Positions 1-64,000 of a stretch of DNA of 64,000 bases are shown one piece after another (the first letter of the stretch is position 1; each line of letters begins with the position of its first letter). The DNA comes from Robertkochia aurantiaca (GTDB lineage: Bacteria > Bacteroidota > Bacteroidia > Flavobacteriales > Flavobacteriaceae): NCBI RefSeq assembly GCF_020166495.1, contig NZ_JAINZS010000003.1:1-64000 (forward strand), in the 5' to 3' direction. The notes below the pieces were generated by a model, which saw only the letters and a program-made list of their open reading frames with translations, was not told the DNA's origin and did not search any database. A program made the position numbers and the translations under genes.

Positions 1-113
1 ACGCACCCGTGCGCCGGTCTCAAGATTAGCAAGCTAATCTCTACCCCTCGACTTGCATGTGTTAGGCCTGCCGCTAGCGTTCATCCTGAGCCAGGATCAA
101 ACTCTTCATTGTT
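1..113 (-). rRNA. 16S rRNA gene, 5' end only (partial)
   Basis: The reverse strand carries the universal 16S 5' segment: the 27F primer site AGAGTTTGATCCTGGCTCAG lies at about 90-109, followed by GATGAACGCTAGCGGCAGGC and the AACACATGCAAGTCGA block. The gene reads leftward off the window, so only about the first 110 nt are seen. The mature 5' end is placed near 113 from the AACAATGAAGAGTTTG context. The AGC-GCTAATCT hairpin around 30-42 corresponds to variable helix 6. Confidence 0.97.
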
Positions 114-308
114 AATCTGTCAATATGTTTCAATCTCTAACTAACAATAACAAAAGAAATTGTACTCAAAATGAATTTGCTTAAATTTTTGTTTTGATTC
201 TTTTCATCTCTGAAAAAAATCGCTGCTGTCAACAATATATCAATGAACTTGTTATTCTCTTTTTTCTAACCCGATCTTTCGACCGGCGCTTCGTTCTTAA
301 AGCGGGTG
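114..308 (-). other. 16S rRNA leader region
   Basis: About 195 nt lie between the most proximal rRNA promoter and the 16S 5' end, with no plausible ORF. At 240-249 the reverse strand reads AAGTTCATTGA, which resembles the boxA-like antitermination element found in flavobacterial rRNA leaders; this is from memory of the family and is not verified. The rest is A/T-rich. Confidence 0.55.
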
Positions 309-338
309 CAAAAGTACACCCTTTTTTCAATTCCGCAA
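309..338 (-). promoter_or_regulatory. rRNA promoter P1 (proximal)
   Basis: On the reverse strand TTG (336-338) and TACTTTTG (309-316) are separated by 19 nt, matching the Bacteroidota primary sigma pattern TTG-N19-TAnnTTTG. The segment right after the -7 box reads CACCCGCT, shared with the other stable-RNA promoters in the window. Confidence 0.8.
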
Positions 339-456
339 GTCTTTTTTGAAACTTTTTTTCAAACTTTCTTTCCAAGAAATCCGGTCATCTGTTTAAGAAC
401 TTTCGCTCCCCGTTTGTCCCCTGACTGCCCGTGACAGCTGTGGTGGAAAGCGGCTG

Positions 457-486
457 CAAAACTACAACCATTTTTGATTCCTGCAA
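457..486 (-). promoter_or_regulatory. rRNA promoter P2 (middle)
   Basis: On the reverse strand TTG (484-486), 19 nt, then TAGTTTTG (457-464). The segment after the -7 box reads CAGCCGCTT. The layout is the same as P1 and P3. Confidence 0.78.
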
Positions 487-602
487 GTACTTTTTGAAAA
501 AAAATTAAACCCTTTTATAAAGGCTCTTCTAACTCGCTATTTGAATGAACGTTCCGCTCTAAACCGCCGGCTCAAGGCCAGCCCTGTTGCTCAAAGCGGG
601 TG

Positions 603-635
603 CAAATATAGAACTTGTTTTTCGGTTTTTCCAAA
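603..635 (-). promoter_or_regulatory. rRNA promoter P3 (distal)
   Basis: On the reverse strand TTTG (632-635) and TATATTTG (603-610) are separated by 21 nt. The segment after the -7 box reads CACCCGCTTTGA, nearly the same as P1. With P1 and P2 it forms a tandem array of three promoters about 147 nt apart feeding the rRNA operon. Confidence 0.75.
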
Positions 636-765
636 GGGTTTTGAAACTTTTTTTCACCCACTTCTTCAAAGCGCTGGAAATGACCGATAAAGAGCGTTTG
701 AAAAAATGAAATCCCAACCTGAAAGTCAAATCAGACAGAATTAGGGGTGTGCAGTCATATATATA

Positions 766-796
766 TTGTACACCAAAAGTCTTCCTATTATCTTTG
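766..796 (+). promoter_or_regulatory. Promoter of thrS-infC-rpmI-rplT
   Basis: TTG (766-768) and TATCTTTG (789-796) are 20 nt apart, a good Bacteroidota -33/-7 pair. It sits 24 nt before the thrS start, giving a short leader of about 20 nt. Confidence 0.75.
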
Positions 797-819
797 CAAA
801 CCGAAAACCTTTAGAATAG

Positions 820-2760
820 ATGATAAAGATAACCCTACCCGACGGCTCGGTAAAGGAGTTCGAGAAGAACACCACACCCATGGACGTGGCAAAAAGCATC
901 AGTGAAGGCCTGGCCCGCAATGTGATCTCGGCCAGCTACAACGGTAAGAAAGTAGAAGCCTCCACTCCGCTGACCACCGACGGGAAACTCGTATTATATA
1001 CATGGAGAGACGATGAAGGCAAAAAGGCCTTCTGGCACTCTACCTCTCACATAATGGCCCAGGCGCTCGAAGAATTGTACCCGGGCATCAAACTTACCAT
1101 CGGTCCGGCTATCGATAATGGGTTTTATTACGACGTCGACTTCGGAGAACACAGCATATCTGAAAAAGACTTCCCGAAGATCGAAAACCGTATGCTCGAG
1201 ATCGCACGGGAGAAACACGATTTCAATTTACGCCCTGTAAGCAAGGCCGACGCTCTGGCTTTATATAAGGAACAGAACAATCCTTATAAGGTAGAGCTCA
1301 TCGAAAACCTCGAAGATGGTGATATTACCTTCTGTGATCACGCCACCTTTACTGACCTTTGCCGCGGCGGTCATATTCCGAACACCGGAATCGTAAAGGC
1401 CGTGAAGCTGCTTTCAGTAGCAGGCGCCTATTGGAGGGGTGATGAGAACAAACCACAACTTACCAGGGTCTATGGCATCTCCTTTCCGAAGCAAAAGGAA
1501 TTAAAGGAATACCTCCATATGCTGGAGGAGGCCAAAAAAAGAGATCACCGAAAACTGGGGAAGGAACTGGATCTTTTCACTTTTTCAGCGAAGGTGGGAC
1601 AAGGACTGCCGCTTTGGCTTCCAAAAGGAGCTGCCTTGCGCGAGCGACTTGAGAACTTCCTCAAAAAAGCTCAGCAAAAAGCCGGTTATGAACAGGTGGT
1701 CTCTCCACATATAGGACAAAAAGAACTGTATGTCACTTCAGGCCACTATGCAAAATATGGAGAAGACAGCTTTCAACCTATAAAGACACCTAAAGACGAA
1801 GAGGAGTTCCTGCTTAAGCCGATGAACTGCCCGCATCACTGTGAGATCTTCAACGCCAAACCGTGGAGTTACAAGGATCTTCCAAAACGATATGCAGAAT
1901 TCGGTACGGTTTACCGCTACGAACAAAGCGGAGAGCTGCACGGACTGACAAGGGTACGCGGGTTTACACAAGACGACGCACACCTTTTCTGCACCCCTGA
2001 CCAGCTTGATCAGGAATTTAAAAATGTGATCGACCTGGTTCTGTATGTATTCGGGTCACTCGGATTCGAGAATTTTACCGCTCAGGTTTCATTACGTGAT
2101 CCTGACAACCCTGATAAATACATCGGAAGCACCGAAAACTGGGAGAAAGCAGAACAGGCCATTATCAATGCCGCCAACGAAAAAGGACTTAATTATGTAA
2201 TTGAGACCGGAGAGGCTGCCTTCTATGGCCCTAAACTCGACTTCATGGTCAAAGATGCACTGGGCCGCAGCTGGCAGTTAGGAACCATACAGGTTGACTA
2301 CAACCTGCCTGAACGTTTCGATCTGACCTATACCGGCAGTGATGATAAACAACACCGCCCGGTAATGATTCACAGGGCTCCGTTTGGCAGTATGGAACGC
2401 TTTGTCGCTATCCTTCTGGAACATACGGGTGGAAACTTCCCGCTCTGGCTTATGCCTGAGCAGGCTATCATATTGTCTATCAGTGAGAAATATGAGAATT
2501 ACGCTCAAAAAGTTTTAAATTTATTGGAAAATAACGATATTCGCGCCCTTGTTGACAACCGTAGTGAAACCATCGGTAAAAAGATCAGGGATGCTGAGAC
2601 CAGCAAAATTCCGTACATGCTTATCGTAGGTGAGAACGAGGAAGGCAACGAAACGGTGTCGGTCAGAAAGCATGGCGAAGGAGACATAGGCACCCTGACT
2701 GTTAAGGAGTTCAGCGATTTGATAAATTCAGAAATCAATCGTACCTTAAAAAGGTTTTAA
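820..2760 (+). CDS. thrS: Threonine--tRNA ligase
   Basis: Charges tRNA-Thr with threonine in the cytoplasm. The 646-residue protein has the full class II ThrRS layout: N-terminal TGS domain (about 1-61), the editing/SAD domain with [10 protein letters not shown] and [10 protein letters not shown] metal-site histidine and cysteine motifs, the class II core with [12 protein letters not shown] (zinc cysteine) and [18 protein letters not shown], motif 3 [11 protein letters not shown], and a C-terminal anticodon-binding domain. Length is normal for the family. The ATG at 820 lies just after a clear promoter and no upstream in-frame start is plausible. It is the first gene of a classical thrS-infC-rpmI-rplT operon. 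Confidence 0.98.
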
Positions 2761-2787
2761 ATAAAGTTTAATTAAAATTCGTAAGCC

Positions 2788-3339
2788 ATAGCAATTAGAA
2801 GATTTAATAAAAGAGTACAACGAGAGAACAAGAATCCCCATCGAATCAACACAGACATCAGAGTTCCGGAAGTACGACTCGTCGGTGACAATGTAGAGAT
2901 GGATGTATACCCGACCAAGGTCGCCCAAAGCAAAGCCAACGAATTAGGGCTTGATCTGGTGGAGATCTCTCCGAATGCGAAACCTCCTGTTTGTAAGATC
3001 ATGGACTATAAAAAGTTCCTGTACGAACAGAAGAAAAGAGACAAGGCCCTGAAGGCCAAAGCCTCAAAAGTGACTGTTAAAGAGATCCGTTTCGGACCAA
3101 ACACAGACGATCACGACTACGAATTCAAGAAAAAACACGCTGAGAAGTTTCTTAAAGACGGCGCAAAGCTGAAAGCTTATGTGTTCTTTAAAGGAAGGTC
3201 GATCGTGTATAAAGATAAGGGAGAGATCTTGTTACTCCGCCTGGCTTCTGAACTGGAAGATCTTGGTAAGGTAGAACAGATGCCCAAACTGGAAGGAAAG
3301 CGTATGACCATGTTCATCGCTCCCAAGAAAACGAAATAA
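2788..3339 (+). CDS. infC: Translation initiation factor IF-3, non-AUG start
   Basis: Binds the 30S subunit and checks start-codon choice. The first in-frame ATG is at 2899, but reading upstream in the same frame gives 37 more residues up to codon 2788, with conserved IF-3 N-domain sequence ([20 protein letters not shown]) and then AIRR at the very start. An in-frame TAA at 2782 closes the frame, and between it and 2899 there is no ATG, GTG or TTG. The start must therefore be a rare codon, ATA at 2788 (family start MAIR) or ATT at 2794. The C domain ([16 protein letters not shown]) is intact. The 183-residue length from 2788 is normal. Autoregulation by IF-3 through the poor start codon is inferred from the E. 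coli AUU case. Confidence 0.93.
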
Positions 3340-3396
3340 GCCTGCAGTTCACTGTAGCCGACAATAAAGCGGAATAAATATTTAATCTTAGGAATT

Positions 3397-3594
3397 ATGC
3401 CTAAACAAAAAACGAAATCCAGTGCCAAGAAGCGTTTTAAGCTGACCGGTACCGGTAAAATCAAAAGAAAGCACGCTTATAAGAGTCACATTCTTACTAA
3501 GAAGTCTAAAAAGCGTAAGCTTAAGTTGACTCATACTACCTTAGTTGATAAGGCAGATGAGCAAAACATCAAAGAGCAATTGTGCCTTAAATAA
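3397..3594 (+). CDS. rpmI: 50S ribosomal protein L35
   Basis: Small basic protein of 65 residues with the L35 hallmark [20 protein letters not shown] and a lysine-rich middle. It lies 57 nt after infC and 93 nt before rplT, the standard order in this operon. The start ATG directly follows an A-rich stretch without a Shine-Dalgarno site, usual for the phylum. Confidence 0.97.
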
Positions 3595-3687
3595 TTGCCT
3601 CTTTCGGTTCTTTAAAATTGTTAAACCCTGGAGTCAGGCTCAATAAAGTATCTTAAAAGATCGCCTGCTACAAAAAACATGTAAATT

Positions 3688-4032
3688 ATGCCAAGATCAG
3701 TAAATTCAGTTGCTTCAAGAGCTCGTAGAAAAAGAGTGATGAAGCAAGCAAAAGGCTACTACGGTAGAAGAAAAAACGTTTGGACCGTTGCTAAGAACGC
3801 GGTTGAAAAAGCGATGCAGTACTCGTACAGAGACCGCAGAAACAAAAAACGCACCTTCCGCGCTCTGTGGATCACTCGTATCAATGCGGGTGCCCGTCTG
3901 CACGGCCTTTCTTATTCTCAGTTCATGGGGAAACTCAAAGCCAATGATATCGAACTGAACCGTAAGGTTCTGGCCGACCTGGCGATGAATCACCCTGACG
4001 CTTTCAAAGCGATCGTAGAAAAAGTAAAATAA
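3688..4032 (+). CDS. rplT: 50S ribosomal protein L20
   Basis: A 114-residue assembly protein of the large subunit with the expected [19 protein letters not shown] start, the [12 protein letters not shown] motif and the [19 protein letters not shown] block. Last gene of the thrS operon, followed within 25 nt by a strong terminator. L20 represses rpmI-rplT in other bacteria, but I see no clear pseudoknot target here. Confidence 0.97.
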
Positions 4033-4056
4033 ACGTTTAATCATATATTCCGCTTT

Positions 4057-4088
4057 AAAAACCGGTTCTGAAAAGAACCGGTTTTTTT
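4057..4088 (+). terminator. Terminator of the thrS-rplT operon
   Basis: A perfect hairpin with arms AAAACCGGTTCT and AGAACCGGTTTT around a GAAA-type loop, ending in a run of seven T. Confidence 0.9.
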
Positions 4089-4137
4089 ATATCTGATGAA
4101 ATAACAAGGCCTTAACAGCAATCCCTTCTTCCATTGC

Positions 4138-4145
4138 TATCTTTG
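4138..4145 (+). promoter_or_regulatory. -7 box of the HAD phosphatase gene
   Basis: TATCTTTG ends 18 nt before the ATG at 4163. No TTG is visible at the expected -33 distance, so the call rests on the -7 element and position. Confidence 0.45.
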
Positions 4146-4162
4146 CCTGAAAACAATTGCCT

Positions 4163-4963
4163 ATGAACCTGGAAAATGTAAAACTCGTTGTCAGCGATAT
4201 GGACGGCACCCTGCTGAACAATCAGGGAGAAGTGAGTAAAGAATTCTTCGAACTCTTTCAAAGACTGGAAGACCGGGGCATTCATTTCGCGGCTGCCAGC
4301 GGACGGCAATATCACAGCATCGTTAATAAATTAAGCGCCATAAAAGACCGAATCACCGTGATCGCTGAAAACGGGGGGATCGCGCGCCAGGGAAATGAGG
4401 AATTGCTTATCACACCCCTCCCTTCACAGTATATCGCTGATGTGATTCCTGTACTTCGGAAAGTTGAGGGAGCTTTTCCGGTATTGTGTGGCAAAGATTC
4501 GGCATATATTGAAACCAGAGATGAAACCTTTATCAATATGTTTCGTGAGTATTACTCAGAATTTAAAGTTGTCGATGAACTGACCCGGGTCAATCATGAC
4601 GAGTTTCTCAAGATCGCGGTATATCACTTTGACGGATCAGAACAACACCTCTACCCTCTTTTAAGCCATCTCGAAAAGGAATTACAGGTAAAGATCTCGG
4701 GAGCTCACTGGCTCGACCTGTCCCATCCAGATGCCAATAAAGGTTTTGCCCTGGAAAAGCTGCAGAACAAAATGGGATTGAGCAAAGAAGAAACCATGGT
4801 ATTCGGCGACTACAATAACGATCTCGAAATGCTCGACCGGGCCTATTTCAGCTACGCCATGGAAAATGCTCACCCGAACGTCAAGAAACGCGCCCGCTTC
4901 AACACCGGCAGCAACGAACACCGCGGTGTGGAAAGCATTTTGGAAAAACTACTCAGATCCTAA
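4163..4963 (+). CDS. Cof-type HAD phosphatase
   Basis: Probably dephosphorylates a small phosphorylated metabolite; the substrate cannot be read from sequence. Motif I is DMDGTLLNN near the N terminus, motif II lies in AAASGR, a lysine (motif III) sits in PDANKGFALEKL and motif IV is FGDYNNDLEML. The size of 266 residues and the inserted cap fit the Cof/YbiV class (HAD subfamily IIB). An upstream TTG at 4157 would add two residues, but the ATG at 4163 is preferred because the -7 box is 18 nt before it. Stands alone, with the convergent lipoprotein gene after it. Confidence 0.88.
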   Translation: MNLENVKLVVSDMDGTLLNNQGEVSKEFFELFQRLEDRGIHFAAASGRQYHSIVNKLSAIKDRITVIAENGGIARQGNEELLITPLPSQYIADVIPVLRKVEGAFPVLCGKDSAYIETRDETFINMFREYYSEFKVVDELTRVNHDEFLKIAVYHFDGSEQHLYPLLSHLEKELQVKISGAHWLDLSHPDANKGFALEKLQNKMGLSKEETMVFGDYNNDLEMLDRAYFSYAMENAHPNVKKRARFNTGSNEHRGVESILEKLLRS

Positions 4964-5112
4964 AACCACCTACCGTTCACAGGTATTAGAAAATACCTCC
5001 GGACCTCCGCAATATTCTTTAGGATAAACACTCCGGACCGATAAGCTGATACCGGGACCTCTTTGAATTAGGGCTTCATCAGGGTTGGACTTTCCTTAAA
5101 AAAGATTATCTG

Positions 5113-5661
5113 TTAGATCTCCTTTTCTAAATTTTTATACAACTTGTCAATATGTTTAATAACATTTGTGAATCTTAGCACAGATCGATCATAAAGTAAA
5201 ATGCCAGATGAGTTTATAATGATCACCTCTACAACACTACGTCTTACATGTTGCCCTCCAGGCATCAACTTCGTTGAAAAATAAAGAAGCATCAAATTCT
5301 TATCAGCCAAGTCTATAGCTCTCTTAACTGATGCAGGCATAAGGCTTTCACCGCTCTTAAACGCATCCAAAATGCGCTTCACATCTTTTGTAAATGAGGT
5401 ATCTGCTGTAACAAATTTCCCGGCAATTCTGTATTTTTCACCTTCTACTTCAAAAAGGGAATCCAGACGGGCGCTTATAGTTTGCTCATATTTATTGCGC
5501 CTTAATTTCCTTTTCCATTCTTTATCGTAGATATACACAGGTTCGGTAAAAACGAAAGTGTCATCTGCATGTAATTGATTTGGAACAATCGCTTCATCAT
5601 ACGATTTACAGCTGCTTAAAACACAGCCAAAAAGAAGGAGAAAGAGTAATGATTTTTGCAT
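5113..5661 (-). CDS. Uncharacterised lipoprotein
   Basis: I do not recognise a family. The frame is open from 5775, but the ATG at 5661 starts a clear lipoprotein signal, MQKSLLFLLLFGCVLSSCKS, with the lipobox cysteine at about residue 17, so that start is preferred. The mature part is about 165 residues, mostly hydrophilic with mixed alpha/beta character, and the C-terminal third (VVEVIIINSSGILLYDRS) looks like beta strands. It is likely exported and anchored to a membrane. It lies upstream of a YjbQ gene's 3' end but is not clearly in its operon (120 nt gap). Confidence 0.7.
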   Translation of the reverse strand: MQKSLLFLLLFGCVLSSCKSYDEAIVPNQLHADDTFVFTEPVYIYDKEWKRKLRRNKYEQTISARLDSLFEVEGEKYRIAGKFVTADTSFTKDVKRILDAFKSGESLMPASVKRAIDLADKNLMLLYFSTKLMPGGQHVRRSVVEVIIINSSGILLYDRSVLRFTNVIKHIDKLYKNLEKEI

Positions 5662-5781
5662 AACGGGATTTGGAATGGTATTGCCCACTATCGATTTAAG
5701 ATGATTTAGGTTCTCGATAAATTTATATGATTTTCTGACAAGCACAACATCTCCCACCTGCCATGAGAAATTCAACTGGAT

Positions 5782-6216
5782 TTAACTTTCAACATATTCG
5801 CCCTGCAGAGTCAACACCAGATTCCTGGATCCCCCGTTATCGCGGTGTTCACACAAATAAATACCCTGCCATGTTCCCAGGTTCAAATTTCCGGAAGTGA
5901 CCGGCAACAGTAGCGAGCTCCCCATTAAGGATGCTTTGATATGAGCCGGCATATCATCAGGACCTTCATAAGTATGCCGGTAATACGAGGCATTTTCAGG
6001 CACCATCACATTAAAATGTCGTTCAAAATCACCTCTTACGGTTGCATCTGCATTTTCATTAACCGTAAGACTCGCGGAAGTATGCTTGATAAAGATTTGC
6101 AATTGTCCGATTTTGACATCTCTTAATTCTGGCAGGGCTGAAACAACCTCATCGGTAATGAGATGAAAGCCTCTGCTTTGAGGTTTCAGTCTTATTTCCC
6201 TTTGAAAAATCTTCAT
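5782..6216 (-). CDS. YjbQ family protein (UPF0047)
   Basis: Family members are small trimeric proteins sometimes linked to thiamine-phosphate synthase side activity; the true role is unsettled. The 144-residue protein has the family core [16 protein letters not shown], the [19 protein letters not shown] histidine motif and the [16 protein letters not shown] end motif, with metal-binding histidines in the usual places. The ATG at 6216 is chosen; a TTG two codons upstream is the only alternative. It follows the secreted GATase-like gene by 36 nt, so the two may be cotranscribed. Confidence 0.9.
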
Positions 6217-6252
6217 TATCAAAAATTAAATAAGTTTTTAACCTGAAGAAGA

Positions 6253-7512
6253 TCAGGTCTTCTGTTTTTTACGTTCCGCCGCAGGAAAGAGTACATTATT
6301 CAGAATCAGACGATAGCCGGGAGAGGTGGGGTGCAGTTCCAGTTCGGTTTTCGGGTCACCCACACGGTGCTGATAATCTTCAGGATCATGACCCCCGTAA
6401 AAAGTAAAAAATCCTTTCCCTTTGATACCGTGTATATACCTGGCTTCGCCATTTACTTTATTTTCGGCCAGTACCATTATCTGAGGTTTTAGAGTGTTCG
6501 GATCATAAGCGGTAGTCTGCCCCATAAACCCTTTCACCAGCGCCGTATGATTCTGACATAACATGGTAGGCACGGGATCCCATTTAGCAGAGAATTCCAT
6601 AAGGGTAAAATAATCTGTATCGGGGGTGACCATTGGCCTTTTGGAAGTCATATCTATAGAGGAGAACTCGTAGGCCATCGGATTTCTTTCCAGGATATAG
6701 TCGGTAAAAGCAAACGTTCTGGAATAGTCGATCTTTGACTGATAGTTGGGATCAGCAGGATCACCATCGAACATAGGCTCGCATATATCAACACCTTCTG
6801 CAGAAAGTGCTATATCAAAACTGTCTGTGGCCGAACACATGGCAAACATAAAACCTCCGCCGATGACATAATCCCGAATCTTAAGCGCCACGGCCAGCTT
6901 TTCCTGTGAAACCTTCTCATATCCCAATTCTGCAGCCAGAGATTCGGCCTCCTTCTTATCGCGTATATACCAGGGCGTGGCACGATAGGCGCCGTAAAAT
7001 TTCCCGAACTGACCGGTAAAATCCTCATGATGTAAATGCAGCCAGTCATACAGCAACAGTTCATCTCCAAGCACCTCCTTATCATATATGACCTCGTACG
7101 GGATCTCTGCATAGGTCAGTACCATGGTCACTGCGTCATCCCAGGGTTGATTGCCTTTTGGAGAATAAACGGCAATCTTGGGTGCCTTTTCCAGTACAAC
7201 CGCATCCTGATTTTGTGACGGACTACTGATCTCCTGCAATAAGGCTTCGGTTTTTGCATCGCTCAGGACCTCAAAGGAAACTCCCCTGATCTGACATTCC
7301 CTTCTGATCAGTTCTGAATCTTCCATCAGGAAAGCGCCTCCCCTGTAATTTAGCAGCCATTTAACCTTTTGATTTTTATCAAGTACCCAGTAGGTGATAC
7401 CATAGGCCTTGAGATGATTTTCCTGAGTCTCTGCATCCATCGGAAGGAGAATGTAAGAAGCTTTCGAAATCTGAGCAGCGAACAGAAGAAACAGGATGAA
7501 CAACACAGACAC
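6253..7512 (-). CDS. Secreted GATase1-like protein (often named asparagine synthetase B)
   Basis: Similar flavobacterial proteins are, as I recall, labelled asparagine synthetase B, but I see no N-terminal nucleophile Cys2 and no ATP-PPase motif, so that name looks wrong. From the GTG at 7512 the protein is 419 residues with a signal peptide (MSVLFILFLLFAAQISKAS). A nucleophile-elbow-like AMCSATD (Cys about 226) and GGHDPED (His about 375, Glu about 378) could form a class I glutamine-amidotransferase-like triad. The frame is open to 7629, but a dnaB terminator (7541-7577) lies inside that stretch and the next methionine is already past the signal peptide, so a GTG (7512 or 7506) or TTG (7503) start is likely. 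Confidence 0.72.
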   Translation of the reverse strand: MSVLFILFLLFAAQISKASYILLPMDAETQENHLKAYGITYWVLDKNQKVKWLLNYRGGAFLMEDSELIRRECQIRGVSFEVLSDAKTEALLQEISSPSQNQDAVVLEKAPKIAVYSPKGNQPWDDAVTMVLTYAEIPYEVIYDKEVLGDELLLYDWLHLHHEDFTGQFGKFYGAYRATPWYIRDKKEAESLAAELGYEKVSQEKLAVALKIRDYVIGGGFMFAMCSATDSFDIALSAEGVDICEPMFDGDPADPNYQSKIDYSRTFAFTDYILERNPMAYEFSSIDMTSKRPMVTPDTDYFTLMEFSAKWDPVPTMLCQNHTALVKGFMGQTTAYDPNTLKPQIMVLAENKVNGEARYIHGIKGKGFFTFYGGHDPEDYQHRVGDPKTELELHPTSPGYRLILNNVLFPAAERKKQKT

Positions 7513-7540
7513 CCTACTGTCACTCCAACCTGAAAACAGA

Positions 7541-7577
7541 AAACGCCACAACCTCCTGAGCGGAGATGTGGCGCTTT
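7541..7577 (-). terminator. Terminator of dnaB
   Basis: Hairpin with arms CGCCACA/TGTGGCG and an inner CTCC/GGAG pair around TGAGC. T-runs on both sides make it potentially bidirectional. It lies 20 nt past the dnaB stop and argues against the longer ORF of the next gene. Confidence 0.85.
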
Positions 7578-7597
7578 TATCATAAAATATCTTGTTT

Positions 7598-9139
7598 TTA
7601 AAAAGGTACGTCGTCGTCATTAAAATCATTGTTCATCGAACTGCCAAAAGCCTCATCTGCGCTTGGCAAATCCTTGGTGGTGAAAGGGTTCTCCTCACCG
7701 GCATTCATTTTTGACTGAAATTCGAACGGCGAGTCGAACTCATCTAAGTTATCAAATTTACCGAGTTGCCCAATGAATTTTAACCTAATATTCTCAAGTC
7801 CCCCGTTACGGTGTTTGGCCACGATAAATTCTGCCTGTCCGGCGGTAGGAGATCTTTCTTCATCATCCCATTCATCGATCTTGTAATATTCAGGCCTGTA
7901 AATAAACGATACAATATCGGCATCCTGTTCGATCGCCCCTGACTCCCTGAGGTCAGACAGCAATGGTCGCTTACTTCCGCCACGGGTCTCCACCGCCCTT
8001 GATAACTGGGAAAGGGCAATAACCGGAACGTTCAGCTCTTTAGCGAGAGCTTTCAGGTTTCTCGAAATGGTTGAAATCTCCTGCTCCCGGTTTCCTCCCT
8101 TTTGGGTACCCCCGGCGGTCATCAACTGAAGGTAATCGATCACGATCAGCCTGATTCCATGCTGGGAGGCAAGACGCCGGGCCTTTGCCCTGAGGTCAAA
8201 GATCGAAAGCGAAGGGGTATCATCTATAAACAGTGGAGCTGTTTCCAGGTTCTTCACCTTAACGTTCAATTGCTCCCATTCATGCTTTTCCAGCTTACCG
8301 GTTCTGAGCTTTTCAGAAGACAAGCCGGTTTCTGAGGAGATCAGACGAGTGATCAGCTGAACGGAGCTCATCTCCAGTGAAAAGAAGGCTACCGGAATAT
8401 TTGAATTCACAGCAATATTCCTGGCCATCGAAAGCGTTAAAGCTGTCTTACCCATACCAGGACGAGCCGCAACGATGATCAGGTCACTGGGCTGCCATCC
8501 GGAGGTAAGCTTATCAAGCTTGTCAAAACCGGAAGGAATCCCGCTCAATCCTTCCTTATTGGAAATCTCTTCGATCTTTTTCTTGGCCTGCATTACCAGG
8601 CTCTGAGCTGTTTCAGAAGATTTTTTAATATTGCCCTGGGTTACCTCATACAATTTCGCTTCAGCATTATCCAGCAAATCGAATACGTCGGTGGTTTCAT
8701 CATAAGCATCTTCAATGATCTCACTGGAGATCTTGATCAGGCTGCGCTGAATAAATTTCTGAAGAATAATTCGGGCATGGTATTCGATGTGTGCAGATGA
8801 CGAAACCTTTTTGGTGAGTTGAATCAGGTAAAAATCACCCCCGGCCGCCTCGAGCTTCTGGTTCTTCTTCAGACGATCTGAAACCGTTAGCAGGTCGATA
8901 GGTTCTGAAGACTCGAACAACTGAATGATCGCCTCATATATATGCTTGTGCGATTCCTTATAAAACACATCGGGATGCAGAATGTCGATCACCTCATCAA
9001 CACCCTTTTTATCGATCATCATTGCCCCTAATACCGCCTCTTCAAGATCCAGTGCCTGAGGTGGCACCTTCCCCTTCTCAAGGTGTATCAGGTTTGATTT
9101 ATCGATCTTTAGTCCGGGTACAGGGTTTATACTTTTCAT
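7598..9139 (-). CDS. dnaB: Replicative DNA helicase DnaB
   Basis: Hexameric 5'-3' helicase at the replication fork. The 513-residue protein has the N-terminal DnaB domain (PPQALDLEEAVLGAMM, about residues 25-130), the linker, and the RecA-like ATPase with Walker A ARPGMGKTAL, LIVIDYLQLM (Walker B), SRNLKALAKELNVPVIALSQLSR split over the H3/H4 motifs, and the arginine-finger region GGSKRPLLSDLRESGAIEQD. The acidic C-terminal tail ends DDDVPF. No intein is present. Transcribed alone from its own promoter (9145-9173) and closed by a terminator. Confidence 0.98.
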   Translation of the reverse strand: MKSINPVPGLKIDKSNLIHLEKGKVPPQALDLEEAVLGAMMIDKKGVDEVIDILHPDVFYKESHKHIYEAIIQLFESSEPIDLLTVSDRLKKNQKLEAAGGDFYLIQLTKKVSSSAHIEYHARIILQKFIQRSLIKISSEIIEDAYDETTDVFDLLDNAEAKLYEVTQGNIKKSSETAQSLVMQAKKKIEEISNKEGLSGIPSGFDKLDKLTSGWQPSDLIIVAARPGMGKTALTLSMARNIAVNSNIPVAFFSLEMSSVQLITRLISSETGLSSEKLRTGKLEKHEWEQLNVKVKNLETAPLFIDDTPSLSIFDLRAKARRLASQHGIRLIVIDYLQLMTAGGTQKGGNREQEISTISRNLKALAKELNVPVIALSQLSRAVETRGGSKRPLLSDLRESGAIEQDADIVSFIYRPEYYKIDEWDDEERSPTAGQAEFIVAKHRNGGLENIRLKFIGQLGKFDNLDEFDSPFEFQSKMNAGEENPFTTKDLPSADEAFGSSMNNDFNDDDVPF

Positions 9140-9144
9140 AGCTG

Positions 9145-9173
9145 CGAATCTAAGTAATTGTATACGAAGTCAA
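9145..9173 (-). promoter_or_regulatory. dnaB promoter
   Basis: On the reverse strand TTG (9171-9173), 18 nt, then TAGATTCG (9145-9152), a TAnnTTYG-type -7 box. The start codon follows 5 nt later, so the mRNA could be nearly leaderless. Confidence 0.55.
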
Positions 9174-9244
9174 TACATTACTTTGTTAACGTTGTTTCAA
9201 CAAATACGATGTTGATAACTTTCGATATTTGTTAATAAAGGTAA

Positions 9245-9272
9245 AAAAAACCGAAGCATCAACTTCGGTTTT
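9245..9272 (-). terminator. Terminator of accA
   Basis: AAACCGAAG/CTTCGGTTT hairpin with a six-base loop followed, on the reverse strand, by eight T. Lies 26 nt past the accA stop. Confidence 0.88.
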
Positions 9273-9297
9273 CATAAACTATTGATTTACAGAGCTC

Positions 9298-10251
9298 TTA
9301 CTCACTGTATACGCCCATATCTGCGTATTTTTCCATACGGTTGGCAACGAGCTTTTCTGGTGATAACTTTTTAAGTTCCTCGTAAGTTTTCATGATCTCC
9401 TTCTCTACCGTTCTAAAGGTAAGTTCACGGTTGGCATGAGCACCTCCGAGAGGTTCTTTTACGATATCATCGACCAGGTGCAGCTTTTTCATATCCTTTG
9501 CAGTAAGCTTGAGCGCGTCTGCCGCCTGCTCCTTATATTCCCAGCTACGCCAGAGAATAGAAGAACAGGATTCAGGAGAGATCACAGAATACCAGGTATT
9601 CTCCAGCATCAAAACTTTATCACCCACTCCAATCCCGAGAGCTCCTCCTGAAGCACCTTCACCGATGATCAATACGATGATCGGCACTTTAAGGCGTGTC
9701 ATTTCCAAAATATTACGGGCGATCGCTTCTCCTTGTCCGCGTTCCTCAGCCTCAATTCCGGGATAAGCACCGGGGGTATCGATCAGGGAAACTACAGGAA
9801 TACCGAATTTTTCGGCCATTTTCATAAGACGTAAGGCCTTGCGATATCCTTCGGGATTTGCCATTCCGAAATTACGGTACTGACGGGTCTTGGTATTATA
9901 TCCCTTTTGCTGCCCGATGAACATAAAGGTCTGATCGCCGATCTTTCCAAGTCCGCCGATCATGGCTTTGTCATCTTTCACGTTGCGGTCACCATGCAGT
10001 TCCAGCCAGCTGTCACCACAAATAGCCTTTATATAATCGAGGGTATAGGGACGTGAAGGGTGTCTTGATAGTTGCACCCGCTGCCAGGCAGTCAGGTTTT
10101 TATAGATTTCCTTTTTGGTCTTCTCCAATTTCTTTTCCAGTTGTTTACAGGTGTCGGTCACATCGACATCACTTTCTTTCCCAAGAACGACACACTTGTC
10201 TAACTGTTCTTCTAATTCTTTGATGGGTAACTCAAAATCCAGGTATTCCAT
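9298..10251 (-). CDS. accA: Acetyl-CoA carboxylase carboxyltransferase subunit alpha
   Basis: With AccD forms the carboxyltransferase that moves CO2 from biotin to acetyl-CoA, the first step of fatty acid synthesis. The 317 residues match AccA in length and order: N-terminal coiled helix ([15 protein letters not shown]), [36 protein letters not shown], and the crotonase-fold core [16 protein letters not shown] with [19 protein letters not shown]. Single gene between two terminated or separate units; accD is not in the window. Confidence 0.97.
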
Positions 10252-10281
10252 GCGTTTGATTTTTGTTACTTAAACAGGCTA

Positions 10282-10289
10282 CAAATATA
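10282..10289 (-). promoter_or_regulatory. -7 box of accA
   Basis: TATATTTG on the reverse strand, 31 nt before the accA ATG. No convincing -33 TTG at the right distance. Confidence 0.45.
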
Positions 10290-10299
10290 AAATATTATA

Positions 10300-11202
10300 C
10301 TAATCGACCCCTTTCAGAGCTCTTTTTCTTTTACCCCGGTTTTTTAATATCCCGTTACTTATCACCGTGGCAAAAATAACCAGCGCCCCAAGATAGAATT
10401 GCCCGTCCATCTGCTCCTTGTCACCAAGAATGATAAACGCCAGCATTATCCCGTAGACCGGCTCCATATTGATGGTGAGCATGACGGTGTAAGGACTGAT
10501 ATATTTCATGACCTTTACCGAGGCGATAAAGGCATAGGCCGTACAAAAGGTCGCCAGCAGTAAGAGGTAGGTCCAGTCTGAAGCAGAAATGCTGAAGAAG
10601 TCTCCTCCAAGCCCTCCGGTAAGCAGCAGGTAGATACTTAAAAAAATCACGCCTCCTCCCAATTCATATAAGGATATAACAGAAGGACGGTAGGCTTTTG
10701 CCAGTTTACCGTTTATAAGTGAGAAAACGGCCGACAGGAATGCTGATATCAGTGCCAGAATAATACCTTCGACATAGGCACGTTGCACATTAAAAATCAT
10801 GTACAGCCCTGCGATCACGATCAAACCGAAGAATATCTCATACCAGATAACCTTTCGCTTATACCAGAAAGGCTCCAGCAAAGCCGTGAAAAATGCCCCC
10901 GTGGAAACGGTTGCAAGGGTAACCGATACATTAGACACCTTAATGGCTTTAAAAAAGGTGATCCAATGAAGAGCGATCACCACCCCGGCAAGCAGGAGGA
11001 CAAAAAAAGTCTTCCTGGGCACCTTTACCCTGAACTTACTAATTCTGATATAGAAAGCAATAAAAATGGTAGCCAGGGCCATTCTGAACCATACCAGGGG
11101 AACTGCATCAACGGTGATCAGTGCACCCAGAACTGCCGTAAACCCCCAGATAAAAACTATGAAATGAAGATGGAGGTAATTTCTTAATTTATCGTTTGGC
11201 AT
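10300..11202 (-). CDS. EamA/DMT family permease
   Basis: Inner-membrane transporter of the drug/metabolite superfamily; substrate unknown. The 300-residue protein has about ten hydrophobic segments in two five-helix halves, with the EamA motifs FIWGFTAVLGALI at the start and an inner WITFFKAIKVSNVSVTLATV block. It ends in a basic tail (KNRGKRKRALKG), giving cytoplasmic termini. The start overlaps the lptG 3' end by 14 nt, so it is translated as third gene of tgt-lptG-EamA. Confidence 0.88.
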   Translation of the reverse strand: MPNDKLRNYLHLHFIVFIWGFTAVLGALITVDAVPLVWFRMALATIFIAFYIRISKFRVKVPRKTFFVLLLAGVVIALHWITFFKAIKVSNVSVTLATVSTGAFFTALLEPFWYKRKVIWYEIFFGLIVIAGLYMIFNVQRAYVEGIILALISAFLSAVFSLINGKLAKAYRPSVISLYELGGGVIFLSIYLLLTGGLGGDFFSISASDWTYLLLLATFCTAYAFIASVKVMKYISPYTVMLTINMEPVYGIMLAFIILGDKEQMDGQFYLGALVIFATVISNGILKNRGKRKRALKGVD

Positions 11203-12268
11203 TTTTCAACATATAAACCGCGATAAAACTGAAAATGATATTGGGTAACGATACTGCCAGTAATGGGGAAAAACTGGATCGGCTGGCGATAATAGCGAAC
11301 ACCTTGTCAAAAAAGATAAAGACAAAGGCAAGTGCGATACCCAGGGCGAGATTAACCCCCATGCCTCCTCGCCTTTTCATAGAGGAAACAGCAACAGCGA
11401 TAATCGTGAGTATAAATGCAGAGATCGGAAGGCTCCACCTTTTATATTTCACAATCAGGTAACGGTTTATATTGGGAGAGCCTTTTTTGCGCTGTTCCTC
11501 GATAAAACGATTCAGCTCGAAAAGGTTCTTTGTTTCTGCCACATACGACACCGGCGTCAGGTCGTCGAGCTTGAATGGAAAAATGGTGTCATGTCTGCGT
11601 TTGGTGATCAGACTGTCATCATCTGTCCCCACGAATCGCTTGGTATAGGCCGCCATACGATACAGACTGTCTTCTTCCACCCATCGAATAGAACTGGCCG
11701 TTATCTTATACTCCAGTTCCGTTCCGTTAAAATGCTCCAAAGCAAAATTGAAACCCGTTTTCGTACTCGGGGTAAAACTGCTTACATAGATGTAATCATT
11801 GTCATTGATCTGAGTAAAGACCTTGTTGGTTTCCCGGTCCTTATCCCTTCCGCCCTTGAGATATTTAATCTTAAAATCATTATATCCCTCACTGGCTTCA
11901 GGTACGATGAACATTCCCATCACAAAGGTGAAGACCGCGATCAGCGAAGCACCGATCAAATAGGGCCTCAAAAAACGCCAGAAGGAAATACCCGAGCTCA
12001 GAATTGCTATGATCTCAGTATTATTAGCCAGCTTGGAGGTAAACCAGATAATGGAAAGAAAAAGGAATATCGGAAACAGAAGATTGGCAAAATAAAAGGT
12101 GAAATCTATATAGTATTGAAAGATCTCTGCCTGTGGAGCCTCATTCCTGATCATCTTATCGACCTTTTCAGAAACGTCGACCATGATCCCTATTGGAACG
12201 AAAAGCAGGATCATTGCAAAAAAAGTGATCAGATACTTCTTTAATATGTACAGGTCAATGATTTTCAA
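11189..12268 (-). CDS. LptF/LptG family permease (LPS export)
   Basis: Membrane component of the Lpt machine that pulls LPS from the inner membrane to the bridge. The 359 residues start with the family motif IIDLYILKKYLITFF, followed by three N-terminal membrane helices, a long periplasmic beta-jellyroll region (about 120-255), and three C-terminal helices (SAFILTIIAVAVSSM, MGVNLALGIALAFVFI, last helix to the end). Which of LptF or LptG it is cannot be decided by eye. Lies 1 nt after tgt and overlaps the next gene. Confidence 0.9.
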   Translation of the reverse strand: MKIIDLYILKKYLITFFAMILLFVPIGIMVDVSEKVDKMIRNEAPQAEIFQYYIDFTFYFANLLFPIFLFLSIIWFTSKLANNTEIIAILSSGISFWRFLRPYLIGASLIAVFTFVMGMFIVPEASEGYNDFKIKYLKGGRDKDRETNKVFTQINDNDYIYVSSFTPSTKTGFNFALEHFNGTELEYKITASSIRWVEEDSLYRMAAYTKRFVGTDDDSLITKRRHDTIFPFKLDDLTPVSYVAETKNLFELNRFIEEQRKKGSPNINRYLIVKYKRWSLPISAFILTIIAVAVSSMKRRGGMGVNLALGIALAFVFIFFDKVFAIIASRSSFSPLLAVSLPNIIFSFIAVYMLKNAKR

Positions 12269-12269
12269 C

Positions 12270-13400
12270 TTACAGCCTTTTATCCATTTGTTTTACCATG
12301 GTATTTTTCCATTGCAGGAAATCTCCTGCTAAGATATGTTTTCTTGCCTCCCGCACCAACCACAGGTAAAAGCCCAGGTTATGAATCGTAGCGATCTGCT
12401 TCCCCAGGTACTCATTCGCAGCGAACAAATGACGCAGATACGCTTTTGAATAATAGGTGTCTACAAAGGTGATTCCCATTTCATCGATGGGCGAAAAATC
12501 ATCCTCCCATTTTTTATTCTTTATATTGATAGTACCTTCAGCCGTGAAAAGCATTCCGTTACGGGCATTCCGGGTAGGCATCACACAGTCGAACATATCA
12601 ACCCCAAGTGCGATGTTCTCCAATATGTTAATCGGCGTACCCACCCCCATCAGGTACCTCGGCTTATCTTCCGGCAGAATCTCACACACAACCTCGGTCA
12701 TACCGTACATCTCTTCAGCAGGCTCTCCGACAGAAAGTCCTCCGATCGCATTTCCTTCTGCCCCGGCATTGGCAATATATTCGGCAGACTGCCTTCTCAG
12801 ATCTTTATAGGTAGACCCCTGTACGATCGGAAACAAGGTCTGCTCATAACCATATTTGGCCGGAGTATCAGCAAATCGCTTCATACAACGATCCAGCCAT
12901 CTGTGGGTCATATGCATCGATCTTTTTGCATAGTTATAATCACAGGGGTAAGGGGTACATTCGTCAAAAGCCATGATAATATCGGCACCTATGGTACGCT
13001 GAATATCCATGACATTTTCAGGAGTAAAGACATGATACGAACCATCGATATGACTTTTGAATTTCACTCCTTCTTCCTTTATCTTCCTGTTGGCCGACAA
13101 AGAGTATACCTGATACCCTCCGCTGTCGGTGAGAATGTTGCGATCCCAGTTCATAAACTTGTGCAAACCGCCTGCGGCTTCAAGTATCTGGGTCTTGGGT
13201 CTCAGGTACAGGTGATAGGTATTCCCTAAAATAATATCGGGATTGATATCTTCTTTCAATTCGCGCTGATGCACCCCTTTTACCGAAGCTACCGTACCCA
13301 CGGGCATAAAGATCGGAGTTTCAATAGCTCCGTGATCTGTGGTAATAGTACCCGCACGGGCTTTAGATAGAGGGTCACTGTGATGTAGGGTGAATTTCAT
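12270..13400 (-). CDS. tgt: Queuine tRNA-ribosyltransferase
   Basis: Exchanges guanine 34 of GUN anticodons for the queuine precursor. The 376 residues carry the hallmarks: IILGNTYHLYLRP, the active-site region LTDSGGYQVYSL with catalytic Asp, GADIIMAFDECTPYP, AIGGLSVGEP, and VDMFDCVMPTRNARNG with the second Asp. The expected zinc-site CxCxxC is not seen in its standard form: the C-terminal segment reads NIKNKKWEDDFSPIDE where typical Tgts have cysteines, so this copy is of the zinc-less Bacteroidota type or has lost the site. First gene of a three-gene operon. Confidence 0.93.
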   Translation of the reverse strand: MKFTLHHSDPLSKARAGTITTDHGAIETPIFMPVGTVASVKGVHQRELKEDINPDIILGNTYHLYLRPKTQILEAAGGLHKFMNWDRNILTDSGGYQVYSLSANRKIKEEGVKFKSHIDGSYHVFTPENVMDIQRTIGADIIMAFDECTPYPCDYNYAKRSMHMTHRWLDRCMKRFADTPAKYGYEQTLFPIVQGSTYKDLRRQSAEYIANAGAEGNAIGGLSVGEPAEEMYGMTEVVCEILPEDKPRYLMGVGTPINILENIALGVDMFDCVMPTRNARNGMLFTAEGTINIKNKKWEDDFSPIDEMGITFVDTYYSKAYLRHLFAANEYLGKQIATIHNLGFYLWLVREARKHILAGDFLQWKNTMVKQMDKRL

Positions 13401-13419
13401 CCTGCTGTTTTTCGGTTGG

Positions 13420-13427
13420 CAAATATA
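13420..13427 (-). promoter_or_regulatory. -7 box of the tgt operon
   Basis: TATATTTG on the reverse strand 20 nt before the tgt ATG. A TTG at the exact -33 distance is not seen. Confidence 0.5.
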
Positions 13428-13507
13428 ATCAACTTATGGTTGAACCCGGACCTACTATCTGATAAAACTATGGTCTGTCGCCACATAAAAAAGTCTGATT
13501 GAATGCT

Positions 13508-13537
13508 TTGCGGGAGAAGGCTAATCGTGTATTTTTG
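13508..13537 (+). promoter_or_regulatory. Promoter of the transketolase genes
   Basis: TTG (13508-13510), 19 nt, TATTTTTG (13530-13537), a full match to the Bacteroidota pattern, 26 nt before the start codon. Divergent from the tgt promoter. Confidence 0.75.
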
Positions 13538-13562
13538 CCACGGATTTTAATTTTCTAAACAC

Positions 13563-14408
13563 ATGCCAGATACACAACAATTAAAAGACCTAACCGTTCA
13601 GGTTCGCCGTGACATTCTTCGAATGGTTCACGCTGTAAATTCAGGCCATCCTGGCGGTTCTCTGGGTTGTACCGAGTTTTTTGTAGCCATGTATAATGAG
13701 ATCATGGAACTTAAGGATGAGTTCCATATGGATGGAAAAGACGAAGACGTCTTCATTCTTTCTAATGGTCACATCTCACCGGTATTTTACAGCGTACTAG
13801 CCCGTCGCGGATATTTCCCGGTCGAGGAACTCAAAACATTCAGAAAGATCAACTCCAGACTGCAGGGTCACCCCACCACTCACGAAGGTTTACCAGGTGT
13901 TCGAATCGCATCAGGATCTCTGGGTCAGGGAATGTCTGTGGCTCTTGGCATTGCTCTTGGAAAAAAACTGAATAATGACGATCATCTTGTTTACAGCCTT
14001 CATGGTGATGGCGAGCTGCAGGAAGGACAGAACTGGGAAGCCATCATGTTCGCAGCAGGAAACAAGGTCGATAATATAGTAGCCACGGTCGACTACAACG
14101 GTCAGCAGATCGATGGCTCAACCGATAATGTACTTCCTCTTGGAGATCTGAAAGCCAAATTCGAATCATTCGGATGGGATGTAATGGAGATCAAAGAAGG
14201 GAACGACCTCGGGGCGATCATCGAAGGAATGAAAGAAGCCAAGTCCCGAACAGGCAAAGGAAAGCCGGTGGCAGTTTTACTTCACACTGTCATGGGTAAC
14301 GGAGTAGATTTCATGATGCACACTCATGCATGGCACGGAAAAGCTCCCAACGATGAACAGCTTGCAACAGCTCTGGAACAAAATCCCGAAACGCTCGGAG
14401 ATTATTGA
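13563..14408 (+). CDS. Transketolase, N-terminal subunit
   Basis: Thiamine-diphosphate-binding half of a split transketolase in the non-oxidative pentose phosphate pathway. The 281 residues include AVNSGHPGGSLGCTEFF, ILSNGHISPVFYSVL, HPTTHEGLPGVRIASGSLGQG, and the ThDP motif GDGELQEGQNWEAIMFA (GDG to N). The separate C-terminal half starts 51 nt downstream. Two-gene transketolases of this type are usual in many Bacteroidota and archaea. Confidence 0.95.
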   Translation: MPDTQQLKDLTVQVRRDILRMVHAVNSGHPGGSLGCTEFFVAMYNEIMELKDEFHMDGKDEDVFILSNGHISPVFYSVLARRGYFPVEELKTFRKINSRLQGHPTTHEGLPGVRIASGSLGQGMSVALGIALGKKLNNDDHLVYSLHGDGELQEGQNWEAIMFAAGNKVDNIVATVDYNGQQIDGSTDNVLPLGDLKAKFESFGWDVMEIKEGNDLGAIIEGMKEAKSRTGKGKPVAVLLHTVMGNGVDFMMHTHAWHGKAPNDEQLATALEQNPETLGDY

Positions 14409-14459
14409 TCATCGAACCCCTTTAAACCGAAAGTCACTCAGACTCCTTAAACAAAGAAC

Positions 14460-15413
14460 ATGAAGAAATACACATATACAGACAAAAAAGATACCCGTAG
14501 CGGTTTCGGAGCAGGTCTAACCGAACTTGGACGTAAAAACCCGAACGTGGTAGCCCTGTGTGCCGATCTGACCGGATCACTGAAAATGGATGAATTCGCT
14601 GAAGAGAATCCCGAAAGATTCTTCCAGGTGGGGATCGCAGAGGCCAATATGATGGGGCTTGCTGCCGGTTTAACCATAGGAGGCAAAATACCTTTCACAG
14701 GAACCTTCGCTAACTTTTCTACCGGAAGGGTATACGACCAGATCAGGCAATCGATCGCTTACTCAGACAAAAATGTAAAGATCTGCGCTTCGCATGCCGG
14801 ACTCACCCTTGGGGAAGACGGAGCGACTCACCAGATACTGGAAGATATCGGGTTGATGAAGATGCTGCCGGGAATGACCGTTATCAACACCTGTGACTTC
14901 AACCAGACCAAAGCGGCAACCCTGGCCATCGCTGAGCATGAAGGGCCGGTATACCTGAGATTCGGGCGTCCTAAAGTACCTAACTTCACTCCGGAGAATC
15001 AGAACTTTGAGATTGGGAAAGCCATCATGCTTAATGAAGGTAAAGATGTGACTATCATCGCAACAGGTCACCTGGTATGGGAAGCTATCGAGGCCGGTGA
15101 GAAACTTGCCGAGCAAGGGATCGAGGCTGAGATCATTAACATTCACACCATCAAGCCGATCGACAGAGAAGCAATATTGACCTCTGCCGCAAAAACAGGA
15201 TGTGTGGTTACTGCTGAAGAGCACAACTTCCTCGGTGGTCTTGGCGAAAGCGTTGCCCGCGTACTGGCAGAAGAAAGGCCCACTCCACAGGAGTTCATCG
15301 CTACTCAGGATACTTTCGGAGAAAGCGGAACCCCTGAACAACTGATGGAAAAGTATGGTCTGAACAGTGATAATATCGTAAAAGCGGCATTAAAAGCCAT
15401 CGAAAGAAAATAA
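14460..15413 (+). CDS. Transketolase, C-terminal subunit
   Basis: Pyrimidine-binding and C-terminal halves of the split transketolase. The 317 residues show [19 protein letters not shown], the catalytic glutamate region [18 protein letters not shown], the loop [15 protein letters not shown], and the transketolase C domain with TVITAEEH-like [18 protein letters not shown]. Pairs with the preceding gene, with which it is cotranscribed (51 nt gap). Confidence 0.95.
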
Positions 15414-15465
15414 TTCTGGCTTTTTGTTGTTTACCTTTACACGAAACAACATTAAAATCAGAATT

Positions 15466-16062
15466 ATGAAACATTTCATCACGGCAGCCTTGCTGCTTTT
15501 CGGTTTTGCGGTTTCAGCCCAATCAGGCAGTGGCTTCGGAATTAAAGGCGGACTGAATTTCAGTTCCAACGGAACGGCCATTACCGATATAGGAGAGAAC
15601 ATAAGCGAAATCGGATCCGACACACAAACAGGCTTTCACCTGGGAGTTTTTGCCAAACTCGGGGGTGAGGGCCTTTTTTACTTCAGGCCGGAACTCATCT
15701 ATACCAAGACCAATTCGAATTATGATTCGAACAATCTGAATGCTGATCTTTCGATCTCCAAGTTAGATGTACCTGCCCTTGTTGGTTTAAACCTGATCGG
15801 CCCTCTGCATATTTTTGCAGGTCCGAGTTTCCAGCTGATCCTGGACACCGATCTGGAAGACATTGAACTGGAAGACGCAGAGAACGATTTCACAGTAGGA
15901 CTGCATTTCGGCGCAGGAGTCAATCTGGGGAAGTGGGGTGTTGACCTCAGGTATGAAAGAGGGCTCAGCAGTAATGAAGCTGAATTTGCAGGGCTTAATG
16001 AAGGAAGGGTAGACACCCGGCCGTCTCAGCTTATCCTGAGCGCAGCCTATAAATTCTTTTAA
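15466..16062 (+). CDS. Outer-membrane beta-barrel protein (porin-like)
   Basis: A 198-residue exported protein with a signal peptide (MKHFITAALLLFGFAVSAQS) and the Bacteroidota OMP-beta-brl start GFGIKGGLNFSS. Alternating hydrophobic strands follow and the protein ends in AAYKFF, a terminal aromatic typical for BAM-recognised barrels. The size predicts an eight-stranded barrel. The ATG at 15466 is chosen because it begins the signal peptide; the frame is open 42 nt further up. The function is unknown. It lies 52 nt after the transketolase stop. Confidence 0.88.
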   Translation: MKHFITAALLLFGFAVSAQSGSGFGIKGGLNFSSNGTAITDIGENISEIGSDTQTGFHLGVFAKLGGEGLFYFRPELIYTKTNSNYDSNNLNADLSISKLDVPALVGLNLIGPLHIFAGPSFQLILDTDLEDIELEDAENDFTVGLHFGAGVNLGKWGVDLRYERGLSSNEAEFAGLNEGRVDTRPSQLILSAAYKFF

Positions 16063-16087
16063 TCTGCTGCGACAAACCTGAAGAATC

Positions 16088-16120
16088 AAAAAAGGCCCGG
16101 TGAAACACCGGGCCTTTTTT
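16088..16120. terminator. Bidirectional terminator
   Basis: AAAAAAGGCCCGGTG-A-CACCGGGCCTTTTTT type hairpin with T-runs on both strands, placed between the convergent barrel-protein and FKBP genes. Confidence 0.92.
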
Positions 16121-16137
16121 CATGTATTATTTCAGAT

Positions 16138-17091
16138 CTATGAGGATCCGGGAACTTTCGGCCATTCAGGGTCAAGGTAATCAGGAGTACCGTCTCCGTT
16201 ACTGTCGTCTACTACCCCATCACCATCTGCATCGTATTCAAATTCTGTGAGTATCCCATCACCATCGTCATCGGCATCTTCAAAATTCGCGAGTCCGTCA
16301 TCATCGGTGTCATCATTTCTTGGGTTCCCGTCACCATCGACATCCTCCAGGTGCGACGGAATTCCGTCAGGTGCAGGTGTCTGGGTTGTGGGAGATGTTC
16401 TGATGAAATCCTGATCAACATCTTCCAGCGAAAAAAGAGAGGTTCGGAAGATCAGCGGACTATAGGAAGGAATACCCGGTCTGGCATCGCTGAAATAACC
16501 CAGGCCGGAAGGTATAAATACCGCACCGATCCCATAATCGTCATTCCAGTTTACGGTTCCGTCTGCATTTTCAGTAAAGCCACTGCTTACCCCCAGGTTG
16601 GGAAACAACTCTGCATAACCCCTGATTACCCCCAGGGTGGTGAAAAAGGTTTCAGTAACAGAACTGTCGAAAGAATTTCCGTTCAGCAGATTCCCAAAGT
16701 AGTTTACCACTACCCCATGACCTAACTGAGGCTTTTCTCCTATACCTTCACGGGCCACCAGAAAATACAGCGTATGATCAACACTGCGTCCATCACCGGT
16801 TCGAACCGGGATCACTTTTGTTGATACCTGCTCTATCATCGGTGTTTTACCGGCATTCGGGCCTGCTATGGTATCAAATACGATTTTATTGTCAAAATCT
16901 GCCGGGGGATTGGCAAATTCTTCATAGTTATAAAAGTGTGTACTCAGATAAGAGCGAATCTCGGCATCGTCTTCAAGGGCTACTTCAGCTGCATCTCTGA
17001 TCTCGATCCTTTGCGTATCATCATCATTACTACAGGCTGTAAAAATCAGGGATCCCACTAAAATCACCCCTGCTTGCTTAAGGTTAATCAT
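16138..17091 (-). CDS. FKBP-type prolyl isomerase lipoprotein with C-terminal Asp-rich repeats
   Basis: A 317-residue exported lipoprotein: the signal ends in VGSLIFTACSND (lipobox Cys about 20) and an acidic stretch. Residues about 90-240 form an FKBP-like domain (GHGVVVNYFGNLLNG, SFDSSV). From about residue 243 there are repeated DxDGDG-type segments (DVDGDGNPRNDDTDDDGL, DADDDGDGIL, DADGDGVVDD) that look like thrombospondin type 3 calcium-binding repeats. Likely acts on exported proteins at the cell surface or periplasm. The FKBP active-site residues look degenerate, so catalysis is uncertain. Confidence 0.85.
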   Translation of the reverse strand: MINLKQAGVILVGSLIFTACSNDDDTQRIEIRDAAEVALEDDAEIRSYLSTHFYNYEEFANPPADFDNKIVFDTIAGPNAGKTPMIEQVSTKVIPVRTGDGRSVDHTLYFLVAREGIGEKPQLGHGVVVNYFGNLLNGNSFDSSVTETFFTTLGVIRGYAELFPNLGVSSGFTENADGTVNWNDDYGIGAVFIPSGLGYFSDARPGIPSYSPLIFRTSLFSLEDVDQDFIRTSPTTQTPAPDGIPSHLEDVDGDGNPRNDDTDDDGLANFEDADDDGDGILTEFEYDADGDGVVDDSNGDGTPDYLDPEWPKVPGSS

Positions 17092-17128
17092 TACTCCAAA
17101 TTTAAGTGCGCAAGATAGTATTTTCCTG

Positions 17129-17136
17129 TATTTTTG
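17129..17136 (+). promoter_or_regulatory. -7 box of the S4/methyltransferase/PRT operon
   Basis: TATTTTTG 33 nt before the S4 gene ATG; -33 not clear. Confidence 0.45.
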
Positions 17137-17168
17137 TTGGGACCCTTAACGTTTTTTTGAGTTGAACT

Positions 17169-17546
17169 ATGCGAATAGACAAGTATTTATGGAGCGTACG
17201 TTATTACAAAACCCGAAGCAAAGCAACAGATGCCTGTAAGAAAGGTCATATCAAAGTCGGTGAACAGCCGGTAAAACCTTCGAGAGAGGTGTATCCGGGA
17301 GATCACATTCTCGTTCGAAAGAACCAGATCGATTACCAGCTGGAAGTACTCGACCTTCCTCCTAACAGGGTTGGTGCCAAACTGGTCGATATTTACAGGA
17401 AAGACAATACCCCTAAAGAAGCTTTCGAACATTCTGAACTATTAAAATACTCGAAAGAATACTACCGGAAGAAAGGTACCGGAAGACCTACCAAAAAAGA
17501 CCGGAGAGATATTGACGATTACCTTGAAGACAGCGATACTCCATGA
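17169..17546 (+). CDS. S4-domain RNA-binding protein (Hsp15-like)
   Basis: A 125-residue protein whose first about 60 residues are an S4 RNA-binding domain (MRIDKYLWSVRYYKTRSKAT, CKKGHIKVGEQPVKPSREV, GDHILVRK), followed by a basic tail (RKKGTGRPTKKDRRDIDDY). By family, it binds nascent-chain-carrying 50S subunits or other structured RNA. First gene of a three-gene unit, overlapping the next by 4 nt (ATGA). Confidence 0.9.
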   Translation: MRIDKYLWSVRYYKTRSKATDACKKGHIKVGEQPVKPSREVYPGDHILVRKNQIDYQLEVLDLPPNRVGAKLVDIYRKDNTPKEAFEHSELLKYSKEYYRKKGTGRPTKKDRRDIDDYLEDSDTP

Positions 17547-18133
17547 AGAATCTCAACGCTTCCTACTGGGAAAATCGCTACCAGGCACAGGATACTCCAT
17601 GGGATATCGGATATGCCGCCACTCCCCTGGTGCATTTTATAGACGGCCTGCAAAACAAAGATATTAAGATCTTGATCCCGGGCGCCGGAAATGCCCATGA
17701 GGCTCTTTATTGCCGGGAAAGCGGTTTCAGGAAAACCTATGTACTTGATTTTGCATCCCGACCGCTGGAGAACCTCAAAGAAAAAGCGCCCGATTTTCCC
17801 GGGGAACAACTTATTCAAAAAGACTTTTTCGAACTTGAAGACCAATTTGACCTGATACTGGAACAAACCTTTTTCTGTGCCATCGACCCGGGAAAAAGAT
17901 CGGCTTATGCTGAAAAAATGGCGTCACTGCTTACCCCGGGAGGTTGCCTGGCAGGACTGTTCTTCGAATTTCCACTTACCGAAACAGGTCCGCCATTCGG
18001 CGGTCACCGAACCGAATACGAACAATACTTCAAACCTTACTTTACCATAAAAAAGATGGAACGGTGTTATAATTCGATCGCCCCTAGAATGGGTAAGGAA
18101 CTCTTTTTTATCTTTGAAAAAAAACAGGCATGA
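17543..18133 (+). CDS. SAM-dependent methyltransferase, thiopurine methyltransferase family
   Basis: A 196-residue TPMT-family protein: YWENRYQAQDTPWDIGYAA at the N terminus, the SAM motif ILIPGAGNAHEALY, a second motif YVLDFASRPLENL, and FDLILEQTFFCAIDP. By family it transfers methyl groups to thiols, halides or similar small nucleophiles; the natural substrate cannot be read. Start overlaps the S4 stop and its stop overlaps the next start, both as ATGA, so translation is coupled. Confidence 0.88.
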   Translation: MKNLNASYWENRYQAQDTPWDIGYAATPLVHFIDGLQNKDIKILIPGAGNAHEALYCRESGFRKTYVLDFASRPLENLKEKAPDFPGEQLIQKDFFELEDQFDLILEQTFFCAIDPGKRSAYAEKMASLLTPGGCLAGLFFEFPLTETGPPFGGHRTEYEQYFKPYFTIKKMERCYNSIAPRMGKELFFIFEKKQA

Positions 18134-18633
18134 CAGCTTCCAAGAATAAAATACTAGGCCACCGGGAAATAGAACATAAGATCAGGCGAATCGCCTATCA
18201 GATCTACGAGACTTTCGTAGAGGAAGATGAGATCATTATTGCCGGAATTCAGAAAGGCGGATTCGAACTGGCCAAGCAGATCATGGCTGCATTTAATGAC
18301 ATCTCCCCTATCAAAACCGTGTTATGCGAGGTAACCATGAATAAGGAAGATCTGTTACAAACCCCTGAGCTGTCTCTTGATGAATCTGCTTACAGAAACA
18401 AATCTGTGGTTCTGGTCGATGATGTTCTGAACTCAGGAGCTACGCTGATCTATGCCGTAAGACATTTCCTGGAAGTGCCGTTACACAAATTCAAAACAGC
18501 CGTACTTGTCGACAGAAATCATAAACGTTACCCTGTAAAGGCCGACTTTAAAGGCATTTCCCTTTCCACTTCCTTACGGGAACACGTTACTGTCGATTTC
18601 ACAGAGAATGATTTTGCAGTGTACCTGAACTAA
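18130..18633 (+). CDS. Phosphoribosyltransferase (PyrR/Hpt-like)
   Basis: A 167-residue type I PRTase with the PRPP loop VVLVDDVLNSGATLIYAV and the flexible loop region. PyrR is the closest match by layout (IAYQIYETFVEEDEIIIAGIQKGG), but PyrR-type attenuation targets are not visible near pyr genes here, so a salvage function is equally possible. Third gene of the S4 unit. The stop codon overlaps the convergent aroK stop (18630-18633). Confidence 0.85.
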   Translation: MTASKNKILGHREIEHKIRRIAYQIYETFVEEDEIIIAGIQKGGFELAKQIMAAFNDISPIKTVLCEVTMNKEDLLQTPELSLDESAYRNKSVVLVDDVLNSGATLIYAVRHFLEVPLHKFKTAVLVDRNHKRYPVKADFKGISLSTSLREHVTVDFTENDFAVYLN

Positions 18634-19142
18634 TTAAGTATTTCGGTGATCTGTTGAGCTATGTCTTCGGGAGAACGCTGATCCACCCCGATCACATGAG
18701 GAGAACGCAGATAGAAAAAATTGCGTTCGAAAAGATGTTTGCGCACAAAATCGTCAAGTTCCTCCTCGCCGAGGTGACTGATCATAGGCCGCTGCTCTTT
18801 TTCATTAGCTAACCGAGCGGTCAGGGTCTCTACCGAAGCCTTCAGGTAAAAAACCTTATCGCTGTGACTCAGGATCTCTTCCATATTATTCCCAAAGCAG
18901 GGAGTTCCTCCTCCCAGCGCCAATACGATATCAGGATTATCATTCAGGGTTTTGGAAAGCACCTCCATTTCCTTTTTTCTGAACCAGATCTCACCATGGG
19001 CACTGAAGATCTCTGCAATCGAAAGTCCGGCATCTTTTTCAATGAGCGTATCGAGGTCCAGATATGCTTTTCCGGTTTTTGCGGCGATCAATTTCCCCAC
19101 TGTCGATTTTCCGCTTCCCATATAACCTATTAATATCACCAT
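18630..19142 (-). CDS. aroK: Shikimate kinase
   Basis: Phosphorylates shikimate in the chorismate pathway. The 170 residues have Walker A GYMGSGKSTVGK, the substrate motif AYLDLDTLIEKDAGLSIAEIF with the Asp, the FRKKEMEVL arginine, the GGG motif ALGGGTPCF and the lid arginine region NEKEQRPMI. Length is normal. Monocistronic, meeting the phosphoribosyltransferase gene tail to tail. Confidence 0.96.
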   Translation of the reverse strand: MVILIGYMGSGKSTVGKLIAAKTGKAYLDLDTLIEKDAGLSIAEIFSAHGEIWFRKKEMEVLSKTLNDNPDIVLALGGGTPCFGNNMEEILSHSDKVFYLKASVETLTARLANEKEQRPMISHLGEEELDDFVRKHLFERNFFYLRSPHVIGVDQRSPEDIAQQITEILN

Positions 19143-19220
19143 GATAATTGAATCAAAATCTCTTTAATATCTTATTTTTAAGGAGGTACAAAAAAATGAA
19201 AAAAATCTATGAAAATCACC

Positions 19221-19250
19221 TTGAAATCTAAATAATTGGTTTTATATTTG
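19221..19250 (+). promoter_or_regulatory. tRNA-Lys/Leu operon promoter
   Basis: TTG (19221-19223), 19 nt, TATATTTG (19243-19250), followed at once by CACCCGCC as in the rRNA promoters. It lies 48 nt before the first tRNA. In between, GAAGGGG (19262-19268) can pair with CCCCTTC (19287-19293) as a leader hairpin. Confidence 0.82.
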
Positions 19251-19297
19251 CACCCGCCTACGAAGGGGTAGGCACTGTAAACAAAGCCCCTTCCAAT

Positions 19298-19370
19298 GAC
19301 TCGATAGCTCAGTTGGTAGAGCACAACACTTTTAATGTTGGGGTCCTGGGTTCGAGCCCCAGTCGGGTCA
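19298..19370 (+). tRNA. tRNA-Lys (TTT), copy 1
   Basis: 73 nt cloverleaf: acceptor GACTCGA/TCGGGTC, anticodon stem CAACA/TGTTG around loop CTTTTAA with anticodon TTT, T-arm with GGTTCGAGCC. Discriminator A; CCA is not encoded. Confidence 0.97.
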
Positions 19371-19383
19371 CTAAAATATTTTC

Positions 19384-19410
19384 AAGCCCTATTTTATTAG
19401 GGTTTTTTCT
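19384..19410 (+). terminator. Weak hairpin with T-run between tRNA-Lys copies
   Basis: CCCTA/TAGGG with an ATTTTAT-type loop followed by six T. Could be a partial terminator or processing signal between the two tRNAs. Confidence 0.5.
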
Positions 19411-19417
19411 TTATAAA

Positions 19418-19490
19418 GACTCGATAGCTCAGTTGGTAGAGCACAACACTTTTAATGTTGGGGTCCTGGGTTCGAGCCCCAGTCGGGTCA
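19418..19490 (+). tRNA. tRNA-Lys (TTT), copy 2
   Basis: Identical in sequence to copy 1 over its 73 nt, 47 nt downstream. Recent tandem duplication is the simplest explanation. Confidence 0.97.
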
Positions 19491-19536
19491 CTGGAAGTTA
19501 AACCTGGTTTAACGCTCTTTTATAGTTTGGTATTTT

Positions 19537-19620
19537 GCTCACGTGGTGGAATTGGTAGACACGCCATCTTGAGGGGGTGGTGTCCGTATGGACGTGGAAG
19601 TTCGAATCTTCTCGTGAGCA
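19537..19620 (+). tRNA. tRNA-Leu (GAG)
   Basis: 84 nt class II tRNA: acceptor GCTCACG/CGTGAGC, anticodon stem CCATC/GGTGG with loop TTGAGGG (anticodon GAG), a long variable arm, T-loop TTCGAAT. CCA is not encoded. Confidence 0.95.
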
Positions 19621-19621
19621 C

Positions 19622-19656
19622 AAGATCCCGGTTGCCGAAGGCAATCGGGATTTTTT
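19622..19656 (+). terminator. Terminator of the tRNA cluster
   Basis: AAGATCCCG..TTGCC-gaa-GGCAA..CGGGATTTTTT hairpin directly after tRNA-Leu. It also forms the left half of an inverted repeat (see 19622-19735). Confidence 0.85.
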
Positions 19657-19735
19657 GTTTCTGCCCGTCGGCAGCTTGCTGAGGTAAGGGGTGGAACAAA
19701 AAATCCCGGACAACCGCGCAGCGGTTGCGGGATCT
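19622..19735. repeat. REP-like inverted hairpin pair
   Basis: Two hairpins with inverted arms: AAGATCCCG (19622-19630) is complementary to CGGGATCTT (19727-19735), and a 14-nt stretch at 19646-19659 is complementary to 19695-19708. The right hairpin has the long perfect inner stem CAACCGC/GCGGTTG. A 16-nt part of its core (19714-19729) recurs exactly at 19822-19837. Confidence 0.75.
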
Positions 19736-19840
19736 TGGAAAGGCGAACCCTCCGATCACCGAGCAAGAATTCTGAAGGAATGCGCAGCGAGGCAATCTTT
19801 CCTTAGCAGGTTTCCGATACACCGCGCAGCGGTTGCGAAA

Positions 19841-20222
19841 TGCAGATTGAGCTACCGGTGATCAGCTATCAGCGAACGGAAATATTTCGTTACCCAGAAT
19901 TTAAATGAGGAGTCGTCTTCTCTCGCCAGCCAGATTCCACGCCTGAATCATCCGTGTCAGGATGACATCACTACTTTGACCCATTACCTAATAACCAATA
20001 ACAAATCAACTAATCACTAGTTAACCGCAATACAGATTGAGCTACCGGCGATCAGCTATCAGCGAACGGAAATATTTCGTTACCCAGATTTTAAATGAGG
20101 AGTCGTCTTCTCTCGCCAGCCAGATTCCACGCCTGAATCATCCGTGTCAGGATAATATCACTACTTTGACCCGGCACCCCAATAACCAATAACCATTTAA
20201 CTAATCACCAGTTAACCTTAAT
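19841..20222. repeat. Tandem duplication, two units of about 190 bp
   Basis: Unit 1 (19841-20030) and unit 2 (20031-20222) match with about five mismatches over their first 142 nt by eye; the remaining tails are looser but clearly related (both hold AATAACCAATAAC and CTAATCAC). Each unit has the small palindrome-like AACGGAAATATTTCGTT and CGTGTCAGGAT. No ORF crosses the unit convincingly. Together with 19657-19840 this fills the 0.7 kb gap; nothing else is seen in it. Confidence 0.85.
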
Positions 20223-20292
20223 GCGGAGAAACCATTTCAGAAGCACCACCAATCATCTCTAAAACCGGAATACAGCTGCTCCAATACAAATA

Positions 20293-20325
20293 AAAAAAAC
20301 CCAGACATTCAGCCCGGGTTTTTCA
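20293..20325 (-). terminator. Terminator of the threonine dehydrogenase gene
   Basis: On the reverse strand AACCC...GGGTT hairpin followed by eight T, 20 nt past the stop. Confidence 0.75.
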
Positions 20326-20345
20326 AATGATTCTATCTTTCCGCT

Positions 20346-21293
20346 TCAGGATACACTCACCTGCAGGTTCTTTAGAATATCTTCGGTCATCGCATCCAAT
20401 CCGTAGTCAGGCTGCCAACCCCAGTCCAGCCTTGCAGTGGTATCATCAATACTGTCAGGCCATGAGTCGGCTATGTCCTGTCTGAAATCAGGCTTATACC
20501 GAATCTCAAAGTCGGGATGGTATTTTTTGATGCTCTCCGCGATTTCCTTGGGAGAAAAGCTGAGGGCCGCCACATTATATGAAGACCTGATACTGATATC
20601 AGCGGCCGGAGCCTGCATTAATTCCAGGGTTGCCTTTATCGCATCGGGCATATACATCATGGGTAAATACGTGTTTTCCTTTAAGAAGCATTCGAACACT
20701 TCACCTTTTAAAGCAGACCGGTAGATATCAACCGCATAGTCAGTGGTTCCTCCTCCTGCTGCCGATTTATATCCGATCAGCCCGGGATAACGCAGACTGC
20801 GCACATCCACTCCAAACTTTTTATTGTAGTATTCACACCAACGCTCTCCTGCAAGTTTGGAAATTCCGTAAACCGTGGTAGGGTCCATCACACAATGCTG
20901 CGGGGTATTCTCCATAGGTGTATGGGTCCCGAAAACCGCTATTGAGGAAGGCCAGTAGACTTTGTCCAGTTTTTTATTTTTGGCTAACTCCAGCACATTG
21001 AGCAAACTCTTCATGTTCAGATCCCAGGTAAGCAAAGGTTTTTGCTCCCCTGTAGCCGATAAGATGGCCGCTAAATGATAGATCTGGGTAATTTCGTAAG
21101 TCTCAGCAAGCTGCGCCATTTTTTCGGCATCCATTACATCGAGCACTTCAAAATTGAACCCTTCATACAGAGACGCTGCGTTTTCATTGATATCGGTAGG
21201 AATCACCTGATCATTTCCATAAAGCTCTGCCAATGCCGCAGTCAGTTCTCTACCCAATTGTCCGCCTGCACCTGTTACCAGTACCTTTGTCAT
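20346..21293 (-). CDS. L-threonine 3-dehydrogenase, extended SDR type
   Basis: Oxidises L-threonine to 2-amino-3-ketobutyrate with NAD. The 315 residues form an extended short-chain dehydrogenase: nucleotide motif VTGAGGQLGREL, LAAILSATGE, PSSIAVFG, and the catalytic YGISK (Tyr-x-x-x-Lys). The YPGLIGYKSAAGGGTTDYAVDIYR and FLKENTYLPMMYMPDA segments fit the UDP-galactose-epimerase-like ThrDH of Flavobacterium. Monocistronic. A different sugar epimerase cannot be fully excluded. Confidence 0.87.
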   Translation of the reverse strand: MTKVLVTGAGGQLGRELTAALAELYGNDQVIPTDINENAASLYEGFNFEVLDVMDAEKMAQLAETYEITQIYHLAAILSATGEQKPLLTWDLNMKSLLNVLELAKNKKLDKVYWPSSIAVFGTHTPMENTPQHCVMDPTTVYGISKLAGERWCEYYNKKFGVDVRSLRYPGLIGYKSAAGGGTTDYAVDIYRSALKGEVFECFLKENTYLPMMYMPDAIKATLELMQAPAADISIRSSYNVAALSFSPKEIAESIKKYHPDFEIRYKPDFRQDIADSWPDSIDDTTARLDWGWQPDYGLDAMTEDILKNLQVSVS

Positions 21294-21429
21294 TATTGTG
21301 CTAATTTGATTTTATGTTGAACCTCAATTTTTGGTATGCAAATATCCCTATTTTTTTTCAACCTGCAGAAATTTGCCGGTCCCATTCCGGCATAAACTGC
21401 TGTAATTTGCCATTTTAACCTTTCCTTGA

Positions 21430-21459
21430 TTGTATATAATATTTAAATTGTTAATTTTG
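21430..21459 (+). promoter_or_regulatory. Promoter of the MerR/B12 regulator
   Basis: TTG (21430-21432), 19 nt, TAATTTTG (21452-21459). The predicted RNA start (about 21464) lies after the first in-frame ATG at 21430, which excludes that codon as the start. A GTTTA half-site overlaps the -7 box. Confidence 0.65.
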
Positions 21460-21480
21460 TTTAAATGTTATATGAAAAGA

Positions 21481-22380
21481 ATGAACAATGTAAAGGTTAA
21501 TTTTAGCATTAAAGACCTTGAGAATCTGACTGGTATCAAGGCTCATACCATACGAATCTGGGAAAAAAGATATAACCTTCTGTCGCCAAACCGAACAGAT
21601 ACGAACATTCGTTATTATTCGCTGAGCAGCCTGCAGAAATTGCTAAATATCACGCTTCTTTACAACAACGGGTATAAGATCTCCAAGATCGCAAAGATAC
21701 CGGATGAAAAGATCCCGGTATTGGTCAGAGAAATCGTAGCTGAGAACAGCGTAAAAAATCACGCTATAAATGCCTTTAAACTGGCCATGATCAATTTCGA
21801 TCAAAGCCTGTTCTTCAATACATATAACGGATTGTTGGCAGAAAGGTCATTCAGGGAGATTTTCTACGAAGTATTCATTCCCCTCCTGAATGAATTGGGG
21901 CTGTTATGGCAAACCGATACCATTTCACCTTCTCATGAACATTTTATTACCAGCCTGATCAAACAAAAGATCCTGATCAATACCGAAAAACTCCAGGCCG
22001 CAGAACCCACAAATCACGAGAAAAAATTTGTGTTGTTCCTGCCTGAAAACGAGATCCATGAAATTGGTTTGCTTTACCTGAATTACGAGATCATCCTCAG
22101 GGGTTATCATTCTATCTACCTGGGGCAAACCGTGCCTTTAGACAGCCTGGTAGATATCATCAAATATCATGATAAAATCACCTTCCTGTCTTATTTCACC
22201 GTAAGTCCTCCGGCTGAAGAAGTAGAGAGTTATATAGAAAATTTCAAGACTATGGTCAATAAGAACCATCAGAACGAACTCTGGATTCTAGGCAAGCAGG
22301 TGATTTCCAATGAGTTGAATAATCTGAATGGAGAAGTAAGGGTTTTCCAGTCCATCGAAGAGGTTGTTAAAGAATTATAA
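21481..22380 (+). CDS. MerR-family regulator with cobalamin-binding domain (CarH/LitR-like)
   Basis: Likely B12-dependent repressor of the adjacent carotenoid genes. N-terminal MerR winged helix (FSIKDLENLTGIKAHTIRIW, RYYSLSSLQK), then the B12-binding helical cap with W-x9-EH (Trp 143, Glu 153, His 154) and a Rossmann-like domain with E-x-H-x-x-G (EIHEIG, His 193), the cobalt-ligand motif. In Thermus CarH the Trp is followed by a His that ligates cobalt after illumination; here it is Gln (LWQTD), so light sensing may differ. 299 residues from ATG 21481; ATG 21472 is also possible. The next gene, crtI, starts 52 nt downstream. Confidence 0.88.
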   Translation: MNNVKVNFSIKDLENLTGIKAHTIRIWEKRYNLLSPNRTDTNIRYYSLSSLQKLLNITLLYNNGYKISKIAKIPDEKIPVLVREIVAENSVKNHAINAFKLAMINFDQSLFFNTYNGLLAERSFREIFYEVFIPLLNELGLLWQTDTISPSHEHFITSLIKQKILINTEKLQAAEPTNHEKKFVLFLPENEIHEIGLLYLNYEIILRGYHSIYLGQTVPLDSLVDIIKYHDKITFLSYFTVSPPAEEVESYIENFKTMVNKNHQNELWILGKQVISNELNNLNGEVRVFQSIEEVVKEL

Positions 22381-22403
22381 AAAAACCGCCTTCATAATTT
22401 TTT

Positions 22404-22431
22404 GTTTAACTTTTGACTATATTTGTTAAAC
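22404..22431 (+). promoter_or_regulatory. Candidate CarH-type operator over the crtI promoter
   Basis: Perfect inverted repeat GTTTAAC-N14-GTTAAAC (28 bp) overlapping a -7 box TATATTTG (22418-22425). It ends 1 nt before the crtI ATG, so the crtI mRNA would be nearly leaderless. The -33 TTG (22402-22404) is only 13 nt from the -7 box. A repeat with the same arm spacing lies upstream of the fasciclin gene. Confidence 0.6.
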
Positions 22432-22432
22432 G

Positions 22433-23896
22433 ATGAACAAAAAAGTAATTATAATAGGCTCCGGTTTTTCTGCTCTTGCAGCTTCCTGCTATCTCGCACA
22501 ACAGGGACATTCGGTACATATTTTTGAAAAGAATAATACTGTTGGAGGTCGGGCCCGGCAATTGAAAAAAGAAGGGTTCACATTCGATATCGGACCAACC
22601 TGGTACTGGATGCCTGATGTTTTTGAGCGATTTTTCGAAGACTTCGGCAAACACCCTTCAGACTACTATGCCCTTCAGAAACTGAATCCCGCCTACCAGG
22701 TATATTTTGGAAAGAACGATTCAGTTACCATAGGTGATACCCTAGATAAAATATGTGAGGCTTTTGAAGAGGAAGAAAAAGGAAGTGCTGTTAAACTGAG
22801 AAAATTCATCAGTGAAGCAGAAGACAATTACGAAATAGCCATCAAAGACCTTGTTTACAGGCCGGGGGTTTCTCCTCTTGAATTGGTTACCCCCCAAACC
22901 ATCAAGAAGATCGGTGCATTTTTCAGCACAATTAAAAAGGAGGTGAGAAAAGAGTTTAACAATAAAAAACTCATTCACATCCTGGAGTTCCCAGTCTTAT
23001 TTCTCGGCGCAAAACCGGGTGATACTCCTGCGTTTTACAACTTCATGAACTATGCTGACTTCGGAATGGGCACCTGGCACCCTGAAAACGGAATGTACAG
23101 CGTAGTTGAAGGCATTGCGGCCCTGGCAATAGACCTGGGCGTAAAAATCCATACGGATATGCCGGTGGAAAAAATACTCGTTGAGAACGGAAAGCTTACC
23201 GGCGTTAAAGTTAAGGGCGAAATACACCAGGCAGACATTGTCTTGAGCGGGGCCGATTATCATCATTCAGAAAGTTTGCTCGACAAGAAATACAGAGGAT
23301 ATTCAGAGTCTTACTGGGAAAGAAAAACCTTTGCTCCTTCTTCTCTGTTGTTTTATGTCGGATTTGATAAGAAACTTGAAAATGTAGCGCATCATACGCT
23401 CTTCTTTGATGTCGATTTTGATGCGCATGCCGAAGCGATCTATGACGATCCCAGGTGGCCTGAAGAACCTTTATTCTATGCCAGTTTCCCTTCGAAAACC
23501 GACAAAACCATCGCTCCGGAAGGTTGTGAGGCAGGAATTTTCCTGATCCCCCTGGCCCCCGGAATTACCGACACTCCCGAACTCAGAGAGCGATATTTCG
23601 AACTGATAATGAGTCGTTTTGAGAAACTAACCGAACAAAAAGTAAAAAATAACGTTATATTTAAAGAAAGCTTTTGCGTAAACGATTTCATAGAAGCCTA
23701 TAATTCCTATAAAGGTAATGCCTACGGAATGGCGAATACACTACTGCAAACCGCTTTTTTACGACCAAAACTTAAAAGCAGGAAGGTAGACAACCTGTTT
23801 TTTACCGGTCAGCTTACCGTACCCGGACCAGGGGTACCACCATCACTCATTTCAGGAAAATTAGTGGCTGAGCTGATTAAAAAACATAATACCTGA
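22433..23896 (+). CDS. crtI: Phytoene desaturase
   Basis: FAD enzyme converting phytoene to lycopene by four desaturations. The 487 residues start with the dinucleotide motif IGSGFSALAASCYLAQQG, then the FDIGPTWYWMPDVFERFF block that marks CrtI, and end in the FAD motif FTGQLTVPGPGVPPSLISG. First gene of crtI-crtB-crtZ-crtD-cruF with gaps of 3, 12, 2 and -4 nt. Together with the second desaturase at 25204 it suggests separate C40 desaturation steps. Confidence 0.94.
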   Translation: MNKKVIIIGSGFSALAASCYLAQQGHSVHIFEKNNTVGGRARQLKKEGFTFDIGPTWYWMPDVFERFFEDFGKHPSDYYALQKLNPAYQVYFGKNDSVTIGDTLDKICEAFEEEEKGSAVKLRKFISEAEDNYEIAIKDLVYRPGVSPLELVTPQTIKKIGAFFSTIKKEVRKEFNNKKLIHILEFPVLFLGAKPGDTPAFYNFMNYADFGMGTWHPENGMYSVVEGIAALAIDLGVKIHTDMPVEKILVENGKLTGVKVKGEIHQADIVLSGADYHHSESLLDKKYRGYSESYWERKTFAPSSLLFYVGFDKKLENVAHHTLFFDVDFDAHAEAIYDDPRWPEEPLFYASFPSKTDKTIAPEGCEAGIFLIPLAPGITDTPELRERYFELIMSRFEKLTEQKVKNNVIFKESFCVNDFIEAYNSYKGNAYGMANTLLQTAFLRPKLKSRKVDNLFFTGQLTVPGPGVPPSLISGKLVAELIKKHNT

Positions 23897-23899
23897 ACC

Positions 23900-24739
23900 A
23901 TGAAAACTATTTTCGACCAAGTCTCTTACCAATGCAGCAGGAATGTTACCATCTCCTACAGCACCTCCTTTTCCCTTGCGGTAAAAATGCTGGCCCCTTC
24001 TATCAGGCAGGACATCTATAACATTTATGGCTTCGTTCGCTTCGCAGATGAAATAGTCGACACCTTTCACGACTTTGACAAAGCCAGCCTTTTCGACGAT
24101 TTTGAGCGTCAGCTTCACGATGCGCTTGAAAACGGTATCAGTCTAAATCCGGTTTTAAACTCCTTTCAACATACGGTAAACCGCTATCAAATTGACCGTG
24201 ACCTGATTGATTCCTTCATGAACAGCATGCGTCTGGATCTTAATAAAAAGGTTTATAGTACACACGAAGAATATAAGGAATATATCTACGGTTCGGCCGA
24301 TGTGGTAGGCTTGATGTGCCTGCAGGTATTTGTCAAAGCCGATAAGGAAAAATACGAAGCATTGAAAGCGCCTGCCATGGCACTTGGCTCTGCTTTTCAA
24401 AAGGTGAATTTTCTCAGAGACCTGAAGGCCGATTATGATGAATTAAACAGGACTTATTTTCCCGGCACCAACCTGGATAAACTTGATGAAGCATCGAAGA
24501 TCAAAATCGTAAAAGAAATCGAAGATGATTTTGCAAAGGGTTATGCCGGTATAAAGGAACTGCCTGTTGAAGCCCGTTTCGGGGTATATACGGCATACCG
24601 TTATTACAGCAAACTGCTTCAAAAACTCAAGAACACCCCTCCTTTGGAAATCAAAAATGCTCGTATAAGAGTTCCCAACTATCAAAAATTTGGACTCTTA
24701 GCAAGATCTTATGTAAATTACCGCCTGAATCTTCTGTAA
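23900..24739 (+). CDS. crtB: Phytoene synthase
   Basis: Condenses two geranylgeranyl diphosphates to phytoene. The 279 residues carry both Asp-rich motifs: VRFADEIVDTFHDFD near residue 50 and the second DLKADYDELNRTYFP, plus the FQKVNFLRD lead-in and SADVVGLMC. Three nt after crtI. Squalene synthases share this fold, but the operon and the motifs favour CrtB. Confidence 0.95.
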   Translation: MKTIFDQVSYQCSRNVTISYSTSFSLAVKMLAPSIRQDIYNIYGFVRFADEIVDTFHDFDKASLFDDFERQLHDALENGISLNPVLNSFQHTVNRYQIDRDLIDSFMNSMRLDLNKKVYSTHEEYKEYIYGSADVVGLMCLQVFVKADKEKYEALKAPAMALGSAFQKVNFLRDLKADYDELNRTYFPGTNLDKLDEASKIKIVKEIEDDFAKGYAGIKELPVEARFGVYTAYRYYSKLLQKLKNTPPLEIKNARIRVPNYQKFGLLARSYVNYRLNLL

Positions 24740-24751
24740 GAAACCCGTAGG

Positions 24752-27331
<2,580 letters not shown>

Positions 27332-27335
<4 letters not shown>

Positions 27336-28030
27336 AAAGGCAAAGGTTGGCCTCTCAGAGTTCCTTTTGAGCGGTAGGGTTGAAACCGGGAGAACAATTC
27401 CTCTTTATACCAGTCTAACTTGCGGGTATACCCAATGGCTTTCACATGTTCATGACTTTTATAAGCGAATGATCGCAAAGCGTCTTCATCAGTCCATATG
27501 CTGAAGGTTGCCATCTGAGTAACCGGCACTTCCCCAATACCCATGGTATAAAGCAATCCTTCGGCATCTACGAGGGGTTTTTGAGAGGTCGGCACATAAT
27601 TCCAGAATCTTCTCAGGTACCTCTTTTTGATAGTTGCACGCGTAATAGCAGCGATATAAGGATTATCCGGACTTATATCAGCATGCGGTTTAAAGGGTAT
27701 TTCTCCGTCCCATAATCCTTTTGCTTTAACATTTTTCATGTAGATGACCCCGATCTCTGCAGCTTGTTTACGATACTTTTTCATGAGAGAGGCATAATCA
27801 AAGAAAACATCTGCATACCGCTCATCATCCCAAACCTGTAACAAGGCGTAGGTATTCCAGTCAGGCCATGGATTGAAATTCTTCTTTCCGCTACCCATGA
27901 GTTTATAGAATGTACAACCGGGAACCTGCCGCAGGGAAGTATGTGCAAACTGCATCATCAAAAACGCCCATAATTTTGAAGAAGCAGAAGTGTAACTAAA
28001 AACAGTGAGGGTTGTGACCTGTTTCATCAT
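27332..28030 (-). CDS. CrtA-like (spheroidene monooxygenase family) protein
   Basis: 232 residues resembling the CrtA ketolase family: FMMQFAHTSLRQVPGCTFYKLMGSG, WPDWNTYALLQVWDDERYADVF and the end WTDEDALRSFAYKSHEHV. In purple bacteria CrtA adds 2-keto groups to acyclic carotenoids, often next to a 1-methoxy group; here it could modify the hydroxylated end made by CruF/CrtD. It is transcribed from the other strand, behind tlpA (ATGA overlap), so its regulation is separate from the crt operon. The ATG at 28030 is chosen over the upstream open frame for the same overlap. Confidence 0.75.
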
Positions 28031-28593
28031 CGTTGATTTACCAAACTGTCGAGCAAATGCTTTACCGATTCTGAATCCCATTTAGCTGAACCGGTCTTTT
28101 CAATCACAATATTTCCCTTCCTGTCGACCAGATAAGTCGCAGGTATACTTCTGGAATACAATTGACCGGGAATCTCTGTTCTGCTGAAGTAAACAGGGAG
28201 GTCGTAAGAATTATCATTCATGAAACGGCTCACCTTCTCCCTTTCATCATTGGCTACAAAAAGAAACTGCACCTTATCACCGAACTCGTTGTATAAATTC
28301 TGCAGGGCAGGCATTTCAGCGATACAAGGCGGACACCAGGTGGCCCAAAGGTTGATTAATATCACTTCCCCCTTGAGATCATGAAACTCCTGTTTTGTTC
28401 CTTCGAGCCCCACTAAAGACCACTCATAATTATTCAGCTTCTCTTGTTCTTCCGGCGATTCAACTCCGGGACTAAACGCGATAAGACGGTTTACATATAC
28501 CTTAATCGTAGTACCCAGGGGGGTAAACAAAATAATGATAAGAAGGGCGATCAATGCTAGATTACCCAGTTTATCCCATTTTTTTTTCTGCAT
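28027..28593 (-). CDS. TlpA-like thiol-disulfide oxidoreductase
   Basis: 188 residues: an N-terminal membrane anchor (LGNLALIALLIIILFTPLG), then a thioredoxin-fold domain of the TlpA/ResA class with WATWCPPCIAEMPAL (WCPPC active site) and the GQLYSRSIPATYLVDRKG cis-Pro region. Probably reduces disulfides of exported proteins in the periplasm. ATG at 28593 is chosen; it directly abuts the T-run of a hairpin. Overlaps the crtA-like start by ATGA. Confidence 0.88.
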   Translation of the reverse strand: MQKKKWDKLGNLALIALLIIILFTPLGTTIKVYVNRLIAFSPGVESPEEQEKLNNYEWSLVGLEGTKQEFHDLKGEVILINLWATWCPPCIAEMPALQNLYNEFGDKVQFLFVANDEREKVSRFMNDNSYDLPVYFSRTEIPGQLYSRSIPATYLVDRKGNIVIEKTGSAKWDSESVKHLLDSLVNQR

Positions 28594-28633
28594 AAAAAAA
28601 GTGCATTTCCTCTTACGAAAATACACTTTTTTA
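28594..28633 (-). terminator. Terminator whose T-tract abuts the tlpA start codon
   Basis: On the reverse strand: AAAAAAGTGTATTT, loop, AAATGCACTTTTTTT, then ATG. The hairpin closes the preceding lipoprotein gene. The T-tract meets the next ATG without a spacer. Confidence 0.75.
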
Positions 28634-28686
28634 GCGTGGTTCCCTGCTTTCAAACGGGGATACCTTTCGCAACCACAAGATCTTAT

Positions 28687-29445
28687 CTAAGGCTCAATAC
28701 GATTTACTGTTATCGAATTCGACAGATCAAAACAACCTTGCAGATCAGCAGCATTCATACCTGCTTCAGCACCGCTAAGCCCATCTTCAAATCGCAGATA
28801 CCAGATCAGACAGACACCGGGACCGGCCTCATCAAAATTAACCCCTTCGACCGCTTCAAGTGTCGGTGGCAAACCCAGTATGTTTCCCTGATCATCAGTG
28901 ATCACCCAGGTACTGTTTGATCCTGAGATCTCAGAATCGTCAAGGGTAATTCCGCTCACAAAATCAGCTTCACCATCAACGAAAAACTCAAAAGGACCGC
29001 CGGAGATTGTTCCGGCCTCGGGTTGATTTCGCTGTACATCGATCGAATTGGAAAGATCAAAGTTTCCTTCAATGTCATTCGCATTCATACCAACTTCCGC
29101 TCCACTTATCTCTCCTTCATATCTCAGATACCAAATGAGACAAAGGCCGGGGCCGGCATCGTCGAAATTCACTGCCTCCAATGCCTCCATGGTCGGGGGC
29201 AAACCCAGAATACTGCCCTGGTCATCAGTGATTACCCAGGTCGCATTCATCCCCATGGCATCAGAGCTGTTGACAGAAATTCCATTAACAAAATCCGGAT
29301 CCCCATCTATACAAAAAGAAAACGGACCTCCGCTTATCGTACCGGCATTGGCAATTATATCGGTTGAATCGTCATCATTATCACAGGCCTGCAACAGGCC
29401 GAGGCACATAAGTATACCCAATGATTTTAAAAGTGTGGTTTTCAT
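28687..29445 (-). CDS. Lipoprotein with two tandem copies of an about 110-residue domain
   Basis: I do not recognise a named function. Signal and lipobox MKTTLLKSLGILMCLGLLQAC (Cys 21) are followed by DNDDD. Residues about 34-142 and 144-250 are two copies of the same unit: AGTISGGPF start, NATWVITDDQGSILGLPPT versus NSTWVITDDQGNILGLPPT, and AGPGLCLIWYLRY versus AGPGVCLIWYLRF, each ending DLSNSI. As I recall, similar repeats occur in large flavobacterial surface proteins. Likely outer-membrane or surface bound. About 60 nt downstream of a Crp/Fnr regulator. Confidence 0.82.
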   Translation of the reverse strand: MKTTLLKSLGILMCLGLLQACDNDDDSTDIIANAGTISGGPFSFCIDGDPDFVNGISVNSSDAMGMNATWVITDDQGSILGLPPTMEALEAVNFDDAGPGLCLIWYLRYEGEISGAEVGMNANDIEGNFDLSNSIDVQRNQPEAGTISGGPFEFFVDGEADFVSGITLDDSEISGSNSTWVITDDQGNILGLPPTLEAVEGVNFDEAGPGVCLIWYLRFEDGLSGAEAGMNAADLQGCFDLSNSITVNRIEP

Positions 29446-29509
29446 CGCTGTTTTGGTTTTAAAAGATTACAGGGGTAAATTACCTCAGCGATTTATAATT
29501 AAATGTCAG

Positions 29510-30184
29510 CTAGTTTACATTAAGCGGAGATTTCAGCAACCGAATTTCCTGTCTTGAAAAATCTATCATTCCCGCCTCCCTCAATTCATTCATAAGGGTG
29601 TTCAAAGTCTGACGGGAAGTTCCTATCAGTGAGGCGATATCTTTCTGGGTATAGGGATGCCTGATAAGGCGGATTCCATCATTTTCGTTTCCGTACTCTT
29701 TGAACAACTCGTCGATAAATTCCAATAAACGCGTTCTTGTATCTTTGAAAAGCAACAGCCTGAGTCTGCGCTCCAGCTTCCGGTAACGGTACCCGATAAA
29801 TTTATAGATCTTCAGACTGAAGCTTTCGTCATCTCTCATCATCTGCTGCAAAGATTCAACTGAAACACTGCAAATGCGGGTATTTTTGGTTACCGATTGC
29901 GCAAACTCGTTCCTGGCTTCTCCATCCAGCAACGCCTTTTCCCCAAAAATTTCACCTCGGGTAAGTATGGCTTTCACGATCTCTTCTCCCTCCTCGGTAT
30001 AATACCCGATCCTGATCTTGCCGCTTTCAACAAGATAAACCGTTCTGGCGAGATCCTTTTCAAAATAGATATAGTCGTTCTTCGAACAATCAATCATCTT
30101 GTGGCATTCACGAAAAGCGGTGTATTTATGCGGACATAGAATCTGGAAGAGGTCTACTTCCTGAAAAAACCACAGAGCACTCAT
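29510..30184 (-). CDS. Crp/Fnr-family transcription regulator
   Basis: 224 residues: N-terminal cyclic-nucleotide-binding fold (YLVESGKIRIGYYTEEGEE, GEIFGEKALLDGEARNEFAQSV) and a C-terminal HTH_Crp (YTQKDIASLIGTSRQTLNTLMNELREAG). The four-cysteine iron-sulfur motif of Fnr is not present; there are only scattered cysteines (Cys 16, 28, 33). The effector is unknown. It stands between the aconitase gene and the duplicated-domain lipoprotein. Confidence 0.9.
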   Translation of the reverse strand: MSALWFFQEVDLFQILCPHKYTAFRECHKMIDCSKNDYIYFEKDLARTVYLVESGKIRIGYYTEEGEEIVKAILTRGEIFGEKALLDGEARNEFAQSVTKNTRICSVSVESLQQMMRDDESFSLKIYKFIGYRYRKLERRLRLLLFKDTRTRLLEFIDELFKEYGNENDGIRLIRHPYTQKDIASLIGTSRQTLNTLMNELREAGMIDFSRQEIRLLKSPLNVN

Positions 30185-30244
30185 TTGGAAGAATTTTTGG
30201 TTGATCGATCAGGCATTTGGTCGCGATCTGCTCCTGGCACTTAC

Positions 30245-30273
30245 AAAAAAACTCCCGCTATTGCGGGAGTTTT
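30245..30273 (-). terminator. Terminator of the aconitase gene
   Basis: AAACTCCCGC-tatt-GCGGGAGTTT hairpin with A/T runs on both sides, about 30 nt past the acn stop. Confidence 0.9.
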
Positions 30274-30303
30274 TGATATATATTCAACTGACTATGAGAT
30301 AGA

Positions 30304-32574
30304 TCAGGCGTTCTGTCTCTTGATCAGGTTCAGGGCAGAACCGGCCTTAAACCAGGCTATCTGACCTTCATTGTAGGAATGATTTACCTTGATGGTATCT
30401 TTGCTTCCGTCTGCATGAACCAATTCGATGGTCAATGGTTTATCAGGAGCAAATGACTCCAGGTCAACGAAGTTAAAAGTATCATCTTCCTGAATCTTGT
30501 CATAATCTGCCTCATTGGCGAATGTTAACGCGAGCATTCCCTGCTTCTTCAGGTTGGTCTCGTGAATACGTGCAAAAGATTTAACCAGCACAGCCTTCAC
30601 ACCCAGGTGTCGGGGCTGCATTGCTGCATGCTCCCTTGAAGAACCTTCACCGTAATTATGGTCACCCACAACTACCGTAGGAATACCTTTGGCTTTATAC
30701 TCCCTTTGAACATCCGGCACACCTCCGTATTCACCTGTAAGCTGGCTCTTTACGAAGTTGGTCTTCTGATTAAATGCATTTACAGCACCGATCAGGGTAT
30801 TGTTGGCAATATTATCGAGGTGACCTCTGAATCTCAGCCACGGACCAGCCATTGAAATGTGGTCAGTTGTACACTTACCATCAGCTTTGATCAGCAGCTT
30901 TGCCCCTGTAATGTTCTTACCATCCCATGGCTCAAAAGGTTCGAGCAATTGCAAACGCTCTGAATCTTCAGCTACGATTACATCTACCCCACTACCGTCT
31001 TTGGCCGGAGCAACATAGCCGGCATCTTCAACGGCAAATCCTTCCGGTGGTAATTCATAACCTCTTGGTTCGTCAAGCATCACTTCTTCTCCGTCTTCGT
31101 TGATCAGCTTATCTGTAAGCGGATTGAAATCAAGTCGTCCGGCAATGGCAATAGCCGTAACCAGTTCAGGAGATCCCACGAACGCCAGGGTATTCGGGTT
31201 ACCGTCTGCACGCTTGGCGAAATTTCGGTTAAAAGAGTGTACGATAGTATTTCGGTCCTGCTCTTTGGCATCACCTCCGTAACGATCCCACATTCCTATA
31301 CACGGTCCGCACGCGTTAGCGAAAACAGTAGCCCCGATATTATTGAAGGTATCGATAAACCCATCACGCTCTATGGTAAAGCGAACCTGCTCAGACCCCG
31401 GAGTGATGGTGAAATTTGATTTTGTCTTTAACTTCTTGTCTGCAACCTGTTGTGCCAGTGATGCAGCACGCGAGATATCTTCGTACGAGGAGTTCGTACA
31501 TGAACCGATCAGTCCGTACTCAACTTTCAGCGGCCAGTCGTTTTCTTTGGCAGCCTCTCCCATTTTCGAGATCGGGGTAGCCAGGTCTGGCGTAAAAGGT
31601 CCGTTCAGGTGAGGCTCCAGCTCTGAAAGATTGATCTCGATTACCTCATCGAAATATTGCTTCGGATTCGCATACACCTCAGGATCTGCTGTAAGATATT
31701 CTTTTACTTCATTAGCTGCGTCAGCCACATCTGCACGGTCGGTGGCTCTCAGATAACGATCCATCGATTCGTCGTAACCAAAAGTAGAAGTGGTAGCTCC
31801 CACTTCTGCTCCCATATTACAGATCGTTCCTTTACCGGTACATGACATAGATCGGGCACCTTCACCAAAGTATTCAATAATAGCTCCGGTTCCACCTTTT
31901 ACGGTAAGAATACCGGCCACTTTCAGAATCACATCTTTAGGAGCGGTCCATCCCGATAGCTTTCCGGTAAGTTTCACACCGATAAGCTTAGGAAACTTAA
32001 GTTCCCAGGGCATTCCGGCCATCACATCAACCGCATCAGCACCACCTACACCGATAGCAACCATTCCAAGTCCTCCTGCATTTACCGTATGAGAGTCGGT
32101 ACCGATCATCATTCCTCCCGGGAAGGCATAATTCTCGAGTACTACCTGGTGAATAATTCCTGCTCCGGGCTTCCAGAATCCTATGCCATATTTGTTTGAT
32201 ACTGATTCCAAAAAGTCGAATACCTCATTACTGGTTTCATTAGCACGCTTCAGATCGGCATCAGCACCGACTTTAGCCTGAATGAGGTGATCACAATGTA
32301 CTGTAGTTGGTACAGCTACCTTTGGTTTCCCGGCATGCATGAACTGCAGCAGTGCCATCTGAGCGGTAGCATCCTGACACGCGATACGGTCAGGCGTGAA
32401 TTCAACGTAGTCTTTACCCCTGGTATAAGCTTCTGTAGGCATACCATCCCACAAATGCGAATACAATATTTTTTCGGATAAAGTCAAAGGCTTTCCAGTA
32501 AGCTCACGTGCCTTGTCAACACGTTCGGCCATACGGGAATACACCCCTTTTATCATATCAATATCAAAAGCCAT
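30304..32574 (-). CDS. acn: Aconitate hydratase, mitochondrial type
   Basis: Converts citrate to isocitrate in the TCA cycle using a [4Fe-4S] cluster. The 756 residues follow the mitochondrial aconitase layout, distinct from bacterial AcnA and Acn[22 protein letters not shown] and the cluster cysteines in [11 protein letters not shown] and [12 protein letters not shown] are intact. The swivel domain has [17 protein letters not shown] and [10 protein letters not shown]. The size and the DSHT motif fit the family. Confidence 0.96.
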
Positions 32575-32793
32575 ATTAACTGTTTATTAGATTTTTTTAG
32601 AAGTCCTGCGAAAATACGAAAATCCAAACAGTTATTAAAGTTTTTGACAAAACAATGGGTATGGACCGGATTATTGAAAAGAAAGAAAAATCAGGCAATA
32701 TAAATTAGCAATTCAGCAAAACTGAACAGATAATATTTATAAAAACATCAATTATTATACCCGGGATCTATTTTTCAGAAAGTGAACTGAGCG

Positions 32794-33747
32794 TCAGAAA
32801 AGATCCTCGACCAGCTGATCGACCGTCACTCCTTCTGCTTCAGCCTTGTAGTTCTTAATGACCCGGTGTCTGAGAACTCCCTTGGCCACCTGCTGCACAT
32901 CTTCATTATCGGGTGAGTACTTTCCGCGAACCAGTGCATTAGCCTTGGCTGCCAGTATCAGATTCTGTGAAGCTCTCGGTCCTGCGCCCCAATCCACGTA
33001 ATTATTGATCGTATCGGTAGCCATCTCAGTGCCGGGCCGTGTTTTGGCCACCAGAGATACTGCATAATTCACCACATTGTCGGCTACGGGCACCCTTCTT
33101 ACCAGGTGTTGTATGCTTACTATCTCATCGGCTGTGAAAAGCGGCGACACCTTGTTTTCTATATCATCGGTAGTGGCTTTCACCACAGCCACTTCCTCTT
33201 CAAAGCTCGGATAACTCAGTTCGATAGCAAACATGAACCGGTCAAGCTGAGCTTCGGGTAACGGGTAGGTTCCCTCCTGCTCGATAGGGTTCTGTGTAGC
33301 CAGTACGAAATAGGGAAGGCTCAACCTGTAGTGCTGACCTGCTACGGTCACGGCACGCTCCTGCATGGCCTCCAGCAAAGCAGCCTGGGTTTTGGGAGGC
33401 GTACGGTTGATCTCATCTGCCAGGATGATATTTGAAAAGACCGGCCCCTTGATAAATTTAAAATTACGGTTCTGATCCAGGATCTCACTACCCAATATAT
33501 CAGAAGGCATCAGGTCAGGGGTGAACTGAATGCGTTTAAAGTCAAGACCCAGCGCCTGAGCGATGGTATTCACCATAAGGGTCTTGGCCAGGCCGGGCAC
33601 ACCTATGAGAAGGGAATGCCCGCCTGAATAAATAGAAAGCAGGATCTGGTCTATGACCCGATCCTGCCCAATAATTACTTTTGCGATTTCTTTTTTTAGC
33701 GCCTGATGTTTTTCAACCAGATTTTTTACTGCAGCTACATCTGACAT
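32794..33747 (-). CDS. MoxR-family AAA ATPase
   Basis: 317 residues, AAA_3 type: Walker A IGVPGLAKTLMV, Walker B IILADEINRTPP, sensor 1 VLATQNPIEQEGTYPLPEAQ, arginine-finger AQLDRFMF. MoxR proteins help metal insertion or assembly, usually with DUF58 and VWA proteins; neither is adjacent here (nothing follows before acn). It lies 6 nt after the surA gene, so it is the last gene of the SurA group. Confidence 0.92.
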   Translation of the reverse strand: MSDVAAVKNLVEKHQALKKEIAKVIIGQDRVIDQILLSIYSGGHSLLIGVPGLAKTLMVNTIAQALGLDFKRIQFTPDLMPSDILGSEILDQNRNFKFIKGPVFSNIILADEINRTPPKTQAALLEAMQERAVTVAGQHYRLSLPYFVLATQNPIEQEGTYPLPEAQLDRFMFAIELSYPSFEEEVAVVKATTDDIENKVSPLFTADEIVSIQHLVRRVPVADNVVNYAVSLVAKTRPGTEMATDTINNYVDWGAGPRASQNLILAAKANALVRGKYSPDNEDVQQVAKGVLRHRVIKNYKAEAEGVTVDQLVEDLF

Positions 33748-33753
33748 TAAGTC

Positions 33754-35208
33754 CTATTTTTTAAGCCAGTTGTTTTTAAAGTCACAATCCCGGCTGTCTG
33801 AATTTACGCTAATATAAGTATCTTTTATGTTTTCGTCCATCCATTTGGCTATTTCCCTGAACTGCTTTTCTTTCAAAGCAAGTTCTTTGATCTTCACATA
33901 ATCCTGAACATAGTCTGCCTGGTGGGCATCGTAGCGGTTGTTCACCTTGATAAGCTTGTACACCACTCCGGTACGCGTCTCTTCAACCAGAGGCTGAGAT
34001 ATCTCATCACCTTTCAGGTTCGATACCTGGCTGTAAAGTACAGGGTCCATTTTAGTCAATTCAAAACGGGTGTCCATATTATCAGGATTTCTCAGCACCC
34101 CTCCGTCGAAACGGGTTTCTTTCTGGTCAGAAAAATTACGGGCTGCCTGTGAAAATGTAAACTCACCTTCAATCACCTTGGTGCGAATACTGTCAAGTTC
34201 AGCTTTTGCTTCATTCAGAGATTCCTGAGAGATCTCGGGGCGCAACAAAATGTGACGCACGTCACGCTCTTGTCCGCGTATACGTTCTACAGTTAGAATA
34301 TGATATCCGAATTCTGATTTAAAGGGTTTGGAAACTTCTCCCTCCTTCAGGGAAAAAGCTACATCTTTAAATTCCTGTACAAAGTTTGAATTCTTGTTGA
34401 TAGAATAAACACCATTGTTCTGGTTTTTACCCGGGTCTTCTGAATACAATGTCTGCTTGATGGCAAAACTTGAACCGTTCTCAATGATATCACTTCTGTA
34501 GGCATTCAGCTTATCGATGGTCTTTTGAATCTCCTCTTCGGTAGGCTTGGGCTCCTTTACGATCTGTGCGATCTCAACCTCATCACCGAAATAGGGTTTT
34601 TCTTCATCATCCAGCTTGTTGTACCACTGGCGCACTTCCTCAGGGGTGATCTCTACTGCCTCAACGATCTTGGCCTGCATACGCTCAGCCAGCATACGCT
34701 CTTTAATGATCTCATTGAGCTCTTCCCGGAATTCCTTCTCGTCATCCTTCTTGTAATATTGGAGAAGCTTTTCCATAGATCCTACCTGATTAACCAGGAA
34801 AGCGATCTGCCTCTCTACATATGATGTCACTTCGGCATCGGCCACCTCCACACTATCCTGAATGGCCATGTGTGCATACAGTTTGTCTTCCATCAATTTA
34901 CCCAATAACTGGCAACGCGATATATTCGCGGTTGATACTCCCTGGGTCTTCAGGTCGATGAACTGCTTATCGATATCAGATTCGAGTATGACATAATCTC
35001 CTACTACCGCAGCGACCCCGTCTACTTTGATCTTCTTAAAGGTGCCGGCAGAATCGGCCTTTTGCACCTTCTCAGCCATGCTGTCTTCAGACATCAGCGT
35101 ATCGGGTGTATTCTCAGCAGAGCTGAGCATGGCAGTTTCCTGTTGGGCATGTACAAGCCCCGCCGTCATCATTAAAATCGTGGTTAAAGCGTAAAAAAAT
35201 CTCTTCAT
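33754..35208 (-). CDS. SurA-type periplasmic prolyl isomerase
   Basis: Chaperone for outer-membrane proteins. 484 residues: signal peptide (FYALTTILMMTAGLVHAQ), N-terminal SurA helical core (about 70-190, KVDGVAAVVGDYVILESDID), and two parvulin domains, the first about 200-315 (NNGVYSI, FVQEFKDVAFSLKEGEVSKPF) and the second about 318-430 (RDVRHILLRPEISQESL). A SurA-like lipoprotein precedes it and a MoxR ATPase follows. Confidence 0.92.
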   Translation of the reverse strand: MKRFFYALTTILMMTAGLVHAQQETAMLSSAENTPDTLMSEDSMAEKVQKADSAGTFKKIKVDGVAAVVGDYVILESDIDKQFIDLKTQGVSTANISRCQLLGKLMEDKLYAHMAIQDSVEVADAEVTSYVERQIAFLVNQVGSMEKLLQYYKKDDEKEFREELNEIIKERMLAERMQAKIVEAVEITPEEVRQWYNKLDDEEKPYFGDEVEIAQIVKEPKPTEEEIQKTIDKLNAYRSDIIENGSSFAIKQTLYSEDPGKNQNNGVYSINKNSNFVQEFKDVAFSLKEGEVSKPFKSEFGYHILTVERIRGQERDVRHILLRPEISQESLNEAKAELDSIRTKVIEGEFTFSQAARNFSDQKETRFDGGVLRNPDNMDTRFELTKMDPVLYSQVSNLKGDEISQPLVEETRTGVVYKLIKVNNRYDAHQADYVQDYVKIKELALKEKQFREIAKWMDENIKDTYISVNSDSRDCDFKNNWLKK

Positions 35209-35258
35209 TAAGCTCTGTTGTTTTTATTTAGCTGCATTGCTGCAATAACTATTCCTTT

Positions 35259-36131
35259 CTATTTTTTTGGATCATAAACCTGGAAATCATTATTCCGGGT
35301 TGCTTCGTCGAGCAATTCCTTCTCAAGGGTTCTCAGGAATTCCAACTTCCTCTTATTGAGAATGATCTTTCTTACCGTCGGTTCAACATACGACAAGGGA
35401 GCTGTATTATTCCTGCTAAGCACTTCATTAACAGCGACCAAATATACCCCTAAAGAATCGGATAGCTCAAAAAATTGTGATTTTTTTAAATACTCATCCT
35501 TGTTATCGGTATTGATCACGGGGATCTTTTGTATCACTTCAGAGGTGCGTACCCAGACCGAGTCGTTAAAGGAATAAAACTTGAATTTAAGAGCCATTTC
35601 CCGCAAAGCCTCCTGGTCTTCAGGTGAAAAATTCCTGAATCGCTCCCTTACGGTCTGCAGGTTCGTAAAGTCAGGACTCACACTGAGATAGCGAAGTTTC
35701 ACCAGATCTTCATTCAGCTTGAAGTTCTCTTTGTTCTCTTCGTAAAAACGCTCAAGCTCTTCCTGTGCGATGGCGGTATCCATCGACCGGGCCACCAGCG
35801 CCTCCTTATAAGCATTTATATAAAGGTCTGCACGGTACTGAGCCACCAGCTCTTCGAATTGCTGTTGTTTGTTTTCAGAGAGATTGATCCTGGCCCGATC
35901 CAGCAACAATTGCTTGCGTGCCCAGTCGTTGATATAATTGTTTACCAGTACGGCACTGTCACCACTGCTTATCCCTCCATTCAACAATTTATCGATCTCT
36001 TCTTTTACGAGATAATTCTCGCCTACCCTTGCTACCGGGTCTTTTATTTCCTGCTGATTAAAGTAACTGCAAGAGCTAAAAGAAATTACAATCAGTAAGC
36101 ATATAAGGAATTTAAAAGATCGCATTCTCAT
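35259..36131 (-). CDS. SurA-like lipoprotein, PPIase domain not evident
   Basis: 290 residues with lipobox signal LICLLIVISFSSCSYF. The mature protein opens like SurA (DPVARVGENYLVKEEIDKLL) and has a helical chaperone core, but I do not see the canonical parvulin HILL/GGxLG signatures later, so it may be a chaperone without isomerase activity. Its start is chosen at the ATG at 36131, which begins the signal; 36125 is also possible. First gene of the group with surA (51 nt) and moxR. Confidence 0.8.
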   Translation of the reverse strand: MRMRSFKFLICLLIVISFSSCSYFNQQEIKDPVARVGENYLVKEEIDKLLNGGISSGDSAVLVNNYINDWARKQLLLDRARINLSENKQQQFEELVAQYRADLYINAYKEALVARSMDTAIAQEELERFYEENKENFKLNEDLVKLRYLSVSPDFTNLQTVRERFRNFSPEDQEALREMALKFKFYSFNDSVWVRTSEVIQKIPVINTDNKDEYLKKSQFFELSDSLGVYLVAVNEVLSRNNTAPLSYVEPTVRKIILNKRKLEFLRTLEKELLDEATRNNDFQVYDPKK

Positions 36132-36282
36132 TACGTATGGTATCATCATAATCCTGGCCTTACCGGCATTCGGGCAAAAATAACAAATAAGAGCATATTT
36201 TCAAGCCAACAACCGTTAAAGGCAATAACGAACAATCGCTGTTTATATTTTTCGTAAATTCTGCATTAACAAACAGATACTT

Positions 36283-36741
36283 ATGAAGTATACAGCAGAG
36301 GTGATCATCAGGGCTCCACGGGCAGAAGTGATCGAAAAACTTGACAACACAGACAACCTGAAACACTGGCAGCCCGGCTTCAAAAAGTACACCCTCCTAT
36401 CGGGAAAGCCGGGAGAAACCGGGGCCGAAGCCATGATCGAACTCAAAATGGGCGGGAAGGATATGAAAATGAAGGAAACCATCATCTATAAGAATCTGCC
36501 GGAAGCGATTCACGCAACCTACGAGACCAATGATGTTATCAATACACAGGAGAACTTCTTTAAGGAGATCGACAAGGAAACAACCCACTGGCTTGCTGTG
36601 AATGAATTCAGGTTTAATTCCCTGCTGATGAAATTGGTCGGGTTTCTTTTCCCGGGAAGCTTTAAAAAGCAAAGCCTTTCATTTATGACTCACTTCAAGG
36701 ATTTTGTGGAGAAGGGACATTCCCTTGCTGATAAGACATAA
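36283..36741 (+). CDS. SRPBCC-family (START-like) protein
   Basis: 152 residues with the polyketide-cyclase/START fold pattern: YTAEVIIRAPRAEVIEKLD at the N terminus, the W-containing HWQPGFKKYTLLSG, repeated beta strands, and a C-terminal helix (KQSLSFMTHFKDFVEKG). Proteins of this fold bind small hydrophobic ligands; the ligand here is unknown. Monocistronic and convergent with the fasciclin gene. Confidence 0.87.
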   Translation: MKYTAEVIIRAPRAEVIEKLDNTDNLKHWQPGFKKYTLLSGKPGETGAEAMIELKMGGKDMKMKETIIYKNLPEAIHATYETNDVINTQENFFKEIDKETTHWLAVNEFRFNSLLMKLVGFLFPGSFKKQSLSFMTHFKDFVEKGHSLADKT

Positions 36742-36766
36742 AAAAACACCGCGAAAGCGGTGTTTT
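36740..36766. terminator. Bidirectional terminator
   Basis: AAAACACCGC-gaaa-GCGGTGTTTT hairpin between the convergent SRPBCC and fasciclin genes. Confidence 0.92.
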
Positions 36767-36789
36767 TGCATTTATTGATTTTTGTGTGA

Positions 36790-37347
36790 TTATGGCATTA
36801 CCACCTGATCAATAGCATGTATTACCCCGTTAGAAGCATCAACATCGGTCATGATCACCGTTGAACTGTTCCCGTTAGCATCGGTAAGAATAACATTTCC
36901 GTTTTCGATTGAAGCGGTAAGCTGATCTCCCTGAACAGTGGTTATGGTAAATTTCCCATTATTGCTGTTTATTGCATCCAGGACGTCGCTGGCCATGAAT
37001 TCTCCTGATACCACGTGGTAGGTAAGAATAGAAGTCAATTTATCTTTATTCTCCGGTTTTACCAGATCGTCCAGCGTTCCAGCAGGTAATTTGTTAAAAG
37101 CATCATTGGTCGGCGCAAATACCGTAAAAGGTCCCTCACTGTTAAGCGTTTCAACAAGGCCGGCAGCCTTTACTGCGGTAACCAACGTACTGAAGTTGTC
37201 ATTACCTGCGGCCACTCCGACAATAGTGGGTTCCTGAATTGATTCAACATTTTCTGAAATGTTGTCATTTTTCTGGCTTTCGAAGGCATAGATACCGAGT
37301 ACCAGCACTGCCAAAGCAGTAAATTTGAATAGATTCTTGATTTTCAT
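36790..37347 (-). CDS. Fasciclin-domain (FAS1) protein
   Basis: 185 residues: N-terminal hydrophobic export segment (FKFTALAVLVLGIYAF) without a lipobox, then one complete FAS1 domain (about 45-185) with FSTLVTAVKAAGLVETL, PFTVFAPTNDAFNKLP, LTYHVVSGEF and the end GVIHAIDQVVMP. FAS1 domains mediate adhesion. In flavobacteria such genes often accompany carotenoid or photolyase genes. Here a 28-bp repeat (37404-37431) like the crtI operator lies upstream, suggesting shared control. Confidence 0.92.
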   Translation of the reverse strand: MKIKNLFKFTALAVLVLGIYAFESQKNDNISENVESIQEPTIVGVAAGNDNFSTLVTAVKAAGLVETLNSEGPFTVFAPTNDAFNKLPAGTLDDLVKPENKDKLTSILTYHVVSGEFMASDVLDAINSNNGKFTITTVQGDQLTASIENGNVILTDANGNSSTVIMTDVDASNGVIHAIDQVVMP

Positions 37348-37403
37348 AGTTTTTTAATTTTAAATAAATGTATGAAAATCAATCTGTTAAAAATTATTAT
37401 TTT

Positions 37404-37431
37404 GTTTAAACTTTAGTTAAAAAAACTAAAC
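37404..37431 (-). promoter_or_regulatory. Candidate CarH-type operator upstream of the fasciclin gene
   Basis: 28-bp inverted repeat with outer arms GTTTA/TAAAC spaced exactly as in the crtI site; on both strands the arms are preceded by TTT. It begins 57 nt before the ATG on the coding strand. Confidence 0.5.
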
Positions 37432-37448
37432 AAAAATAATCAAGTCAT

Positions 37449-37474
37449 TAAAAAAGCCCCAGGTCGGGGCTTTG
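37449..37474 (-). terminator. Terminator of guaB
   Basis: AAAGCCCC-aggtc-GGGGCTTT hairpin; on the reverse strand five or more T follow. 17 nt past the guaB stop. Confidence 0.85.
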
Positions 37475-37490
37475 TATCTATTTCAAATAA

Positions 37491-38963
37491 TTATCGGCTA
37501 TAGTTCGGAGCTTCCTTGGTAATGGTCACATCGTGCGGATGACTTTCGTGGATTCCGCTCGAAGTGATCTTCACGAACCGGCCGTTCTCTTTCAGGTCAG
37601 CGATATCTTTTGCTCCGCAGTATCCCATCCCGGCCCGGAGACCTCCGATGAACTGGTGCATACTTTCATAAAGCTCTCCTTTGTACGGCACTCTTCCTAC
37701 GATCCCTTCCGGAACCAGCTTTTTAATATCATCTTCCACATCCTGGAAATATCTGTCTTTGCTTCCTTTCTTCATTGCTTCTACAGATCCCATTCCGCGG
37801 TAAGATTTATATTTTCTACCGTCATATATTATAGTCTCACCGGGAGATTCTTTGGTACCCGCCAGAAGGGAGCCCAGCATGACCGTATCGGCCCCCGCTG
37901 CAATAGCCTTAGGGATATCACCGGTATACCTGATCCCGCCATCGGCGATGACCGGCACCCCGGATCCTTTAATAGCTGCCGCTACCTCCAACACCGCAGA
38001 GAATTGCGGAAATCCTACTCCGGCAACGACCCTTGTGGTACAGATGGAGCCCGGACCAATACCCACCTTAACGGCGTCTGCTCCGTTTTCAACCAGGTAT
38101 TTCGCGGCTTCTGCGGTAGCGATATTACCCACTACCACTTCCAGTTCCGGAAAAGCCTTTTTTACTTCCTTAAGTACCCTTACCACTCCCTGGGTATGAC
38201 CGTGAGCTGTATCGATGATCACAGCATCTACGCCGGCCTTTACCAACGCCTCGGCACGCTCAACCGCATCTCCGGTAACTCCCAGCGCTGCAGCAACCCG
38301 AAGTCTTCCGTAAGAATCTTTATTAGCGATAGGCTTCTGAGTAAGTTTGGTTATGTCACGGAAGGTAATAAGTCCGATCAATTTATTATGATCATCTACC
38401 ACGGGTAGTTTTTCGATCTTATTCTCCTGAAGTATGTCTTCGGCATCTGCCAGAGAGGTACCCTCTGCTGCGGTCACCAGGTTTTCGCTGGTCATGACTT
38501 CTGAAATCGATCTGGCGTCATTCTTTTCGAATCGCAGATCTCTGTTGGTAACGATTCCCTTGAGATAGCCCTTCTCGTCAACGATCGGGATCCCGCCGAT
38601 ACTGTGCTCACGCATATTGTTCTTGGCATCGATCACTTTGGCCGTTAACGGCAGGGTAACCGGATCGATGATCATGCCGCTTTCAGCACGCTTCACCTTT
38701 CTTACCTGCAGGGCCTGCTCTTCAATAGTCATATTCTTATGAAGTACGCCTATACCACCTTCACGCGCCATGGCTATAGCCATACTGCTTTCGGTAACGG
38801 TATCCATAGCAGCTGATACTATAGGAACGTTGATCGTGATGTTACGGGTAAATTTTGTTTGGATATTCACTTCTCTGGGAAGTACTTCCGAATAGTTCGG
38901 AACCAAGAGCACATCGTCGTAAGTAAGACCTTCGCCGATGATTTTTCCTTCGTGAGCTTTCAT
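37491..38963 (-). CDS. guaB: Inosine-5'-monophosphate dehydrogenase
   Basis: Oxidises IMP to XMP, the committed step to GMP. 490 residues with the (beta/alpha)8 barrel interrupted by two CBS domains (about 95-210). The catalytic loop [15 protein letters not shown] holds the active-site Cys, and the flap [10 protein letters not shown] and NAD site [13 protein letters not shown] are intact. Normal length. Confidence 0.98.
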
Positions 38964-38989
38964 ACTGCAACTTCTAATTTAGTTGCACG

Positions 38990-38997
38990 CAAATATA
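38990..38997 (-). promoter_or_regulatory. -7 box of guaB
   Basis: TATATTTG on the reverse strand, 27 nt before the ATG; no clear -33 TTG. Confidence 0.5.
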
Positions 38998-39235
38998 ATG
39001 CATTTTAGTCAGTTATAATTCCTTCCCTCCATATTTAAACAAACCTTAACCACAAAAGGTATGACCTGATGATTCTGCAGGAATTCGACCTTTTTGATCA
39101 GGTAATGGCAACTTTCTCTTTCAGGGCTTTAAAACCTGATAATTATTTAGAAACAATCCAATTATAAATTACTGATTTTTAACACTTTATAACAATTATC
39201 AACTGGCATGTTTGTGTAAATTAAAGAAAAAAATC

Positions 39236-39481
39236 ATGGCAATACGACTGGCAAATAATTGTACGAACTGCGTAAACTTCAAAGATGACAACATGTGTGC
39301 TCAGCATCATATCCCTGTGAGCGCGAGACACACCTGCGACAGTTTTACCATGCGCGCTGACATCAAGAACATCATGCAATGCTCTACCTGCTCGCGTTAC
39401 GGAAAATCGGACTGCACCCACCCAAAACAGGCTTCACCTGAAATGCTTTGTTCAGACTGGGCTCCGGAAGCAGTGGCGTAG
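39236..39481 (+). CDS. Small protein with two four-cysteine modules
   Basis: I do not recognise a family. 81 residues with eight cysteines in two parallel modules: Cys 9, 12, 21, 34 (C-x2-C-x8-C-x12-C, then DSF) and Cys 49, 52, 60, 72 (C-x2-C-x7-C-x11-C, then SDW). This is a duplicated metal-binding (zinc or iron) pattern. No signal peptide, so cytoplasmic. ATG at 39236 is preferred over 39212, because MAIRLANNCTNC begins right before the first module. It is short, but the spaced cysteines make a real gene likely. Single gene between guaB and the iron-uptake operon. Confidence 0.75.
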   Translation: MAIRLANNCTNCVNFKDDNMCAQHHIPVSARHTCDSFTMRADIKNIMQCSTCSRYGKSDCTHPKQASPEMLCSDWAPEAVA

Positions 39482-39516
39482 ATCCAGGGTATTTCACCCG
39501 ACTGATGAAGTAAGCC

Positions 39517-41943
39517 TCAGATCTTGATCTGTAAGGTAGCATACCAGTTCCTTGGTGCCGACGGAATAATCCCGGGACCGGGATATCCTGTGGCCCGCCG
39601 GGTAAAGTATTTCTTATCCAGCAGGTTGTTTATACCCGTCTCCAATCTGAATCTCCCGTAAGAATAAGACAAAGAAACGTCCAGTATGTCGTAAGCTGGT
39701 ATTTGACCGATCACTCCACTGATGTTCGACTCCACAGAATTAGTGGCGTCTGTGAATTGTCTGGAAAGATAGGTGTACTGAACATTGGCCATCAGATTGC
39801 GGAAACCAAACCGCATTCCTGTTTTGATATTGAACTCAGGTACGAATTCCACCTCGTTACCTTCGATACCGGGCTGATCAGACTCTACGTATTCTGAGCG
39901 GATATAAGCCAGGTTCAAAAAATAATTCCAACTGAACTCATTATTCAGATCAATCAATTCAACCAAATTAATGTCAGTGAGAGATTCAAGGCCATACATC
40001 ACTGCATCTCCCACATTGCCGCGTTCACTGATCACCCGACCATCGCCCAGCTCCTTTTGCACAAAACCAATTCTACCATTATAGAATAAGCCAAAAACCC
40101 CCAAATCATAGGAGATAAGATCCCGGTAACTTCCTCTCAGACCAAGGTCGGCTGTATAGCCCTTCTCATCTGTGATATCAGGACTCACCGCAAAAGCAGG
40201 ATTGCTAATATTGATATCTGAGAAGGTTACAGACCGGTAATTCTGTGAAACATTTGCGTACAGTTCTGCTCCCTCAACCGGCTTATAACTCAGACCAACA
40301 CCCAACAGCATAAAGGCACGCTCGAAATCACGATTATCTTCAACCGTTTCCTCAAATATTACGTTGCCCGCAGCATCTGTATTGATGCGCTTAAAGAAAC
40401 CATCGCTCTGAGTTCTTATGTATTCAAGCCTGAAGCCGGGAGTTATCGACAGCTTATCAGAGAGATAGAAAATATTTTCACCAAACCACGCCAGGTTCAG
40501 GTTGGGAAGCTCAAATTCTGACTGGTCCGGATAATTCGGGAATTCATCGGTATAGAATCTGAAATCGGGACCTGCCTCATCACTCCCCGGCCCCTGTTTT
40601 TGAAAATTGTCTGCATCGTAAAATTTAAATCCTGTAAGAAAGGTGGCATCCTGTTCCCCGAATTTATATTCATGAAGCAAGCGGGTTTCGAAACCGTAGT
40701 TTTTAAAATCACCCTGAATCAGGTCACGTTCGGTAAGCGGATCTACCTGGTCTACGCGGTTCGAACGAAAGCCCAGAGCAAGTCGGGAAGCATTCAGACC
40801 AAAAAAATTAAAGGTGAAATTAGTACGCTCTGAAAAACGGTGCGAGAATTTCAGGTTATACAAAAACCAATCTACCTCAAACCAGTTTCTGCTTCGGTTG
40901 CTTTGAAAAGGATCTTCTTCGAACATCGAATCGGTCAGGCCACCGGCCTGCTGTGCCAGATATCTCAGGTAGGTGACCTCAGCCCTTAAAGAGGTGTTCT
41001 CATTGAAGGCGTACCCCAGGTTGGCAAAAACGTTTTTTGATTCGAACTCTGAATTGGGTCTGAAACCGTCTCCTTTCTTATAATTGAAATATGAATAATA
41101 GCTCCACTTACCGACCGTACCGCTAACGCTGGTGAAATTCGTATACAGACCAAAACTACCCGCGGTATTTCGTGTGATCAGTTCAAATGGCTTATTCCTG
41201 ATTGGTTCTTTCATTTTGAAATTTATGAGTCCGCCGAACTGTGTTCCGTATTGCAGGGAGGCTGCCCCCCTAATAACCTGTATCTCCTTAAGCCCTTCGG
41301 CAGCAGGAGAATAATAGCTTTCCGGATAGCCCAGTACATCAGCACTGATGTCATAGCCATTCTGCCGTGTATTGAAATTAGCGGTACGGTTTGGATCCAG
41401 CCCACGCCCTCCCACATTCAACTGCAGGCCGGCATCGTCGTTCTGATAGATATTGAGTCCGGCCACCTGACTGTAGATCTGCCTGGCATTATTGGTCGCC
41501 AGGTTGGCCATAGACTGATCGACCAGTACCACCTCATTTTTTTTACCGGCATAAATCGCAGTTTCTTCCACGTCTTTCAAACGAGATAATTCAAAAACCT
41601 TCGCTCTCCTGGCTGTGACTTCAACCTCGGTCAGAGATACCGATATGGGGCTTAATGCTATGTTCAGGGTTTCAGAGCCGTCAACACTCACCCGCTCTTC
41701 CTTCAGCTCATGTTCATATGAGAAGAACAAAAGATTCAGGAGCGTCTTTTCTGTGGAGAAAGAAAATTTGCCATCGGCATCAGAGGTGTCCAACAAACCC
41801 TTTTCCTTATCATAGATCTCTACAAAAGGGAGCGGTTCTCCGGTTGAAGCATCAGTAATAATGCCGCTTACGGTTCCCTGTGCCATCGCAAACACGCCCG
41901 AAAAGAGGGCAAAAAGCAGTTTAAAGTCCTTTAATCTCATCAT
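39517..41943 (-). CDS. TonB-dependent outer-membrane receptor, probably iron-related
   Basis: 808 residues. Signal peptide (FKLLFALFSGVFAMAQG), a carboxypeptidase-regulatory-like domain (GTVSGIITDASTGEPLPFVEI), the plug domain (about 125-240, with QVIRGAASLQYGTQFGGLI) and a 22-strand barrel ending in WYATLQIKI with terminal hydrophobic residues. The imelysin/DUF4856 neighbours suggest uptake of iron or a ferric chelate. Start ATG at 41943 or 41940, overlapping the HTTM gene by about 20 nt, so translation is coupled. Last gene of the operon. Confidence 0.92.
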   Translation of the reverse strand: MMRLKDFKLLFALFSGVFAMAQGTVSGIITDASTGEPLPFVEIYDKEKGLLDTSDADGKFSFSTEKTLLNLLFFSYEHELKEERVSVDGSETLNIALSPISVSLTEVEVTARRAKVFELSRLKDVEETAIYAGKKNEVVLVDQSMANLATNNARQIYSQVAGLNIYQNDDAGLQLNVGGRGLDPNRTANFNTRQNGYDISADVLGYPESYYSPAAEGLKEIQVIRGAASLQYGTQFGGLINFKMKEPIRNKPFELITRNTAGSFGLYTNFTSVSGTVGKWSYYSYFNYKKGDGFRPNSEFESKNVFANLGYAFNENTSLRAEVTYLRYLAQQAGGLTDSMFEEDPFQSNRSRNWFEVDWFLYNLKFSHRFSERTNFTFNFFGLNASRLALGFRSNRVDQVDPLTERDLIQGDFKNYGFETRLLHEYKFGEQDATFLTGFKFYDADNFQKQGPGSDEAGPDFRFYTDEFPNYPDQSEFELPNLNLAWFGENIFYLSDKLSITPGFRLEYIRTQSDGFFKRINTDAAGNVIFEETVEDNRDFERAFMLLGVGLSYKPVEGAELYANVSQNYRSVTFSDINISNPAFAVSPDITDEKGYTADLGLRGSYRDLISYDLGVFGLFYNGRIGFVQKELGDGRVISERGNVGDAVMYGLESLTDINLVELIDLNNEFSWNYFLNLAYIRSEYVESDQPGIEGNEVEFVPEFNIKTGMRFGFRNLMANVQYTYLSRQFTDATNSVESNISGVIGQIPAYDILDVSLSYSYGRFRLETGINNLLDKKYFTRRATGYPGPGIIPSAPRNWYATLQIKI

Positions 41944-43297
41944 TAAATGGTAAAATCCAGTTTTTAGGCTTAAAAGATTCCTTTTCGCGGTAAAGGTTGA
42001 CCGTATCATTGATAAAGGGCTGACTCAACCTGCCGTTGAGCGCAACATAACTCCTAGCATATACTTCCACATTCTCATGCCCCTGAGCACTGAAGTGATC
42101 TCCGAGGTAGTGCGCATACTCCAGAATAAAATCAGGCTGAAAACTCATTTGCTTTTCCTGAAAAGGCGTAAGAAAATCGCTGTTGTCAACCTCAAAACTC
42201 TTTCCGGTTTCTCCATTTCTTATCAGATAGGTTGTATACCCCACCTTATCCATGAGCATCACACGCCAGGAAAACCGAAATCCCTCTTCGCTCCAGAACA
42301 ACTCCCCGGGATAGAAGAGATACCTGAACGGAATCAGCAGCTGAAAGGCAAAAAAACCAATCAGCATTACCTTGATCCATTTACTTCCTGTTGGGATCAA
42401 ATTCTCATAAAAAGTGACAGAGGCTCCTCTACCGATCCATCCTGAAAATCGATCGGTCAGCTTGTCAATAAATGAAAGTATTTTGTGATGAAATCCGGCA
42501 TCAAAGAAGATAAGGGTTGAGACGATCATGATGAAAGGAAACATCCCTATCGGAAACAAGACTCTCGTAAAAACATGGAAGAACACAACCAGGCCAAAAG
42601 CCAGTAGACGCGTCTTCCGGTATAACAGTAAAAAAGGAATTGCCAGGTCATAGAGCATTCCGGCCCAGCTCATGGAGAAATGAAACCATTCCTGCTGCAT
42701 GAAACTTCCCCCGACAAGCGGAAGATCATATTTCGAAGGAAGCCAGATCTTCAGCGGCATTGCCCGCAACAACCAATCTGAGTTCAGCTTGGCCAGGCCT
42801 GCATAGAAATATACGATGGCCAGCATGAGCTTAATACTGTCTATGGTCCAGCATGGTACTTTCCTGTAGCTCTTTTTGAGACGGAAGGTATCAAGGGAAT
42901 AATAAGCAGAGGCAGGCAGAAAAATCATCAGGAAACCTACCAGGCTTATAAAATAATAATGGTTAAGATAGGTTGTCTTATCCATTAATTCGATATAGGT
43001 GAAGCTGAGAAAAAAGACACTAGCTGAGATTCTGTATCTGTAACCCAGTGCGATGCCAACAGCCGATAATCCACAAACAGCAAAAAGAACATAGGTCCAG
43101 GAACCTAATGGTTTCACCCATTCGAAACCATAATAGGAGAAATGAAAGGAAGGTTCAAGATATAGCTTTTCGATCCAACCGTTATACCAGAATCTGATGA
43201 TACTGAAACACATCATCACCCCGAAGAGGATGCGGAACACGGCCAGAGGGGCCGCATCGGTGAAACGATTCAAATAGCTTGTTAAACCTGAATGCAT
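41921..43297 (-). CDS. HTTM-domain membrane protein (vitamin K-dependent carboxylase-like)
   Basis: 458 residues with the HTTM pattern: FTDAAPLAVFRILFGVMMC at the N terminus, several membrane helices (GYRYRISASVFFLSFTYIELMDK, HYYFISLVGFLMIFLP), then a soluble C-terminal part (about 330-458). HTTM proteins share the fold of gamma-carboxylase; substrate unknown. It lies between the imelysin and the TonB receptor genes, an arrangement I recall from other flavobacteria. Its ATG directly follows the T-run of a hairpin. Confidence 0.87.
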   Translation of the reverse strand: MHSGLTSYLNRFTDAAPLAVFRILFGVMMCFSIIRFWYNGWIEKLYLEPSFHFSYYGFEWVKPLGSWTYVLFAVCGLSAVGIALGYRYRISASVFFLSFTYIELMDKTTYLNHYYFISLVGFLMIFLPASAYYSLDTFRLKKSYRKVPCWTIDSIKLMLAIVYFYAGLAKLNSDWLLRAMPLKIWLPSKYDLPLVGGSFMQQEWFHFSMSWAGMLYDLAIPFLLLYRKTRLLAFGLVVFFHVFTRVLFPIGMFPFIMIVSTLIFFDAGFHHKILSFIDKLTDRFSGWIGRGASVTFYENLIPTGSKWIKVMLIGFFAFQLLIPFRYLFYPGELFWSEEGFRFSWRVMLMDKVGYTTYLIRNGETGKSFEVDNSDFLTPFQEKQMSFQPDFILEYAHYLGDHFSAQGHENVEVYARSYVALNGRLSQPFINDTVNLYREKESFKPKNWILPFNDEIKGL

Positions 43298-43300
43298 AAA

Positions 43301-43329
43301 AAAAAGGATTCCCTCTTCAGGGAATCCGT
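43301..43329 (-). terminator. Hairpin terminator abutting the HTTM start codon
   Basis: GGATTCCCT-cttc-AGGGAATCC hairpin; on the reverse strand eight T follow, then ATGCA directly. Positioned about 20 nt after the imelysin stop, inside the iron operon. Confidence 0.8.
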
Positions 43330-43347
43330 CATTGTTATTTATTTTTA

Positions 43348-44469
43348 TTAATCGCCGTCGGCATCGACATAATCAATACTCACATTAAAGGCCTGTACCA
43401 TATCGACCTTCAGCAACACCACCGCCTTTTGCAGTTCATCGTACGCTTGTGTCATCATGGTATTATCTGTTGCTATCTGTTGAGAAAAACTCGGGTTCAA
43501 ACCAGAGATGGCATCACCTGCTGTATTGAATTGCGCATTGATCAGGGCATTCAGATCTTCACCGGCGTTCAACTCATTCAGGTAGTTCAGATAATCGGCA
43601 AAACCATTAGTACTCGGATTCGAATTATAGGAGACGCCATTGAAGAAATCTTTCACTGCGTCCAGAGCTGTCATGGCCAGTTCCCTGGAAACCTCACCAT
43701 TGTAATACGCCTCAACACGATCAGGAAGCGGTTCAGCTGAAAAAACTCCTGCAGGTATTCCGATCTTATTGGCTCTGAGGCCTTTTTCATAATAATAGAT
43801 ATAATCATTGGTGATCTTACTTACCGAACCGGTGGCAGAGGTCCCTGTATTTTTTACAAACGAGTCTCTGTAAAGGCTTTGCCAGTCTGTAAGCACTTCA
43901 GAAGTAAGCGCTTTCATACGATCAGAAACATCAGACAAATATTGCAGGTACGCCGCTCCGTTTTCTCCGTTGTAAACCGCCAGTATATCGGTATCGGTTT
44001 CACCGACGCCATACAGCAGGTAATCGAGGGCCGGAAATCCTACAGCATCATTATTATTGACATGTGACAGATCGTAAGAACCAGCAGCTATATTGTTCTC
44101 TACATCGGTAACCGAGGTCGGATAAACATTCATCTGGAAATTATAATCGATCTCTTCAGCCTTACCGATATTGAACATCTCTGCATATTGCCATGTCTTG
44201 TACGCCTCTAACCAGGCCGTACGCAACGCCAAAAGATTCGTCTGGTCGGGTTGAGAGACAAAAGCGTTCTTAGCAGCCACAAGGCCATCCAGTTTTGCAT
44301 CAAGGTCGGCATATACCGGGATAATGATATTATCGGCCATATGGGCCAGCATTGCCTGCCTGTCAAAATCGTCTGCAGAGCCTCCCGGACCCATGCCTGA
44401 ATCATCTGAGCCGCTGCAGGCTGCAAAGAATACCGCGATAATTGCTATCGATATATTTCTAATCCACAT
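43348..44469 (-). CDS. Imelysin-family lipoprotein
   Basis: 373 residues, lipobox signal SIAIIAVFFAACSG. The mature part is an imelysin/insulin-cleaving-type helical domain (ALRTAWLEAYKTWQYAEMF near residue 90, GVGETDTDILAVYNG). The family's GxHxxE metal motif is GFPALD here (144-149), so His and Glu are replaced. It likely works in iron acquisition at the outer membrane as the family does, but without this site. Second gene of the iron operon. Confidence 0.88.
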   Translation of the reverse strand: MWIRNISIAIIAVFFAACSGSDDSGMGPGGSADDFDRQAMLAHMADNIIIPVYADLDAKLDGLVAAKNAFVSQPDQTNLLALRTAWLEAYKTWQYAEMFNIGKAEEIDYNFQMNVYPTSVTDVENNIAAGSYDLSHVNNNDAVGFPALDYLLYGVGETDTDILAVYNGENGAAYLQYLSDVSDRMKALTSEVLTDWQSLYRDSFVKNTGTSATGSVSKITNDYIYYYEKGLRANKIGIPAGVFSAEPLPDRVEAYYNGEVSRELAMTALDAVKDFFNGVSYNSNPSTNGFADYLNYLNELNAGEDLNALINAQFNTAGDAISGLNPSFSQQIATDNTMMTQAYDELQKAVVLLKVDMVQAFNVSIDYVDADGD

Positions 44470-44533
44470 AATGAAAAAATTTATTTAAAACAGCCGGCAG
44501 GGAATATTTCCCTGCTCCGGCTTTCTATTTCTT

Positions 44534-45730
44534 TTAAAGTGTTTCCTCGACCACCAGGCCAAATCGGTCTGCGATCTCCTGAGAAATCGTATCCAGGGTT
44601 TCGGCAGAAACATCCCAGAATCCATCACCTGCCAAAAGCTGAGCGATGTAATCATTCACCTCAGCATTGCTGAAGTAAGGCGAAACAGTTCCCGGCTGGC
44701 GGGTAAACTGAAGGCTGTAAATAAAACCGAATCCTTCAGACAGGTCGTGAAAAGCGGCAGCATAATCACCCTGCTCCAGCATATTCTTACCGGTTTGCAG
44801 ATAATAAACCGCACGAATCGCGATCACCTTAGAGATCAATTCCCTGATGATCTCAGCCTGCTCATCTCTGAGAGCATAATCTTTTTCAACGATAGCAGCA
44901 CGACCCAGTGCAAAAGCGTTGAAAACATCTGCCGCGATACCTGCGTAGTCTTCATCATTCTCTACCCTTGCCAGGTATTTATTCAGGTAGCTGTCTGCCC
45001 CAAGAGCCGGCATGGAAGGATCGCTCTCCAGTCCGTAAAGGTAGCCGTAAGCCTCATCCCATTTGTGCTCCATAACGGTGTAAGATTTACCTTCTGCAGT
45101 AACCCCGTTGTTATTGTCTTCAACATTGGTCGATTCATCAAGTACCGAACTGCTTAAATAATTATTGAGCATCTGGTCTACCATCAGACCACCGATCAGC
45201 GATTTGATAAATGCCTGGTTCAATTCAAGTCCTTTGCCATTTACATAGCGTACAGAACCTCCACCAGATTCCTGGATCTGTCCGGCCACTCCGGCAGCCG
45301 CAGTTTGCTCCCAGTTCGGGAATACCAGATTAGCCTGATCTGCCAGCCATGAGCTGAAATCAGCCTTGATCTCATTTGAAAGGGTGGTGTTGGCAGAAAA
45401 GAAATCTCTTGACGCAGCGGTTTTGCTGTATATATTCTTCCCTGAAGCATTCAGTGAAGCATCTTCAAAATCATTACCCCCTTCAGCATGTGTAAACATC
45501 CCTTCAAGACTTTCTGCTGTCTGAGTGGGATCTAAAAGTGCTGAAGCCAGTTCTTCAGCCATAAGTATACGGGTGGTCTGCCCATTAAAATCTACCGTTG
45601 AATTCCCCTCACGGCTAAAGTCATAGGTCAGGGGTGTTTCAATAGTTCCCGAATCAATATTGTCGTCATCGTTTGAACAAGAAGCCATCACCATGGCAAG
45701 AGTCAGGACACTTAATAAACCTCGTTTCAT
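44534..45730 (-). CDS. DUF4856-domain lipoprotein
   Basis: 398 residues with lipobox MASCSN and acidic DDDN. The mature part matches the DUF4856 pattern (LTYDFSREGNSTVDFNGQT, MLNNYLSSSVLD, SYTVMEHKWDEAYGYLYG, VNDYIAQLLAGDGFWDV). DUF4856 proteins are, as I recall, usually next to imelysins and thought to act in iron uptake; biochemistry is not known. First gene of the operon, behind the operator pair. Confidence 0.88.
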   Translation of the reverse strand: MKRGLLSVLTLAMVMASCSNDDDNIDSGTIETPLTYDFSREGNSTVDFNGQTTRILMAEELASALLDPTQTAESLEGMFTHAEGGNDFEDASLNASGKNIYSKTAASRDFFSANTTLSNEIKADFSSWLADQANLVFPNWEQTAAAGVAGQIQESGGGSVRYVNGKGLELNQAFIKSLIGGLMVDQMLNNYLSSSVLDESTNVEDNNNGVTAEGKSYTVMEHKWDEAYGYLYGLESDPSMPALGADSYLNKYLARVENDEDYAGIAADVFNAFALGRAAIVEKDYALRDEQAEIIRELISKVIAIRAVYYLQTGKNMLEQGDYAAAFHDLSEGFGFIYSLQFTRQPGTVSPYFSNAEVNDYIAQLLAGDGFWDVSAETLDTISQEIADRFGLVVEETL

Positions 45731-45740
45731 GTACGTCTTT

Positions 45741-45763
45741 TTATTTAGATTAAGTTTAAATAA
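45741..45763. promoter_or_regulatory. Palindromic operator candidate A of the iron operon
   Basis: 23-bp imperfect palindrome beginning TTATTTAG and ending TAAATAA (18 of 23 positions symmetric). It lies 10 nt upstream of the DUF4856 start, downstream of the -7 box. It differs from site B by one base, and resembles DtxR-type iron/manganese boxes. Confidence 0.65.
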
Positions 45764-45779
45764 CGTTGTTGATCGGAAG

Positions 45780-45787
45780 CAAAAATA
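45780..45787 (-). promoter_or_regulatory. -7 box of the iron-uptake operon
   Basis: TATTTTTG on the reverse strand, lying between operator candidates A and B. The -33 region is not clear. Confidence 0.55.
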
Positions 45788-45812
45788 AGTATCATTTAAA
45801 GACTCTGAAAAT

Positions 45813-45835
45813 TTATTTAGATTAATTTTAAATAA
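45813..45835. promoter_or_regulatory. Palindromic operator candidate B of the iron operon
   Basis: Same 23-bp element as site A except for one base (T for G at position 14), 72 bp upstream, beyond the -7 box. The pair would let a repressor block RNA polymerase from both sides or loop. Confidence 0.65.
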
Positions 45836-45872
45836 TATTTTCCAATGAAAACCCGGGCCACAATAAACTCTG

Positions 45873-46739
45873 TTAATGGTATTTGGTGAAGATTTTGAGC
45901 GCTTCGTTATAGGCGCTTTCGAAGCTCATCGCCCGAACCCCTGTTTCGGCATGACGCTTGTTCATATAGGACAGCAGTTTTTCGGTAGGCATATTTCCCG
46001 TGAGCTCATCCTTAGCCATAGGACAACCGCCAAAGCCCTGAATAGCTCCGTCAAACCTTCGGCAACCGGAATTATAAGCCGCCTCTACTTTTTCATACCA
46101 GGAAGTTGGTGTGGTATGTAAATGTGCTCCAAGTTCAATTTCGGGGTACTGCGGGATCAGGTCGCTAAAGAGGTATTCAATCACTTCTGGTGTCGAACTG
46201 CCTACGGTATCTGACAGGGAAATGATCTCCACACCCATTCCCGCAAGCTTTTCGGTCCACCGTGAAACAATATCCACATTCCAAGGGTCTCCATAGGGAT
46301 TACCAAAACCCATGGAAAGATAAGCCACCACCTTTTTATCATTCGAGCGGGCTATAGACAGAATCTCCTGTAAGATTTCGATACTTTGTGCTATGGTTTT
46401 ATGCGTATTACGCATCTGAAAGTTTTCTGAGATCGAGAAGGGATACCCCAGGTAATCGATCTCCTCATAGACCGATGCATCTGAGGCACCTCGCACGTTG
46501 GCTACAATAGCCAGCAGTTTACTGGAGGTAGCCGAAAGATCGAGACCTTTCAGCACATCTGCCGTGTCGGCCATTTGAGGAATAGCTTTTGGAGAGACAA
46601 AACTTCCGAAATCAATGGTATCGAACCCGCATCGCAGTAATGCCTGAATGTAGTCGATCTTCATTTCTGTGGGAATAAAATCGCGAATGCCCTGCATGGC
46701 ATCTCTCGGACATTCGATAAGTTTTACTTTCTCGCCCAT
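45873..46739 (-). CDS. Hydroxymethylglutaryl-CoA lyase
   Basis: Splits HMG-CoA to acetyl-CoA and acetoacetate in leucine breakdown. 288 residues of the DRE-TIM family: ECPRDAMQGIRDFIP at the N terminus, LGAHLHTTPTSWYEK with the metal His, and the C-terminal signature GCPMAKDELTGNMPTE with the conserved Cys. First residues reach back to a stop-start junction with the HAD gene. Leucine dehydrogenase at 52966 suits leucine catabolism too. Confidence 0.93.
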   Translation of the reverse strand: MGEKVKLIECPRDAMQGIRDFIPTEMKIDYIQALLRCGFDTIDFGSFVSPKAIPQMADTADVLKGLDLSATSSKLLAIVANVRGASDASVYEEIDYLGYPFSISENFQMRNTHKTIAQSIEILQEILSIARSNDKKVVAYLSMGFGNPYGDPWNVDIVSRWTEKLAGMGVEIISLSDTVGSSTPEVIEYLFSDLIPQYPEIELGAHLHTTPTSWYEKVEAAYNSGCRRFDGAIQGFGGCPMAKDELTGNMPTEKLLSYMNKRHAETGVRAMSFESAYNEALKIFTKYH

Positions 46740-47393
46740 TTATAATGATTTGATCGTTTCAGCATGTAACTCACGCATGGAAGCTATTAACAGGTCTGCT
46801 TCAGAAAGATCCTGGTTCCCTGAATTCGGATTCACAAACCCTACACAGCTCATCCCGGCTGCTTTGGCGGCCGAAACACCGTGTTTGCTATCTTCTATGA
46901 CCACAAATCCGGAGGGAGCTACATCATATAAACTCGCCACCTTCAGGAAAATGTCAGGAGCAGGCTTGCTTCTTTCTATATTTTCTCCGCTTACCAGATG
47001 ATCAAAATACCTGGTGAAACCTAAGATTTCCATAAATGCATCGATAACCTTTTCAGGGGAGGAAGAAGCCAGAGACAGACGAAAGCCTTTCTCATTTAGC
47101 TCTTCAAGCACGTCTTGCACACCGGGAACCGCCTGCACCTTATCCTTGTGAAGCATTTGAAAAAAGAGTTCTTTATGAACAGCAATCAATTTTTCCAAAG
47201 GCTTCTCCAGAGAAAAATCAGCTTTGACACGTTCCCACATAGGCCTGTTCGCAGTACCCACCAGCGAATTGTAATATTCATCAGAGAGTTCATGACCCAG
47301 ATCTTCCAGACACACCGACAATACCTCACGATGATATGGCTCGCTGTCTACAAGCACTCCGTCCATATCGAATATCACATGTTTTCTGATCAT
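46740..47393 (-). CDS. HAD-family hydrolase, beta-phosphoglucomutase-like
   Basis: 217 residues with the class C1 cap HAD layout: motif I VIFDMDGVLVDSEP, motif II LASSSPEKV, motif III Lys in SKPAPDIFL, motif IV VIEDSKHGVSAAKAAG. The ATG at 47393 is chosen because motif I follows three residues later. Substrate unknown. Adjacent to the HMG-CoA lyase with no gap (stop-start junction at 46739-46740). Confidence 0.9.
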   Translation of the reverse strand: MIRKHVIFDMDGVLVDSEPYHREVLSVCLEDLGHELSDEYYNSLVGTANRPMWERVKADFSLEKPLEKLIAVHKELFFQMLHKDKVQAVPGVQDVLEELNEKGFRLSLASSSPEKVIDAFMEILGFTRYFDHLVSGENIERSKPAPDIFLKVASLYDVAPSGFVVIEDSKHGVSAAKAAGMSCVGFVNPNSGNQDLSEADLLIASMRELHAETIKSL

Positions 47394-47446
47394 CACGGTT
47401 TTAAGCGTATCAAATATAATTAACCTGAAAGGGCTGAACAATTATT

Positions 47447-48067
47447 TTATCCAAGAAGAAGGAAAACCGCTATCCCGCAAAAAACCACTACCTGCAGCCA
47501 GCTGAAGAAAACACCGGCGTTTTTATGCCGGTTAAGGTAAAATGCGATCTTGTCGGCCAACAACGCTATGAGGGTGAAAATAAAAAAGGAGACAACAATG
47601 AAAAGACCTCCAAGAATAAAGAATTGATATACTGCACTCAAAGAGTCGCTAAACAGGAATCCCGGAAAAAAAGCCAGGAAAAACACCGAGACCTTCGGGT
47701 TGAGAACGTTCATCATAAAACCCTGCCCAAACAGCGCAGCAAGACCCTTTCTGGGAACATGTGACTGAGCTATGCTTATGCGCTCCCTGCTCTTAAATAC
47801 ACGATATGCCAGAAACAAAAGGTAAGCAGCCCCCACCGTTTTAATTCCTGTAAACAACAATTCACTTTCCCTGATTAGGGCTGAAACCCCAAAAGCAACC
47901 AATGCCGTATGTATAATGCATCCGCTCATCAGACCTGCAATTGTCGCCAAAGCGTACCGAAAGCCATGAGCCATACTTTGCATCATAACAAAAATATTAT
48001 CAGGCCCGGGCGATATCGCCAGCAAAGCAGAAGAAACCACAAAGGCATATAAGATCTCAGGATTCAT
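47447..48067 (-). CDS. LysE-family translocator
   Basis: 206-residue membrane protein with about six helices and the LysE motif [16 protein letters not shown], then [16 protein letters not shown] and [15 protein letters not shown]. Exports amino acids or related compounds; the substrate cannot be read. Its start overlaps the pyrD stop by 4 nt, and it lies 53 nt before the HAD gene. Confidence 0.92.
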
Positions 48068-49083
48068 GATCGATCAAGGAGTGCTTTGTTTATCGATTTG
48101 ATGAGAGCGGGGCCCTCATATATAAATCCTGTATACAACTGGACAAGACTGGCTCCCGCATCGAGCTTTTCCAGAGCATCTTCCGCAGAATGTATCCCTC
48201 CTACCCCAATAATCGGAAAAGAACCGCCACTTTCACGATGCAGGAAACGAATAACTTCGGTAGATCTCTCTTTCAGCGGTTTTCCGCTTAGCCCTCCGGT
48301 TTCAGTCTTATTATCATCTTGCAATCCTTCACGGGAAATAGTGGTATTGGTAGCGATCACACCGGCGATTCCCGTATCACGAACGATATCTACTATGTCT
48401 TTCAGCTGACTGTCGGTGAGATCGGGAGCAATTTTAAGCAGTACCGGTCTGGGTTCAGGCTTCTCCTTATTAAGCTTCTGAAGCCTGTTCAACAAACGCG
48501 TAAGAGGCTCTTTATCCTGTAGGGCCCTGAGATTTGGCGTGTTTGGAGAACTCACGTTAACCACAAAATAGTCTACCACCTCATAAAGCGCTTCAAAACA
48601 TGCCTCATAATCATCGATGGCCTGCTCGTTAGGAGTTACTTTATTCTTTCCGATATTTCCACCGATCAATACGCCGTTCTTCTTCTCCAGTCTCAGGCGG
48701 GCCTCACTCACTCCGCCATTATTGAATCCCATACGATTGATGATCGCCTGATCTTCCTTTAGACGAAACAACCGCTTTTTCGGATTCCCGGGCTGAGCCT
48801 TTGGAGTAAGGGTTCCCACTTCGATAAACCCAAAGCCATAATCAGACAGTTCCCTGAATAAGACCGCGTCTTTATCAAATCCCGCAGCCAGACCCACAGG
48901 ATTCCTGAAGGTAAGTCCAAAGACCTCCCGCTCCAGACGGGGGTCATCAACCACAAAGTTCTTTCGAACCAGGGCGGCATAACCGGGTATCCCGTGTAGA
49001 AAGCGTATCAGCCTGAAAGTGAAATAATGAACCTGTTCCGGATCAAAACGAAAAAGTAGCGGACGTAGCAGTGCCTTGTACAT
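48064..49083 (-). CDS. pyrD: Dihydroorotate dehydrogenase (quinone), class 2
   Basis: Fourth step of pyrimidine synthesis, membrane-linked, electrons to quinone. 339 residues with an N-terminal membrane-association segment ([20 protein letters not shown]), the FMN/orotate motif [38 protein letters not shown], the catalytic-Ser region [13 protein letters not shown] and C-terminal [14 protein letters not shown]. First gene of the pyrD-LysE-HAD-HMGL unit. Confidence 0.96.
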
Positions 49084-49172
49084 AGTTTTCAGGATTTTGG
49101 CAAAAATAGCACTAAAGGCAGTAACCCTGAAGCAAAAGCAAGCTTAAAATTTCAGGTATTATTCTTAAATAG

Positions 49173-49180
49173 TAATTTTG
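49173..49180 (+). promoter_or_regulatory. -7 box of pepT
   Basis: TAATTTTG, 13 nt before the pepT ATG at 49194. A TTC stands at the -33 position. Confidence 0.45.
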
Positions 49181-49193
49181 AAAAAAATCACTC

Positions 49194-50432
49194 ATGAAAA
49201 AACGAATCACCGATCGCTTTATAAGTTATATCACCATCGACACTCAGTCTGACCCCGAATCAAGCACAACACCAAGTACTGAAAAACAGTGGGTATTGGC
49301 CAGAAAACTGGCCGCAGAACTCAAGGATATCGGCATGGAAGATGTCGAGATCGATAAACACGCTTATGTAATGGCAACTTTGCCTTCGAATGTGGAACAT
49401 CAGGTTCCTGTGATCGGATTTGTCGCCCATTTCGACACCACTCCTGACTATACCGGGAAAAATGTGAACCCGCAGATCATCGAAAATTACGATGGTGGTA
49501 AAATTGTTCTGAACCATGAAAAAAACATGGTTTTGTCGCCCGAATATTTTGAAGACCTGTTGCTCTATAAAGGGCAGACGCTCATCACGACAGACGGGAC
49601 CACCTTACTGGGAGCAGATGATAAAGCCGGAATCACCGAAATAGTGACCGCCATGGAACACCTTATTAACAATCCCGACATCAAACACGGTAAGATCAGG
49701 ATCGCCTTTACGCCTGATGAAGAGATCGGAAGAGGTGCCCATAAGTTCGATGTGAAAAAATTCGGTGCGGTATGGGCCTATACCATGGACGGATCACAGA
49801 TCGGAGAACTCGAATACGAAAACTTCAACGCGGCCGGGGTGGAGATCGAATTTTCCGGGAAGAGCGTTCATCCGGGGTATGCTAAAGACAAAATGGTCAA
49901 TTCGGTATTGCACGCCAATGAATTTTTGAGCTTGCTGCCCAAAAAAGAAGTACCACAGCATACAGCAAACCGGGAAGGATTCTTTCATTTTTACGAGATC
50001 GAGGGTCATGTTGAGAAAACAATTCTTAAAGGTATCATCAGAGATCATGACCGAACAAAGTTCGAGGCCAGAAAAGAGCTGCTGCATAAGATTATAAAAG
50101 ACATGAACGAACGTTATGGTGAGGTGGGAAGTATTTCGATAGAAGATCAGTATTACAACATGAAGGAGAAGGTGGAACCCGTAATGCATATCGTTAACAT
50201 AGCTGAAAAAGCCATGAGGTCACTGGAGATTATCCCCATTATTAAACCCATCAGAGGAGGAACCGACGGCTCACAGTTATCTTATATGGGCCTCCCCTGC
50301 CCCAATATCTTCGCAGGGGGTCATAATTTTCATGGACCCTATGAATATGTCCCCGTTGAAAGCATGATAAAAGCCACCGAAGTTATTGTAAAGATAGCAT
50401 CTCTTACAGCAGAAAAGTACCAGCCCGAATGA
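49194..50432 (+). CDS. pepT: Peptidase T (tripeptide aminopeptidase)
   Basis: Zinc M20B aminopeptidase releasing the N-terminal residue of tripeptides. 412 residues with the metal motifs [18 protein letters not shown] (HxDT), [12 protein letters not shown] (Asp bridge), [12 protein letters not shown] (catalytic EE), [14 protein letters not shown], and C-terminal [16 protein letters not shown] with the last His. Overlaps the DUF1801 gene by 4 nt. Confidence 0.96.
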
Positions 50433-51025
50433 CTCCTGAGGATCAAATAGAAAACTTTTTCAATAAGCATCCCAAATGGCAGGTGCCGATGAAGGAGATA
50501 AGAAATTATCTTCTGAGTCTGGAACTTGAGGAAACCTTCAAATGGGGAGCTCCGGTTTATGTTTACAAAACGATTAACCTGATCGGACTGAATGGTTTTA
50601 AAAATCATTTCGGCTTATGGTTTTTCAGAGGAGACCTGATAGACGACTCCCACAACGTTCTTTCGAACGCCCAAAAAGGAAAGACCCGATATATGAGGCA
50701 GTGGAAGATGACCTCGGGCAAAGATTGGGATTCAGAAATTCTACACCTCTATCTGCATCAGCTAATGAACAGGAATGAAGAGGAGCTTAGACTGCCAAAA
50801 ACCGAAAAAACCGGCGAATCTACCGATTTACCTGAAGAGTTAAAGGCTGTTCTGGCCCAGGACAGCAGTTTGAAAGAATCGTTCTTTCGCCTGTCGCCAT
50901 ACAAACAGAAAGAATTCATCACCTATCTGGCTTCTGCCAAAAGAGAGGCCACCCGTCAAAACAGAATGACAAAGATCCTGCCGATGATAAAAGAAGGTAT
51001 CGGTCTGAACGATAAGTACCGTTAA
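50429..51025 (+). CDS. YdeI/OmpD-associated family protein (DUF1801-like)
   Basis: 198 residues: N-terminal DUF1801-like domain ([52 protein letters not shown]) and a C-terminal OmdA domain ([20 protein letters not shown]). The role is not established. Its start overlaps the pepT stop (ATGA), so expression is coupled. Confidence 0.86.
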
Positions 51026-51026
51026 T

Positions 51027-51057
51027 AAAAAAGCACCGGTCTGACCGGTGCTTTTTT
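51027..51057. terminator. Bidirectional terminator
   Basis: AAAGCACCGGT-ctg-ACCGGTGCTTT hairpin with A/T runs on both sides, between convergent DUF1801 and yajC genes. Confidence 0.93.
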
Positions 51058-51079
51058 ATTGTTTGAAAAATTTACAGCC

Positions 51080-51370
51080 TTATTTCTTCTTAGCTGGCGG
51101 ATTGTTCAACTTTTGAGACATTTCAAGAGAAAGTGCAGATCTTTCGAACTTCATCTTTCCTGCCATGGTCTCAATGATACAGGTGTCATCATCTCCAAGA
51201 TCGATGATCTTTCCATGAAGCCCGCTTTTTGTAACAATCCGGTCTCCTCTCTTTAATTCCTGTGCAAATTTCTTCTCCTGTTTCTGCCGTTTCATCTGCG
51301 GACGAATCATAAAGAAATAAAATACCGCAAAAATTAATATAAAAGGAGCTAACTGATTAACAATTTCCAT
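51080..51370 (-). CDS. yajC: Preprotein translocase subunit YajC
   Basis: 96 residues: one membrane helix (LAPFILIFAVFYFFMIRP) followed by the YajC tail QMKRQKQEKKFAQELKRGD and GDRIVTKSGLHGKIIDLGDD. Accessory to SecDF. The ATG at 51370 is chosen because the helix starts there. Eight nt after the DUF1573 gene, in the conserved nusB-DUF1573-yajC order of the phylum. Confidence 0.95.
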   Translation of the reverse strand: MEIVNQLAPFILIFAVFYFFMIRPQMKRQKQEKKFAQELKRGDRIVTKSGLHGKIIDLGDDDTCIIETMAGKMKFERSALSLEMSQKLNNPPAKKK

Positions 51371-51377
51371 GCTGTAA

Positions 51378-51851
51378 TTATGCTTTTGTGTTTTCAGCAC
51401 CTGCATCTTTAGGCTCTACGAAAGCCTTGATCTTAAGGTACTCTGTTCCGTTTGCGGTATTGGTCATAAGGGTAACGGTCTTCTGAACCTGGTTACGCCC
51501 TGAACCGTTGAATTTCACAAGAATCTCTGCACTTTCACCGGGGGCGATAGGCGTATCTTTTGGATAATCAGGAACGGTACAACCGCAAGAGCTTTTGGCA
51601 TTGGTGATGATCAAAGGAGCCTCTCCGGTATTGGTCAGGGTAAAAGTGGTTTCTACGGGAGTTCCCTGAGTGATGTTACCGAAATCGTGCTCGGTCTTGT
51701 CGAAAGAGATCGCTGCAAATTTATCGTTCGCCTGGTCTCTTTCCTGAGCCATTTCAACGTTCTCTGATTTTACTTTGTTGCTGGCTTTATCCTTGCAGGA
51801 AGTAAAGCTTACCATAGCGGCACAAGCAACTAAAAGAAAAGTCTTTTTCAT
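51378..51851 (-). CDS. DUF1573 lipoprotein
   Basis: 157 residues with lipobox MVSFTSCKD. The mature part is the DUF1573 immunoglobulin-like fold (ISFDKTEHDFGNITQGT, LTNTGEAPLIITNAKSSCGC, PGESAEILVKFNGSGR). Function unknown, but it regularly accompanies yajC and nusB in Bacteroidota, hinting at envelope or secretion work. Confidence 0.92.
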   Translation of the reverse strand: MKKTFLLVACAAMVSFTSCKDKASNKVKSENVEMAQERDQANDKFAAISFDKTEHDFGNITQGTPVETTFTLTNTGEAPLIITNAKSSCGCTVPDYPKDTPIAPGESAEILVKFNGSGRNQVQKTVTLMTNTANGTEYLKIKAFVEPKDAGAENTKA

Positions 51852-51938
51852 TTTTATGTTATTTAGGGTTATATGAATTTTTAACGGCTAATGAACTGAG
51901 ACATTAGCTGATTGCGGTCAAAAATAAGAATATTTTTT

Positions 51939-52880
51939 TTACATCAGACCCCTGCCTGATTTGTTCAGGGTATTGTTCTCCTGATATTCCTTTACCAGTT
52001 TATCAAGAATACCGTTTATAAAGATGCTGCTTTTCGGCGTGGAATATTCCTTAGCTATCTCCAGATACTCATTAATGGTCACCTTTACCGGTATGGAAGG
52101 AAAACGCAAGAACTCACAGATGGCCATTCTTAAAAGTATCGCATCGATACCGGCTATTCTCTCAGTATCCCAATTCGGAGTTTTCCCTTCGATCTCTTTC
52201 ATGATCTTTTCGTTATTCAGAATGGTCTTTCTGAAAAGTTGGGTAGCGTACTCCCTGTCGTCGTCATCTTTAAATAGTTCAGGATGGAAATAATCTGATT
52301 CTGCAACCGGCTTGATTTTTTTTAGCATTTTGAGAATCAGGGTATTGACCAGAGGCAGATCATCGGTCCAGGTAAGTTGCTTATCTTCCAGGTACTCATA
52401 GAGTTTTTCGTCGGGTGCGATCACATCCTGAAAAAGAGCTGCAAGAAACTCCTTATCGGCTTTAAAGCTGTCATTTTCAGAGACCATATAACGTTGGTAG
52501 ATATCGCTTTCCACCATTTTCTTGTAGAGAATCTTGACGTATTCCTCTTCGAGTTCCCAACTGAGTCCGCGTTTCTTCAGCTTTTCATTCAGGGCCTCAT
52601 CGTCGGCAAGTCTTCTTAAAACACGGTTGTTGACAAATCGCCTGTTGGGGTTTCGCTCTTCACTGGTAGCCAGGTATTTTTTCTGGGAGAGTTCCAGCTG
52701 CTCCTCTGCCATTTTGTGAATCTCTACAAAGAGATCCAAAAGATGCAGATACAGACCATACATATTTTCCATACTGCTCTTCAGGAATTTCTCCTCCTTT
52801 TCCAGCTTTCCCTCTTCAGCCTGTATAAATGCATATATCGATTGCATTACTTTAACCCTGATGTGTCTCCTTGTCAGCAT
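51939..52880 (-). CDS. nusB: Transcription antitermination factor NusB, long form
   Basis: 313 residues, about twice the length of E. coli NusB. The NusB core is in the C-terminal part (EGKTPNWDTERIAGIDAILLRMAICEFLRFPSIPVKVTINEYLEIAKEY, given here only in pieces: IDAILLRMAICEF and NEYLEIAKEYSTPKSSIFIN). The N-terminal half (RRHIRVKVMQSIYAFIQAEEG) keeps the opening helix and has a large helical insertion of unknown role, normal for Bacteroidota. ATG at 52880 is preferred over the TTG at 52886. Opens the nusB-DUF1573-yajC unit. Confidence 0.93.
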   Translation of the reverse strand: MLTRRHIRVKVMQSIYAFIQAEEGKLEKEEKFLKSSMENMYGLYLHLLDLFVEIHKMAEEQLELSQKKYLATSEERNPNRRFVNNRVLRRLADDEALNEKLKKRGLSWELEEEYVKILYKKMVESDIYQRYMVSENDSFKADKEFLAALFQDVIAPDEKLYEYLEDKQLTWTDDLPLVNTLILKMLKKIKPVAESDYFHPELFKDDDDREYATQLFRKTILNNEKIMKEIEGKTPNWDTERIAGIDAILLRMAICEFLRFPSIPVKVTINEYLEIAKEYSTPKSSIFINGILDKLVKEYQENNTLNKSGRGLM

Positions 52881-52902
52881 ATTCAAAAGAACTTATGTCA
52901 AT

Positions 52903-52933
52903 AAAAAAGGGCGAAAGCCTTTGCTTTCGCCCT
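52903..52933 (-). terminator. Terminator of the leucine dehydrogenase gene
   Basis: AGGGCGAAAGC-cttt-GCTTTCGCCCT hairpin; on the reverse strand a T-run follows. It lies 34 nt past the dehydrogenase stop. Confidence 0.9.
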
Positions 52934-52965
52934 GCAAAAATAAAACTTAAATTATAAAATGCGAT

Positions 52966-54066
52966 TTATTTACCGGCTAATTTCCTTTCTGCTATACGTT
53001 GTTCTGCCAGGCGCAATGCCGACTGATGCGTGGTACAATCGTGCTTGTCTGCATGACCGAATATTTCAAGTGTAGTATGGTAAATATTCTCGGTTTTTTT
53101 ACGAATCTCGTCTTTACCATAACCTTCCAGTTCAGCATACACATTGATGATCCCACCGGCGTTGATCAGAAAGTCAGGTGCATAAGCGATATTACGGGCC
53201 TTAAGCTGGCTGCCGTTTCGGTTCTCGTCTGCGAGCTGATTATTTGCAGCTCCGGCAACTACCGAGGCACTCAGTCTGGCGATCGAGTCATCGTTCAGGG
53301 TAGCCCCCAGGGCACATGGCGCATAAATATCCATATCCTGATCAAAAATATCTGCCGGAGCAATGATCTCTGCTCCGTATTGTTCCCGCAGCTGCTCAAG
53401 TCTGCCTTGATTGATATCTGAAATCTTAAGCACAGCTCCTTCAGCACTGACCAGATCAACAAGGGTAGCACCCACGTGACCTACACCTTGTACCAGAATG
53501 GTCTTACCTTGCAGGTTATCGCTACCAAAACGGTATTTCGCAGCAGCCTTCATTCCCATATATACCCCGTAGGCTGTAACGGGTGAAGGATTTCCGGCAC
53601 CTCCCTTTTCTTCTGAGATACCCGTGACATAAGGCGTCACCTCTCTTACAAGGTCCATATCGGAAGTCTCCATTCCTACATCTTCGGCAGTGATATACTT
53701 TCCGCTCAGCGAGTGTACAAATTCGCCGAATCTGCGCATAAGCTCAGGTGTTTTTTCTGTGGCAGCGTCGCCGATGATCACTGCTTTTCCTCCCCCCAGG
53801 TTCAAGCCTGTAATGGCAGACTTATAGGTCATCCCCCTGGAAAGACGCAAAACATCATTGAGTGCTTCCCATTCATTCTCGTAGGCCCACATGCGGGTTC
53901 CGCCCAGGGCCGGACCCAAAACGGTATTATGGATCCCGATTATTGCCTTTAATCCCGTATCTTTGTCGTGACAAAAAACGATCTGTTCATGATCATTAAA
54001 TGAAAGTTGACCAAATACCGGGTCAACTTTTTTGAGTTCGGCTGGTGTTAATACGTCTGATATCAT
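52966..54066 (-). CDS. Leucine (branched-chain amino acid) dehydrogenase
   Basis: NAD-dependent oxidative deamination of Leu/Val/Ile to keto acids. 366 residues with LGPALGGTRMWAYENE, the catalytic Lys in MTYKSAITGLNLGGGKAVI, the AEDVGMETSDMDLVREVT motif and the NAD site LVQGVGHVGATLVD. Glutamate or phenylalanine dehydrogenase activity cannot be excluded by eye, but the length and motifs favour Leu/Val. Could feed HMG-CoA lyase through leucine breakdown. Confidence 0.9.
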   Translation of the reverse strand: MISDVLTPAELKKVDPVFGQLSFNDHEQIVFCHDKDTGLKAIIGIHNTVLGPALGGTRMWAYENEWEALNDVLRLSRGMTYKSAITGLNLGGGKAVIIGDAATEKTPELMRRFGEFVHSLSGKYITAEDVGMETSDMDLVREVTPYVTGISEEKGGAGNPSPVTAYGVYMGMKAAAKYRFGSDNLQGKTILVQGVGHVGATLVDLVSAEGAVLKISDINQGRLEQLREQYGAEIIAPADIFDQDMDIYAPCALGATLNDDSIARLSASVVAGAANNQLADENRNGSQLKARNIAYAPDFLINAGGIINVYAELEGYGKDEIRKKTENIYHTTLEIFGHADKHDCTTHQSALRLAEQRIAERKLAGK

Positions 54067-54209
54067 AATTCTGATAAAGGTTGTTTTTTTGTTCTATTTT
54101 CCTAAATCGTTAAAAATACAAGGCAAAAATAACAGATATTTCAATATGCAGTATTTGAGAGGGGCTTATTTTAACGATTTATCAATTAAACCGATTTAGC
54201 TGATTTTTG

Positions 54210-55967
54210 ATGAAAGAACTGCTGTATATTAACAAATTCTTTAAACGCTATAAGTGGAAATTGGCCATTGGCCTTGTCATTACGATAATAGCACGCGTCT
54301 TTTCACTGGTTCTTCCTGAGTATATCCAGTACTCTGTAGATGCTGTGGAGCAATTTATATTGGAAGATAACTTCACCGAGGAAGAGGTACGCTCTAAACT
54401 GCTGAATTACATCCTTATCATAGTGGGATCAGCCATCCTTTCGGCTCTTTTCACTTTTCTGATGAGGCAGACCGTGATCAACGTTTCCCGCTATATCGAA
54501 TTCGATCTAAAGAACGAAGTGTTCAGACATTATGAGCGGTTAACCCTGAACTTCTACAAGAACAACCGTACCGGAGACCTGATGAACCGGGTAAGCGAAG
54601 ATGTGAGCCAGGTAAGAATGTATGCCGGTCCCGCACTGATGTACAGTATACAAACCATTACGCTGTTCGCCTGTGTGATCCCGCTGATGTTCTATACAGC
54701 CCCAAAACTGGCCCTTTACACACTGATCCCGCTACCCATATTGTCTGTTCTCATATATAAGATAAGCCGCATCATTCATGAGCGAAGTACGGCTGTACAG
54801 GAATTCCTTTCCAGACTTTCAACCTTCACCCAGGAATCATTTTCGGGTATTTCGGTGATCAAGGCATACGGAATTGAACCCCGCATCAACGAAGAAGTGT
54901 ATCACCTTGCGCATGAAGGAAAAAAAACCAGTATGGACCTGGCCAAAGTCAATGCCTGGTTCTTTCCGCTTATGATTCTCCTGATCGGCATCAGCAACCT
55001 GTTCGTTATTTATGTGGGAGGCCTGCAATATATCAGCGGTGAGATCGCCACCACGGGAATCATTTTAAAATTCATCATCTATGTCAACATGCTCACCTGG
55101 CCGGTGGCGACAGTAGGATGGGTTACTTCGATCGTACAACGGGCTGAAGCTTCGCAAAAAAGAATCAATGAATTTCTCGATATCGATCCTGAGATCAGTT
55201 CTCCCACCGAAGAAAACACCCCGGTTAAGGGTGAGATCACATTCGAAAACGTTAGTTTCACCTATGATGACACGAACATCACAGCCCTGAAAAACATATC
55301 TTTTACTGTAAAACATGGGGAAACCCTTGCCATTATAGGTAAAACAGGCTCAGGAAAAAGCACCATACTGGATCTGGTAGCCAGGCTCTATGACACTACC
55401 GAAGGAACCATCCTGGTCGACGGAAGACCTATCACCGAACTCAATCTCAACGACCTGAGAAACAGCATCGGAGCGGTTCCGCAGGAGGCTTTTCTATTTT
55501 CAGACACCATTAGAAACAACATCAGGTTCGGGAAAGAAGATGCTACCGAAGAGGAAATCACCGAAGCAGCCAAAAAAGCAGCAGTACACGACAACATCGT
55601 CGGTTTTGCCAAAGGATACAATACCATACTCGGAGAAAGGGGAATTACCCTTAGCGGTGGTCAGAAACAACGGGTCTCCATAGCCAGAGCTCTTATCAAA
55701 GATCCACAGATCTATCTTTTTGATGACTGCCTTTCGGCTGTTGATACCGAAACCGAGGAAGAGATTCTCAACAACCTGAAAAAGGTTTCGCAAAAAAATA
55801 CAACCATCATCGTTAGCCACAGGATCTCTTCAGCAAAAAATGCTGATAAAATATTGGTATTAGATGAAGGACGAGTCACCCAGCAAGGCACTCATAATCA
55901 ATTGATAAACGAAAAAGGCTACTATCAAGAACTGTTCCTGAACCAGCTCTCAGAGAAAGAAAACTAA
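54210..55967 (+). CDS. ABC transporter half (exporter type), degenerate Walker B Glu
   Basis: 585 residues: six-helix type I exporter membrane domain (about 1-315) and nucleotide-binding domain. Walker A IGKTGSGKSTILD, Q-loop GAVPQEAFLFSD, signature LSGGQKQRVSIARAL, Walker B IYLFDDCLSAVD, and H-loop TTIIVSHRISS. The residue after the Walker B Asp is Asp (LFDD), not the usual catalytic Glu, as in the degenerate half of heterodimeric exporters such as TM287 or BmrC. No partner half is adjacent. ATG at 54210 is used; a TTG one codon up is the only alternative. Confidence 0.92.
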   Translation: MKELLYINKFFKRYKWKLAIGLVITIIARVFSLVLPEYIQYSVDAVEQFILEDNFTEEEVRSKLLNYILIIVGSAILSALFTFLMRQTVINVSRYIEFDLKNEVFRHYERLTLNFYKNNRTGDLMNRVSEDVSQVRMYAGPALMYSIQTITLFACVIPLMFYTAPKLALYTLIPLPILSVLIYKISRIIHERSTAVQEFLSRLSTFTQESFSGISVIKAYGIEPRINEEVYHLAHEGKKTSMDLAKVNAWFFPLMILLIGISNLFVIYVGGLQYISGEIATTGIILKFIIYVNMLTWPVATVGWVTSIVQRAEASQKRINEFLDIDPEISSPTEENTPVKGEITFENVSFTYDDTNITALKNISFTVKHGETLAIIGKTGSGKSTILDLVARLYDTTEGTILVDGRPITELNLNDLRNSIGAVPQEAFLFSDTIRNNIRFGKEDATEEEITEAAKKAAVHDNIVGFAKGYNTILGERGITLSGGQKQRVSIARALIKDPQIYLFDDCLSAVDTETEEEILNNLKKVSQKNTTIIVSHRISSAKNADKILVLDEGRVTQQGTHNQLINEKGYYQELFLNQLSEKEN

Positions 55968-56045
55968 TGAAACAGTTGGTATATTTCATTTTTTTTTACA
56001 TTTTTGATTTTGTTAACAATTTAGAAAATCACCTAACGAAAGACT

Positions 56046-56432
56046 ATGAGCGATAAAGGATTTGACGATAAAGATGAGATCTTTTCGAAGGTTCTGAGAG
56101 CTGGAAGAAGAACCTATTTTTTCGATGTGAGAAGTACCCGGGCAGGAGATTACTACCTGACCGTCACAGAAAGCAAAAAGTTCACTCACGACGACGGCTC
56201 TTACCACTACAAGAAACACAAAATCTACCTTTACAAAGAAGACTTTGAAGCCTTCAGAGAAATCCTTGGAGAAATGACCGATTTCATCATCGATGAAAAG
56301 GGTGAAGAGGTGATCTCAGAAAGACATCAGAAAGATTTTAAGAAGCAGTCTGATGACGAAGAAAACTATGAGGAACACGAAGAAAAAGTTCCCACCGAAA
56401 AGTTTACCGATATTAGTTTCGAAGACATCTGA
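56046..56432 (+). CDS. DUF3276 / PUR-alpha-like nucleic-acid-binding protein
   Basis: 128 residues. The PUR fold (about 10-85: EIFSKVLRAGRRTYFFDVRST, DYYLTVTESKKF, KHKIYLYKEDFEAFREIL) binds single-stranded DNA or RNA in PUR proteins. The C-terminal tail is very acidic (DDEENYEEHEEK). Widespread in Bacteroidota; role unknown. Monocistronic, closed by a terminator. Confidence 0.93.
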   Translation: MSDKGFDDKDEIFSKVLRAGRRTYFFDVRSTRAGDYYLTVTESKKFTHDDGSYHYKKHKIYLYKEDFEAFREILGEMTDFIIDEKGEEVISERHQKDFKKQSDDEENYEEHEEKVPTEKFTDISFEDI

Positions 56433-56460
56433 AATCGTTAAAACTATTTTAAAACATCAG

Positions 56461-56490
56461 CCGTCTCCCGCTCAGGAGGCGGTTTTTTTT
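56461..56490 (+). terminator. Terminator of the DUF3276 gene
   Basis: CCGTCTCC-cgctca-GGAGGCGG hairpin with eight T. It lies about 30 nt past the stop and right before the next gene's leader. Confidence 0.87.
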
Positions 56491-56517
56491 ATCTTTAAAA
56501 TCAAAACTAAACTAATC

Positions 56518-59043
56518 ATGAAAAACACTATCCTATTACTATTCCTGTGCGGTACATCGCTGCTCTTCGGGCAGCAGCCCGTAGGTCTGGATTATTATCT
56601 GCCCGATGATGTTACTTACAATTCTGAGATCCCCACCCCCGAAAGTATTATCGGCCATGAGGTTGGAGAATGGCATGTGACTCACGACAAGCTGGTGAAC
56701 TATATGAAAACCCTGGCCGACGCCTCTCCACGAATAAGCATCACCGATCGCGGGAGTACTTTTGAGAACCGGCCCTTGCTGCTGCTTACCATTACTTCAC
56801 CTAAAAATCATGAAAGACTGGAAGAAATCCGCACCAATCACCTGGCGATAGCCAATGCCGATGAGAATATCGATGTAAGCGATCAGCCTATAGTGGTTTA
56901 CCAGGGATTTTCCATTCACGGTAACGAACCCAGTGGCTCAAACGCAGCACTGGCACTGGCTTATCACCTTGCAGCTGCAGAAGGCAGCGCTATAGAATCC
57001 CTGCTCGATGAGGTGGTCATCTTATTTGACCCGAGCTTCAATCCCGACGGATTGCAACGCTTTGCCTATTGGGCCAACATTCATAAGAGCCAACAACTCA
57101 ACCCTGACGGCAATGACAGGGAGTATCATGAAGTATGGCCCGGAGGAAGAACCAATCATTACTGGTTCGACATGAACAGAGACTGGCTTCCCGTACAGCT
57201 TCCTGAAAGCCGGGCAAGGATCAGTAGCTTTTATCAGTGGATTCCCAATATACTCACAGACCACCACGAAATGGGAACCAATTCCACCTTCTTTTTCCAA
57301 CCCGGAGAACCTAAGCGTGTTCACCCATTAACCCCCGGCATCAACCAGGAACTCACCAAAGCCATTGGAAAATTCCATGCCGAGGCCCTCGACGACATAG
57401 GCTCACTGTATTATTCTGAAGAAAACTACGACGATTATTACTACGGAAAGGGATCAACCTTTCCCGATGTAAGCGGAAGCATCGGTATACTTTTCGAACA
57501 GGGAAGCTCCCGGGGCCATATTCAGGAAAGCGACAACGGAATACTCACCTTTCCTTTCACCATCAGAAATCAGTTCACTACCGGTTTGTCAACTCTCAAG
57601 GCCGCACAAGCGCTGCGGGAAGATATCCTGAATTATCAGAAAGAATATTACAGACAGATCAGTGAAGAAGGCCGTAAGCTAAAGACAAAAGCCTATGTGT
57701 TCGGAGATGCTAAGGATGCGGCTAAAACCTATCATCTTGCTGAAATTCTCAAGCGTCATCAGATCAGGTTTCACCAGGTTCAGGAAACGATTTCTGAAGA
57801 GGGAGAGACCTTTGAACCGGGTAAGAGCTATATCGTTCCTACCAACCAGCGCAATTATCGACTTATAGAAGCCATGTTCGAAAAGAGAACAACCTTTGAA
57901 GACAGCTTGTTCTACGATGTTTCTGCCTGGACATTCCCGCTGGCCTTCAACCTTGATTATAAAGGACTGAACAGCCTTAACAAGGCCGGTGACGCCGTTG
58001 AAAACCTTGAAATGCCCATAGGCAGCGTTACTGCAAAATCTGAATACGCTTACCTTTTCGAATGGCATGAATACTACACCCCAAAAGCCCTGAACCGAAT
58101 TCTGAACAGCGGTTTAAGAGCCAAGGTGGGCATGACTCCTTTTTCTTTGGAAGGAAACGACTATGATTACGGGACCATAATGGTGCCTGTGGTCGGACAA
58201 GACATGGATTCGGACGAGATACATGCATTAATGCAGGAGGTCGCTTCTGATGCTCACATCACCATTCACGGGGTATCAACAGGATTAACCCGCGGTATCG
58301 ACCTCGGAAGTAATGATTTCGAAGCACTGAAGCCTCAAAAGGTGGCCATATTGGTTGGCGAAGGAGTACGGTCTTACGATGCAGGAGAGATCTGGCATTT
58401 ATTCGACACCCGCTACGGTATGAAGATCACCCAGATAGACACCCGTTATTTAGACCGCGTAGACCTAAGCGAATACACCACCTTTATCATTCCAAGCTTT
58501 TATAACGGAGCCATTAACGAAAGCTCTAAAAAGAATCTCGAAGAGTGGGTCAATGAAGGTGGGAACCTTATCGGGTATCGCGATGCTACAGAATGGCTTA
58601 GCAGGAACGGGTTCATCGATTTGGAATTCAAAAAACACGAAGAGCCCCTTACAGCAAAAAACATAGCCTTTGAAGATCGTCGAAACTTCCGGGGAGCGCA
58701 GGTTACGGGAGGCGCAATATTCGAAGCGAATATCGATCGCTCTCACCCCGTGAACTTTGGTTATTCAGACAGCGACATCTCATTGTTCAGGAATACCAAT
58801 ATTTATATTCAACCTGAAGAACAAAGCTACAACAACCCCATACGATATACGGAAGATCCGCTTCAAAGCGGTTATATATCTGAGGAGAACCTGGAACTCC
58901 TGAAAGGCAGCGTGCCTTTCCAAACCAGCAGAAAAGGAAGAGGAAGGGTGTCTGTTTTCACAGACAATACCAACTTTCGTGCTTTCTGGTATGGCACCAA
59001 CAAACTGATGATGAATGCCATTTTCTTTGCAGAAATGATGTAA
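56518..59043 (+). CDS. Secreted M14-family zinc carboxypeptidase
   Basis: 841 residues with a signal peptide (MKNTILLLFLCGTSLLFGQ). The peptidase M14 domain has the zinc motif HGNE (His 134, Glu 137), then GRTNHYWFDMNRDWLP and TDHHEMGTNSTFFF with the third zinc His likely among these, and the catalytic Glu region FEQGSSRG. A long C-terminal part (about 500-841) follows that I do not identify. Start ATG 56518 is chosen because it opens the signal peptide; the frame is open from 56353. No T9SS tail is obvious. Confidence 0.9.
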   Translation: MKNTILLLFLCGTSLLFGQQPVGLDYYLPDDVTYNSEIPTPESIIGHEVGEWHVTHDKLVNYMKTLADASPRISITDRGSTFENRPLLLLTITSPKNHERLEEIRTNHLAIANADENIDVSDQPIVVYQGFSIHGNEPSGSNAALALAYHLAAAEGSAIESLLDEVVILFDPSFNPDGLQRFAYWANIHKSQQLNPDGNDREYHEVWPGGRTNHYWFDMNRDWLPVQLPESRARISSFYQWIPNILTDHHEMGTNSTFFFQPGEPKRVHPLTPGINQELTKAIGKFHAEALDDIGSLYYSEENYDDYYYGKGSTFPDVSGSIGILFEQGSSRGHIQESDNGILTFPFTIRNQFTTGLSTLKAAQALREDILNYQKEYYRQISEEGRKLKTKAYVFGDAKDAAKTYHLAEILKRHQIRFHQVQETISEEGETFEPGKSYIVPTNQRNYRLIEAMFEKRTTFEDSLFYDVSAWTFPLAFNLDYKGLNSLNKAGDAVENLEMPIGSVTAKSEYAYLFEWHEYYTPKALNRILNSGLRAKVGMTPFSLEGNDYDYGTIMVPVVGQDMDSDEIHALMQEVASDAHITIHGVSTGLTRGIDLGSNDFEALKPQKVAILVGEGVRSYDAGEIWHLFDTRYGMKITQIDTRYLDRVDLSEYTTFIIPSFYNGAINESSKKNLEEWVNEGGNLIGYRDATEWLSRNGFIDLEFKKHEEPLTAKNIAFEDRRNFRGAQVTGGAIFEANIDRSHPVNFGYSDSDISLFRNTNIYIQPEEQSYNNPIRYTEDPLQSGYISEENLELLKGSVPFQTSRKGRGRVSVFTDNTNFRAFWYGTNKLMMNAIFFAEMM

Positions 59044-59060
59044 TAATCTTCATCCGAACA

Positions 59061-59091
59061 AAAAAAACCCGGGAATTTCCCGGGTTTTTTT
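59061..59091. terminator. Bidirectional terminator
   Basis: AAACCCGGGAAa-TTTCCCGGGTTT hairpin with A/T runs, between convergent M14 and csaA genes. Confidence 0.92.
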
Positions 59092-59425
59092 ATGCGATTC
59101 TGTCACCATTCCTGACTTCCGAATCAGGTTTCAGCAACACTACTCCGTTTATGCCGGGCACACCCAGCACGAGGCATTGACTTATAAAGTTGGCTATTTG
59201 CTTTTCACCGAGGTTGACAGCGGCCACCACTTGCCTTCCGACCAATTCATCTACGCGATAAAGATCTGTGATTTGAGCACTGGATCTGAGCGTTCCGATC
59301 GATTCGCCAAAATCGATCCATAATTTATAGGCCGGTTTTTGGGCACGTTCAAAATTTTCTGCCCGGATTACGGTACCTGCCCGTATGTCGACCTTCAGAA
59401 AATCACCCCACGCTATTTGCTCCAT
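59090..59425 (-). CDS. csaA: tRNA-binding protein CsaA
   Basis: 111 residues with the OB-fold tRNA-binding core: DIRAGTVIRAENFERAQKPAYKLWIDFG, then RSSAQITDLY and GRQVVAAVNLGEKQIANFISQ. Binds tRNA as a dimer and was linked to protein export in Bacillus. The TGA stop at 59090-59092 abuts the bidirectional terminator. It lies 6 nt after the small gene at 59432. Confidence 0.95.
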   Translation of the reverse strand: MEQIAWGDFLKVDIRAGTVIRAENFERAQKPAYKLWIDFGESIGTLRSSAQITDLYRVDELVGRQVVAAVNLGEKQIANFISQCLVLGVPGINGVVLLKPDSEVRNGDRIA

Positions 59426-59431
59426 TGCGCA

Positions 59432-59734
59432 TCAGTGAATTTTCAGCTTTTCTATCATTTCCTTGGAGATATTTCCTGAATAGGCCCCGTAGGCATCTAC
59501 CAGCAATCCCTTCTCTCCCGACTTGGTCTCTATGACATAAAGAACCGAATTATCCCCGGGATTGGTCTTGCCTTCAAACCGATAGAATTTCACGACATTC
59601 AACTCGTCGTGATTATGAATTTTTTTGGCCGCCTTATCTTCCACCCCTGTCTCCAGCAGGTTGAAATCACGGTTATAACCTTTTTCCTTCAGATCAGATA
59701 TAGCCTTTGAAAGGCTTTCATATGAATTTCTCAT
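59432..59734 (-). CDS. Conserved small protein of unknown function
   Basis: 100 residues, mixed alpha/beta, hydrophilic: an N-terminal helix (SYESLSKAISDLKEKGY), beta strands (NVVKFYRFEGKTN, VLYVIETKSGEKGLLVDAYG) and a short C-terminal helix. Similar short proteins are, as I recall, labelled phosphoribosylpyrophosphate synthetase in databases, but none of the PRPP synthetase motifs is present. First gene of a pair with csaA. Confidence 0.8.
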   Translation of the reverse strand: MRNSYESLSKAISDLKEKGYNRDFNLLETGVEDKAAKKIHNHDELNVVKFYRFEGKTNPGDNSVLYVIETKSGEKGLLVDAYGAYSGNISKEMIEKLKIH

Positions 59735-59906
59735 GCTTGTTTAATTTTTGCCATTATAAGGTACGAACAAGCAAACGCAATGCAAAATCTTTCAGCTAAT
59801 AATGGTATTCTGTAAAAAGATTGGCGAGAGATGGGTCCAAAGCCCGTTCCTAATTTTTTATATGCATAAAGAATTTGTATTTTACAGTAAACTAACAACA
59901 GATATT

Positions 59907-60476
59907 ATGGCAAAAACCGAAAGCAATATGTTACCCCTTGGAACCAAGGCACCTGACTTTGAACTCCCTGACACCGTCTCGGGAAAGAAACTCAAACTCA
60001 GCGATGTTTATGGAGAAAAGGCAACCGTTGTGATGTTTATTTGTAATCACTGTCCGTATGTGAAGCATCTTAATAAAGAAATCGCAAAACTGGCGAAGGA
60101 TTACAGTGATAAAGACGTAGGCTTCGTGGCTATATCCAGCAACGATGCCGAGCAATATCCTGAAGATGGCCCTAAGAAAATGAAGATCAATGCAGAGGAG
60201 AACGATTTCACCTTCCCATACCTGTACGATGAAACGCAGGAGGTGGCAAAAGCCTATAAAGCAGCATGCACCCCTGATTTCTATGTGTTTGATAATAATC
60301 TTGAACTGGTATACCGCGGTCAATTCGATGATTCACGGCCCGGGAACAGTATGCCGATAACCGGTCGCGATATCAGAGCCGCCATCGATGCAGCGATGAT
60401 GGGAATCACCATTTACAAAAAGCAAAAACCCAGTGTTGGGTGCAACATCAAATGGAAGGAAGAGAACACCGCATGA
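59907..60476 (+). CDS. Thioredoxin-family (peroxiredoxin-like) protein
   Basis: 189 residues with AhpC/TSA-type layout: GTKAPDFELPDTVSGKKLKL, then VVMFICNHCPYVKHLNKEI with a CxxC (CNHC) active site, and DFYVFDNNLELVYRGQFDD with the cis-Pro region. Likely a thiol oxidoreductase in the cytoplasm. Start ATG 59907 begins MAKTESNMLPLG; the frame is open upstream but without motifs. A second peroxiredoxin lies 135 nt downstream. Confidence 0.88.
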   Translation: MAKTESNMLPLGTKAPDFELPDTVSGKKLKLSDVYGEKATVVMFICNHCPYVKHLNKEIAKLAKDYSDKDVGFVAISSNDAEQYPEDGPKKMKINAEENDFTFPYLYDETQEVAKAYKAACTPDFYVFDNNLELVYRGQFDDSRPGNSMPITGRDIRAAIDAAMMGITIYKKQKPSVGCNIKWKEENTA

Positions 60477-60493
60477 AAAAGCGATTTGTAAAA

Positions 60494-60526
60494 GAAAAGG
60501 CCGATCTGGAGATCGGCCTTTTTTTA
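60494..60526 (+). terminator. Terminator
   Basis: AAAGGCCGATC-tgga-GATCGGCCTTTTTTT hairpin about 20 nt after the thioredoxin-family stop. Confidence 0.92.
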
Positions 60527-60578
60527 TAGATTAACAGTCTTTTATCATTGATTATCAAGGCGTTAAAATCACAAGCTT

Positions 60579-60586
60579 TATTTTTG
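60579..60586 (+). promoter_or_regulatory. -7 box of the peroxiredoxin gene
   Basis: TATTTTTG, 25 nt before the ATG at 60612. No -33 TTG at the normal distance. Confidence 0.45.
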
Positions 60587-60611
60587 TGTAAACCAATAAA
60601 GCAAAACAATC

Positions 60612-61253
60612 ATGGCTACACTAAGATTAGGAGACAAAGCTCCGAACTTTAAGGCAAAAACTTCAATGGGGGAGATCGATTTTTATGAATTCCTGGGCGA
60701 TAGCTGGGGTGTATTGTTCTCCCACCCGGCAGATTACACGCCAGTCTGCACCACCGAACTGGGTACTGTCGCAAAGTATAAAGATGAATTCAATAAGCGA
60801 AATACAAAGGTGATCGCCTTAAGCGTAGATGGTTTGGAATCGCACCAGGGTTGGATCACCGACATCAACGACACTCAGAACACCACTGTAAATTTTCCGA
60901 TCATCGCAGATGAAGATAGAAAGATCAGTGAAATGTACGATATGATCCATCCAAATGCAGATGACACCCTCACCGTACGTTCGGTTTACATTATCGATCC
61001 TGATAAGAACATCAAGCTTATGATCACCTACCCGGCATCAACGGGAAGAAATTTTGACGAGATCATCAGGGTCATAGATTCACTTCAGCTTACCGCTTAT
61101 CATAAAGTTGCCACTCCGGCCAACTGGAAACTGGGAGAAGACGTGGTGATCAGTCCTTCTGTAAGCAATGAAGTTGCAGCTGAAATATTCAAAAAAGGGT
61201 TTAAGGAAATACGACCATACCTGAGAATGACACCTCAGCCGGAACGCAATTAA
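60612..61253 (+). CDS. Peroxiredoxin (Prx6-type, 1-Cys)
   Basis: 213 residues: GDKAPNFKAKTSMGEIDFYEFL, the peroxidatic site FSHPADYTPVCTTELG (Cys 48 region), LSVDGLESHQGWITDI and the long Prx6-type C-terminal dimerisation domain with YPASTGRNFDEI. Reduces hydrogen peroxide and organic peroxides. Its stop overlaps the stop of the convergent DinB-like gene (61250-61253). Confidence 0.93.
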   Translation: MATLRLGDKAPNFKAKTSMGEIDFYEFLGDSWGVLFSHPADYTPVCTTELGTVAKYKDEFNKRNTKVIALSVDGLESHQGWITDINDTQNTTVNFPIIADEDRKISEMYDMIHPNADDTLTVRSVYIIDPDKNIKLMITYPASTGRNFDEIIRVIDSLQLTAYHKVATPANWKLGEDVVISPSVSNEVAAEIFKKGFKEIRPYLRMTPQPERN

Positions 61254-61801
61254 GCCGGTAACCACCCTTTGTCGATCGACAGGTTGTAAAGGTGAGCATA
61301 ATGGTGCCGGCAGTGCCAGCCATATTGATAGGTCAGCTGGCGAAGGGTCACTGTGGCATTCAGACCCGGATGAATTAGCTGCCTGTCAAAATCTGAAGGG
61401 GCCAGTAAGCGTAATAGAACGCTCCACTTATGATGAATCGCAGTAAGCATGGCCAGGGAAGGTTCTATTGAGGTGTTTTTTGAATCAGGCAGTTCAGCCC
61501 ACAATGCTTCTTTATAGACCTTAATTTCAGGCTTATCTTCAGTGAGAGTCCACTTGAATCTTATATAGGCATTCACATGACTGTCTGAGAGATGGTGAAC
61601 AAGTTGACTAACGGTCCATCCGCCGGGCCTGTAAGGCGTGCTCAGCTGGGCAGGTGTAAAAGGCACCACCAGGTCTTTTAATTTCTCGGGAAAATCGGTA
61701 ATGGTTTTGATATTTTTTTTCAAAGCCTCATCACTGACGGTTTCAGGTATAGAAAACCGGCCAATGGGATATCGAAGTTGTTCCAGATCTCCGTCAATCA
61801 T
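61250..61801 (-). CDS. DinB-fold thiol transferase (YfiT/BstA-like)
   Basis: 183 residues of the DinB four-helix fold. Metal-binding histidines appear in WTVSQLVHHLSDSHVNAY and in WHCRHHYAHL. Family members conjugate bacillithiol or another low-molecular-weight thiol to small molecules. ATG at 61801 is chosen; TTG 61807 is the alternative. Convergent with the peroxiredoxin, sharing the TTAA stop overlap. Confidence 0.87.
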   Translation of the reverse strand: MIDGDLEQLRYPIGRFSIPETVSDEALKKNIKTITDFPEKLKDLVVPFTPAQLSTPYRPGGWTVSQLVHHLSDSHVNAYIRFKWTLTEDKPEIKVYKEALWAELPDSKNTSIEPSLAMLTAIHHKWSVLLRLLAPSDFDRQLIHPGLNATVTLRQLTYQYGWHCRHHYAHLYNLSIDKGWLPA

Positions 61802-61812
61802 AATCAAATATA

Positions 61813-61845
61813 AAAAAAGCCGGAGTCTTCACCCCGGCTTTAATT
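61813..61845 (-). terminator. Terminator of the dual prolyl isomerase gene
   Basis: AAGCCGG-agtcttcac-CCCGGCTT hairpin; on the reverse strand seven T follow, right after the stop. Confidence 0.85.
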
Positions 61846-61847
61846 CT

Positions 61848-62780
61848 TTAATTTACTTTTACCAATTCCACATCAAAGATCAAAGTGGCATCAGGAGGTA
61901 TCACCCCTCCGGCACCTCTTTTCCCGTAACCCAGATGCGAAGGTATTACCAGACGGGCCTTGTCGCCAACCTGAAGCAGGCCAATGGCCTCATCCCACCC
62001 TTGAATAACCTGGCCGGTGCCATAATTGAATTCGATAGGTTGATTTCGTCTGTATGAGCTGTCAAAAACCTGCCCATTGTCCAGTTGTCCCTTATAATGA
62101 ACCGATACCTTATCACCCTTTTCAGGTCTCTTACCGCTCCCTTTATTAATGATCTTATAGCGAAGTCCACTATCAGTTCTTTCAAAACCGGCAGCCAGCT
62201 TATCCAGTTTCTCCTCGGCTCTTTTACGCTCTTCTTCCATTCGCTTCTCCCTGCTCTTTTCAAAGGTCCTGAAAGCCTCAACGGCATTCCAGTTCTCTGC
62301 CTCCTCACCTACTCTTAGTATACTTACTGTATTCATCACATCGCCCTGCTCAATGGCATTGACCACATCCTGCCCCTCGGCTACAAAGCCGAAAACCGTA
62401 TGTTTGTCATCCAGCCAGGGAGTTGGCACGTGGGTAATGAAGAACTGACTACCGTTGGTTCCGGGTCCCGCATTTGCCATCGATAATACACCTGGGGCAT
62501 CATGTCGCAGCTCAGGATGAAATTCATCATCAAACTTATACCCGGGATCACCTGTCCCGGTTCCGCTTGGGCAACCTCCCTGTATCATAAAATCATTGAT
62601 GACCCTGTGAAAGGAAAGGCCATCGTAATAGGGATTCCCCTGCTTTTTCACGGAGTTTTCCATATCTCCCTCAGCCAGGGCTACAAAGTTCCCTACCGTT
62701 CCCGGAGTTTTATCGTGGGTCAACTTCACGAGGATCTCACCTTTTGAAGTATCGAATTTTGCATAAATGCCGTTTTCCAT
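61848..62780 (-). CDS. Dual prolyl isomerase: cyclophilin fused to FKBP
   Basis: 310 residues. N-terminal cyclophilin domain (about 1-165): [47 protein letters not shown] charged linker ([17 protein letters not shown]), then an FKBP domain (about 200-310): [52 protein letters not shown]. This cyclophilin-FKBP order is a known dual immunophilin of flavobacteria. Cytoplasmic (no signal). ATG at 62780 opens [11 protein letters not shown]; the frame extends up to 62822 without motifs. Confidence 0.94.
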
Positions 62781-62809
62781 AATCAATCTTATGTAATTAG
62801 GATTAAACA

Positions 62810-62838
62810 AAAAACGCTCCACATAAGGCGGAGCGTTC
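62810..62838 (-). terminator. Terminator of rpsT
   Basis: AACGCTCC-acataaggc-GGAGCGTT hairpin; on the reverse strand a T-run follows, 24 nt past the rpsT stop. Confidence 0.88.
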
Positions 62839-62861
62839 GTATCTGATATGTTCTAACAGTC

Positions 62862-63113
62862 TTACAGTTCGTTGACGTGTTTTGCCAGACCTGATTTAAG
62901 GTTAGCCGCCTTGTTATCATGAATGATATTCTTTTTGGCCAGCTTATCGATCATAGCGACAACATTGGGAAGCTGCTCTTGAGCTTCTTTCTTATCTTCT
63001 GTGTTACGCAATTTCTTGATAGCGTTACGAACTGTTTTGTGCTGATATTTATTTCTTAGACGAACAGCTTCGTTTCTTCTGATTCTCTTTAATGCCGACT
63101 TGTGATTTGCCAT
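62862..63113 (-). CDS. rpsT: 30S ribosomal protein S20
   Basis: 83 residues: [20 protein letters not shown] with the S20 start, [14 protein letters not shown], and the C-terminal [20 protein letters not shown]. Binds 16S rRNA helices. Follows the two tRNA-Glu genes by about 60 nt on the same strand, so it may be read through from their promoter. Confidence 0.97.
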
Positions 63114-63173
63114 CTTCCTTAATTAAATTTTTCAGCGGTAAGGTTCCCCCTTACATAAACTTTTTTTTCTTAG

Positions 63174-63245
63174 TAGTCCGTAGGGGATTCGAACCCCTGT
63201 TACCAGGATGAAAACCTGGCGTCCTAACCCCTAGACGAACGGACC
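63174..63245 (-). tRNA. tRNA-Glu (TTC), copy 2
   Basis: 72 nt cloverleaf on the reverse strand: acceptor GGTCCGT/ACGGACT, anticodon stem CCAGG/CCTGG with loop TTTTCAT (anticodon TTC), T-loop TTCGAAT, discriminator A. CCA is not encoded. Confidence 0.96.
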
Positions 63246-63287
63246 AAAATTAATCATTATTTCAAGTGCGCCGCGCGCTGTCTTTAG

Positions 63288-63359
63288 TAGTCCGTAGGGG
63301 ATTCGAACCCCTGTTACCAGGATGAAAACCTGGCGTCCTAACCCCTAGACGAACGGACC
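63288..63359 (-). tRNA. tRNA-Glu (TTC), copy 1
   Basis: Identical 72 nt to the other copy, first downstream of the promoter at 63381. Tandem identical tRNAs also occur for Lys in this window. Confidence 0.96.
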
Positions 63360-63380
63360 GTTTTTGTTCAAATGCGGATG

Positions 63381-63410
63381 CAAAAATACAACTATTTTTA
63401 AACGATGCAA
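63381..63410 (-). promoter_or_regulatory. tRNA-Glu promoter
   Basis: On the reverse strand TTG (63408-63410), 19 nt, TATTTTTG (63381-63388), followed at once by CATCCGCA, matching the rRNA and tRNA-Lys promoters. Confidence 0.82.
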
Positions 63411-63439
63411 GAGCTTAAATAATTTTTTTGAAAAAATAT

Positions 63440-64000
63440 TTAGTAAGCTTTTGCGAACAGCACCCTTCCTTCTGAAGGCTTTCCGCTAAACACGCATTTA
63501 CCCGCTTCTTTTTCCTGTTTCAGAGGAATACAGCGAATGGTGGCCTTGGTAAGCTCCTTGATCTTCTCTTCGGTCTCTTCCGTGCCATCCCAGTGAGCAG
63601 CAATAAAACCACCCTTGCTCTCCAGCACTTCCTGAAATTCATCGAAGCTATCCACACGAGTAATATGTTCTTCCCGATAAGCCATCGCCTTTCTGAAGAT
63701 ATTGTCCTGAATGTCTTCGAGCAGTTTTTCGATATGGCTCACCACAATATCTGCATTTACGGTTTCCTTTTCAAGGGTATCTCTTCGAGCCACCTCAAAG
63801 GTATTGTTTTCCATATCCCGCTGGCCTACTGCCAGACGTACAGGCACCCCTTTTAATTCGTATTCATTGAACTTCCATCCGGGCTTATAGGTATCACGAT
63901 CATCGTATTTAACCGAAATGCCTTTACTTCTCAGTTCCTGAACCAGCGGATGCACTCTCTCGCTGATAGCCTGAAGCTGATCTTCCCCTTTGTAGATAGG
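63440..64000 (-). CDS. proS: Proline--tRNA ligase, C-terminal part (partial)
   Basis: The gene runs off the right window edge; the last 186 codons are seen. The reading continues past the GTG at 63955, as PIYKGEDQ is in frame to 64000. The visible part is the anticodon-binding domain ([47 protein letters not shown]) and the C-terminal zinc-type domain ending in LFAKAY, of the eukaryotic/archaeal-like ProRS class. The terminal [16 protein letters not shown] fits this class. Confidence 0.95.

Follow-up and report, generated by a model that had tools for sequence, protein, structure and literature searches.

Among the light-responsive systems closest to the one considered here, those of LitR-LitS in Streptomyces and CarQ in Myxococcus are organized as a light cascade to an ECF sigma factor. 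CarH, known from Thermus thermophilus, Bacillus megaterium and myxobacteria, is an adenosylcobalamin (AdoCbl)-dependent, light-responsive repressor of carotenoid (crt) genes, and its operators are described as tandem 11-bp direct repeats of the form nnnnTnnACAn (PMC8156234, PMC9304148; all papers identified by PMC number are cited from the portions of their text that were available). The class II LitR/PplR regulons of Pseudomonas comprise photolyase/cryptochrome, folE, short-chain dehydrogenase (SDR) and FAD-dependent oxidoreductase targets, kinds also seen here, mostly as single cases in relatives; the Pseudomonas LitRs are believed to lack B12 binding, the P. mendocina LitR works with a LOV protein, and the available portion of that account does not name proteorhodopsin or FAS1 as LitR targets (PMC9758184). 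In flavobacteria, crtI preceded by a gene for a MerR-family regulator has been described before (PMC4732338; for Nonlabens, PMC11855829), in one genome together with proteorhodopsin, and the available portions of both papers give no operator, regulon or link between regulator and proteorhodopsin. Our literature search found no paper on the regulon described below, and a study of proteorhodopsin distribution (PMC5932025) leaves MerR, fasciclin and promoter unmentioned in its main text.

The window analysed is a stretch of 64,000 nucleotides, positions 1-64,000 of contig NZ_JAINZS010000003.1 (GCF_020166495.1) from Robertkochia aurantiaca (Flavobacteriaceae). The features relevant to the argument are the following, with TAnnTTTG taken by us to be the -7 consensus.

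21452-21459, + strand: merR -7 box, TAATTTTG, register -7, ending on the upstream arm of operator 2
21459-21486, + strand: operator 2, putative merR autoregulatory site, GTTTAAATGTTATATGAAAAGAATGAAC; ATG AAC, with the start codon, forms its second arm
21481-22380, + strand: CarH-like MerR/B12-binding regulator (merR); ATG ORF start 21472, conserved start 21481
22404-22431, + strand: proposed operator 1, crtI promoter, GTTTAACTTTTGACTATATTTGTTAAAC, that is GTTTAAC-N14-GTTAAAC, a perfect inverted repeat with 7-bp arms
22418-22425, + strand: crtI -7 box, TATATTTG, register +14; its last base is the first base of the downstream arm
22433-23896, + strand: crtI, phytoene desaturase (NF058655 above cut-off); leads the crt operon
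23900-24739, + strand: crtB-like member of the phytoene/squalene synthase family (all matches below cut-off)
24752-25201, + strand: FA_hydroxylase family, presumed crtZ-like by position
25204-26676, + strand: crtD, 1-hydroxycarotenoid 3,4-desaturase (NF042421 above cut-off)
26673-27335, + strand: cruF-like carotenoid hydratase (matches below cut-off)
36790-37347, - strand: single-domain fasciclin (FAS1) protein (Pfam PF02469, E 5e-37)
37404-37431, - strand: proposed operator 3, fasciclin, GTTTAAACTTTAGTTAAAAAAACTAAAC, arms matching over 5 bp, span 28 bp as at crtI
37431-37438, - strand: candidate fasciclin -7 box, TATTTTTG, in the merR register (-7); its last base falls on the upstream arm

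Based on the computed evidence, which lies in the motif and its geometry, its conservation and dependence on the regulator, its targets and promoter position, and the CarH residues and predicted fold of the regulator, the repeat is most likely the binding site of the CarH-like MerR/B12 protein whose gene adjoins crtI; this protein would act as an AdoCbl-bound repressor in the dark and be released by light (probability roughly 0.8).

The first-pass annotation of this DNA had called the protein adjoining crtI a MerR/cobalamin protein, and this is borne out by its Pfam domains (MerR_1 and B12-binding_2), its CarH residues and its CarH-like model. PDB sequence matches are to CarH/LitR, and for the AlphaFold2 model the matches ranked 1-12 are full-length TtCarH, over nearly the whole length and at a low identity of ~18% (Foldseek alignment); the NCBIfam CarH equivalog cut-off is not reached (61.7 bits vs 400). 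The AdoCbl contacts W131, E141, H142 and H177, named as key in CarH (PMC11796333), correspond to W146 (87/87), E156 (87/87), H157 (81/87, with Arg in the other six) and H196 (87/87) in 87 of 90 loci, three having been dropped for an in-frame stop. The likeness to CarH extends from the MerR and B12-binding domains, the Wx9EH motif and the lower-ligand histidine to the fold, the crt neighbour, the half-site core TnnACA and a site that overlaps the promoter. The regulator could still own the operator and respond to another signal or partner, with no use of B12 or light, much as CarA of Myxococcus binds without B12 (PMC9304148) and class II LitRs of Pseudomonas keep one of two B12-binding subdomains (PMC9758184). 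Pfam detects only the helical B12-binding_2 part here and not the Rossmann part, which is visible by predicted fold alone, and the H157 replacements point the same way. The B12-free explanation nevertheless appears unlikely given the invariance of W146, E156 and H196, the retention of H157 in most loci, the almost end-to-end match of the model to full-length CarH, the many light genes among the targets and a predicted cobalamin adenosyltransferase (PF01923, G000:C7:256874), with which the genome would make AdoCbl from cobalamin.

The 28-bp inverted repeat that the same annotation had seen as shared by the crtI and fasciclin promoters was confirmed, with two matches to GTTTA-N18-TAAAC in the window against 0.08 expected and at least two in 0 of 100 shuffles. 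At crtI it does overlap the -7 box, which lies within operator 1, and it ends one base upstream of the ATG at 22433. On the coding strand, operator 3 reads GTTTAG-N16-TTAAAC and fits the core at 11/12 positions. The half-site proposed at the merR promoter is present as described, deviating from the core in 2/12 arm bases; in the window it is by itself not beyond chance (9 matches with up to two mismatches vs 4.36 expected, 2/100 shuffles reaching 9); its support derives from conservation among relatives. The same geometry at the merR start recurs in 55/87 relatives and in 62/80 named loci, these being the best 80 of a longer list from a genome contig scan. GTTTA-N18-TAAAC is found in 20 of those 80 best-scoring loci, few probably because merR and crtI lie close together in these nearest genera. 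Translation of merR probably begins at the ATG at 21481, inside operator 2, rather than at 21472. Across the sites, the CarH element TnnACA occurs in 373/396 arms (sites had been selected on T, A and C but not on the last A) and the first A of AnnTnnACA in only 159/396. In contrast to the tandem 11-bp direct repeats of CarH, an arrangement not found at these sites, TnnACA is here inverted within a single repeat, its two copies 21 bp apart. Most sites extend to 30 bp as TGTTTAA-N16-TTAAACA, and the pseudo-palindrome lies in or over the promoter as in ordinary dimeric MerR operators; usual MerR sites are shorter than the 28-30 bp spanned here.

The spacing is nearly constant. With spacers 4-40 scanned in locus sets retrieved by protein and not by site, a spacer of 16 accounts for 45/55 palindromes of merR loci and 10/10 of proteorhodopsin loci, and none has 15; the reversed control in 80 merR loci gave 18 summed over spacers 4-40 and at most 4 at any single spacer. 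A TAnnTTTG box accompanies all three window sites, each in a register that recurs across relatives, where -7 boxes occupy three registers ~21 bp apart. Such a recurrent-register box is present in 100/198 sites, unrelated shifts giving at most 5, and the merR ATG lies at a distance of 22 from its -7 box in 54/61 relatives where this could be measured (26/87 were not measurable). A second candidate fasciclin -7 box, TACATTTA, lies 31 nt downstream of operator 3, and a distance of 31-32 nt from the site end to a -7-like box is shared by five fasciclin promoters including that of the window, picked by eye among those listed. Since the MerR family includes activators (PMC8156234), the regulator might activate at some promoters, namely at that part of the fasciclin genes in which the site holds this upstream position, one suited to an activator. 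We consider this rather doubtful: the window fasciclin gene also has TATTTTTG in the merR register, and register 58-60 is a minor peak over all sites.

The exact palindrome was counted in 149 genomes of the family against a reversed-pattern control. Where a close MerR/B12 ortholog is present (110 genomes) there are 502 sites vs 218 in the control, compared to 26 vs 25 in the 10 genomes with a distant homolog only and 40 vs 51 in the 29 with no MerR homolog. The excess goes with the presence of the regulator, and the repeat is not at random frequency genome-wide. Chance or AT-richness as its source is ruled out by the reversed control, the spacer profile and the regulator dependence. A related explanation, in which the repeat is no operator and simply reflects AT-rich -7 boxes (TTTG with TTAAAC after it), would account for boxes that overlap the arms and for AT-rich flanks, yet it is hardly credible in view of a spacer of 16 that stands out with none at 15, an upstream arm at crtI that begins 14 bp ahead of the -7 box, boxes in three different registers, and an excess over control confined to genomes that have the regulator.

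Conservation in orthologous promoters, which the first-pass annotation had asked to see, was likewise found. The merR loci examined came from 90 of the 120 genomes with a MerR match, and a site of at least 11/12 occurs just after merR in 52/90 vs 0/90 in the control; the 38/90 loci scored as lacking it include one (L133) cut by a contig end. crtI follows merR within 40 bp in 26/38 loci without the site vs 2/52 with it, so that where the two genes are close enough to resemble one operon, crtI is mostly without a site of its own. For fasciclin, loci were the best match in 30 of the 50 genomes having one: the site is present in 12/26 loci of regulator-bearing genomes (absent in 14/26) and in one of the four loci of other genomes, against 0/30 in the control. 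Among proteorhodopsin genes, 7/24 of those in MerR genomes lack the site, two of the seven (L074 and L076) being partial matches scored as misses, and 3/6 of those in genomes where no MerR was found have it.

The annotation had further envisaged a small regulon of regulator, crt operon and fasciclin; a regulon is supported, but small it is not. Elsewhere in the same genome the motif lies upstream of a gene that we take to be proteorhodopsin (Pfam Bac_rhodopsin, D-T-E residues read by eye) with blh divergent, and also upstream of msrA-folE, a TetR-ABC1-kinase operon and a flavin reductase gene. Two more sites, at a TonB-receptor gene (C3:6962) and at the gene of a 146-aa membrane protein (C7:95909), are placed outside the firm regulon. 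A perfect site is absent at all three photolyase/cryptochrome loci of this genome, one of which has an 11/12 site ~150 nt upstream. A further site, C1:280847, lies near htpG; it may serve TetR only, because htpG is divergent from TetR in 3/4 other site-bearing htpG loci. The intragenic site C1:372777 was taken as chance.

Relatives have one or two sites for each of photolyase, folE, short-chain dehydrogenase and FAD oxidoreductase genes; of these kinds the window's genome has msrA-folE only. Ten genomes, chosen because they have proteorhodopsin or are rich in sites, contain 77 sites, of which 75 were read (the other two were not listed), and by our reading 20/75 have no recurrent or light-related neighbour; in a set of five genomes 27/37 sites were read, two of the remainder being merR-crtI sites covered in the survey of merR loci and eight left out as unlikely-looking. 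One neighbour with the Pfam domain Porph_ging presumably goes by the name GLPGLI.

Beyond the family the association with the regulator persists, with 223 sites vs 151 in the control for 112 genomes with MerR and 53 vs 101 for 80 without; as the latter show fewer sites than the control, the reversed pattern is an imperfect baseline. A site stands beside merR in 14/24 non-family loci examined (raw count; of the 10/24 without, five are from one genus), and among the sites listed, 22/63, in 15/23 MerR genomes, lie within 600 bp of merR vs ~0.04 expected. In 11/12 loci read, merR and an ECF-type sigma gene flank the site (Pfam was run on five of them), which is the likeness to LitR-LitS and CarQ. 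The window's genome differs in that its best match to that sigma factor is 26% identical, and control there appears direct.

These loci also bear on whether some other regulator, co-occurring with merR, is the owner of the operator. In many genomes the site is present in the promoters of TetR_C_23 genes, as expected of an autoregulator, and a Crp/Fnr protein is encoded near the crt cluster (29510-30184). Against TetR, the site in other families is beside merR together with the sigma gene, and no TetR gene is among the neighbours listed for the 12 loci; against Crp/Fnr, whose half-site is TTGAC, the arms match the CarH element. Together with the nearly fixed spacing to the merR start, this makes ownership by either protein quite improbable.

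In the operator reading preferred here, two DNA-binding domains of the regulator would contact the TnnACA half-sites, 21 bp or two helical turns apart, so placed that they span or adjoin the target promoter's -7 region. In the dark, the AdoCbl-loaded oligomer would block RNA polymerase; in the light, cleavage of the Co-C bond would cause the oligomer to fall apart and the regulon to come on. Physical binding, dependence on B12 and light, and repression as the sign of control are what we infer. The regulon of this genome would comprise the regulator, the crt operon, proteorhodopsin, the FAS1 protein, msrA-folE, the TetR-ABC1 kinase operon and the flavin reductase, with blh counted through the intergenic site that it shares with proteorhodopsin.

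Proteorhodopsin and FAS1 set this target set apart from that of CarH. The FAS1 protein, by the look of its N-terminus (a signal peptide seen by eye), is probably exported. AstaP is an algal carotenoid-binding FAS1 protein, and a cyanobacterial FAS1 homolog failed to bind carotenoid (PMC10147662); like AstaP, the bacterial protein is a FAS1-domain protein tied to carotenoids, and carotenoid binding by it is putative.

Lastly, our analysis has importance for the light biology of the family. We offer tentatively, at somewhat short of even odds, that across the Flavobacteriaceae proteorhodopsin phototrophy, the synthesis of retinal and carotenoids, folate/pterin functions, DNA photorepair and secreted FAS1 proteins are under the direct control of one CarH-type B12 photoreceptor acting through an inverted-repeat operator new for the class, that the FAS1 targets are carotenoid-binding or photoprotective, and that direct control replaced an ancestral merR-to-ECF-sigma cascade of the kind seen in other Bacteroidota. 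To our knowledge, and from the literature search, no named regulator exists for the light switching of flavobacterial proteorhodopsin; the present work would name a candidate, together with its proposed operator of 30 bp, a list of targets and a rule for the promoters. It would place the CarH DNA element in a geometry (inverted, 21 bp) other than that of the direct-repeat operators described, and would tie bacterial FAS1 proteins to the carotenoid and light response. It predicts phototrophy genes gated by vitamin B12 status, and if the host needs outside cobalamin, proteorhodopsin expression would be tied to the supply of vitamin B12 as well as to light.

An inverted repeat with a 28-bp span, GTTTAA-N16-TTAAAC, scored here by the matches among its 12 arm bases, is present at two promoters of the window and, in weaker form, at a third:

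22404-22431, crtI-promoter site GTTTAACTTTTGACTATATTTGTTAAAC, its last base 1 base before the crtI start codon (crtI, 22433..23896, +)
37404-37431, site GTTTAAACTTTAGTTAAAAAAACTAAAC upstream of the fasciclin (FAS1) gene (36790..37347, -)
21459-21486, weaker site at merR (21481..22380, +), the gene of a CarH-like MerR/B12 protein

The window has exactly two copies of the shorter-armed form GTTTA-N18-TAAAC, compared to a mean of 0.08 in 100 dinucleotide shuffles, none of which contained two, so that the repeat noticed in the first-pass annotation as common to the crtI and fasciclin promoters is beyond chance here. The merR site taken alone is not beyond chance in the window, and this third site therefore depends on comparative support. 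Two further genes are seen around the crt operon: a spheroidene monooxygenase-like gene (27332-28081, -; CrtA family, below cut-off) that is convergent with it, and a Crp/Fnr-family gene (29510-30184, -), possibly a second regulator.

Across the 3.43-Mb genome, GTTTA-N18-TAAAC is found in 10 places and the reversed version of the pattern in 2 (7 vs 0 for GTTTAA-N16-TTAAAC), showing that the repeat does not occur at random frequency genome-wide. One place is intragenic and the other nine precede genes:

crtI
fasciclin
proteorhodopsin (Bac_rhodopsin) with the proton-pump residues D-T-E, divergent from blh (TIGR03753)
msrA, then folE
a TetR_C_23 regulator, then an ABC1/UbiB-like kinase
htpG (named by eye), divergent from that TetR_C_23 gene
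a flavin reductase
a TonB-type receptor (named by eye)
a 146-aa protein of no assigned family

The small regulon proposed initially (regulator, crt operon, fasciclin) is supported and, with the proteorhodopsin/blh, msrA-folE, TetR-kinase and flavin reductase sites, enlarged; as predicted from sequence, it takes in proteorhodopsin, with regulator binding, B12/light action and the sign of repression remaining putative. A MerR gene before crtI is on record for a proteorhodopsin flavobacterium (PMC4732338) and for Nonlabens (PMC11855829), the available excerpts of which give no operator or regulon.

Occurrence of the site follows that of the regulator. A MerR relative at E <= 1e-30 is encoded in 120 of 149 Flavobacteriaceae genomes. 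The exact palindrome outnumbers its reversed control where a close ortholog is present (110 genomes, 502 vs 218), and the counts are 26 vs 25 in the 10 with a distant homolog only and 40 vs 51 in the 29 with none (site-minus-control differences, close ortholog vs none: Mann-Whitney p 3.6e-7, a value that ignores shared ancestry). The replicate set of 192 genomes from other families of the class gave 223 vs 151 with MerR present (n = 112) and 53 vs 101 with MerR absent (n = 80; p 7.5e-8, present vs absent, again ignoring shared ancestry); since the latter genomes fall below the control, the reversed pattern must be considered an imperfect baseline.

Conservation in orthologous promoters is evident from loci of the regulator-bearing genomes. 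Directly 3' of merR, a site of at least 11/12 is present in 52 of 90 loci (43 perfect; reversed control 0/90). In only 2 of these 52 does crtI lie no more than 40 bp from merR, compared to 26 of the 38 loci lacking the site (crtI farther away in 7, absent from the stretch in 5), indicating that the site accompanies a separate crtI promoter. Among 30 fasciclin and 30 proteorhodopsin loci retrieved by protein, independently of the site, fasciclin has a site of at least 11/12 within 200 nt in 12/26 regulator-bearing genomes and 1/4 others, and proteorhodopsin has the site in 17/24 and 3/6, respectively (control 0/30 for each). For the three regulator-less proteorhodopsin genomes that carry the site, the assembly is incomplete (86%, 81% and 73%), so the regulator may be absent from the assemblies only. 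Certain proteorhodopsin loci (L064, L065, L066, L068, L072) from small genomes (1.6-2.2 Mb; MerR of 46-54% identity) are without the operator, which is kept in other small proteorhodopsin genomes (L057, L063, L070). Among spacers of 4-40 in the protein-fetched loci, length 16 dominates at merR (45, against 4 of length 17, none of length 15 and no more than 2 of each other length) and is the sole length at proteorhodopsin (10). The best 80 named loci include 16 with spacer 16 and 10 with spacer 17, hence a 29-bp form exists.

The half-site noted for merR, although not beyond chance in the window when taken alone, keeps its start-site geometry across relatives, with GTTTA-N17-[A/G]TGAAC in 55/87 loci and the ATGAAC form in 62 of the best 80 named loci. 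The second arm by itself is ambiguous, since ATGAAC is equally the coding sequence of the conserved Met-Asn start, and the evidence lies in the fixed spacing: of the 61 loci in which the distance from -7 box to merR ATG could be measured (in 26 it could not), 54 have a distance of 22. Such constancy is no general promoter need, given that the corresponding distance at crtI varies from 7 to 12 (36 loci). The merR start codon of the window is probably ATG 21481 (MNNVKVNF), rather than 21472 or the upstream TTG 21430.

Across 198 distinct sites that have a gene downstream, boxes of the form TAnnTTTG cluster at -7, +13/14 and +34/35 from the site start, ∼21 bp apart as are the arms. A box lies at these offsets in 100/198 sites, and in at most 5 at shifts unrelated to 0 or 21; with crtI and merR left out, TAnnTTT[G/A] is so placed in 66/144 vs 0-14 at shifts 2 to 12. 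The window uses register +14 at crtI and -7 at merR and fasciclin. The exact -7 box under or directly beside the operator in about half of the sites fits repression by occlusion, in which the regulator would sit on the operator over or beside the box; the other half show no exact -7 box. In five FAS1 promoters, the window's included, the site is followed 31-32 nt on by a -7-like box, and activation could be possible there (L311, L313, L316, L317 and L318 show this possible activator geometry).

Targets were surveyed in 10 genomes chosen for many sites or proteorhodopsin, with 75 of 77 sites read. An ORF starts within 250 bp downstream of 69/75, and 6/75 lie inside long ORFs; the reversed pattern occurs 8 times in these genomes.

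Recurrent neighbours of the surveyed sites (number of loci)
FAS1: 12
TetR_C_23: 8
crtI: 5
HtpG: 4, divergent from TetR in 3
proteorhodopsin: 3
blh: 3
Porph_ging/GLPGLI-like exported proteins: 3
142-143-aa protein of no named family: 3
155-165-aa protein of no named family: 3
CIA30: 2
DUF2805: 2

Photolyase, FolE, MsrA, flavin reductase, merR, PTPS, SDR and FAD amine oxidase appear once each, the last flanked on its other side by a photolyase; 20/75 sites have neither a recurrent nor a light-related neighbour, as judged by reading. Another five genomes, in which 27 hand-chosen sites out of 37 were read, agree: the sites precede FAS1, TetR, proteorhodopsin/blh, the 142-aa protein, a GHMP kinase and a protein of the fatty-acid-desaturase family. 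In content, the targets overlap with the LitR set that light induces in Pseudomonas, as far as excerpted from PMC9758184. The 142-143-aa family, found behind the operator in L142 (11135-11560), L149 and L155 (both 2026-2454), L156, L282, L303 and L310, lies near the TetR_C_23 operon in several genomes, and the one member run had no Pfam match. Exported Porph_ging/GLPGLI-type proteins stand behind the operator in L144, L148, L154, L243, L260 and L305 (Pfam run on one).

The regulator combines MerR_1 and B12-binding_2 domains (Pfam); among PDB sequences it matches T. thermophilus LitR and CarH best, in alignments that pair up the B12 residues, and the first 12 PDB matches of its AlphaFold2 model (mean pLDDT 84.8; 29-sequence alignment) are full-length TtCarH. 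W146, E156 and H196 are invariant in 87 orthologs and H157 is kept in 81; 6/87 have arginine for the histidine matching TtCarH H142, which might change the light response. A cobalamin adenosyltransferase is encoded in the genome. The regulator looks to work like CarH, yet it scores far below the NCBIfam CarH equivalog cut-off, identifying it as a divergent relative; on curated score and operator layout it falls outside formal CarH membership. Known CarH operators, according to excerpts of PMC8156234 and PMC9304148, consist of 11-bp direct repeats in tandem that share the core TnnACA; for CarA, the same excerpts relate, inverted repeats were proposed first and direct repeats on later reading. 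The operator here, by contrast, has inverted arms, GTTAAAC(A), 21 bp centre to centre. TnnACA is present in 373/396 arms (T, A and C fixed by selection, the final A free), an exception being the window crtI site with G 3' of its downstream arm. The CarH recognition element is thus used here also, but inverted, and such 21-bp use needs DNA-binding domains placed otherwise than on direct repeats.

Beyond the family, merR homologs of 36-59% identity have a site of at least 11/12 in 14/24 loci, a count made without control pattern, and among the MerR-bearing genomes listed with sites, 15/23 have a site no more than 600 bp from merR. A sigma-factor-like ORF follows the site in 11/12 such non-family loci read, and all five ORFs submitted to Pfam contain sigma-70 region 2 and 4 domains; nothing closer than a 26% match to that sigma is encoded in the window's genome. 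In L354, L356-L361, L363, L365, L366 and L370 (non-flavobacterial Bacteroidota) the site lies between merR and the ECF-type sigma gene, and in L357 folE bears a site too. Family sampling is thin, as 6 site-bearing loci share one genus and 5 site-less loci another. The placement between merR and an ECF-type sigma gene suggests a light cascade in these bacteria and, as far as the few families represented allow, the likely history is one in which merR acts through a sigma cascade in other Bacteroidota and control is direct in Flavobacteriaceae.
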